A DNA stretch of 36,091 nucleotides. It comes from Verrucomicrobiota bacterium. Its GTDB lineage: Bacteria > Verrucomicrobiota > Verrucomicrobiia > Limisphaerales > SIBE01. Below are positions 1 through 36,091 of the stretch, in pieces. The notes under the pieces are model-generated. The model had not been told where the DNA came from. It was given only the letters and a program-made list of their open reading frames with translations, and did not search any database. Within the stretch, counting starts at the first letter, position 1. Every line of letters starts with the position of its first letter. The position numbers and the translations under genes are program-made. Location: assembly GCA_016871535.1 (NCBI GenBank), contig VHCZ01000035.1:1-36091 (forward strand). Reading direction: 5' to 3'.

Positions 1-136
1 ACCACTTCCATTGCGTGCGAATGCTGAGATGTCGGGCAGAACGTAACCGAGGAAACAAGCGCTGGACAAGCAAAGAGAAGTTGTTCCGCTGCGTAAAATG
101 GGTTGCTGACAAAGCGCGAAAGCCTAGGATGCGTTC
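1..136. other. Left edge, no gene seen
   Basis: I see no convincing coding region, RNA gene or repeat here. It is the upstream region of the aspartic protease gene, and no promoter can be assigned with confidence. Confidence 0.4.
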
Positions 137-520
137 ATGGGATTAACGAAGGTGACCACCAAGCTCAGCAACCCTGCCGCGCCGGAACAGAGTTATGAAG
201 CGCTGTTCCTCGTGGACACTGGAGCAACGGACTCTGTGGCGCCTGCTGATGAACTGCGGAAGATCGGGGTTCGCGAAGAAGGCCGGATGGCCTACGAACT
301 TGCGGACGGCACTGTAAAGGAATACGGCTACGGTTTGGCGCGGATCGAGTTCATGGGCGAGATCACCGCCGGCCGAGTCATTTTCGGCGAGCCGGAGGTC
401 GAGCCAATCCTCGGCGTCACCGCGCTCGAATCCGTCGGCATCATGGCCGATCCAGCGAACAAAACGCTCCGGCGATTGCCGGCGATCCCGCTCAAGACCG
501 TGGGTTTCACGTGGAGGTAA
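137..520 (+). CDS. Retropepsin-like (clan AA) aspartic protease
   Basis: This is a 127-residue protein of single-domain retropepsin size. The catalytic motif D27-T-G-A is preceded by hydrophobic residues (ALFLVDTGAT). A second hydrophobic stretch, EPILGVTALESVGI near residues 88-101, matches the I-L-G-x-x-x-L segment that follows the flap in bacterial clan AA proteases of Verrucomicrobia, Cyanobacteria and Planctomycetes. Members act as homodimers, each chain supplying one aspartate. There is no signal peptide, so it is probably cytoplasmic. The ATG at 137 has no clear Shine-Dalgarno. Its substrate is unknown. Such proteins are often encoded next to small antitoxin-like proteins, but no partner is visible here, although the window edge is only 136 bases upstream. 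Confidence 0.75.
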   Translation: MGLTKVTTKLSNPAAPEQSYEALFLVDTGATDSVAPADELRKIGVREEGRMAYELADGTVKEYGYGLARIEFMGEITAGRVIFGEPEVEPILGVTALESVGIMADPANKTLRRLPAIPLKTVGFTWR

Positions 521-551
521 TCGTGTTTCCCCTGGATCGGGAGGAGGTGCG

Positions 552-578
552 GAACATATCACAAATTGTGATATGTTC
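552..578. promoter_or_regulatory. Perfect 27-bp palindrome, candidate operator
   Basis: Two 13-base arms (GAACATATCACAA and its exact reverse complement) flank a single A. The AT-rich arms contrast with the GC-rich surroundings. It lies 31 bases past the protease stop codon and is not followed by a T run, so it does not look like an intrinsic terminator. The symmetry suits a dimeric helix-turn-helix regulator, but no regulator gene is adjacent. Confidence 0.45.
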
Positions 579-702
579 GACGCTCAAGCATGCGCGCAAC
601 GTTTTTGCGTTTACAGAACAGAGCGTCGCCATGCTGTCGAGTGTCCTGCACAGTCCGCGTGCCGTGCAGGTAAACATCGAGAGGAGAAAGTTGTGAGGCA
701 CT

Positions 703-802
703 GGGTGGAACGGGCTACCAGCCCGTTTTCGGCGGCAACTTGCCGCCGAACATTGCGGCAGGGTGGTAGCCTGCCGCAACAGGCCAGTGGCCTGTTCCAC
801 CC
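703..802. repeat. Multi-hairpin palindromic repeat, W-family copy 1
   Basis: A 100-bp element bounded by the inverted ends GGGTGGAAC and GTTCCACCC. Inside lie successive short palindromes: CGGGCTACCAGCCCG, a 23-bp one at 729-751 (TTCGGCGGC...GCCGCCGAA), TGCGGCAGG...CCTGCCGCA, and AGGCCAGTGGCCT. Part of it recurs at 33736-33783, including the 3' flank TTTTC-R-AAAC-R-CGCT. It is probably a REP/MITE-like element without coding capacity. Confidence 0.75.
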
Positions 803-907
803 AAAAGGCATTTTCAAAACGCGCTCTAAAACTCTGCTTGGCAATTGGGCCGTTGAAGGGCTAAATTCTGCGATGTAGCCAGTTCAGTTCTTAGCTCTTT
901 ACTCTGG

Positions 908-3900
908 ATGAAACGCATCGCTTTCTTGGTCTGCGCTCTGGTGGCCGCAACTCGATTTCAATTCGCTGCCCCCGCAGACAAACCCACCGCTGGAACCGAC
1001 GCTCGCGTCAGTTTCTACAAACAGATTCGCCCCATCCTTCAGGCCAATTGCCAGGGCTGCCACCAGCCCGCCAAATCCAAGGGCGGGTACGTCATGACCG
1101 AGTTCGAGCGCCTGCTCGCGCCGGGTGACAGCGGCGAAAAGCCGGTCGTGGCAGGCCAACCCACGGCCAGCCATCTCGTCAAACAGATCACCCCGGTCAA
1201 AGGCGAAGCAGAAATGCCCAAAGGCAAGCCGCCTTTAAGTGAGCCCGAGATCGATCTGATTCGCCGGTGGATTGCGGAAGGCGCGAAGGACGACACGCCG
1301 CCGAATGCGCGCGAGCGCTTCGACAACGAACATCCCCCGGTCTATACGCGGCCGCCCGTCATCACTTCGCTGGACTATTCTCCCGATGGCTCCCTGATTG
1401 CCGTTGCGGGCTTCCATGAAGTCTTGCTGCACAAGGCCGATGGATCGGGTTTGGCCGGACGATTGGTCGGACTATCCGACCGGCTCCAGACCGTCCGGTT
1501 TTCGCCCGACGGCAAATTGCTGGCCGTCGCCGGTGGCCAACCCGCGCGCATGGGCGAGGTGCAAATCTGGGACGTGGCAAACAAGAAGCTCGTGGTGTCT
1601 GTCCCGATCAGCTACGACACGGTCTATGGCGTGAATTGGTCGCCGGACGGCAAACTCGTGTCGCTCGGCTGTCCGGATAACACGGTCCGCGCGATCGATG
1701 CCGCCACGGGCAAACTGGTCCTCCAACAAGGTTCCCACAACGATTGGGTGCTCGACACGGTGTTTTCCAAGGACGGTTCGCACGTCATTTCCGTCGGGCG
1801 CGACATGAGCGCCAAGTTGACGGAAACGGCCTCGCAGCGGTTCATCGACAACATCACCTCGATTACTCCGGGCGCGCTGCGCGGCGGCATCCAGAGCGTG
1901 GCACGGCATCCTGCAAAAGATGAAATTCTCGTTGGCGGCTCGGACGGGATTCCCCAAATCTATCGGGTCTTCCGCCAGACCGCGCGCAAGATCGGCGACA
2001 ACGCCGCGTTAATCCGCCGGTTCCCCGCGATGGAAGGACGCCTCTTCAGCGTCGATTACAGCGCAGATGGGAAACGCATCGCCGCCGGCGCCAGCCTCGA
2101 CGCGCACGGCGCCGTCAATATTTATGACGCCGTCTTCGATTCGACGATTCCGACCAATCTGGTGAAGTCGCTGGAGAAGGAAGTCTTCGCCCAAAGCGCC
2201 GAAGAAAAGGCCGCCATTGAGAAATATGTCACGTCCGACGTGAAGCTCGTGGCCTCCGCGACTTTCACCAACGCCGCGATCTATGCGATCAGTTTCAGTC
2301 CCGACGGCAAGCGGGTGGCGGCAGGCGGCAACGACGGTCTCGTTCGGCTGATCGAAGCCGAATCGGGAAAAGTGCTGCAAGAATTCGCCGCCGCACCGAT
2401 CACTGCGACAACGGCGACGCCCGCGGAAGCTGAAAAACTCGAAACCCGAAACCCGAAACCCGAAACTGCTCATACCACCTCGGCTCAGCCTGAGACCACG
2501 AAAGAGTCCCTGCCGAAAGGCGCTGAAGTCGCCGCTCTGGAAGTCGAGCCGTCGCAGATACGGCTCCCACGGCGCAATGAACATGTCCAGCTCATCGTTG
2601 TGGCGAAACTCGCTTCGGGTGACACGGCGGATGCCACCCGGCTTGCCTCCTATTCGGTGAGCAACGATCTGGGCGAGGTTTCCGAACGAGGCCGGTTCAC
2701 CGTTCGGAAAAATGGATCGGGCTCGATCCAGGTTGCGCTCGCGGGAAAAACCGCGACGGTTCCGGTGGAAGTGTCTGGATTGAAGGAGACGTTTGAAGCG
2801 GACTTCGTGCGAGACGTGAACCCCGTTCTCTCGAAATTGGGCTGCAACGCCGGCACCTGCCATGGCTCCAAGGATGGCAAGAACGGCTTCAAGCTTTCCC
2901 TGCGCGGTTACGATCCAATCTTCGACGTGCGGGCGTTTGCGGACGATTTGGCGGCGCGCCGCGTCAACCTCGCTTCGCCGGACGACAGTTTGATGCTGTT
3001 GAAAGCCACCGGAGCCGTGCCGCACGAAGGCGGGCAACGGACCACGATGGATTCCGAGTACTACGCCATCCTGCGGCAGTGGATCGCAGACGGGGCGAAG
3101 CTCAATGAAGAGTCCGCCCGCGTGACGCGCATCGAAATCATGCCGAGAAACCCGACCGTGCAGGACATTGGCGCGCGCCAGCAAATGCGGGTCGCCGCGA
3201 CCTATGCCAACGGCTCCACGCGCGACGTCACGGCCGAGTCATTCATCGACAGTGGCAACACGGACATCGCCTCGGCCGATCCGTCCGGGCTGATCACGAC
3301 CTTGCGCCGGGGCGAAGCGCCGATCCTGGCGCGCTACGAGGGCGCCTATGCGGCGACCACGCTCACGGTGATGGGCGACCGCAGCGGTTTCGTCTGGAAG
3401 GACCAACCGGCAAACAATCGCATCGACCAGCTTGTCGCCGCGAAATGGAAGCGGATGAAGATTCTACCGAGCGACCTCTGCACGGACACCGAATTCATCC
3501 GCCGCGTGTATCTCGATTTGGTTGGGCTGCCGCCAAGCGCCGAAGATGTCCGGCTGTTTCTCGAAGACTCACAGGAGGTTCAAATCAAGCGCGACGCGCT
3601 GGTCGAACGGCTCATGGCCAGCCCGGAGTTCGTGGAGCATTGGGCCAACAAGTGGGCGGACTTGCTGCAAGTGAACCGCAAGTTCCTCGGCGAACCCGGG
3701 GCCCAGCTTTTCCGCGACTGGATTCGCAAGGAGATCGAAAACAACACGCCGTACGACGAATTTGTCCGCAAGATCCTGACCGCCTCCGGTTCAAACAAGG
3801 AAAACCCGGCCGCTTCTTACTACAAAGTGCTGCGTGCTCCGACCGAGACAATGGAGAACACCACCCACCTGTTTCTGGCGACTCGATTCAACTGCAACAA

Positions 3901-6052
3901 GTGCCACGATCACCCGTTCGAGCGCTGGACGCAGGATCAGTACTACCATCTCGCTTCCTTCTTCGCGCAAGTCGAGTTCAAGAAGGACCCCGCGAGTGGG
4001 GATCGGATGGTCGGCGGCACCGCCGTGGAGGGGGCGAAGCCGCTCTTCGAAATCGTGGCGGACAAGAAGGAAGGCGACGTCAAACACGACCGCACGGGTA
4101 AAATTACGCCGCCGGATTTCCCGTATCCCGCGAAATTCAGTTTGAGCCAGACCAATGAAACGCGCCGCGAAAAGCTCGCGTCCTGGCTGACGTCGTCCGA
4201 CAATCGCTATTTCGCGCTGAGCTACGTGAATCGATTGTGGGGTTACTTGATGGGCGTGGGGCTGATTGAGCCGCTGGATGATATTCGCGCCGGCAATCCG
4301 CCGAGCAATCCGGAGTTGCTCGACTATCTGGCGCGAGAGTTCATCCAAAGCGGCTTCAACACGCGGCACATGCTTCGTTTGATCTGCCAGTCGCGCGTTT
4401 ATCAGCTTTCGATCACGACGCACGAATGGAACGTGGACGACAAAATCAATTATTCCCACGCGATGGCGCGGCGTTTGCCGGCGGAGGTTTTGGTCGATGC
4501 GGTGTTTCGGGTGACCGGTTCCACCTCGTTTTTCCCCGGTCTTCGACCCGGGACGCGCGCCCAGCAGTTGCCTGATTCGGCGGTGGATTTGCCCAGCGGT
4601 TTCCTCGCTAATCTGGGCCGTCCGCCCCGCGAGAGCGCCTGCGAATGCGAACGCAGCAACGACATTCGGCTCAGCTCGGTCATGTCGCTCCTGAGCGGGC
4701 CGGCCGTCTCTGCCGCCGTGAACGATCCGCGCAACGACCTGGCGTCGCTCGTCCGGGCTGAACCGGACGACCGAAAGCTCGTTCAGGAGGTTTTCCTCCG
4801 CGTCCTCAACCGACCGGCCGCGGACCATGAAGTCGATTCCACGCTGGCGACGATGAACGAGATGGCGCGAGATCACGGCCGCCTCACCAACGCGCTGGCC
4901 AAGGCCGAAGCCGAATGGACTGTCACCAGGCAAAAGCGCGAGAAAGAACGCGCGGAAGCCGTCGCCAAAGCTGAAGCGGAGTTGACCGCGTATTTGTCGC
5001 AACGCGCGCCGAAAATCGCGGCGATCGAACGCCAGCGCCAGGAGAAGATCGCGGCCGCGGATCTGGCCGTAAAGGAAGCCGAACCTTCTTTGCCCGAAAA
5101 GCTGTCCCGGTGGGAAGCCGAACTGGAGGATGAACGCTTTGCCACGCGGTGGATTCCGCTCGCCTTGAACGATGTCAGAGGCACGGGATCGGTGAAACTT
5201 GAAAAGCTGGCCGACGGCTCGGTGCGATCTTCGGGAAGCAAAGGCGAGTTGCCCAGTTACATCGTCAGCGCGGAGACGACCCTGGGCAAGATCACCGGGC
5301 TGAAGCTCGAAGTGCTGCCCGACGAAAGCTTGCCGGCGTTTGGTCCGGGCTTCAAAGACGGCAACTTTTTCTTGAGCGAGATCGCCGTGGAGGCGGGCAA
5401 CAAAACGAATGCGGCGAAGCTGGCCAGGATAAAAATCAAGGATGGCCGCACGGACCTGATCGAGGACAAATATGATTTGAAGCACGTGTTCGATGGGAGA
5501 AGCGAGCAAGGCCGCGCGGAAGGATGGACGATCGGCTACTCGAAAGTCGGAGAAGCGCATTGGGCCGCATTTGAGTTTGAGAAACCGGTTGCGGAAAAGG
5601 ATGGGGCCGCCTTGAGAATCACTCTCCAGCATGCGTACCAGGCGCCTTACGAGATCGGACGGTTCCGGATCTGGATCACAACCAATTCAAAGCCGATGGC
5701 GGAAGGACTCCCTTCGGATGTCGCCGAGGCGCTGAAAATTCCCCCGTTGGTGCGGACACCGCAGCAGGCCGCAAAGGCGCTGGATTACTATCGCTCTCTT
5801 GACGTTGGGATGCGGAAGCTGGAGCAGACTCTGGCGCTGGCGCGCAAACCGTTGCCTGAAGATGAGAAACTGAAGGAATTAGAAATAAGCCTGGCTCGTG
5901 CCGCCCGCCAAATCGAGACCGACCCGGCTTTGGCGCAGTTGCGTCAGGATGTGGAACTGAGCACGAAGCAGCTCAAGAATCGGCGTCTGACCGGAGCGCA
6001 AGACCTGGCGTGGGCGCTGATCAACACACCGTCATTCCTGTTCAACAGATGA
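908..6052 (+). CDS. PSCyt1-WD40-Big2-PSD1 (DUF1549/DUF1553) exported protein
   Basis: This is a 1714-residue secreted protein of the planctomycete/verrucomicrobial cytochrome type. In order it has a signal peptide (1-22), a PSCyt1 domain with heme motif C48-Q-G-C-H52, WD40-like repeats recognisable by recurring SPDGK (about 143-498), an Ig-like Big2 domain (about 545-628) and a CX4CH site at C646-NAGT-C651-H652. A second Big2 domain follows (about 738-824), then DUF1549 (about 836-1030) ending in C996-NK-C999-H1000 with DHPFERW, then DUF1553 (from about 1083). An inserted segment with ALNDVRGTGS and LPDESLPAFGPG (about 1410-1600) is flanked by coiled-coil helices, and the protein ends PSFLFNR as usual for DUF1553. 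The molecular role of the family is unproven; the three CxxCH-like sites suggest heme binding in the periplasm. DUF1549/DUF1553 genes normally neighbour a DUF1501 gene, and one lies about 800 bases downstream. The ATG at 908 directly begins the signal peptide. Confidence 0.92.
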   Translation: MKRIAFLVCALVAATRFQFAAPADKPTAGTDARVSFYKQIRPILQANCQGCHQPAKSKGGYVMTEFERLLAPGDSGEKPVVAGQPTASHLVKQITPVKGEAEMPKGKPPLSEPEIDLIRRWIAEGAKDDTPPNARERFDNEHPPVYTRPPVITSLDYSPDGSLIAVAGFHEVLLHKADGSGLAGRLVGLSDRLQTVRFSPDGKLLAVAGGQPARMGEVQIWDVANKKLVVSVPISYDTVYGVNWSPDGKLVSLGCPDNTVRAIDAATGKLVLQQGSHNDWVLDTVFSKDGSHVISVGRDMSAKLTETASQRFIDNITSITPGALRGGIQSVARHPAKDEILVGGSDGIPQIYRVFRQTARKIGDNAALIRRFPAMEGRLFSVDYSADGKRIAAGASLDAHGAVNIYDAVFDSTIPTNLVKSLEKEVFAQSAEEKAAIEKYVTSDVKLVASATFTNAAIYAISFSPDGKRVAAGGNDGLVRLIEAESGKVLQEFAAAPITATTATPAEAEKLETRNPKPETAHTTSAQPETTKESLPKGAEVAALEVEPSQIRLPRRNEHVQLIVVAKLASGDTADATRLASYSVSNDLGEVSERGRFTVRKNGSGSIQVALAGKTATVPVEVSGLKETFEADFVRDVNPVLSKLGCNAGTCHGSKDGKNGFKLSLRGYDPIFDVRAFADDLAARRVNLASPDDSLMLLKATGAVPHEGGQRTTMDSEYYAILRQWIADGAKLNEESARVTRIEIMPRNPTVQDIGARQQMRVAATYANGSTRDVTAESFIDSGNTDIASADPSGLITTLRRGEAPILARYEGAYAATTLTVMGDRSGFVWKDQPANNRIDQLVAAKWKRMKILPSDLCTDTEFIRRVYLDLVGLPPSAEDVRLFLEDSQEVQIKRDALVERLMASPEFVEHWANKWADLLQVNRKFLGEPGAQLFRDWIRKEIENNTPYDEFVRKILTASGSNKENPAASYYKVLRAPTETMENTTHLFLATRFNCNKCHDHPFERWTQDQYYHLASFFAQVEFKKDPASGDRMVGGTAVEGAKPLFEIVADKKEGDVKHDRTGKITPPDFPYPAKFSLSQTNETRREKLASWLTSSDNRYFALSYVNRLWGYLMGVGLIEPLDDIRAGNPPSNPELLDYLAREFIQSGFNTRHMLRLICQSRVYQLSITTHEWNVDDKINYSHAMARRLPAEVLVDAVFRVTGSTSFFPGLRPGTRAQQLPDSAVDLPSGFLANLGRPPRESACECERSNDIRLSSVMSLLSGPAVSAAVNDPRNDLASLVRAEPDDRKLVQEVFLRVLNRPAADHEVDSTLATMNEMARDHGRLTNALAKAEAEWTVTRQKREKERAEAVAKAEAELTAYLSQRAPKIAAIERQRQEKIAAADLAVKEAEPSLPEKLSRWEAELEDERFATRWIPLALNDVRGTGSVKLEKLADGSVRSSGSKGELPSYIVSAETTLGKITGLKLEVLPDESLPAFGPGFKDGNFFLSEIAVEAGNKTNAAKLARIKIKDGRTDLIEDKYDLKHVFDGRSEQGRAEGWTIGYSKVGEAHWAAFEFEKPVAEKDGAALRITLQHAYQAPYEIGRFRIWITTNSKPMAEGLPSDVAEALKIPPLVRTPQQAAKALDYYRSLDVGMRKLEQTLALARKPLPEDEKLKELEISLARAARQIETDPALAQLRQDVELSTKQLKNRRLTGAQDLAWALINTPSFLFNR
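2441..2466 (+). repeat. GAAACCC heptanucleotide tandem repeat in the PSD1 gene
   Basis: Three full GAAACCC units and a partial GAAAC lie in the linker between the WD40 region and the first Big2 domain. Because the unit is seven bases, the three reading phases give ETRNPKPE. The linker codes for a low-complexity Glu/Thr/Pro-rich stretch, so length changes here are probably tolerated. Confidence 0.8.
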
Positions 6053-6071
6053 TCGCGATGCGGAAACCACT

Positions 6072-6314
6072 TCAACGCAGACGTGAGAGACGGCGTGTTT
6101 GTTCCCTGATCCGTTCCGCCCGGAATGGTCGATATTCGTCCTGGGAAGCTGCGAGCAACTCTCGCCAGCGCGCAGGGTTGCCTCCGGCTTCGGACAGAGC
6201 TTGCTCGGCGAGCCGGCGAATGGTTTCCAGTTTGGCGGGTTTCTCGGCAGGGGAACACTGCTCTGCATCCCATCGCGCCGCAAGCAAGGCTTCAAGCCTT
6301 GGATTTCGCGCCAT
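6072..6314 (-). CDS. Small hypothetical protein, downstream of an overlapping partner
   Basis: An 80-residue charged, helical protein beginning MARNPRLEALLAARWDAEQ, with no signal peptide or membrane segment. It starts inside the end of the upstream gene (23-base overlap), which suggests translational coupling. Together they form a two-gene minus-strand unit between the plus-strand PSD1 and DUF1501 genes. I do not recognise a family. The composition (many Ala, Arg, Glu and Leu, no Cys) and clean amphipathic pattern favour a real protein, and the opposite-strand frames look like shadows. Confidence 0.55.
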   Translation of the reverse strand: MARNPRLEALLAARWDAEQCSPAEKPAKLETIRRLAEQALSEAGGNPARWRELLAASQDEYRPFRAERIREQTRRLSRLR

Positions 6315-6705
6315 GCTCGAACACTTCGGACAAAATCGACTGTCGCTGTTCGGAAGTCAGATAATGTTCGCCAGCGAGCGTGGCATGCAGGAGCTCGAGT
6401 TCGGCTTCGACTGCCTCAAGGTTGATGCCCTGTGGAGTTGGCGGGACATCCTGAAGTCGGGCGAGGATCGACAGTTCCTCGCCATCAGCGATGATCTGCG
6501 TGAGATAAGCGCGATGGAATCGCCGGTCGGCCTCGGTGGGAGTTTGCAGCACCATGATTTCATCCGACGCCGCGCGGAACTCCTCGACGCGCTCGAACCA
6601 ACGCGCGACCTGGTTGCCCAAGTGTTGGTCGCGTTCAATGGCCTCACGATGCCGCCGTTCGGCTGCACGACGCGCCGTTTCCCAACGATCTGTTACCGTG
6701 CTCAT
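6292..6705 (-). CDS. Hypothetical helical protein
   Basis: A 137-residue protein starting MSTVTDRWETARRAAERRH. I chose the internal ATG at 6705 over one 18 codons upstream because the longer start adds a Gly/Ser/Arg/Phe-rich stretch unlike the rest. It is predicted to be almost all alpha-helical and soluble, rich in Glu, Arg and Ala, with no recognisable motif. It is the first gene of a two-gene minus-strand unit, transcribed away from the DUF1501 gene; the 165-base divergent gap (6706-6870) must hold promoters for both directions. Function unknown. Confidence 0.6.
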   Translation of the reverse strand: MSTVTDRWETARRAAERRHREAIERDQHLGNQVARWFERVEEFRAASDEIMVLQTPTEADRRFHRAYLTQIIADGEELSILARLQDVPPTPQGINLEAVEAELELLHATLAGEHYLTSEQRQSILSEVFEHGAKSKA

Positions 6706-6870
6706 GCTGGAAAAAGTGCCAGCACTGGAACCCCGTGTAAAGCCGCGACGGAAGCCCACAAACGCCTTGAACGGAAACCGAATCGGCTTACATTCTAAAC
6801 AACGCCTAACCCGTCAAAACTTATGCTACATATCCCTGGTGAATTCTGCACGGACCTCTGTGACGCCAAC

Positions 6871-8295
6871 ATGAAGCTGACGCGCCGCGATCTCCTTCGG
6901 ATCGGCGGATCGAGTATTCTTGGCCTTTCGCTTGGATCGATGTTCCAACTGACCGCCCGCGCCAAAGAAGCGGGCGAGAAGGGCGGCGGTCCGGGCTGGG
7001 GCAAAGCCAAAAGCGTCATCATGGTTTATCTCCAGGGCGGACCGAGCCATCTGGACCTCTGGGACCCCAAGGAGAACGTGGAGGACAAGATTCGCAGTCC
7101 GTTCAAGTCGATTCCGACGAAGATCCCCGGCGTCAATTTCACGGAGATTCTGCCGCAACTCGCGAAGGTGAACGACAAGTTCACCATGATCCGCTCGATG
7201 AGCTACACGCCGAACGGTCTTTTCAACCACACGGCGGCGATTTACCAGATCATGACCGGGTACACGACGGACAAGGTCAGCCCCTCCGGCCAATTGGAGC
7301 CGCCGAACCCGAAAGATTTCCCGAACTTCGGCTCGAACATCATCCGGCTCAAACCGGTTACGGACCCGATACTGCCGTTCGTCATGCTCCCTCGTCCGCT
7401 TCAGGAAAGCAACGTCGTCGGCAAAGGCGGCACGGCTGGCTTTCTCGGCAAAGCGTTCGATCCCTACTATCTCTTCCCCGACGGCGATGACATGGACATG
7501 ACGAAGATGGACAAGGTCAAGACGGACGACCTTAAGTTGCCGCAAGAAGTGTTCGCGATGCGTTTGCAGCGGCGCGCCCGGTTGCGCGACACGTTGAACG
7601 ACGCGATGCCGCAGATTGAGAAGGCGGTCGAAAGCTACAACCTCGACGAATACTACCAGCGCGCCCTGAACCTGATCGTCTCTGGCCGGGCGCGATCCGC
7701 CTTTGACCTGGGCCAGGAGCCGGACGCGGTGCGCGACCGTTATGGCCGGACCACATTCGGTCAAAGTTGTTTGTTGGCGCGGCGTCTGGTCGAGGCCGGC
7801 ACGCGCGTCGTCGAAGTCGTCTGGCCCAAAGTGGCGAACTCGGACAATCACTCGTGGGACGTGCACGTGGGGCTCACCCAGCGCATGAAGAACCAATCAG
7901 GGCCGATGCTTGATCAAGGGCTTTCGGCGCTCTTCGAGGACCTCGATCAACGCGGTTTGCTCAGCGAAACGCTCGTCGTTGCCATCGGTGAATTCGGGCG
8001 CAGCCCGCAGAAAGGCTTGAGCACGTCTGGCAACAGCAACAGTCCGGATGGCCGAGATCATTGGCCCTATTGCTACACGTCGGTCATCGGTGGAGCCGGG
8101 ATCCGGCAGGGTTACGTCCACGGCAAATCCGACAAGACCGCTTCGAGTCCGGCCGAGGAGCCGGTGCATCCGATGGAAGTGCTGGCGACCATTTACCACT
8201 CCTTCGGCATCGATCCGGACACGATCGTGTACAACCACCTCAACCAGCCGCGCGAACTGGTGAAAGCCCACGCCGTCACCAAGCTGTTCGCGTAA
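6871..8295 (+). CDS. DUF1501 domain protein, Tat-exported
   Basis: A 474-residue protein of the DUF1501 family, which has a sulfatase/alkaline-phosphatase-like fold. The N-terminus [20 protein letters not shown] is a twin-arginine signal (R5-R6), so it is probably exported folded. Family hallmarks are visible: [16 protein letters not shown] (about 52-67), [17 protein letters not shown] and GRDHWPYCY followed by GGAGIRQG near the C-terminus. An upstream in-frame TTG-type start at 6823 would bury the Tat signal, so ATG 6871 is preferred. DUF1501 genes normally pair with PSCyt1/PSD1 genes, and here the two flank the small minus-strand pair. The enzymatic role is not established in this family. 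No Shine-Dalgarno is visible. Confidence 0.92.
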
Positions 8296-8325
8296 TTGGA
8301 CCGGTCAGGTCTCACCGGCGTCGGT

Positions 8326-8394
8326 TTTGTAGTCCCGCCTTTAGGCGGATCCGACGGCCGACCGGCTAAAGCCAGCTAAAGCCGGGGCTACAAA
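8326..8394. repeat. Palindromic repeat with TTTGTAG ends
   Basis: A 69-bp element bounded by TTTGTAG and CTACAAA. Inner palindromic pieces are CCGCCTTTAGGCGG and CCGGCTAAAGCC/AGCTAAAGCCGG. It lies 30 bases after the DUF1501 stop codon and could fold as a hairpin in the transcript. I see only this copy in the window. Confidence 0.65.
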
Positions 8395-8437
8395 CGATGT
8401 TCGATGTTGGATGTTCGAAGTTCGGCCGCTACACTCC

Positions 8438-8472
8438 GAACATTGCACTTTGAACATTGAACTTTGAACTTC
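8438..8472. repeat. 14-bp tandem repeat overlapping the lptE start
   Basis: GAACATTGCACTTT is followed by GAACATTGAACTTT (one mismatch) and a truncated third unit, GAACTTC. The TTG start codon of the following lipoprotein gene sits across the junction of units two and three. Similar TTTGAAC units occur at about 29550-29565. Confidence 0.7.
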
Positions 8473-8982
8473 CTCAAGCACAGCTTCTTCCTGGCTTGCG
8501 TCACCGCACTCGGACTTACGGGTTGTGCGGGCTACCGTCTTGGACCGACTTCGGGAGCGGTCGCCAGAGCAAAATCGATTCGAGTCAATCCCTTCCAGAA
8601 CGAGACCTCCGAGCCGCGCTTGATCGAGCCGGTGGTCTCCGCGATCCGCAAGCATCTGCAGCAAGATGGCACGTATCATCTGGCGACGCGCGGCGCGGCG
8701 GACATTATCGTGAATGGGGTTTTGACCCGTTATGAGCGGGAAGGGGTTTCGTTCCAACCGCAAGACATCCTTACCGCTCGGGATTTCAACGTCCGCGTCG
8801 CGGCCCGCATTACGGCTATCGAACGAGCCACGGGAAAAACGATCCTGGACCGCGAAGTAACGGGCCGGACCAGCCTTCGTCCAGGAGCCGATTTCGCCAG
8901 CGCGGAAAGGCAGGCCGCGGCGCTCCTGGCCGACGACCTGGCCAGAAATGTTGCCTCGCTCCTGGTGGATGGGACATGGTAA
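8464..8982 (+). CDS. lptE: LptE-like LPS-assembly lipoprotein
   Basis: A 172-residue lipoprotein. The signal peptide ends in the lipobox L-T-G-C21, followed by AGYRLGP as in LptE-type proteins. LptE plugs the LptD barrel that inserts lipopolysaccharide in the outer membrane. The body is an alpha/beta fold with SIRVNPFQNET near residues 38-48 and a C-terminal helix. The start is TTG: no ATG precedes the signal peptide in frame, and the hydrophobic leader needs this start. The stop codon overlaps the AAGGAG Shine-Dalgarno of yebC, so the two genes are probably co-transcribed. Assignment rests on the lipobox and the G-Y-R-L pattern; the LptE family is weakly conserved, so a generic outer-membrane lipoprotein is the alternative. 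Confidence 0.75.
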   Translation: MNFLKHSFFLACVTALGLTGCAGYRLGPTSGAVARAKSIRVNPFQNETSEPRLIEPVVSAIRKHLQQDGTYHLATRGAADIIVNGVLTRYEREGVSFQPQDILTARDFNVRVAARITAIERATGKTILDREVTGRTSLRPGADFASAERQAAALLADDLARNVASLLVDGTW

Positions 8983-8996
8983 GGAGATTTTAATCT

Positions 8997-9734
8997 ATGG
9001 CAGGACACAGCAAGTGGGCGAAGGTCAAGCATTTCAAAGGGGCCATCGACGCGAAACGCGGGCGCATCTTCTCGAAGCTCGCCCGCGAAGTCACGATTGC
9101 CGCCAAAATGGGCGGAGGCGACCCGGATATGAATGCCCGGCTCCGGATGGTGTTGCTCAAGTGCCGGAGCGCGAACATGCCTTCGGACAACATCGAGCGC
9201 GCGATCAAGCGGGGCACGGGCGGCGGCGAAGGCGCCAACTTCGAGGAGTTCGCTTACGAAGCGTTCGCTCCTCATGGCGTGGCCCTGCTGATCGAGGTCA
9301 GCACCGACAATCGCAACCGCACCGCTTCGGAAATCCGCAGTCTGCTGACCAAAGGCGGCGGAGCGATCGCCACCGCCGGTTCGGTCACCCGGCTCTTCCA
9401 TCGGAAGGGCCAGATCATCGTCCCCCGCGAAGCCGCGAACGAAGATGACCTGATGGGTCTGGCGCTGGACGCCGGCGCCGAGGATTTCAAAGCCGAGCCG
9501 GAAGGCTACGAAATCATCACCGAGCCTGCGCAATTTGAAGCCGTTCACAAGCAGGTGGAAGGCAAAGGCATCAAGTGCGCCGCGGCGCAGGTGACTTCCA
9601 TTCCTTTCATCACGGTGCCGCTGACCGACCCTGCCGCCGTGGCCACGGTCTCAAAGCTGATTGAAGCGCTGGAAGACCACGACGACGTCAAGGATGTCCA
9701 CACCAACGCGGAGTTTCCAGGAGATGCAGCGTAG
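8997..9734 (+). CDS. yebC: YebC/PmpR family regulator or translation factor
   Basis: A 245-residue, full-length member of the YebC family. The N-terminus MAGHSKWAKVKHFKGAIDAK is the family signature (GHSKW...K.D.K), followed by AREVTIAAKMGGGDPDMNARL, NMPSDNIERAIKRG and YEAFAPHGVALLIEVSTDNRNRTASEIR. Members are cytoplasmic; they have been described as DNA-binding regulators and, more recently, as factors that relieve ribosome stalling. An AAGGAG Shine-Dalgarno lies 10 bases before the ATG, the best in this window. It follows lptE by 14 bases. Confidence 0.97.
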   Translation: MAGHSKWAKVKHFKGAIDAKRGRIFSKLAREVTIAAKMGGGDPDMNARLRMVLLKCRSANMPSDNIERAIKRGTGGGEGANFEEFAYEAFAPHGVALLIEVSTDNRNRTASEIRSLLTKGGGAIATAGSVTRLFHRKGQIIVPREAANEDDLMGLALDAGAEDFKAEPEGYEIITEPAQFEAVHKQVEGKGIKCAAAQVTSIPFITVPLTDPAAVATVSKLIEALEDHDDVKDVHTNAEFPGDAA

Positions 9735-9762
9735 CACTTTGTCCGTGGGCGCGCATCCAGCC

Positions 9763-9846
9763 GGTAGGGCGAGCCTGTCCCCAGCGAGCGGAGTCGGACG
9801 TGTTCCACTCACGTGGAGCGGCTCGCCGGGACGGACTCGCCCTACC
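9763..9846 (+). repeat. 84-bp palindromic repeat, copy 1
   Basis: Ends are GGTAGGGCGAG and its exact reverse complement CTCGCCCTACC, and the arms pair imperfectly for about 27 bases. Two other copies of exactly 84 bp occur at 25502-25585 and 29311-29394 in the same orientation. This copy differs at six positions from copy 2 and lies between yebC and the RND gene. Confidence 0.9.
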
Positions 9847-9875
9847 CATGAAGTGGGACTCCGATTTTACTAGCC

Positions 9876-12614
9876 ATGCGCTCTCCGTTTGAATCGCTTC
9901 CGGCCCGGGTGCTGCGCTTACTGGCGGGCTGTGTTTACCGCTACCCTCGGCTGTTCCTCTATCCCCACGCGGTTCTGTTGCTCGTTTCGATCTTCTACAC
10001 GATCGATCAATTGGAGTTCAGCACGAGCCGGGACAATTTGGTCGGCTCGAACAAGAAGTACCACACGAACTTCCTGCATTTCAAAAAGGAGTTCGCCGTC
10101 CAGGATGATCACGTCGCCGTCGTCGAGAGTGAAGATCGGGAGAAGAACCGCCAATTCGTGGAACGCCTGGGCGCCAGGCTGGAAGCCGAGACGAATCTCT
10201 TCAAAAGTGTCTTTTACAAAGGCGATTTGAAAATGATGGGGCCGAAAGCGCTCCTGTTCCTCCCCGAAGCGACCCTCGCCAATCTCCACCAAACCCTCAA
10301 AGACTACCGGCCTTTTTTGCAGCAGTTCGCGCAGGCGACCAATCTGAATTCCCTGTTCCGCCAGATCAACCACCAGTTTCGCACGGCCCGACAAGAGGAG
10401 AACTCGGAGAACAAATCGCTGATCGGCGCGCTCCCGGCATTGCGGCGGATCATCCAGCAGGCCACCGATAGCCTCAATCGTTCGGGCACGCCGCCCTCTC
10501 CCGGCATCTCGGCTTTGTTCAACGCGGGGGAAGAGGCCGAGGAGCAGCAGTACGTGACCTTCGCCCATGGCCGAATTTATCTGGTCTCGGCGCGAGCGCT
10601 AACCCGGGAACTGGACAGCCGGGCCGTAAAACGCTTGCGCGAATTGGTCCAGAAAACTCAGGAGGAAGTCCCCGGCGTCAACGTCGGGATCACGGGAGAA
10701 ACGGTCCTGGAGCACGATGAAATGAATCAATCTCAGGAGGACTCGACGGTGGCCGCGATCGTGTCCCTGCTGCTTTGCGCGCTGCTGTTCATCGTGGCCT
10801 ATCGGGAAACAGGCCGGCCCATCAAAGCCATCGCCAGCCTGGTGGTTGGCCTGGCTTATACCATGGGTTTTGCGACGTGGGCCATCGGACACCTGAATAT
10901 TTTGACCGTGACCTTTCTGCCGATTCTGAGCGGCCTCGCCATCGACTTTGGCATTCATCTGATCACACGCTACGAAGAGGAATTGCGCCGGGGCCGAGCC
11001 GTGAGCGAAGCGCTCGAAAAAGCCATCGTGAACACCGGATTGGGGATATTCACGGGCTGTTTCACCACCGCGGGTGCGTTTCTCGCGATGGGCCTCACGG
11101 ACTTCAAAGGAATCCAGGAAATGGGAATCATCACCGGGGGCGGGATGCTGATTTGTTTGGCGCCAATGATGACCTTGCTCCCGGTTCTTCTGATGCGGGG
11201 GAATCAGAACGCGATGGACCAGCACACGGCGCAAATCGATCGGCGCGCGCGGATCGAGCGGATCTGGCTCGAAAGGCCGGTCTGGGCCATCGCGATCACG
11301 GCGATGCTTTGCGGTCTTTCGATGACACAGTTTGGCAGGGTCTATTTCGACTACAATCTCCTGAACATGCAGGCCAAAGGACTGCCTGCCGTGGAGTTCG
11401 AGAGGAAACTGATCGACGGCGCTTCAAAGTCCGTTCTGTTCGCCGCCGTGGTGGCTGACTCCGTGCCAGAGGCGGTTCGATTGGAGCCTCAACTCACGAA
11501 TTTGACCGCGGTCTCAAGCGTCGATTCGATGAGCCGATTTCTCGCCGAAGACCAAACCGTGAAGTTGATCCTCGTGAAGCAAATCAAGGAAGAGATCGCG
11601 CCAATCTGTTTTGCGGAGACAGACGGGGAATCGGCGAACACGGCTGAACTGCGCGAAACCCTTGGATTCACCCAAAGCTACTTGAGTCTCGCGGGGAAAG
11701 CGGTTGAAAAGGAAGGCGACACAGAACTCTTCCAGGAATTGAAGGCGCTGTGGGATGCCATCGAGGCCCTGCGGCATCGCATCAGTCTCGGTGAATCGGC
11801 AAAGGATTCGGCCAAATTGACCGCGTTTCAACGGGCTCTCTTCGCGGACATTCACCAGACTTTCGAGGCCCTGAAAACCCAAGATGACCGGGCGCCGCTG
11901 CGCGCGGAAGATTTGCCGGAAGGCCTTCGGACACGATTCATCGGAAGATCCGGGAAACAGCTCCTGCAGGTTTATCCGAAAGAGGACGTCTGGCAGCGGG
12001 ACAAGCAACAGGAGTTCATCGAGCAGATCCGCACGATTGATCCCAACGTGACCGGGACGCCAGTCCAGCTTTTCGAGTACACCCGGTTGCTCAAGGAGAG
12101 TTATGAGGAGGCCGCGTGGTACGCCCTGGGGGCCATTGCCCTGTTGGTGCTCGTGCATTTCCGCCGGGTTTCCAGTGTGCTCCTGGCGTTGTTGCCCGTA
12201 GGCATTGGCACCGCGTGGCTGGTGGGCTTGATGGGTTTCCTGGGAGTTCCGTTCAACCCGGCGAACATCATGACCTTGCCGCTGGTCATTGGAATCGGCG
12301 TGACCAATGGCGTCCACATCTTGAACCGGTTCACTGAGGAAAGGAACCCCGGAATCCTCGCCAAGAGCACCGGAAAAGCGGTGCTGGTTTCGGGACTGAC
12401 GACGATCGCTGGCTTTGGAAGTTTGATCCCCGCCAAGCACCAGGGCATCGCTAGCCTGGGAATCGTGATGTCGGTGGGCGTGGCGACCTGCATGGTCGCT
12501 GCACTGACCCTCTTGCCCGCACTGCTTAACCTGAGAACGCGCTCGAAGTGGAAAACAAAAGAACCCAGTGGCGACAGTCTATTATCGACACTGGGTCAGG
12601 AGGAACCGAGGTAA
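9876..12614 (+). CDS. HpnN-like RND/MMPL family transporter
   Basis: A 912-residue inner-membrane transporter of the resistance-nodulation-division superfamily, close in size to hopanoid exporter HpnN (about 870). The architecture is a duplicated half: TM1 at about 28-46, a large periplasmic loop, five to six helices (about 288-441) with GLAIDFGIHLITRYEEE, then a second loop and a second helix cluster (about 745-887) with GIGVTNGVHILNRFTEE. The polar residues of these G-x-D/T-x-G-x-H motifs match MMPL transporters, where they serve proton relay. Periplasmic loops are helical, as in HpnN. No hopanoid synthesis gene is in the window, so the substrate is unknown; the downstream Mla-type cassette favours a lipid. 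The ATG at 9876 follows the 84-bp repeat by 29 bases. Confidence 0.85.
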   Translation: MRSPFESLPARVLRLLAGCVYRYPRLFLYPHAVLLLVSIFYTIDQLEFSTSRDNLVGSNKKYHTNFLHFKKEFAVQDDHVAVVESEDREKNRQFVERLGARLEAETNLFKSVFYKGDLKMMGPKALLFLPEATLANLHQTLKDYRPFLQQFAQATNLNSLFRQINHQFRTARQEENSENKSLIGALPALRRIIQQATDSLNRSGTPPSPGISALFNAGEEAEEQQYVTFAHGRIYLVSARALTRELDSRAVKRLRELVQKTQEEVPGVNVGITGETVLEHDEMNQSQEDSTVAAIVSLLLCALLFIVAYRETGRPIKAIASLVVGLAYTMGFATWAIGHLNILTVTFLPILSGLAIDFGIHLITRYEEELRRGRAVSEALEKAIVNTGLGIFTGCFTTAGAFLAMGLTDFKGIQEMGIITGGGMLICLAPMMTLLPVLLMRGNQNAMDQHTAQIDRRARIERIWLERPVWAIAITAMLCGLSMTQFGRVYFDYNLLNMQAKGLPAVEFERKLIDGASKSVLFAAVVADSVPEAVRLEPQLTNLTAVSSVDSMSRFLAEDQTVKLILVKQIKEEIAPICFAETDGESANTAELRETLGFTQSYLSLAGKAVEKEGDTELFQELKALWDAIEALRHRISLGESAKDSAKLTAFQRALFADIHQTFEALKTQDDRAPLRAEDLPEGLRTRFIGRSGKQLLQVYPKEDVWQRDKQQEFIEQIRTIDPNVTGTPVQLFEYTRLLKESYEEAAWYALGAIALLVLVHFRRVSSVLLALLPVGIGTAWLVGLMGFLGVPFNPANIMTLPLVIGIGVTNGVHILNRFTEERNPGILAKSTGKAVLVSGLTTIAGFGSLIPAKHQGIASLGIVMSVGVATCMVAALTLLPALLNLRTRSKWKTKEPSGDSLLSTLGQEEPR

Positions 12615-12675
12615 AAACCTCAATTAACGGTCGGACGCTAGTTGGCCGTTACGAGGAAGTCAAACGATTATCTTC

Positions 12676-14100
12676 ATGGATTCACGAGCATTCCGAATTG
12701 TAGTCCTCGCGTCTTTCAGTCTTATGCTGCGCACGGCTCAGGGCGAGGAGCACTCTTTCGGCCCCCTTTTTGACCGGAGTGCCCTGACACTCAGCATCGG
12801 AACTCGCACGGAACTCTTTGGGCCTTTCATGAGCCGCGAATTGGCGGAATCCGGAAGCTCAATCACATTTTCACCGCTGTTCACCTACCACAGCGATCTC
12901 GGAGCCGACGCCAAAGAACTGAGCGTTGTTTACCCGATATTGAGTCACAAACGTTTCGGGGCGGAGTATCGGTTTCAGTTCCTCCAGGCTTTCAGTTTCG
13001 CGGGCGGCGCCAGTTCCCAAGGGCAAACCAATAGCCGCTTTACGCTTTTCCCGTTCTACTTCCAGCAACGTTCATCCGATTCGAACCGGAATTACACCGC
13101 CGTAGTGCCTTTGTTCGGCCACCTGGAAAACCGGTTGTTCCGAGATGAAGTGGACTTTGTGCTGCTTCCGCTTTACTTGAAGACCCGGAAGCGCGACGTG
13201 ACGACGGCGAATTATCTTTTTCCGTTTTTCCACCGCCGACAGGGTGACGGGCTGGCCGGCTGGCAACTCTGGCCGTTGGTTGGAATGGAACACAAAGCCG
13301 TCACGGCCAGGACCAATGCCGTCGGCGATATTGAGAAGGTGGGCGGGCACGACAAAACGTTCTTCCTCTGGCCGTTCTACTTCAACAACAAGCTCGGCCT
13401 GGGAACCGAAAACCCGGAAACCCAGCGCCTGCTCCTCCCGCTTTTCAGCGCTCAACGCTCTCCCCGCCGCGACTCCACAACCTATTTCTGGCCGCTCGGT
13501 TTCACTTACACGCATGACCGCGAGAAGCAATACCGTGAGTGGGACGCTCCCTGGCCGTTGGTCGTGTTCGCCCGAGGCGAAGGCAAAACGGCCAACCGCA
13601 TCTGGCCGCTCTTCAGCCAGGCCAGGAACGCGACCCTCGAAAGCGATTTTTATCTCTGGCCCCTCTACAAATCGGACCGCGCCAACTCCAGCCCGCTCGA
13701 CCGCAGAAGGACTCGCCTTTTGCTCTTTCTTTACTCGGACCTCACCGAACGAAACACCTCAACGGGCACCGCTTTGGAACGAACCGATCTCTGGCCGCTG
13801 TTCACCGCCCGCCGCGATCACAACGGCAACGAACGCCTCCAGATGTTCAGCCTCATCGAACCGCTGCTCCCGGCCAGCAAGACGGTGGAGCGGCTCTACT
13901 CCCCGCTCTGGTCGGTCTGGCGCTCGGAAAAGAACCGTTCGACCGGCGCCGCCAGCCAATCGTTCCTGTGGAACTTGTATCGCCGCGAAATCACCCCTAC
14001 CTCGAAAAAATGCTCGCTGCTGTTCGGCCTGTTCCATTATCAATCGGACCCCAACGGCACGCGGGTGCGGTTGTTTTACGTGCCAATAAAGAAAGGCTAG
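12676..14100 (+). CDS. Exported protein with about 20 W-P-L-[FY] repeats, unknown function
   Basis: A 474-residue protein with a signal peptide (1-23, ending TAQG-EE). The whole mature chain is built of short motifs of the form [FLI]-[WLF]-P-[LF]-[FY], about 12-25 residues apart. Examples are FSPLF 65, LFPFYF 124, LLPLYL 163, LFPFF 181, LWPLV 198, LWPFYF 231, LLPLF 253, FWPLGF 271, IWPLF 309, LWPLY 327, LWPLF 372 and YSPLW 408. Between motifs lie polar turns rich in Arg, Asp and Asn. This reads as a regular beta-strand/turn repeat, either an outer-membrane barrel or a beta-solenoid. I know similar uncharacterised proteins only from Verrucomicrobiota and relatives. It sits 61 bases after the RND gene and 2 bases before mlaE, so an envelope lipid-transport role is inferred. 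Confidence 0.8.
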   Translation: MDSRAFRIVVLASFSLMLRTAQGEEHSFGPLFDRSALTLSIGTRTELFGPFMSRELAESGSSITFSPLFTYHSDLGADAKELSVVYPILSHKRFGAEYRFQFLQAFSFAGGASSQGQTNSRFTLFPFYFQQRSSDSNRNYTAVVPLFGHLENRLFRDEVDFVLLPLYLKTRKRDVTTANYLFPFFHRRQGDGLAGWQLWPLVGMEHKAVTARTNAVGDIEKVGGHDKTFFLWPFYFNNKLGLGTENPETQRLLLPLFSAQRSPRRDSTTYFWPLGFTYTHDREKQYREWDAPWPLVVFARGEGKTANRIWPLFSQARNATLESDFYLWPLYKSDRANSSPLDRRRTRLLLFLYSDLTERNTSTGTALERTDLWPLFTARRDHNGNERLQMFSLIEPLLPASKTVERLYSPLWSVWRSEKNRSTGAASQSFLWNLYRREITPTSKKCSLLFGLFHYQSDPNGTRVRLFYVPIKKG

Positions 14101-14102
14101 CG

Positions 14103-14849
14103 ATGTTCCAAAACATCGGCGAGATCGTGGTTCTGTTCTGGAAAACGCTCCGGGCGTTGCCCAAGACTTTTCGCCAGCGCCGAAAAGTCTTTGAGCAACT
14201 CTTCGAAATCGGCAACGCCAGCCTGTTGATGGTTTGCATCCTCTCGCTCTTCATTGGCGGGGTCGTCGCCCTGGTCAGCGGGCCGGTGCTCGCCGAGCGA
14301 GGGCTCTCCAGCTACATCGGCGGGCTGGTGGGCTTGTCCATGTGCAAAGAGCTCGCGCCCGTGATGATGGCTGTCCTCATTGCCGGGCGGATCGGTTCGG
14401 CGATGGCCGCCGAAATCGGCTCCATGCGCGTGTATCAAGAGATCGACGCCTTGCGCACCATGAACATCAATCCGGTGGATTACCTGGTCCTGCCCAGACT
14501 CGTGGCGATCAGCTTCGCCCTGCCTGTCCTGGTCATTTTCTCGATCCTGATCGGCTGGCTCGGTGGCGCGGTGGTGTCCACGACGAACCACCGCATCGGC
14601 GTCCCTTTCCAATCCTTCTTCAACAATCTGCGTCAGATGGTGGAATTCGGCGATGTGTTCAATGGCTTTATCAAGAGCTGCGTTTTCGCGGTCGTCATCG
14701 GCATCGTCTCGTGTCATCAAGGCCTCCAAACGATCGGAGGCCCGCGCGGCATCGGCCGGTCGGTGACCAAAGCCGTGGTCAACTCCATCGTCCTCATCGT
14801 GATCCTCGATTATTTTTTGACGCGCCTCCTGCTCTTCCTGGACCTATGA
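14103..14849 (+). CDS. mlaE: MlaE-type ABC permease
   Basis: A 248-residue integral membrane protein of the MlaE/YrbE family, the permease of an ABC system moving phospholipids between the membranes. Family signature: ELAPVMMAVLIAGRIGSAMAAE, then GSMRVYQEIDALRTM, the coupling region, and PRLVAISFALPVLV. About five to six hydrophobic segments are seen. I chose ATG 14103, 2 bases after the repeat-protein stop and preceded by AAAGG, over a much longer open frame that is out of frame with the real upstream gene. The stop overlaps the mlaF start (ATGA). It needs MlaF and MlaD, which follow directly. Confidence 0.93.
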   Translation: MFQNIGEIVVLFWKTLRALPKTFRQRRKVFEQLFEIGNASLLMVCILSLFIGGVVALVSGPVLAERGLSSYIGGLVGLSMCKELAPVMMAVLIAGRIGSAMAAEIGSMRVYQEIDALRTMNINPVDYLVLPRLVAISFALPVLVIFSILIGWLGGAVVSTTNHRIGVPFQSFFNNLRQMVEFGDVFNGFIKSCVFAVVIGIVSCHQGLQTIGGPRGIGRSVTKAVVNSIVLIVILDYFLTRLLLFLDL

Positions 14850-15613
14850 GCGACGCGACTCTCACCCAGAAAGGCATTGGCGTCCGCGTGCGCGGGCTGC
14901 GCAAAAGCTTTAACGGCCAGACGGTGCTCCAGGGAATTGACCTGGACGTCGCCCCGGGAGAAATCTTTGTCATCATGGGGCCAAGCGGAAGCGGCAAATC
15001 CGTTTTGCTCAAACACATCATCGGTCTCGAGGAACCGGATCAAGGCGAGATTCTGGTCGAAGGCGAGCCGATTCAGTCCGAGACCGTCCGGGACAAATAC
15101 CGCCTGGCCATGGTATTCCAGTCGGGCGCTCTCCTGAACTCACTCACCGTCGGAGAAAACGTCGGCCTCTTTTTGAGCGAACATCGCCTCAAGCCCCAGT
15201 CCGAAATCGACCGCATCGTTTCGGAGAAACTCGCACTCGTCGATCTCCAGGGGCTGGAGTCGCGCTCTCCGAGCGAACTTTCGGGCGGAATGAAGAAACG
15301 CGCCGCCATTGCGCGCGCCCTCGCCATGGACCCGCAATTGATCCTTTACGATGAACCGACGAGCGAACTGGACCCCCTCATGGCCGTGACGATCGCGGAA
15401 GAGATTCTGAAGCTCAAACAGCGCATGCACGTCACCTCCATCGTCGTGTCGCACGACCGCGACCTCGCGTTCAGCGTGGCCGACCGCATCGCCATGATTC
15501 ACCAGGGCAAAATCCTGGCTATCGGGGTTCCCGCCGAAATCAAAAGGAATTCCGATCCGTTAATCCAAAAATTTCTGACCGCTGAATTCAGTCCGGAGAA
15601 AATGATATTATGA
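14846..15613 (+). CDS. mlaF: MlaF-type ABC transporter ATPase
   Basis: A 255-residue ATP-binding subunit. Walker A is GPSGSGKS (about 46-53), the Q-loop lies in MVFQSGAL, the signature is LSGGMKKR, Walker B is LILYDEPT, and the switch histidine lies in VVSHD. The KKR after the signature and the FQSGALLNSLTVGENV stretch are typical of MlaF/Ttg2A. The D-loop region reads TSELDP where many relatives have TAGLDP. It powers the MlaE permease at the cytoplasmic face. ATGA overlaps at both ends with mlaE and mlaD indicate one transcript and coupled translation. Confidence 0.95.
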   Translation: MSDATLTQKGIGVRVRGLRKSFNGQTVLQGIDLDVAPGEIFVIMGPSGSGKSVLLKHIIGLEEPDQGEILVEGEPIQSETVRDKYRLAMVFQSGALLNSLTVGENVGLFLSEHRLKPQSEIDRIVSEKLALVDLQGLESRSPSELSGGMKKRAAIARALAMDPQLILYDEPTSELDPLMAVTIAEEILKLKQRMHVTSIVVSHDRDLAFSVADRIAMIHQGKILAIGVPAEIKRNSDPLIQKFLTAEFSPEKMIL

Positions 15614-16581
15614 AAAACACACTCGAAACTCGTCTGGGAATCTTCTTCGCCCTCGCGCTCATCGCCGCGACTCTGATCTTGGAAATGGTCGGCGGCACCG
15701 ATTTCTTCAAGCGCGGCTCCACCGTCCGCGCCCGCTTCAACAGCGTCCAGGAGCTTAAAGAGGGCGACCCCGTCAAAATGGCCGGCGTCCAGATCGGCCG
15801 CGTCGAAACAATCGCCCTGGCCGACAACAAAGTGGAAGTCGTCATGAAACTGACGCGGCGCGATCAGGTCCGCACCGACAGCAAAGCGACCATCAAATTC
15901 GTCGGCTTGCTCGGCCAGCATTACGTGGCCATCGATTTCGGCACCCAGGCCGCGCCGCTGGCCACGGCCGACACGCTCCTGCAATCCATCGAGCCGGTCG
16001 ATATGAGCACGATCATGGTCAAGCTGGACAGCGTCGCCACCGGCGTGGAAAACCTGACCAAAAGTTTCGGCGGCGACACGATTCAGAACTTGCTCGGCCC
16101 GTTCACGGATTTCTTGAAAGAGAACCGACCGAAGCTTTCCGCCGCGCTTGATAATCTCACCAACATTTCCACCCAGATCGCCAAAGGGGAGGGTACGATT
16201 GGCCGGCTGATTTACGATGACACGCTCCATCAATCCGCGTTGAACACGCTGACCAACTTCAACCGCACGGCCGACGACCTCCGGGGCACGATTGCCGAGG
16301 CGCGAGGCGTGGTGGATCAAGTCAACGCCGGCGCCGGCACGCTGGGCAAACTGGTCAAGGACGAGACGCTCTATCGCGAGACCGCGTCCGCCATGACGCA
16401 GGCTCGCGAGATTCTCCAGAAGATCAACCAGGGCCAGGGGTCCGTGGGCAAGCTCGTCAACGACGAGAGCCTCTTCAAAAACGTGAAACTCACCTTGCAG
16501 AAGGTCGAGAAAGCCACCGAAGGCCTGGAAGACCAGGGCCCGCTCAGCGTGCTCGGAATCGTCGTGAACAGCCTGTTTTGA
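15610..16581 (+). CDS. mlaD: MlaD-type MCE domain protein
   Basis: A 323-residue protein with one N-terminal transmembrane anchor (about 7-27) and an MCE domain (about 36-115) containing VKMAGVQIGRVETIAL and KFVGLLGQHYVAIDFG. MCE domains form hexameric rings that hold lipids in the periplasm. The remaining 200 residues are helical, with repeated A/G-x-G-T-[IL]-G-[RK]-L units (GEGTIGRLIYDD, GAGTLGKLVKDE, GQGSVGKLVNDE), as in extended MlaD proteins of this phylum. The three repeats are spaced about 40-50 residues apart. GGAG lies 10 bases before the ATG, which overlaps the mlaF stop. Confidence 0.93.
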   Translation: MKNTLETRLGIFFALALIAATLILEMVGGTDFFKRGSTVRARFNSVQELKEGDPVKMAGVQIGRVETIALADNKVEVVMKLTRRDQVRTDSKATIKFVGLLGQHYVAIDFGTQAAPLATADTLLQSIEPVDMSTIMVKLDSVATGVENLTKSFGGDTIQNLLGPFTDFLKENRPKLSAALDNLTNISTQIAKGEGTIGRLIYDDTLHQSALNTLTNFNRTADDLRGTIAEARGVVDQVNAGAGTLGKLVKDETLYRETASAMTQAREILQKINQGQGSVGKLVNDESLFKNVKLTLQKVEKATEGLEDQGPLSVLGIVVNSLF

Positions 16582-16597
16582 TCGGCCCAATTTTTGA

Positions 16598-16683
16598 CCA
16601 CGGATGACACGGATATCACGGATTGGAGAGGCCAAGGCGCCGTTCACTTCGTTCCCCATCCGTGTGATCCGTGTCATCCGTGG
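16598..16683. repeat. Inverted repeat with CCACGGATGACACGGAT ends
   Basis: An 86-bp element whose 17-base ends are exact reverse complements, with further GTGATCCGT/ATCACGGAT pairing inside. It begins 16 bases after the mlaD stop and may fold into a long stem in the mRNA 3' end. Similar ATCCGTGTCATCCGTGG sequences are common in Verrucomicrobia intergenic DNA, from memory. Confidence 0.75.
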
Positions 16684-16790
16684 TTAATCTGGTTGCTGCT
16701 TGCCGCGTTGTATTGATTCGCGGTGGCCCGTGATCCGGGGATTTCGCGGCTTGCATTTTGGGGCTTCCAGCGCGATCAATCTTGAAGCCC

Positions 16791-17561
16791 ATGAAAACCG
16801 CAGGGCACGCCATCCGCCGGAATCCGGCATTCACGCTCATCGAACTGCTCGTCGTCATCGCGGTCATCGCCATGCTCGCGAGCCTGCTTTTGCCGGCGCT
16901 TTTCAAAGCCAAAGAAGGCGCGCGGTCCGCGAAGTGCAAGAGCAACATGCGCCAGGTCACGTACGGATTGCTCATGTACGTCGGCGACCATTCGGATTAT
17001 TTCCCCTGGGCCGGCGGGGTGGATCGCGATCTGCCCGAAGACTGGATGTTCGGCGGCCAGCCCGATCCGCAAACGGTCAACCCGCGCAATTGGGAGAACC
17101 CGCCGCTCACCCATGGATTCCATGCCGAGGCAGGTTCCGCGTTCAGTTACGTCACCGGACTTCCGATCCATCGGTTGCCCGGCAACCGCGTGGACTTGAG
17201 CCACACGAACACCTACGAGATTTATCGGTGTCCAAGCACCGGAAAGCCGGGGAAGGCGTTGCGCGTGAATTACAGCGTCAACAGTCTGATCGACGGAATC
17301 GAGTATCCGCCGCGCGGCGTGCTCCTCTCTCGCGTGCCGAGTCCCGTGACGAAGACGCTGTTGTTCAACGAAGATCCCAAAACGATGGACAACGCCAGCT
17401 TTCGGCCGGGCGGCAGCGCGGCCGGAGGCAATTTTGTCATGCACAGCGGCCGCATTAACGTCGTGTTCATCGACGGCCACATCGAACAGATCAAGCACCA
17501 GCGCGTCCTGGATATTCAGTGGGGCGCGAACGTGGACGTTTATTTTACGCCGTACAGGTAA
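16791..17561 (+). CDS. Type II secretion-type pseudopilin with H-X-DG-like tail
   Basis: A 256-residue protein with a class III signal: a short basic leader ([13 protein letters not shown]) then [16 protein letters not shown], with cleavage before F and E at mature position 5. The rest is a pseudopilin-like globular domain, with an [21 protein letters not shown] segment typical of the planctomycete and verrucomicrobial family and a C-terminal [12 protein letters not shown] motif. Such proteins occur in dozens of copies per genome and probably assemble in, or sit beside, a type II secretion or pilus machine. ATG 16791 is chosen because the upstream GTG-type start adds a leader unlike prepilins. 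No assembly gene is nearby. Confidence 0.9.
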
Positions 17562-17606
17562 GTAGAACCGGTTCCGCCTTACGCACGAACCTTATCTTCG
17601 AGCACC

Positions 17607-18500
17607 GTGTCCAAGCGTCCAAGGCCTACGTTTAACTGGATCCCTTGGTGGATCATTGCACTCGCCGCGTGCCTGGAGATCTCGTCGGCCGACCTGGAAA
17701 CCATTCCGAGGGCCCGTTGGCTTGCGGATTCTGACAACGATGGCGACAGCTTCCTCGTCGAAGGCCAAGGACAACAGTTGCGCATTCGCCTTTACTTCGT
17801 CGATTGCCCGGAAACATCGGCAAGCGCAACTACTGATGCCGAGCGGGTGCAGGAACAGATGCGGTACTTCGGACTGACCAATGCCGCGCAGGTCATTCGG
17901 TTCGGCGAGGAAGCCAGGCGTTTTACCGAGCGGATGCTTGCCAGGCCGTTTACCGTTCAAACCGCTCGCGCCAAGGCGCCCGGTCGGTTTGGAGGGCGTG
18001 TCTATGCGTTCATCAAAGTTGCTTCCGGTGACGACCTCGCCGAAATGCTGGTGCAGGAAGGCCTGGCCAGAGCCCATGGCGTGGAGCGTGAATCTGCCAC
18101 GGGTGTTTCAGCCCAGGAAACGAGCCGAAAACTCAAAGACCTGGAAGACTCAGCCAAGCTGAAAAAGGCCGGCATCTGGGCCGAATCGAACCCGGATCGC
18201 ATCCCCGAAATGCGCCTGCAGCAGCGTCAAAAACTACAAGAGCTGGATCGCCTGCGCCAGGAATCCAAAGCCGCCCGAGCAACGAACCAACGACGCATCG
18301 ACCTGAACACCGCGAGTGTTCGGGAACTGAAATCGGTGTCTGGCATCGGCTTGGTGCTTGCGCAGCGCATTATCCAGGCGCGGCCTTTCCAATCCGTGGA
18401 CGATCTGCTCCGAGTCAAAGGCATAGGACAAAAGAAATTGGACGCGATTCGACCTCGCGTCGTAGTCAATCCAAGAAGAACCGCGCCTGATCCAAAATGA
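17607..18500 (+). CDS. Thermonuclease (SNase) fused to ComEA-type helix-hairpin-helix
   Basis: A 297-residue protein with a hydrophobic N-terminus (WIPWWIIALAACLEI) that serves as signal peptide or anchor. An SNase-like domain (about 40-195) carries the conserved active-site pattern: DNDGD around residue 45, R-L-Y-F-V-D66-C-P-E69, and a late Arg in GGR131-VYAF. A coiled linker (200-228) leads to a ComEA-like (HhH)2 domain (231-286), RIDLNTASVRELKSVSGIG and RVKGIGQKKLDAI. SNases cut single- and double-stranded nucleic acid with calcium; (HhH)2 domains grip DNA in natural transformation. The fusion suggests an envelope nuclease that binds DNA. The start is GTG at 17607. Its tail overlaps the convergent toxin pseudogene by 35 bases. 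Confidence 0.85.
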   Translation: MSKRPRPTFNWIPWWIIALAACLEISSADLETIPRARWLADSDNDGDSFLVEGQGQQLRIRLYFVDCPETSASATTDAERVQEQMRYFGLTNAAQVIRFGEEARRFTERMLARPFTVQTARAKAPGRFGGRVYAFIKVASGDDLAEMLVQEGLARAHGVERESATGVSAQETSRKLKDLEDSAKLKKAGIWAESNPDRIPEMRLQQRQKLQELDRLRQESKAARATNQRRIDLNTASVRELKSVSGIGLVLAQRIIQARPFQSVDDLLRVKGIGQKKLDAIRPRVVVNPRRTAPDPK

Positions 18501-18958
18501 CGTGGCCTTCGAAGGTTTCCAATGAGGAAGGTATTGATCCGAGCACACAACACTGCGGTGGCTCCTTCAGGTATGTCGGCGCTGCCACTGATCCGGTGAA
18601 ACTGATCCCAGGCGCGGGAACCCGATTGTCGCGCAAGTTCGGGAGCACATGCTTGTGATGAGGAAAGGTGGACGCCAGGGCCGCGATTTCTGGATGCTCC
18701 CACGGGTCATACCAGCAGACCTTCTCGCCTGCGCGATACACCTCGTAGCTGTAGGTCCGAACTCGATGCGCTGCGAAATCAATCAACTCCCACACATAAA
18801 ATGAATGCCGCCCTGACATTCGACGCAGCCCTCTAATTGGGCCAGCGTCGCACCGATAGGCGCAAGCGTGAGATTTAACCGACGATAAAGGAATGCCGCT
18901 CCCGAAGCGCGTAAACGAAGGCGCTGTAACTCGTGATGTCGTCCAGCGGCTCGCTCAT
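18466..18958 (-). pseudogene. TumE-like (DUF6516) toxin gene with two frameshifts
   Basis: The three minus-strand frames read in turn as one protein. MSEPLDDITSYSAFVYALRE...FIVG comes first, then LNLTLAPIGATLAQLEG, then VWELIDFAAHRVRTYSYEVYR with WYDPWEHPE and the terminal FPHHKHVLP signature. This order and the PHHKH motif fit the TumE/DUF6516 toxin family. Two minus-one shifts break it, one near a GTCGGTT and one in a T run (CATTTTATG), so the frame is lost twice. The start ATG overlaps the stop of the upstream antitoxin-like gene (ATGA), as in toxin-antitoxin operons. Sequencing error in a draft or metagenome assembly would give the same picture as true decay. The 3' end runs into the SNase gene. 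Confidence 0.6.
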
Positions 18959-19227
18959 GCGCCCGCCGGCTCAAGGGCTAAGACCCCAAGGCCCGACCGC
19001 CGGCGCAGTTCGCGGAGATGTTCATAAACCAGTCGGCGGTACTGCGCTTCGCGCTCCTGCTTCGCCTCGTAAAAGCCGGCCCAGCGGATGAAATCGCGCG
19101 ACTTCTCCAGTTCCCCGGCCCGGTAGCAGTGGTAGAAATCGGCAGACAGCAGACCATATTGCTCTTCCAATGCGGCCAACTCCGCGTCCAGGCCATGAAT
19201 GTCACGGATGATCTCTTCGCGTTTCAT
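18955..19227 (-). CDS. Small helical protein, probable antitoxin partner
   Basis: A 90-residue protein starting MKREEIIRDIHGLDAELAAL; an upstream ATG at 19284 is less likely as it adds Cys/Trp-rich residues. It is predicted fully helical, with YHCYRAGELEKSRDFIRWAGFYEAK in the centre and an Arg-rich end. It has no DNA-binding motif that I can name. The ATGA overlap with the TumE-like gene and the antitoxin-first order support an antitoxin or chaperone role by position only. Confidence 0.6.
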   Translation of the reverse strand: MKREEIIRDIHGLDAELAALEEQYGLLSADFYHCYRAGELEKSRDFIRWAGFYEAKQEREAQYRRLVYEHLRELRRRSGLGVLALEPAGA

Positions 19228-19335
19228 GCCCCTCAAAATAGGGCAGCAGCGCTCGCACAACAAGCCTGCAAAACGCCATGGCAAGACAACTTATCGATTT
19301 CTCTCCTCGTGTCCGCGCACGGTCTGTGTCCGGCA

Positions 19336-20175
19336 TCAACGAGGCTGCCGGCCTTCCAGTTCTGCCCTCCAGACCCGCGCCCAGCCATCGCCTTGCGCGG
19401 CGCGTTTTTGAGGCTGGATTTCGACCGTAAGGATGCTTTCAGCCTCAACGCCGTACGGTCCGCGCACGACCGGTTCTCCTGTAGGCCCAACTACCAACGA
19501 ACAACCGATGCACTTCCGGCCCTTCCAGGGACCCGACTCGATCCAGCCGACATTGCTCGCGCCCGCGATCCAGAGGCTAAAGTCCTTCGCCACAGGCCCG
19601 TAATTATCGATCCAAAGCTTGCCGTACGGATTCTCCGCGTTGTCGTGATCGGCAGGCACCGCCCAGGCGCATGGGGAAAGAATCACTTCGGCCCCCATGT
19701 AACCCAGCGCGCGGCTCACGACCTGTCCGCGCGCAAAACCGTCCGCGCAAATCATCAGGCCGATCGTGCCCAGCTTCGTGCGCGCAACTTGCAATCGATC
19801 GCCCAGCGCATAGACATGACGTCCAATCTCCAGTTCATTGATCTTGCGATGGTGGAGGAGAATTTCGCCAGCCGGATCGATGAAGACGGCCGCGTTGAAA
19901 ATCTTGCTCCCTGCCCGTTCGACCAGGCCGGAGCAAAGGTGCACTCCAGTTTCTCGCGCCAGGCGGCGCAAGCGCGCGCAGGACTCGCCGTCCGGGACTT
20001 CGTCTGCCTCCGTTTCCGCCGAAGGATCCGTCCAGCCCAAGGTCAACGCTTCAGGCAACAACACAACTTCGGCGCCGTCTGCGGCGGCGCGGCGGACCCA
20101 CTCCTCCGCATGCTTGAGGTTCTCCAGTTTGCGTCCGGCTCGGACCACCATCTGAATGAGAGCGAGTTTGAACAT
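19336..20175 (-). CDS. Carbon-nitrogen hydrolase (nitrilase superfamily)
   Basis: A 279-residue enzyme of the nitrilase/omega-amidase superfamily, full length. The catalytic triad can be placed at E42 (VVLLPEALTLG), K111 (HHRKINEL) and C143 (LMICADGF). The N-terminus MFKLALIQM is typical. Members hydrolyse amides, carbamoyl groups or nitriles in the cytoplasm; the substrate cannot be told from sequence. It lies 18 bases downstream of the symporter gene on the same strand, so a link between uptake of a compound and its hydrolysis is plausible. Confidence 0.9.
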   Translation of the reverse strand: MFKLALIQMVVRAGRKLENLKHAEEWVRRAAADGAEVVLLPEALTLGWTDPSAETEADEVPDGESCARLRRLARETGVHLCSGLVERAGSKIFNAAVFIDPAGEILLHHRKINELEIGRHVYALGDRLQVARTKLGTIGLMICADGFARGQVVSRALGYMGAEVILSPCAWAVPADHDNAENPYGKLWIDNYGPVAKDFSLWIAGASNVGWIESGPWKGRKCIGCSLVVGPTGEPVVRGPYGVEAESILTVEIQPQKRAAQGDGWARVWRAELEGRQPR

Positions 20176-20193
20176 GGCTGACCTGTGAACTGA

Positions 20194-21717
20194 TTATCGA
20201 TCACTTTGGTTCCGTGGGCTGCCCGGCCACGGTGCGCCCGATTGATCTCCAGTCTGCCGTACGATGACCCACAAACCAATGTACGTGAACAGCCCGTTCA
20301 CCATGAGCAGTTCGAACCCAAACTTGTAGCCGCCAAACCAGGCCTGCGAGTTCGCGTTCAGCACGTAGGAGAGGATCGGGGAGAGCACGCAGACCACCGG
20401 CACGAGGCCGTCCTGGACCCGCCGTTTGTGCAGCAAGCCAAACGCGAAGAGGCCCAGCAACGGTCCGTAAGTGTAGCCCGCCAGGTTCAAAATGATTTGA
20501 ATCACGGCTTCACCTTTGGCCAGCGCGGCCAGGCCCAGGATGACAGCCAGCAGCAGCGCGGCGAACCCAAAATGGACCTGGCGCCGAAGCGAAATTCTCC
20601 GCTCTTCCGTCCAGGCCTTCTTCTGATCCATCTCCATCAGGTCAATGCAGAACGAAGTCGTCAGCGTGGTCAGCACCGAGTCGGCGCTGGAAAACGTCGC
20701 CGCCGTCAATCCCGCAAGGAACACCACCGCGGCGAAGGATCCCAGGTGTTGGAGCGCGAGCAGCGGGAACAATTGATCCGTGTTCTTCGGCACTTCGACC
20801 CCTTTCGCTTTCGCGTAAAGGTAGAGCAAGGCCCCCAGCGACAGGAACAGCACATTCACCAGCAGCATCACCAGGCTGAACGCGTAAATGTTTTTCTGGG
20901 CATCGCCGAGGCTTCGGCAACTCAGGTTCTTTTGCATCATGTTTTGATCCAGCCCCGTCATGACGATGGCGATAAAGGCGCCGCTGACGAATTGTTTCCA
21001 GAAGTATTTCGGCTCCTGCCAATCCCAGAAGAACACGCGCGAGTAATCGCTTTGCCAGACGGACGAAATGATCTCGCCGAATCCAAGGTTCAACTCCCCC
21101 GCAATCGCCGTGATCGACAACACCACGCCCAGGAGCAAGAACGTGGATTGAAACGTGTCCGTCCAGACCAACGTCTTGATCCCGCCTTTCAAAGTATAGA
21201 CGAGCATGAGCAGAATGATCGTGGTCACCGTGGCCCAGAACGGCACTTTCCAAACGCCGAACAGCAGCCAGCGATCGAACAGGAACGGATGAATCACACT
21301 GGCCGCCAAATACAGGCGCGCCGCGGCTCCGGCGGTCCGCGACAGCAAAAAGAAAAACGATCCGCTCTTTTGGGCAAAGGGGCCGAACCGCGTCCGCAAG
21401 TAACTGTAGATCGAAGTCAGATTGAGCCGGTAGTAGAGCGGCAGCAAGACTTGGGCGATGACGACGTAGCCCAGCACATAGCCCAGCACGATCTGGAGAT
21501 AGGAGAACTGATTGGTTCCGACCTGGCCCGGCACGGAGATGAACGTGACGCCGGAGAGCGAGTCGCCAATCAGGCCGAACGCGACGGCGATCCACGGCGA
21601 CGCTTTGTTGCCCAAAAAATACGATGCGCTCGTGGCGTTGCGGCTGGTGATCCAGGCGATCAGCAGGAGAAAGCCGAAGTAACCCAGGATGCAGCTCAGG
21701 ACGAAAGCCGGGGACAT
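20194..21717 (-). CDS. Sodium:solute symporter (SSS family)
   Basis: A 507-residue inner-membrane transporter with about 13 hydrophobic segments. The ATG at 21717 (MSPAFVLSCILGYFGFLLL) starts at the first helix; the longer frame upstream runs into a repeat. Family features: GDSLSGVTFISVPGQVG in the first helices, RTAGAAARLYLA, GGIKTLVWTDTFQS, TGLDQNMMQKNLSC and TAATFSSADSVLTTLTTSF near the sodium site. Substrates of this family range over sugars, amino acids and organic acids. It probably shares a transcript with the nitrilase gene 18 bases downstream. Confidence 0.92.
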   Translation of the reverse strand: MSPAFVLSCILGYFGFLLLIAWITSRNATSASYFLGNKASPWIAVAFGLIGDSLSGVTFISVPGQVGTNQFSYLQIVLGYVLGYVVIAQVLLPLYYRLNLTSIYSYLRTRFGPFAQKSGSFFFLLSRTAGAAARLYLAASVIHPFLFDRWLLFGVWKVPFWATVTTIILLMLVYTLKGGIKTLVWTDTFQSTFLLLGVVLSITAIAGELNLGFGEIISSVWQSDYSRVFFWDWQEPKYFWKQFVSGAFIAIVMTGLDQNMMQKNLSCRSLGDAQKNIYAFSLVMLLVNVLFLSLGALLYLYAKAKGVEVPKNTDQLFPLLALQHLGSFAAVVFLAGLTAATFSSADSVLTTLTTSFCIDLMEMDQKKAWTEERRISLRRQVHFGFAALLLAVILGLAALAKGEAVIQIILNLAGYTYGPLLGLFAFGLLHKRRVQDGLVPVVCVLSPILSYVLNANSQAWFGGYKFGFELLMVNGLFTYIGLWVIVRQTGDQSGAPWPGSPRNQSDR

Positions 21718-21738
21718 GGGGTTGATCCGAGTTTCGAC

Positions 21739-21888
21739 GGGGAGCGCACGCGCCCTCGCGTGCAGGGGTCGGCGCCTTCGCCGACCACAAGGCTGCCATC
21801 GAACCAATCACCATTGAGTGACCGTCTGCCGCCTCCCTTCCGACTGGCGAGGCGCCGGTCGGAACACGCGAGGGCGCGTGTGCTCCCC
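21739..21888 (-). repeat. 150-bp four-hairpin repeat, copy 1 (inverted)
   Basis: Outer ends GGGGAGCGCACGCGCC and GGCGCGTGTGCTCCCC nearly mirror each other. Internal hairpins include GTCGGCGCCTTCGCCGAC and CCGACTGGCGAGGCGCCGGTCGG. Copies 2 and 3 lie at 27005-27153 and 28568-28716 in the opposite orientation. This copy lies between the minus-strand symporter and VKOR genes, so all three copies share one orientation relative to the adjacent genes. Confidence 0.85.
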
Positions 21889-21908
21889 AATCTCGACTGC
21901 ATAGTTGG

Positions 21909-23381
21909 CTAAGGCTTCAAACCCAACTGCTCCGCCAGCATCGTGTAAAGCGGGTCGATGTTCTGGAGCGGGCCGACGCTGATGGCCGAGCCGATGACCA
22001 GTTGCGGCATGCGGCCATCCCGCAATTCGCGCGAGTTCGATTCGTAGAGGGCAACGGCAGTCTGGATTTGTCTCGTTACCCAGGGGTCTGCCAGGGCCTG
22101 TTCCAGCGTTTCGCGGCCCACCAGTTCTTCCGCGCGCTGCCTGACATCATTCAGCGGCAGCGGTGAAGGCGGGTGAAAGAGCCACGAATCGAATTCGGAA
22201 AAGGCCTCCGGTTTGGCGCGCCACACCGCCAGCCCGAACTTCGCGTACTGGCACGCGTTGGCGTGGGCGCTGGAGGTGCGCTTCACCAGGTGATTGCAGT
22301 CCGCATCCAGCGGCATGGGCAACGAAACAATCGCGAGCTGATTGCTGAAGCGTCGCTGAGCTTCGAGCAACAGCCCGTGCATGTCCCGGCAATAATGGCA
22401 CGTGTAATCGAACAAACTCACGGTCAGATGCGGCGCGCTCGGCAAACCGATGATGGGCAATTCGTCCACGGCCAGCCGATGCTTCCCCTGGTGCAGAACA
22501 ATTTCACGCCGTGCCGACGGGGCGGGATTCGTCGGTGTGGCATTCGGTCCGGCCGTTCCCGAAGGCTGCGCCGGGATTGACGGCGCGCTTCCTGAAATGG
22601 GCTGAACCGAGACCGTCCGAGTTTCGGTGGAGCCACTGGGTTGTCCGCTTTCTTGGCCCGCCGTTTGCGCCGAAGCATTTGTGGACGGCGCGGCGGCGCC
22701 TTCCATCCTCTTCACCGCATACGTCTTCTTTGCCACCAAAGCCTGGCCAGCCAACAAAACCAGCAAGGCGCCGACTCCCGCGAATGCGAATTTGATCACT
22801 TCGCTTCGCCTGATTCCCAGGGTCTTCGGAGGCCAGTGGAATCGATCCGTCCCCGAAGCGCCGGTTCGAGACGCAACATTCCTTAAGAGGAGGCCGGCGG
22901 CCACCGCCGCGCTGGCGTGCGCTGTCAGACAGAAGGCGCAAAAGCTTTTGATCACGAGCGCCTGCAACCCCACGAACCAGACCGCCGCACCGAGAATCAC
23001 GACCGAGAGCGCGACCATGGCCAGCGAACAATTCCGTCGTCGTGCCTCCGACGCGCGGCCACCGATCTGAAATGTCGTCCAGAGCAGGGTCAGGTAAACG
23101 ATTGCCGCGGGCACTGCCACCGGAATTCCCAGCCAGTGGGACCAACGGCTCTGCAGAACTTTGTCGCAGCCCGACTCAGGACCGCAACCCGGCAGCGATC
23201 CGCCTTTGAACGACACCCACGCCAGATAAACCGCGATGACCGAGGAGAGGAGGAGGAACACCCTGGCCGGGACAAGTCCCTGGCTTTTCGCAGCCGGCGC
23301 CGATGCTTCGGTCGTTTGCGGTCTTTCTCGAGACTGCGTTGCGCCCGCGTGATGCCGTCTTCTGTGTCGCCGTTTGTTCAT
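21909..23381 (-). CDS. VKOR domain fused to DsbA-like thioredoxin
   Basis: A 490-residue membrane protein for disulfide formation. The N-terminus is a basic tail, then a VKOR four- to five-helix domain (about 38-215) with the loop pair C66/C72 and the CAFC redox site C148-C151. A Ser/Thr/Pro-rich linker (about 228-290) leads to a periplasmic thioredoxin-like domain with C328-HY-C331 (FDYTCHYCRDMH). VKOR recycles the DsbA-like domain by passing electrons to quinone, so the fusion is a self-contained oxidative folding unit replacing DsbB/DsbA. VKOR-thioredoxin fusions are known in cyanobacteria and other bacteria. The start ATG at 23381 diverges from the GH2 gene. Confidence 0.92.
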   Translation of the reverse strand: MNKRRHRRRHHAGATQSRERPQTTEASAPAAKSQGLVPARVFLLLSSVIAVYLAWVSFKGGSLPGCGPESGCDKVLQSRWSHWLGIPVAVPAAIVYLTLLWTTFQIGGRASEARRRNCSLAMVALSVVILGAAVWFVGLQALVIKSFCAFCLTAHASAAVAAGLLLRNVASRTGASGTDRFHWPPKTLGIRRSEVIKFAFAGVGALLVLLAGQALVAKKTYAVKRMEGAAAPSTNASAQTAGQESGQPSGSTETRTVSVQPISGSAPSIPAQPSGTAGPNATPTNPAPSARREIVLHQGKHRLAVDELPIIGLPSAPHLTVSLFDYTCHYCRDMHGLLLEAQRRFSNQLAIVSLPMPLDADCNHLVKRTSSAHANACQYAKFGLAVWRAKPEAFSEFDSWLFHPPSPLPLNDVRQRAEELVGRETLEQALADPWVTRQIQTAVALYESNSRELRDGRMPQLVIGSAISVGPLQNIDPLYTMLAEQLGLKP

Positions 23382-23556
23382 ACTTGAAAATGACGGCTAC
23401 TTTTAGAGCATTTCCCCAACCGACGCGAGCCGCAAATCCAAAATCCTTCGCACTCGCACTCTCACGAGCCGGCAAAATGAAAGACTCGCGCCGTTCAGCG
23501 CCATTGTGGTTCCATAAACGCAAACTGTGACACCGCCTCGTCTGCCCGCCATCGCT

Positions 23557-25269
23557 ATGAAAAAACCTGACTGCCGTTCTCTGTTGCTCGCCGCGCTGCT
23601 CAGCGTCGCGGCGGCCGCGGAACCTGGAGCCGAGACCGAGCAGCCCGCGGCAAGCTTGCCGCGAGGCGTCGCGGGAGTATGGGATGTGGGAAAAGCGCAT
23701 CGCGACTCTACGCCGAGTCGCGAGCGAATTTGTCTCAATGGTCTATGGCTCTGGCAGCCCGCTGCCGCCCAGTCACAGAAAGTGCCTGCTGAAAATTGGG
23801 GCTACTTCAAAGTCCCAGGCTCCTGGCCGGGAATTACGGATTACATGCAGAAAGACAGCCAAACCGTCTTCGCGCATCCGAACTGGAAAGAGCGGCCGCT
23901 CCGCAGCGTCACCTCCGCGTGGTACCAACGCGAGTTTACCGTGCCCGGCGATTGGGCCGGACGCCGAGTCGCGCTCCAGATCGAATACTTGAATTCACTG
24001 GCGGCCGTTCTCGTGGATGACCAACCCGTCGGCGAAGTCCGATTTCCAGGCGGCGAACTGGATCTCAGTTCAGTCTGCACGCCGGGTCGCGTGCAACGGC
24101 TCAGTTTGCTGGTCGTGGCGCTGCCGCTCAAAGGCGTCATGCTGTCCTACACCGACAGCGCTTCGGCGCGCGAAGTGAAAGGTTCGGTCGCGCGACGAGG
24201 GCTATGCGGGGACGTATGGCTGGTCAGTGCGCCGTCCGGGCCGCGCATTACCGACTTGAAGGTGGACACGTCCGTGCGCAAGCAAGAGCTGGCGGTTGAA
24301 GCGACGCTCGAAGGTTTGGCTGCAGACGCGCGTTACGCGTTTCGCGCGCGCGTCCTCAAGGAGGGCCGTGTCGTCCGAGAATTCAGCAGTCGGATCTTCC
24401 AGGCGAGCGAACTGAACAACGGCCGGATCGGCACGACTGAGAAATGGATGCCCGAACAACTCTGGGACGTCCATACGCCCCAACACACGTACGATCTGGA
24501 AGTCGCGCTGCGGAATGACGCGGGCCGCATTCTGGACACGCAGTCGCCCGTGCGCTTTGGCTTCCGTGAATTCTGGATCGAAGGCCGCGATTTCTTTCTC
24601 AACGGCACGCGCATTTTTCTTTCGGCGGTTCCGTTCGACAATGCGCAGATCGGCGCTGCGCTCGCGAACTATGGCGCCGCCCGCGAGAGCCTGGAGCGGC
24701 TCAAAAGTTTTGGAATCAATTACGTTTACACGCACAACTACGGCTGTGAACCGGGTTCGCACTTGAGTTTCACGGAAGTCCTGCGGGCGGCGGATGACGT
24801 GGGAATGCTCGTGGGATTTTCCCAACCGCACTTCAGCCATTACGACTGGCCATCGCCCGACGCCGATCGAACCAACGGTTACGCGCGCCACGCCGAGTTT
24901 TTCGTGCGTGCCGCGCAGAATCATCCGTCCGTGGTGATGTACTCCATGAGCCACAACGCCACCGGCTACAGCGAGGACATGAATCCGGACTTGATCGACG
25001 GCATGCGCGAAGACCGCGACGCCTGGGCCTTGCGGAACGCGAAACAGGCGCTGCGCGCCGAAGCCATCGTGAAGCGGTTCGATCCGGGCCGCATCGTTTA
25101 TCACCACGCCGGCCGCACAGGCTTTGCTGCGCAACAACCAGCCGCTGCTCGCTTACATCGCCGGCAAGCCCGCGGGCTTCACGAGCAAGGATCACAATTT
25201 CTTCCCCGGCGAAACCGTGGAGAAACAAATCATCGTCATCAACAATTCGCGCGAAACGGTGACGGCTGA
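23557..25269 (+). pseudogene. Glycoside hydrolase family 2, N-terminal part
   Basis: The frame begins with a signal peptide (MKKPDCRSLLLAALLSVAAA; the ATG at 23557 is preferred to a GTG at 23527) and carries a GH2 sugar-binding domain (WYQREFTVPGDWAGRRVALQIE), an Ig-like domain and the start of the catalytic barrel (FGFREFWIEGRDFFLNG, then NHPSVVMYSM). Homology seems to end near RIVYHHAG at about 25110; the remaining 50 residues to 25269 are out-of-frame translation. The C-terminal half resumes at 25112 in another frame, and the second half of the barrel, including the usual nucleophile region, is missing. The gene is therefore probably nonfunctional, unless the assembly is wrong. Substrate unknown. 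Confidence 0.75.
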
Positions 25270-26986
25270 ATGCGAATGGACCTTTGGCCTGCCGAAGGCC
25301 GTGAAAGGAACCCGAAAGATTACGGTGGGGACGGGACAACAGGAGCGCCTTGCGCTGCGCTTGGAATTGCCGGCAGCACTGCCTCCGGGGCGATGCGAAC
25401 TGAGCGCGAACGTGCGATTCAGCACCGGCGAGGTTCAGCAGGACCGGTTTTTCATCGAAGTGCTGAGGCGTCCGCTTCCACCGCCTTCCCCGGAACCGGA
25501 CGGTAGGGCGAGCCTGTCCCCAGCGAGCCGAGACGGACGTGTTCCAAGCGCGTCGAGCGGCTCGCCGGGACGGACTCGCCCTACCGGATTCATGGGCCGA
25601 GTGCAGGTCCGAAAGGAACAGGATAAGAGCACGGAACAGCGAGTCGCCTTGTTCGATCCCAAAGGCGAAACCGCCGCGCTCCTGAAAAGCCTGGGCGTTC
25701 AATGCCAGGTCGTGGACGCGAGCGCGGATTTGTCGGCCTACGACCTTCTGATCGTCGGCAAGTCCGCGCTGACTCTTCGCGAAGCTGCTCCCGACATCAG
25801 CCGCGTGCGAGAAGGCCTGAAGGTTGTCGTGTTTGAGCAAACTTCTGAAGCCCTGGAGAAGCGCCTCGGATTCCGCGTGGAAGAGTACGGTTTGCGCCAG
25901 GTCTTTCCCCGCGTGCCTGATCACCCGCTTCTGGCCGGCCTGAACGTCGAGCGCCTGCATGACTGGCGCGGCGAGGCCACCCTTCTTTCATCGCAACTCA
26001 AATATGAAATGCGTCCGCGTTACGGTCCAACCGTGCGATGGTGCGACATCCCGGTCACGCGCGTGTGGCGTTGCGGCAATCGCGGCAATGTCGCTTCCGT
26101 GCTCATTGAGAAGCCTGCGCGCGGCGATTTCCTGCCGATCCTCGACGGCGGCTACAATCTCCAATACAGCCCGCTTCTGGAATACCGCGAGGGCCGGAGA
26201 ATGGTTTTGTTTTGCCAGTTGGATGTGACCGGGCGCACCGAAAGCGAACCGGCAGCCGAAATGCTCGTGCAGAATCTGCTTCGCTACGTGATGGCCTGGA
26301 AACCGCCCGCGCGGCGGAACGCGATTTACGCGGGAGAAGCGGCAGGAAAACTTCATCTCGAAGCCGCGGGCTTTTCCGTCGCTTCATTCGACAACGAGAG
26401 TCTCTCTTCCGATCAAGTGCTCGTCGTGGGGCCAGGCGGAGGAGGCGACCTGAGCGGCCGGAGTGCAGGTCTTGGCAAATGGCTGAACTCCGGCGGCCAC
26501 ATGCTGGCGATTGGGCTGGGACAAGAAGAGGCCGCCGCGCTGTTGCCATCCAAAGTTCGACTCAAGAACGCCGAACATATCGCGGCCTATTTCGAGCCGC
26601 CAGGCTGGGGTTCTCCGTTAGTGGGAGTTGGCCCGGCCGATGTTCATAACCGCGACCCGCGCGAGTTGCCGCTTGTGTCCTCGGGAGCGAAGATCATTGG
26701 CAACGGTGTCCTCGCCGAAGCCGAGGGCGCGAACGTTGTCTTCTGCCAGATGGCGCCCTGGCAATTCGAGGACGCCCAACAATCCAACCTCAAACGAACG
26801 CACCGGCGCGCTTCGTTTCTGGTCGCGCGTTTGTTGGCGAACCTGGGTGTCGCCAGTTCCACGCCGTTGCTGGAACGCTTTCATCGGCCACTTGACGCGG
26901 CACAGCCAGAGAAGCGCTGGCTGGACGGGCTTTACCTGGATCAACCCGAAGAATGGGACGATCCTTACCGGTTTTTCCGTTGGTGA
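25124..26986 (+). pseudogene. Glycoside hydrolase family 2, C-terminal part
   Basis: This frame continues the protein of 23557-25269 after a break. It opens with LLRNNQPLLAYIAGKPAGFTSKDHNF, a domain that follows the barrel in large verrucomicrobial GH2 proteins, then a beta-sandwich (VINNSRETVTAECEW) and a glutamine-amidotransferase-like fold (about 180-400, DLLIVGKSALTL). It ends PYRFFRW. As a free gene it would start at a TTG inside an exported protein domain without a signal peptide, so it is a fragment. The 84-bp repeat 25502-25585 is inserted in frame, giving DGRASLSPASRDGRVP in a linker. Other codons look ordinary for the window. Confidence 0.7.
25502..25585 (+). repeat. 84-bp palindromic repeat, copy 2, inside coding frame
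   Basis: Same ends as copy 1 (GGTAGGGCGAG/CTCGCCCTACC) and only two differences from copy 3. The length, 84, is 28 codons, so the reading frame of the GH2 C-terminal half is kept. It lies in a Pro-rich linker between two domains. Confidence 0.9.
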
Positions 26987-27004
26987 GCGGCATCATTTGG
27001 AACC

Positions 27005-27153
27005 GGGGAGAACACGCGCCTTCGCGTGTTCCGACTGGCGCCTCGCCAGTCGGATCGTCGTTGAAACCATGGGACTGAGTGGGATGGTTCAGTTCGATTG
27101 AATGGAGTCGGCGAAGGCGCCGACTCCCGCACGCGAGGGCGCGTGCGCTCCCC
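27005..27153 (+). repeat. 150-bp four-hairpin repeat, copy 2
   Basis: 149 bp with ends GGGGAGAACACGCGCC and GGCGCGTGCGCTCCCC. Four hairpins, in order: GAACACGCG/CGCGTGTTC, CCGACTGGCG/CGCCAGTCGG, GAGTCGGCG/CGCCGACTC, GCACGCG/CGCGTGC. The central 50-60 bases are unlike those of the other copies. It fills most of the gap between the GH2 and ceramidase-like genes. Confidence 0.85.
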
Positions 27154-27235
27154 ATCCGATCTGAATCGTTCCGGGTTTGGGGACTAAAGGGAAACCGCTC
27201 TTTGCCAAGGCGACTGCCCCTGCTATTCTTGCTGC

Positions 27236-28537
27236 ATGAACCCGCCCCGATACTTCGCCGTTTGTCTTTCATCCATCGCTTTCTTGTTCTCGGCAGCTTT
27301 GTTCCCAGCCGTCGCCGCAGGGCTTCGCGCCGGTACTGCCCGGGTTGACATCACGCCCGACAAACCCGTCATGCTCGCCGGTTACGCGAGCCGCACGAAC
27401 CTTTCCCGCGGCATCCACGACCCGCTTTCCGCGCGCGCGATGGCTTTCGAGAAAGACGGCAAACGACTTGTGTTGATCTCGCTCGATATTCTTGGCTTCT
27501 ACAACGGCACCGCCGAACCGCTGCGCCGGGCCATCCTGAACGAGTGCCGGCTTCAACCTTCCGATTTGTTTCTCTGCGCCATTCACACTCACAGCGCGCC
27601 GACTCCGACCCTGGACGCGGCGAAGGGCCACGCCAACAACGTCGAATACACGCGCACGCTTCAGAGCAAACTCGTGAAGATCGCGCGCGAAGCGATGGAT
27701 CGCATGGCCTCCGTGCAACTGGGCGTCGGCAGTGGCGCATCACCCGTGGGCGTGAATCGCCGGGAAGTCGTCCGCGACAACGCCGGCAACCCGCGAATCG
27801 TTTTGGGCCGTAATCCCCATCTTCCAATCGACCGCGAGGTGCAGGTGTTGAAGCTCGCGAGCGCGGATCGCAATGAGTTGATCGGCGCGCTCTTTGCCTA
27901 CGCCACGCACAGCACGTTGCTGGGGCCAAGAAATTTTCTGGTCAGCGGCGATGTCCACGGACTGGCGGCCCAGTTTATCGAAAAGCATCTCGGCGCCGGG
28001 GTGATCGCGCCGCCTTTTGCCGGCGCTTCGGGAAACATCGATCCCTGGTATCGCGTCTTGCCTGAATTCAACACCACCAATAGCTGGGTTCCGGAGCCGG
28101 TCCTGCTTGGCACGCTCCTTGGCGAAGAAGTCGTGCATGTGCTGAAAGGAATTCAGAATTCGGTCACAAACGCGGAGATCCGCACCTCGATCAAAACTGT
28201 GTCACTGCCCGGCAAGGCTCGTGGCGAAGCCCAATCCAGTTCGACGGGCCTGACGACGCCGCTGGTGCTGACGGCGGCGTGCGTTGGGGACGTCGCCTTT
28301 GTCGGGCTGGGGGGCGAAATCTTCACCGAAATCGGGCAAGCGATCAAAGCGGCTTCGCCGTTTCCGCGCACGATCATCCTGACGCACTGCAACGGCGCCG
28401 CCGGTTACCTGCCCATCCGGTCGGCCTATCCGGAAGGCGGCTACGAAGTTCAGAGCAGTCCGTTTGCGCCTGGCGCAGACGAGCAAGTGATCGAAGAAGC
28501 CAAGCGGATGTTGGCGGAGTTGCGCAGACGGGATTGA
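27236..28537 (+). CDS. Neutral/alkaline ceramidase-like secreted hydrolase
   Basis: A 433-residue protein with a signal peptide (1-28). The N-terminus LRAGTARVDITPDKPVMLAGYASR and the motif CAIHTHSAP (H117, H119) fit the neutral ceramidase N-terminal family, where these histidines bind zinc. Further family features are AYATHSTLLG (H225), SGDVHG and PFAGASGNIDP (about 261-270), the site aligned with the ceramidase Ser region. True ceramidases are about 650-700 residues and have a C-terminal domain that is missing here, so the substrate may differ. This family is common in secreted proteins of Planctomycetes and Verrucomicrobia. ATG 27236 begins the signal peptide directly. Confidence 0.85.
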   Translation: MNPPRYFAVCLSSIAFLFSAALFPAVAAGLRAGTARVDITPDKPVMLAGYASRTNLSRGIHDPLSARAMAFEKDGKRLVLISLDILGFYNGTAEPLRRAILNECRLQPSDLFLCAIHTHSAPTPTLDAAKGHANNVEYTRTLQSKLVKIAREAMDRMASVQLGVGSGASPVGVNRREVVRDNAGNPRIVLGRNPHLPIDREVQVLKLASADRNELIGALFAYATHSTLLGPRNFLVSGDVHGLAAQFIEKHLGAGVIAPPFAGASGNIDPWYRVLPEFNTTNSWVPEPVLLGTLLGEEVVHVLKGIQNSVTNAEIRTSIKTVSLPGKARGEAQSSSTGLTTPLVLTAACVGDVAFVGLGGEIFTEIGQAIKAASPFPRTIILTHCNGAAGYLPIRSAYPEGGYEVQSSPFAPGADEQVIEEAKRMLAELRRRD

Positions 28538-28567
28538 ACATTCGCGAATGCGTATGCTGTTGGGAAT

Positions 28568-28716
28568 GGGGAGCACACGCGCCCGCGCGTGTCCCGACCG
28601 GCGCCTCGCCGGTCGGAAAGGACACGTCGGCCCGTCACTCACACTGGTTGCTTCGACCGCAGCAGTGTGATCAGCGAGGGCGCCGACCACGGGCACGCGA
28701 GGCGCGTGCGCTCCCC
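28568..28716 (+). repeat. 150-bp four-hairpin repeat, copy 3
   Basis: 149 bp, same orientation as copy 2, with ends GGGGAGCACACGCGCC and GGCGCGTGCGCTCCCC. The left arm holds CCGACCGGCG/CGCCGGTCGG. The centre differs from copies 1 and 2. Confidence 0.85.
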
Positions 28717-28808
28717 CGCCATGGGCAGCCGTTTTTTCTGGCCAGGAGGACAGCGAGAGCCTCAGTATGGCCCGCGTTCAGTGGGACTGATGAGTTTGAA
28801 CATCGTTT

Positions 28809-29249
28809 ATGACGCCGAGTCGAATTTTGCCGGATTTGCAGTGCTCCCTTTTGTGTGAAGAAGTCCGCCAGGAGATCAACGGGAATTTCATTTTGATCGG
28901 GATCCTCGGCTACATTCAGGTGCCGCAAGTTCCGGTCACCGCGCTGAAGCTTTGTGTCTTCAATCGCTGGACCGCGGGCGTGGGCGCATTCGCCGAGAGC
29001 GTGCGGTTGATCGGCTCGGATCAGACCACCGTGCTGCGCCAGAGCCAGGTGAAGTTCGCGCTTCAGGACGCGAGTCATCACGCGACAAACGTCACCGTGT
29101 TCGGCCAGGTGAAGTTCGAGCATAGCGGCGTTTATTTCCTGGAGGTGCTGGTGGACGATGTGATGAAACTTCGCTATCCAGTCCCGATCATGGTGGTGCA
29201 ACCTCCCGCGCCAGCGCCAGCTCCTCCCGAAACCAAACCGCAAGGCTGA
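28809..29249 (+). CDS. DUF6941 family protein
   Basis: A 146-residue protein with no signal peptide. The start of the fold, LQCSLLCEEVRQEINGNFILIGIL, matches the pattern [LF]xCEDxRxExxGKxxLIG of a small uncharacterised family I know as DUF6941. Beta-strand-rich segments follow (VTVFGQVKFEHSGVYFLEVLVDD), and the C-terminus is a Pro/Ala-rich tail (PPAPAPAPPETKPQG). Probably cytoplasmic; function unknown. The short gap downstream is full of repeats. Confidence 0.75.
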   Translation: MTPSRILPDLQCSLLCEEVRQEINGNFILIGILGYIQVPQVPVTALKLCVFNRWTAGVGAFAESVRLIGSDQTTVLRQSQVKFALQDASHHATNVTVFGQVKFEHSGVYFLEVLVDDVMKLRYPVPIMVVQPPAPAPAPPETKPQG

Positions 29250-29310
29250 GGCAAGCCGTGCCTGGTAGGGCTGCGCTGCCGCGCAGCCGGATTTCTGTCG
29301 AAGCTGCGGC

Positions 29311-29394
29311 GGTAGGGCGAGCCTGTCCCCAGCGAGCCGAGTCGGACGTGTTTCAAGCGCGTCGAGCGGCTCGCCGGGACGGACTCGCCCTACC
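29311..29394 (+). repeat. 84-bp palindromic repeat, copy 3
   Basis: Same length, ends and orientation as copies 1 and 2, with two mismatches to copy 2. It lies 61 bases after the DUF6941 stop codon. Confidence 0.9.
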
Positions 29395-29441
29395 GTACCG
29401 TTTTCATGGGCTGTGAGCATGGCCCAATCCATCCCTCGTTT

Positions 29442-29525
29442 GGGACGGATTCCACTCCGTCCCTGACCTTGCTCCGCTATCGAAAGAGCGAAAGAGCAAT
29501 TCCAGGGACGCAGTGGAACGCGTCC
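29442..29525. repeat. Hairpin element with GGGACGGA stem
   Basis: GGGACGGA pairs with TCCGTCCC around TTCCAC at 29442-29463. The far end reads AGGGACGCAGTGGAACGCGTCC, a diverged inverted copy. One copy is seen in the window. Confidence 0.6.
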
Positions 29526-29646
29526 TGACGCTTCCGACGCTTCCTTCCCTTTGAACTTTGAACACCGAACTACCTCCCTGAAACTCCCTGTCTCGCCAAA
29601 CCGGCCCCGAGCCTTTATGGTGCCGAAACGGGACTTCAGTTTGAAG

Positions 29647-30483
29647 ATGGACGTTGACACGAAATCGCACAGTTCGCCCTGGCAGCCTCTGACCTTCGGC
29701 GGCGTCGCGGCGTTCGCGCATGGATCGTTCACGCGGTTGTTTATTGCGGCCTTCGCCCTGGCGGTGCTGGTCGCGGGGAGCGTCGTTGGGCTGTTTTACA
29801 TGGCCTGGGAACCCGCGCTCCGTCGGGCCATCGCGCAACTGCCCGAACCGAGCGCCATCCGCGCAGGCGAACTCCAGTGGACCGGGCCAACGCCCGTGAA
29901 GTTAGCCGAAGGCAAATTCCTCTCCATCGTGGTGGACCGCGCGGGCACGGGTGAACTGGGATTCGCGTCGGATCTGCAATTCGAGCTGGGACGAACCGAG
30001 TTTCGTGTCCGCTCTCTGCTGGGCTACGTGGGCATCCCGTATCCGACCACGTGGGCGGTGCCGCTGAATCGGCGCGACCTGGAGGCGTGGTGGGGCGCCT
30101 GGCGCCCGGTCGTCGCGGCGGGCCTGGCTGTAGGCGTGGCCTCGGGGCTTTTCCTGTTCTGGGGAATCCTGGGCGCGGTGTATGCCTTGCCGGTCCAGTT
30201 GATCGCGTTTTATTCGGACCGGCACGTCAGCGTGTTCGGCGCGTGGCGATTGGCGGTGGCGTCACTCATGTCGGGCGCGTTGTTGATGGGCGCCGCTATC
30301 CTGGCTTACAGCTTTCAACAACTGAACCTGATCCAACTGGCCCTGGCGTGGGCGGTGCATCTCGCGCTCGGATGGCTTTATGTTTTCATGGCGCCCTTGT
30401 GCTTGCCGCGCCGGCTCGCCGTGGCTGGCCTGGGCAGGAAATCCAATCCGTTCCGGGAAACCTCGGCGCGAAGAGCGCGGTGA
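29647..30483 (+). CDS. Hypothetical membrane protein
   Basis: A 278-residue protein with four to five hydrophobic segments: LFIAAFALAVLVAGSVVGLFY, an extended pair around GVASGLFLFWGILGAVYALPVQLIAFY, LMSGALLMGAAILAY, and LALAWAVHLALGWLYVFM. Between the first and second lies a soluble region of about 90 residues with GELQWTGPTPVKLAEGKFLSIVVD. I recognise it as an uncharacterised type found in Verrucomicrobia, not by name. The start is uncertain: ATG 29617 and TTG 29551 are in frame upstream, but MDVDTKSHSSPWQPLTFGGVA puts the conserved PLTFGGVA near the N-terminus. Convergent with the next gene, 51 bases apart. Confidence 0.7.
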   Translation: MDVDTKSHSSPWQPLTFGGVAAFAHGSFTRLFIAAFALAVLVAGSVVGLFYMAWEPALRRAIAQLPEPSAIRAGELQWTGPTPVKLAEGKFLSIVVDRAGTGELGFASDLQFELGRTEFRVRSLLGYVGIPYPTTWAVPLNRRDLEAWWGAWRPVVAAGLAVGVASGLFLFWGILGAVYALPVQLIAFYSDRHVSVFGAWRLAVASLMSGALLMGAAILAYSFQQLNLIQLALAWAVHLALGWLYVFMAPLCLPRRLAVAGLGRKSNPFRETSARRAR

Positions 30484-30534
30484 ACTGGGTGCGTGACGTG
30501 GCCACAGAGCGTGACGAAACACAATCGAACGGCT

Positions 30535-31218
30535 TTATTTGGCCGGTCCGTTCGCCAGCGGATTCCGGATCGGGAACTCTCCGAGCCTGACGCGATTGGT
30601 TTTCGCGTCTTCCTGGTAAATCCTCAATCTGAGCCTGTTTCCATATTCCGGTGCGATGGGGATCGAAGAAACCCCGTAAGCGAGATTGGCTTCCTGGGGA
30701 AAGCCCTGTAACCGGTCTTCGCCATGTTCGGTACCGCCTTCATCCACGATTCTCCCGACATATTCGGTCATGGCAATCACGGTGACGCCCGCAGAGCTCG
30801 TTGGCGGAAGGAACCGCGCGAGCAATTTCTCAGATCGGGTTTTTCCCGGGAAGGTCATAGGTTTATTGAACTCGGTTTGGATGAATCTCAACGTGGTTCC
30901 GTCCGGAAGCTTACTGCTTGGTCCGCGGGATGGACGACAAAGCTCGTAGCGCAGAGTTGCACTCTGCCGTATCGCAGAATTGTATTCTGCGGGGCGTCTC
31001 CCAGTCCGAGCACGCTGGGACTTGCCGGCGCCCTGCCGATTGGAAATCGGCGATACCGCAGATTGAAAATCTGCGCTACGGTTCTCCGGTCGATCTGTCG
31101 TCAATCCCACGGTCGGCACAGTAAGGACATTCCCCGTTCGGGCCGAGATCGCCAAAACGATGGCCACAGCCGCGCAAAGGACAACCGCGAGCGCGCGCCA
31201 ATTCCGGGGAGAAACCAT
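30535..31218 (-). CDS. Anchored hypothetical protein containing a repeat-derived segment
   Basis: A 227-residue protein. The N-terminus MVSPRNWRALAVVLCAAVAIVLAI is a signal anchor. A 55-60-residue stretch follows that is entirely translated repeat DNA (30912-31086, for example SADFQSAVSPISNRQ, NSAIRQSATLRYE), then a domain beginning KLPDGTTLRFIQTEF and ending PIRNPLANGPAK. The LPDG-T-x-L-R pattern occurs in other verrucomicrobial exported proteins, function unknown. The first ATG (31278) is less likely since it overlaps the end of the esterase gene. The gene lies 32 bases downstream of that esterase on the same strand and is probably co-transcribed. Whether the repeat segment is tolerated, or the frame remains open by chance, cannot be told from this sequence. 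Confidence 0.7.
   Translation of the reverse strand: MVSPRNWRALAVVLCAAVAIVLAISARTGNVLTVPTVGLTTDRPENRSADFQSAVSPISNRQGAGKSQRARTGRRPAEYNSAIRQSATLRYELCRPSRGPSSKLPDGTTLRFIQTEFNKPMTFPGKTRSEKLLARFLPPTSSAGVTVIAMTEYVGRIVDEGGTEHGEDRLQGFPQEANLAYGVSSIPIAPEYGNRLRLRIYQEDAKTNRVRLGEFPIRNPLANGPAK
30912..31086 (+). repeat. 175-bp hairpin-array repeat, copy A
   Basis: Contains 17-bp palindromes, each 7-base stem, 3-base loop, 7-base stem: 30951-30967 (GCAGAGT-TGC-ACTCTGC), 30974-30990 (GCAGAAT-TGT-ATTCTGC), 31035-31051 (GCCGATT-GGA-AATCGGC) and 31058-31074 (GCAGATT-GAA-AATCTGC). The 175-base copy B at 33435-33609 differs at only two positions. Copy A is inside the minus-strand coding frame 30535-31218. Confidence 0.95.
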
Positions 31219-31250
31219 GCACTGCGTTAGTGGGGCACAGGCGCGTTCCC

Positions 31251-33272
31251 CTACCGTTGCGCTTGCTTCAATTCCCACTGTTCTCCGAAGAATCCCGCGG
31301 CCGCGATTCCGCCGGGTGCTCGCGACGAGACCGGCACGCTGGTATCAATGATCGCGTAGTCCGGCAGCTTCGGCACCTGGCGCGCGTTGTTCAGGTAATC
31401 ATACTCCCGAAACGTGAACCCGCTGTTCAAGACCACGTACCGCCGAGGATTGAGCGGGTTGGGATAAACCGCGAGCAGCACGTGCTGATCCGCAACATAC
31501 GTGAACGCGCCAACGCGCACGCCCTCCGCATCCCAGCGAATCGGCAGGCTGACGGCAATCTTCGCCAGCAGCGCGTTGCTTTGCGGGTCGCCCCAGAGAA
31601 CCAGGTTGTGGTTCGCAATATCTTCAGCCGTCACCTCCGTGTCCGCCTTCACACGCGCGTCGCCGCGGAACTGGCGGCGCCAATGATCGATGGCGTGCGC
31701 TTGCTCGGCTTCGGCCCACTTCCCAACTTTTTCGTTCAGAGGCTTTCCGGAGGGACGGACCATGAGGAAGCTGTCGAGGAACGCATCGTCAATCGGCCCT
31801 TGCAGGCCGTGGCGTTTGCGGAGAGTGATCTGGTCAACGGACGGTGTTGCCGACCAGACAGCTCCGGCCTTTTGAAAATGAGCGGTCCAGGATTTGTCGG
31901 AGGGCACCGGCGCCGCTTCGAGCGTGCGCCCATCCAGAACGACGCGCGGCTTGCGCGTGTTGTCGAGCGGACAAAGGCCGGGCGGCATCGCCAGAGTGAG
32001 ATCCGAGACATTGGCCGTTTTCACGACCACGGTGTTTTCGTCCGAGATTTCCGCCTCGACGCGGGCGGGTTCCCAGTGTTCCTCCAGACCTTCGACCGTG
32101 ACCCAGAACATCTGATTGTAACGCAGCGTCCAGGTGGTGAACCGGACTTTCTTCGGCAACGGGTTTCGTCCGCGCGCCACGATGCTGTCGATGCGGCGGT
32201 TGATTTCTTCTTTGGCTTGCGGGTGATAACGGTGAGCCGTTTGCGGCCCAATGATGTGGGTGAGTTCCATGCCTTCGGCGGCAAGCGCTTTGGCCATCAT
32301 GTCGGCCGCTTGTTTCTGGCGGTCGATCTCGCCGCTGTAGGCGACGGTCGGGCAGTTGAAAAGATTCACTGCGTAATCCGTGCAATCGTACCAGTGCCAG
32401 AGCTTCTGCTCGTACCACGCGGGTTTGACAGGTTCGTTCTGGAACACGCGCAGAAAGTCCGCGGTCTCGGAGAAGCCGGCGCCGGGCGCCGCCGCGGCCC
32501 ATCGGCTCGCGTAGTGAACCGCGAATTGCCAGCAAGCCGCTCCGCCCATGGAAAAACCGCGCACCACAAGCCGATTCTCGTCGATGGGATAGTGTCTGCG
32601 AACATGCTCCAGCGCTTCGAACAAGTCGATCTCGCCCGCGAATTTGTTCGCGTTGCAGTACCGGCCATAAAGGTGAAGCACGAAGGCGTTCGGCGGCGTG
32701 AATTCCCCGGGCGAGCGCTGGCGGTCATTGATGAAGCTCAGCTCCGTCAGGTTTTCGCCGCGCCCGTGAAACCAGGCGTCGAGCCGATGCGGACGCGGCG
32801 GGTTGAATTGATAGGACGCAGGAACGACCAGCCCGTATGGCTGCACCGAGCCATCGATCTTCGACACGTACGCGCGAACGACCAGGCCTGTGGCTGTCGC
32901 CCAGGGCGCGCGCCCGTCGCGCAGCGCGGCGGCTCGTTCCATGCCTTGCTGAAACAAACTGCGCGCGACCTGGACCTCGTTGGTCCTGTAAAACTCGTCG
33001 TAAGCCAGCGCATAACGGACCGCTTTGTGATAGATCTCCACGTCCGGGAGCAAATCGAGCAGCGCCGCTTTGGCTTTGAGCGCGCCCCGGAGGGATTCGA
33101 TCTCTTTTCCGAACTCGGCCACTTTGGCTTCCAATTCTCCGCGGTCGGCTTGATCGATTGGAATCCCTGGAGGCGGGACGCGCCGGACTTTGTCGGGGAG
33201 ATTGTCGCCGGGTCCGTCGGCCAGGAGCGATGCGGCGGCAAAGACAGTGAGGGCGAGGAGATGGAGTTTCAT
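31251..33272 (-). CDS. Large secreted alpha/beta-hydrolase (prolyl-oligopeptidase-like esterase)
   Basis: A 673-residue protein with a signal peptide (1-18, ending SLLA-D). I use ATG 33272; the longer frame is an artefact that runs into the repeat. An N-terminal helical region (about 40-125) precedes a catalytic domain with nucleophile motif G239-F-S241-M-G-G. Likely Asp (D317, YSGEIDRQ) and His (H347, QTAHRYH) positions fit an alpha/beta-hydrolase triad of the S9/PHB-depolymerase-like group. A beta-rich C-terminal domain follows (about 370-500), then a segment with NHNLVLWGDPQSN and a C-terminal conserved YDYLNNARQVPKLPDYA. This is a full-length family of Verrucomicrobia and Planctomycetes annotated as prolyl oligopeptidase family. 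Possible substrates are peptides or esters. Confidence 0.85.
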   Translation of the reverse strand: MKLHLLALTVFAAASLLADGPGDNLPDKVRRVPPPGIPIDQADRGELEAKVAEFGKEIESLRGALKAKAALLDLLPDVEIYHKAVRYALAYDEFYRTNEVQVARSLFQQGMERAAALRDGRAPWATATGLVVRAYVSKIDGSVQPYGLVVPASYQFNPPRPHRLDAWFHGRGENLTELSFINDRQRSPGEFTPPNAFVLHLYGRYCNANKFAGEIDLFEALEHVRRHYPIDENRLVVRGFSMGGAACWQFAVHYASRWAAAAPGAGFSETADFLRVFQNEPVKPAWYEQKLWHWYDCTDYAVNLFNCPTVAYSGEIDRQKQAADMMAKALAAEGMELTHIIGPQTAHRYHPQAKEEINRRIDSIVARGRNPLPKKVRFTTWTLRYNQMFWVTVEGLEEHWEPARVEAEISDENTVVVKTANVSDLTLAMPPGLCPLDNTRKPRVVLDGRTLEAAPVPSDKSWTAHFQKAGAVWSATPSVDQITLRKRHGLQGPIDDAFLDSFLMVRPSGKPLNEKVGKWAEAEQAHAIDHWRRQFRGDARVKADTEVTAEDIANHNLVLWGDPQSNALLAKIAVSLPIRWDAEGVRVGAFTYVADQHVLLAVYPNPLNPRRYVVLNSGFTFREYDYLNNARQVPKLPDYAIIDTSVPVSSRAPGGIAAAGFFGEQWELKQAQR

Positions 33273-33340
33273 GCGCGTGGTATTGGTAAGAAAACGCGGC
33301 GCTGAACGCAAGCCGCTCGGACACCAGCGATTCTGATTTT

Positions 33341-33432
33341 CGGAGCGCGGACTGTGTCGAAGACCAGCCGCAGCGCCTTGAATTGCCCACAGGCTGCGGC
33401 TGGGCCCTTCTACTCCCCGCAGCCGCGCTCCG
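33341..33432. repeat. Inverted repeat with CGGAGCGCGG ends
   Basis: 92 bp bounded by CGGAGCGCGG and CCGCGCTCCG, with AGCCGCAGC, GCTGCGGCT and CGCAGCCGCG inside. It is immediately followed (2 bases) by the 175-bp copy B, upstream of the esterase start. Confidence 0.7.
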
Positions 33433-33434
33433 TA

Positions 33435-33609
33435 TACTGCTTGGTCCGCGGGATGGACGACAAAGCTCGTAGCGCAGAGTTGCACTCTGCCGTATCGCAG
33501 AATTGTATTCTGCGGGGCGTCTCCCAGTCCGAGCACGCTGGGACTTGCCGGCGCCCTGCCGATTGGAAATCGGCGATACAGCAGATTGAAAATCTACGCT
33601 ACGGTTCTC
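33435..33609 (+). repeat. 175-bp hairpin-array repeat, copy B
   Basis: Matches copy A at 173 of 175 positions. The two differences (CGATACA for CGATACC, and AATCTACG for AATCTGCG) weaken the last hairpin. It lies in the 531-base region between the esterase start and the APC permease end, which otherwise holds only repeats. Confidence 0.95.
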
Positions 33610-33735
33610 AGGCGGTCGGCCAGGTCTAGCCTAGCCTAGGACTGCAGATAGCAATTAGAGGCCGTAGCGTGAGCACACCGGCGCAGCGGAAGCCGATCCC
33701 TATTCGCGTGTGTTGGCATGCGTTCGCGTTTCCTT

Positions 33736-33783
33736 TCGGCGGCAAGTTGCCGCCGAAAACGGGCTGGTAGCCCGTTCCACCCA
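33736..33783. repeat. Multi-hairpin palindromic repeat, W-family copy 2 (partial)
   Basis: TTCGGCGGC...GCCGCCGAA (33736-33758), then AACGGGCTGGTAGCCCGTT and the end TTCCACCC. It is a shortened form of 703-802 with the same end order and the same 3' flank TTTTC-G-AAAC-A-CGCT. It ends 20 bases before the APC permease stop codon. Confidence 0.75.
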
Positions 33784-33803
33784 TTTTCGAAACACGCTGT
33801 TCG

Positions 33804-35198
33804 TTAGAGGGCTGTTTTCTCGCCAAAAGGCCAGCGTCGCGTCAGGCGGCTCCAGATCAGAAAGATCACAATGCCCGCCGCCAGGATGGCCGCGCCGTAG
33901 TTCTTTAGCCTCACGTCCGCCGTCGCGAAGAGAAAAGACCATCCGGCCAGCGCGATCAGCGGCGGCAATGGATAAAGCCAGATGCGATACGGACGCTCCA
34001 TTTGCGGCGCTCGTTTCCGCAGCAACATCACCGCAAAAATCTGCCCGATGAATTGCACCAGAATGCGCGTGATCAGGAGCGCGTCGATCACCGTCATCAG
34101 CGGCAGAAAACTGCACGCGATGGAAATAATCCCGATCGTCACCAGCGAGACGTGCGGGAAATTCTTCTTCGGATGCAGGCGGCCGAACACCTTGAAGAAA
34201 CAACCGTCCCTGGCTGCGGCATACGGGATTCGCGAGTAACCGAGCAACAACGCGAAGACCGAGGCGAACGCTGTCCACAGCACCATCACCGTAAACACCG
34301 TCGCCACTTTCGCGCCATAGATCTTTTCCATGAAAAGCGACACCACGGGCGGCGGCGGGTCAGTTGCAGGCACAAACTCCCGCCACGGCACCACGCCGAT
34401 GATCGAAAGATTGATCCCGATGTAAATCAGCGCGACGCACACGATGCTGATCAGGATCGAACGCGGGATGACTTTCCCCGGATCGCGGACTTCTTCGCCA
34501 ATGTAGCAGACGTCGTAGTAACCAAGGTAGTCGTACACGCCGACGCGCGTCGCTGCGCCCAAACCGAGCAGGAAGCCCAGTGAGAATTGAAAACTGCCTG
34601 GCGGAAAATCAAAAGCCAGCTTCGGATCGAAATGCAGCGCGCCCGTGACAATCACCGCCAGCGTGGTCAACAACATGCCAATCCACAAACTGACCGTGAT
34701 CCGGCCGATGGCCGTGATTTGACGGTAGAGCAGCGCGATCGTCAGAATCCCGACGCCCACGATGATGAGTTGGGTCTCGCGGACCGTCAGTCCAGGCCAG
34801 AGATATTTGAGATACTGGGCCAACCCGATGAAGCCGGACGCAATTTCGAGCGGCCCGCTCAGGATGAATTGCCAGACGAACAGAAAAGCCATCAGCCGGC
34901 CGAACGTTTCCCGTCCAAATCCGTCGCGCAAATAGACATACGTGCCGCCCGATCCAGGCATCGCCGCTCCGAGTTCGCCCCAGACCAACGCATCCGGAAT
35001 CGTGATCATCATGGCGACCAGCCAGCCGAGCATCGCTTGCGGCCCGTTCAGCGCGGACATGAGCGCCGGGATCGTGATGAACGGCCCGATCCCGATCATG
35101 TTGGACATATTCAGCGCCGTGGCCTGAAGCAAACCGAACTGCCGGAGCAGGTGCGGCTGATTCCCGTTTGGGCTTTGATGGGGAGGATCGGAATCCAT
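33804..35198 (-). CDS. APC family amino acid/polyamine permease
   Basis: A 464-residue inner-membrane permease with about 12 hydrophobic helices. Start ATG 35198 (MDSDPPHQSPNGNQPHLLRQFGLLQATAL) places the first helix at the usual position; the frame upstream of it has no membrane segment. The first helix has the family substrate-site motif NMIGIGPFITIPALM (unwound G-[SI]-G type), and the second region has WGELGAAMPGSGGTYVYLRDGFG, typical of LAT/APC transporters. Substrate is unknown, probably an amino acid. It lies downstream of the DoxX gene (174 bases) on the same strand. Confidence 0.93.
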   Translation of the reverse strand: MDSDPPHQSPNGNQPHLLRQFGLLQATALNMSNMIGIGPFITIPALMSALNGPQAMLGWLVAMMITIPDALVWGELGAAMPGSGGTYVYLRDGFGRETFGRLMAFLFVWQFILSGPLEIASGFIGLAQYLKYLWPGLTVRETQLIIVGVGILTIALLYRQITAIGRITVSLWIGMLLTTLAVIVTGALHFDPKLAFDFPPGSFQFSLGFLLGLGAATRVGVYDYLGYYDVCYIGEEVRDPGKVIPRSILISIVCVALIYIGINLSIIGVVPWREFVPATDPPPPVVSLFMEKIYGAKVATVFTVMVLWTAFASVFALLLGYSRIPYAAARDGCFFKVFGRLHPKKNFPHVSLVTIGIISIACSFLPLMTVIDALLITRILVQFIGQIFAVMLLRKRAPQMERPYRIWLYPLPPLIALAGWSFLFATADVRLKNYGAAILAAGIVIFLIWSRLTRRWPFGEKTAL

Positions 35199-35371
35199 CG
35201 GGGGCGTTAAAGCGTTAAAACGGTTAGAGATGATCGAGCGGGTTGCGCACCGCGGGGACAGGGTTGCGTGGGCATGGCGGTCACAAGTTCGCTGAACGGG
35301 CCCGCCTATAACAAAGCCGAGACGCGAACACAAATTGAATCGCGCAGGGAGCGAGTCAACTGCACGCTGAT

Positions 35372-35887
35372 TCAAATGCGGATCAAATCCACGAAAAGAT
35401 CATCGGGGCCGACCGAAGTCTTGGTCCCGCCGGCAGCGGGAGCGCTCTGGCCTTTGCGCAGTTGCAGGATGGACAGCGGATTCGCCCCCGGGAGGAAACT
35501 CCGGAGGAAGATCAAACACACCAGAAACAACACCAGCGCGGAAAACTCGACGGCTTCCCGGCCTTCGGTGTCGATCATGTGCGGCATATTGACGAAGAAC
35601 ACGGCGCCGATGAGGACGGGGAGTTGGATCAGCGCGCCCAGCCAGGTGAGCACTCCCAGCGCCAGCAGCAGTCCGCCCAGCATATGGACGTAAGGAACCG
35701 CCCGCGCCATCGGGACCAGCCAACTGTTTGCCGCGGCGTTCGTGAATTGGGCGAACAATTCCGGGTGCATCAAGAAGTAGAGGCCTTTGATGAAGAGCCC
35801 GACGCCGAGATAAACCCGGACGCAATCAAGGAGCACGTCCCGATGTGTTTCCACCCACTGCTGGCATTGCTCGAACTTTGTGTTCAT
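35372..35887 (-). CDS. DoxX family membrane protein
   Basis: A 171-residue protein with four hydrophobic helices. The N-terminus has RVYLGVGLFIKGLYFLMHPELF, then PYVHMLGGLLLALGVLTWLGALIQLPVLIGAVFFVN, the DoxX/DoxD-like pattern. The tail is soluble (about 140-171). Family members have been linked to quinone or redox roles, but this member's role is not known. The 174-base gap to the APC permease could hold a second promoter. Confidence 0.88.
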   Translation of the reverse strand: MNTKFEQCQQWVETHRDVLLDCVRVYLGVGLFIKGLYFLMHPELFAQFTNAAANSWLVPMARAVPYVHMLGGLLLALGVLTWLGALIQLPVLIGAVFFVNMPHMIDTEGREAVEFSALVLFLVCLIFLRSFLPGANPLSILQLRKGQSAPAAGGTKTSVGPDDLFVDLIRI

Positions 35888-36091
35888 AGGGTCCTTTCGT
35901 GTGATTGGCGCGCGCCGGCGGCGGGAGTTTGGGGCGAATCACAGCCACTCGCGTTTGCGCTCCAAGCAGGCGCTTCCGGCATGTCAGTGTTCGGCTTTGA
36001 ATCATCATAAGCGGTTCTGACTGCGAAGACAAGTTCGACTGCTGCGGTCGCGGGATTACAAGTGTCGGTCAGTCGCGATTCGCCTGGCTTC
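35888..36091. other. Right edge, no gene seen
   Basis: I see no coding region, repeat or RNA gene I can support. The DoxX gene starts at its left boundary, so its promoter is probably here. Confidence 0.4.

What the first reader, a model, noticed from the sequence alone, without database searches (positions are those of the whole stretch)
12676..14100. W-P-L-[FY] repeat protein of unknown function in the lipid-transport operon
About twenty motifs [FLI]-[WLF]-P-[LF]-[FY] separated by polar turns form a regular beta-type repeat, unlike any named outer-membrane component I know. Its place 61 bases after an HpnN-like exporter and 2 bases before mlaE suggests an outer-membrane or periplasmic partner of the Mla-type transporter, perhaps in the role of MlaA.
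Basis: partly seen in the sequence, partly recalled or inferred. Interest (0 to 1): 0.65.

Follow-up and report, generated by a model that had tools for sequence, protein, structure and literature searches.

The report
Ribbon-shaped partner of a lipid transporter
Across the Verrucomicrobiota, one version of the Mla lipid transporter is almost always encoded next to an undescribed exported protein, predicted to fold as one long flat ribbon with a greasy edge, which could be a missing piece of how these bacteria move lipids between their two membranes.

Summary
The ORF 12676-14100 is real and belongs to a large undescribed family (called WPLF here). No Pfam, NCBIfam, PHROGs or PDB sequence match was found. 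The strict motif occurs 8 times, not about 20 (chance 0.03); counting degenerate hydrophobic turns gives 18.

Two AlphaFold models and coevolution in 145 homologues support one long single-layer antiparallel beta-ribbon of about 44 short strands, most like TCP10, MORN and OspA sheets. It is neither a membrane barrel nor a solenoid. The W-P-L-F turns alternate strictly with polar turns, so they should line one edge.

The link to the transporter is strong. Among WPLF genes with enough flank, mlaE lies directly downstream in 44 of 48 loci of the window's order and 36 of 37 from other families and classes. WPLF follows one MlaEFD type; order genomes lacking WPLF keep only other MlaE types. HpnN is an addition of the order (32 of 39 upstream, 0 of 19 elsewhere). 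MlaA and MlaC were not found in the window's genome.

Best reading: a dedicated periplasmic partner of this MlaEFD, binding a membrane or lipid by its hydrophobic edge. Partnership and fold are well supported; the lipid-transfer step and its membrane are inferred.

The parts
12676..14100 (+). WPLF protein, 474 aa, N-terminal signal peptide (about residues 1-24), then about 44 short beta strands
   Evidence: ORF and translation; 36-member alignment A1; AF2 pLDDT 88.2; hydrophobic N-terminus in 89 of 93 homologues by a simple hydropathy rule, no internal TM segment
12868..13845 (+). most regular part of the ribbon: hydrophobic W-P-[LF]-[FY] turns alternating with polar turns (about residues 65-390)
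   Evidence: turn analysis, motif count
13843..13920 (+). irregular insert (about residues 390-415) with two short helices, on the hydrophobic-turn side
   Evidence: AF2 secondary structure
9876..12614 (+). HpnN-like RND/MMPL exporter, 912 aa, upstream in the same operon
   Evidence: TIGR03480 E 4.5e-178, but 594 bits against a cut-off of 752; MMPL PF03176
14103..14849 (+). mlaE, ABC permease (type linked to WPLF)
   Evidence: PF02405 E 3.5e-73; tree
14846..15613 (+). mlaF, ABC ATPase
   Evidence: PF00005; MlaF NF008809 among the hits
15610..16581 (+). mlaD, long MCE protein (323 aa)
   Evidence: PF02470 E 2.4e-19; W-type MlaD lengths mostly 296-371 aa by a crude ORF rule

Best explanation
WPLF is a dedicated periplasmic partner of one type of long-MlaD MlaEFD transporter in Verrucomicrobiota. 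After export it folds as a single-layer antiparallel beta-meander of about 44 short strands, roughly 20 nm long if laid straight. Its W-P-[LF]-[FY] turns all fall on one edge and make that edge hydrophobic; the other edge is polar. I propose that the hydrophobic edge seats in a membrane leaflet (outer membrane more likely) or grips lipid tails, and that the ribbon hands lipids between that membrane and the MlaD tube, filling the place of MlaA/MlaC. In the window's order the HpnN-like exporter was added to the same operon. Shown by sequence analysis: family, operon link, joint loss, export signal, ribbon topology (prediction plus coevolution) and turn alternation. Inferred: membrane contact, which membrane, lipid transfer, direct contact with MlaD.
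For: Operon link: mlaE directly downstream in 44/48 loci of the order and 36/37 elsewhere. Specificity: WPLF-linked MlaE fall into two 100%-supported sets (4 label changes against 28.8 shuffled); a single clade is not rejected (p-AU 0.52, group chosen after seeing the tree). Three genomes with unlinked WPLF carry the same MlaE type elsewhere (L141-143). Joint loss: order genomes lacking WPLF whose MlaE I fetched have only 25-40% identical, non-W MlaE, the exception being the 57%-complete G016; the full-length HpnN-like exporter was not found in the nine searched. Near-universal in the order: 81 of 88 good genomes; 101 of 239 across the phylum. MlaA and MlaC not found in the window's genome. 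Topology. Hydrophobic edge: mean turn hydrophobicity +0.46 against -0.43, difference 0.90 against a shuffled maximum of 0.57 in 20000.
Against: No experiment. Four WPLF-bearing relatives also have MlaA, two of them MlaC, so it is not a simple substitute. Many MlaEFD copies in the phylum lack WPLF (MlaE in 221 of 239 genomes, WPLF in 101). MORN1, a structural look-alike, did not bind membranes in vivo or in vitro and was judged a protein-protein module (PMC7725318). The edge assignment rests on AF2 strand boundaries. No evidence says which membrane is touched.
Confidence: 0.5

Rival explanations
1. WPLF is a scaffold or adaptor: the ribbon holds MlaD, HpnN or the cell wall together, its hydrophobic edge being a protein-protein or dimer interface. 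It carries no lipid.
For: Closest folds are TCP10, MORN1 and OspA sheets; TCP10 and MORN sheets bind proteins, and MORN1 dimerises and does not bind membranes (PMC7725318). In the order it lies between two different transporters.
Against: About 18 exposed W/F/L/Y-rich turns along one edge are more than an ordinary protein contact needs; HpnN is not a constant neighbour (0 of 19 outside the order).
Confidence: 0.27
2. WPLF is an assembly, stability or regulatory factor for the long MlaD hexamer (for example for its barrel-less C-terminus), not a transport component.
For: Linked MlaD are long and PVC MlaD lack the barrel domain found elsewhere (PMC10665443).
Against: Many Verrucomicrobiota have long MlaD without WPLF.
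Confidence: 0.12
3. WPLF is an integral outer-membrane beta-barrel or porin-like protein.
For: Signal peptide; LptD, VDAC and porins among structural hits at Z 6-7.5.
Against: Strands mostly 5-7 residues, mean strand hydrophobicity negative, no alternation (P 0.17); TCP10 and OspA score clearly higher (Z 10-11).
Confidence: 0.05
4. WPLF serves hopanoids specifically, together with HpnN.
For: In the order nearly all WPLF genomes carry a strong squalene-hopene cyclase match, and most genomes lacking WPLF lack it.
Against: Phylum-wide only 13 of 240 genomes have a match at E 1e-30 or better, so nearly all WPLF carriers outside the order lack it, and several cyclase carriers lack WPLF. G098 keeps WPLF and W-type mlaE without HpnN or cyclase; G145 has the cyclase without WPLF.
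Confidence: 0.06

Closest known systems
Mla system of Escherichia coli (MlaA, MlaC, MlaFEDB)
   Same: Same ABC core (MlaE, MlaF, MlaD) encoded in the operon
   Different: No MlaA, MlaC or MlaB gene in this operon, MlaA and MlaC not found in the genome; WPLF matches neither family; MlaD is of the long type
MlaEFD of Veillonella parvula (PMC10665443)
   Same: MlaEFD with elongated MlaD and no MlaA/MlaC
   Different: There MlaD itself carries an outer-membrane barrel; PVC MlaD lack it, and a separate WPLF protein is encoded here
MORN repeat and TCP10 (CPAP/Sas-4) sheets, OspA central sheet
   Same: Free-standing single-layer antiparallel beta-sheet (TCP10c Z 11.3, 133 residues, rmsd 5.0; MORN1 Z 10.0, 157 residues, rmsd 4.4)
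   Different: No sequence relation found; WPLF is exported and has alternating hydrophobic W-P-L-F and polar turns
HpnN hopanoid RND exporter; BstA sterol exporter
   Same: The upstream gene is an HAE3-type relative
   Different: Scores below the curated cut-offs of both; known HpnN works without a co-transcribed outer-membrane partner (reported in PMC6394551)

Membership tests
MlaA | match to Pfam PF04333 | tested here: not met
   no PF04333 hit at E up to 10 in P0001, 35 relatives and 10 distant homologues
MlaA | lipoprotein signal (lipobox cysteine) | tested here: not met
   6 lipobox-like strings in 93 N-termini (5 distinct proteins), none shared across the family; none in the window protein
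MlaA | outer-membrane complex with a porin | not testable with these tools
   needs biochemistry
MlaC | match to Pfam PF05494 | tested here: not met
   no hit
Transmembrane beta-barrel | alternating hydrophobic/polar residues within strands | tested here: not met
   mean alternation 0.57 against 0.52 shuffled, P 0.17
Transmembrane beta-barrel | strands long enough to cross a membrane (about 8-12 residues) | tested here: not met
   most of the 44 predicted strands are 5-7 residues, a few 8
TamB/VPS13-like lipid-groove bridge | one continuous hydrophobic face formed by alternating residues | tested here: not met
   same alternation test; hydrophobic residues sit in turns
MORN repeat family | match to a Pfam MORN model | tested here: not met
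   no MORN hit at E up to 10
MORN/TCP10-type fold | single-layer antiparallel beta-sheet of hairpin repeats | tested here: met
   predicted only: VIA Z 9-11 in two models; 60 of the top 100 coupled pairs on predicted hairpin axes against 23.4 expected
Accessory component of an MlaEFD operon | conserved position next to mlaEFD | tested here: met
   80 of 85 scorable loci
Accessory component of an MlaEFD operon | gained and lost with the cognate mlaE | tested here: met
   WPLF-lacking order genomes retain only non-W MlaE, except the 57%-complete G016
Accessory component of an MlaEFD operon | physical or functional interaction | not testable with these tools
   needs pull-down or genetics
HpnN (upstream gene) | NCBI curated cut-off for TIGR03480 | tested here: not met
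   594 against 751.85 bits

The most novel reading that the evidence does not exclude
A non-homologous replacement for MlaA/MlaC: a beta-ribbon about 20 nm long whose hydrophobic turn edge acts as a rail or anchor along which lipids pass between the outer membrane and a long-MlaD tube, a lipid-handling architecture distinct from chaperones, barrels and beta-groove bridges.
Probability: 0.25. Interest if true: 0.88.

Novelty: new variant of a known kind. Interest (0 to 1): 0.68.

Why it matters
Grasekamp et al. 2023 (PMC10665443) showed that most diderm bacteria have MlaEFD without MlaA/MlaC, that PVC MlaD lack a barrel, and asked whether missing outer-membrane components are replaced by non-homologous proteins. 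WPLF is a concrete candidate in a whole phylum and makes the question testable by gene deletion, localisation and lipid binding. The hydrophobic-edge ribbon would also be a new way for a protein to meet a membrane or lipid.

Tried and rejected
Sequence searches of Pfam, NCBIfam, PHROGs and the PDB gave nothing. Foldseek against viral models gave weak matches, MORN proteins among them. Evidence that the ribbon closes into a ring: long-range coupled pairs cluster no more than chance (largest cluster 7, null mean 7.5), so dropped. Lipid-groove and transmembrane-barrel readings were tested by strand alternation and not supported. Hopanoid specificity was tested at order and phylum level and not supported overall. 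A conserved upstream gene outside the order: only ordinary neighbours such as rRNA methyltransferases by my reading of the translations.

Full report
THE OBSERVATION. The ORF 12676-14100 (+) encodes 474 residues with a signal peptide. It starts 61 bases after an HpnN-like RND gene and ends 2 bases before the ATG of mlaE. The strict motif occurs 8 times against 0.03 expected, a relaxed form 13 times against 0.59. 'About twenty' is right only if degenerate hydrophobic turns are counted. Neighbours were confirmed by profile: MMPL/HpnN-like, MlaE, MlaF, MlaD.

A FAMILY. No library recognises the protein, nor 35 relatives or 10 distant homologues. One genome scan gave 41 related loci, nearly all titled Verrucomicrobiota. 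A 36-row profile finds one copy in most genomes of the order: 130 of 146, or 81 of 88 good ones, and 101 of 239 good genomes across the phylum. 89 of 93 N-termini are hydrophobic and no internal membrane helix was seen, by simple hydropathy rules.

NEIGHBOURHOOD. Flanks were not used to select the loci. Where at least 1 kb downstream is held, mlaE follows on the same strand in 44 of 48 loci of the order and 36 of 37 others. The HpnN-like gene lies upstream in 32 of 39 loci of the order and in none of 19 elsewhere. So WPLF-mlaEFD is the core, and HpnN a later addition or a separate loss. Exceptions: L008, L014, L020, L238 and L097.

WHICH MLA. MlaE is present in 221 of 239 good genomes, often in two or three copies. 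In the order a second MlaEF locus sits beside a clpC-like gene without WPLF (L121-L124; clpC by my reading of the translation). In an 89-row tree, WPLF-linked MlaE fall into two 100%-supported sets (4 label changes, 28.8 when shuffled); one clade is not rejected (p-AU 0.52; quick tree, group chosen after seeing it). The mlaE genes of three genomes with unlinked WPLF (L141-L143) fall among the linked ones. Order genomes without WPLF keep only non-W MlaE at 25-40% identity to the window's, except G016, 57% complete, which has a W-type mlaE. The full-length HpnN-like gene was not found in nine such genomes; three have only weak RND matches.

MLAA AND MLAC were not found in the window's genome, 96.8% complete, but MlaA is present in four of eight family members and MlaC in two, all with WPLF.

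HOPANOIDS. In the order, 6 of 6 tested WPLF-lacking genomes lack a strong squalene-hopene cyclase, against 5 of 90 WPLF carriers (my threshold E 1e-60). These are about three lineages, not six independent events. Further WPLF-lacking genomes: G129, G147, G121 and G131 without, G145, G137 and G016 with a cyclase. Across the phylum sample only 13 of 240 have one at E 1e-30, so WPLF is not tied to hopanoids in general.

FOLD. AF2 gives pLDDT 88.2 and about 44 strands of mostly 5-7 residues. A second model, of a 42%-identical relative, shows the same pattern at pLDDT 76.6; it shares most of its alignment rows with the first, so it is not independent. VIA matches of the first: ApoB100 belt Z 9.5 and TCP10 Z 9.2 with large rmsd. 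Of the second: TCP10c Z 11.3 (133 residues, rmsd 5.0), OspA Z 10.8, MORN1 Z 10.0 (157 residues, rmsd 4.4), porins about 7. Z under about 13 for repeats may reflect a common arrangement only. Mean-field coupling analysis of 145 homologues places 60 of the top 100 pairs (separation 4-23) on predicted hairpin axes against 23.4 expected; the couplings themselves do not use AF2. The per-hairpin axis score (2.48, null maximum 2.35) used a null not exactly matched and is secondary.

THE EDGE. Numbering the turns along the meander, odd turns average +0.46 and even turns -0.43 on the Wimley-White scale; difference 0.90, shuffled maximum 0.57 in 20000. The first two turns were left out because the N-terminal strands are uncertain. 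In a meander, alternate turns lie on opposite edges, so the W-P-L-F turns should line one edge. Strands show no significant in/out alternation (P 0.17). The 20 nm length is my estimate (44 x 4.8 angstrom, flat).

MECHANISM. I judge a dedicated MlaEFD partner nearly certain (about 0.9), the ribbon likely (about 0.85), the hydrophobic edge probable (about 0.75), and lipid exchange with the outer membrane possible (about 0.4). The main rival is a scaffold, since MORN1 is a protein-interaction module (PMC7725318).

NOVELTY. Paper searches found no description; the library is open-access only. The system is a variant of Mla; the protein family and the edge pattern appear undescribed.

Noticed in passing
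L121 (G000:C114), L122-L124: A second mlaE-mlaF set lies beside a clpC-like gene in the window's genome and in WPLF-lacking relatives, without WPLF.
   Followed up: partly
L097:7927-9384 (G260): An orphan WPLF homologue with no mla or HpnN-like gene within about 8 kb.
   Followed up: partly
L238 (G103, one-contig genome): WPLF present without HpnN upstream or mlaE downstream; whether a W-type mlaE lies elsewhere was not checked.
   Followed up: no
G002:C243:19036-19536: Weak second profile match (24.5 bits) in a 479-aa frame, a possible distant paralogue.
   Followed up: no
window 17607-18500: Fusion of a staphylococcal-nuclease domain with a ComEA-like helix-hairpin-helix domain.
   Followed up: no
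window 908-6052 and 6823-8295: A WD40/PSCyt1/PSCyt2/PSD1 protein followed by a DUF1501 protein.
   Followed up: no
window 19018-20181: A 387-aa ORF with no Pfam match at E 0.001.
   Followed up: no
L009, L021, L025: Records titled Omnitrophota or Akkermansia muciniphila carry close relatives of this operon and may be mislabelled MAGs.
   Followed up: no
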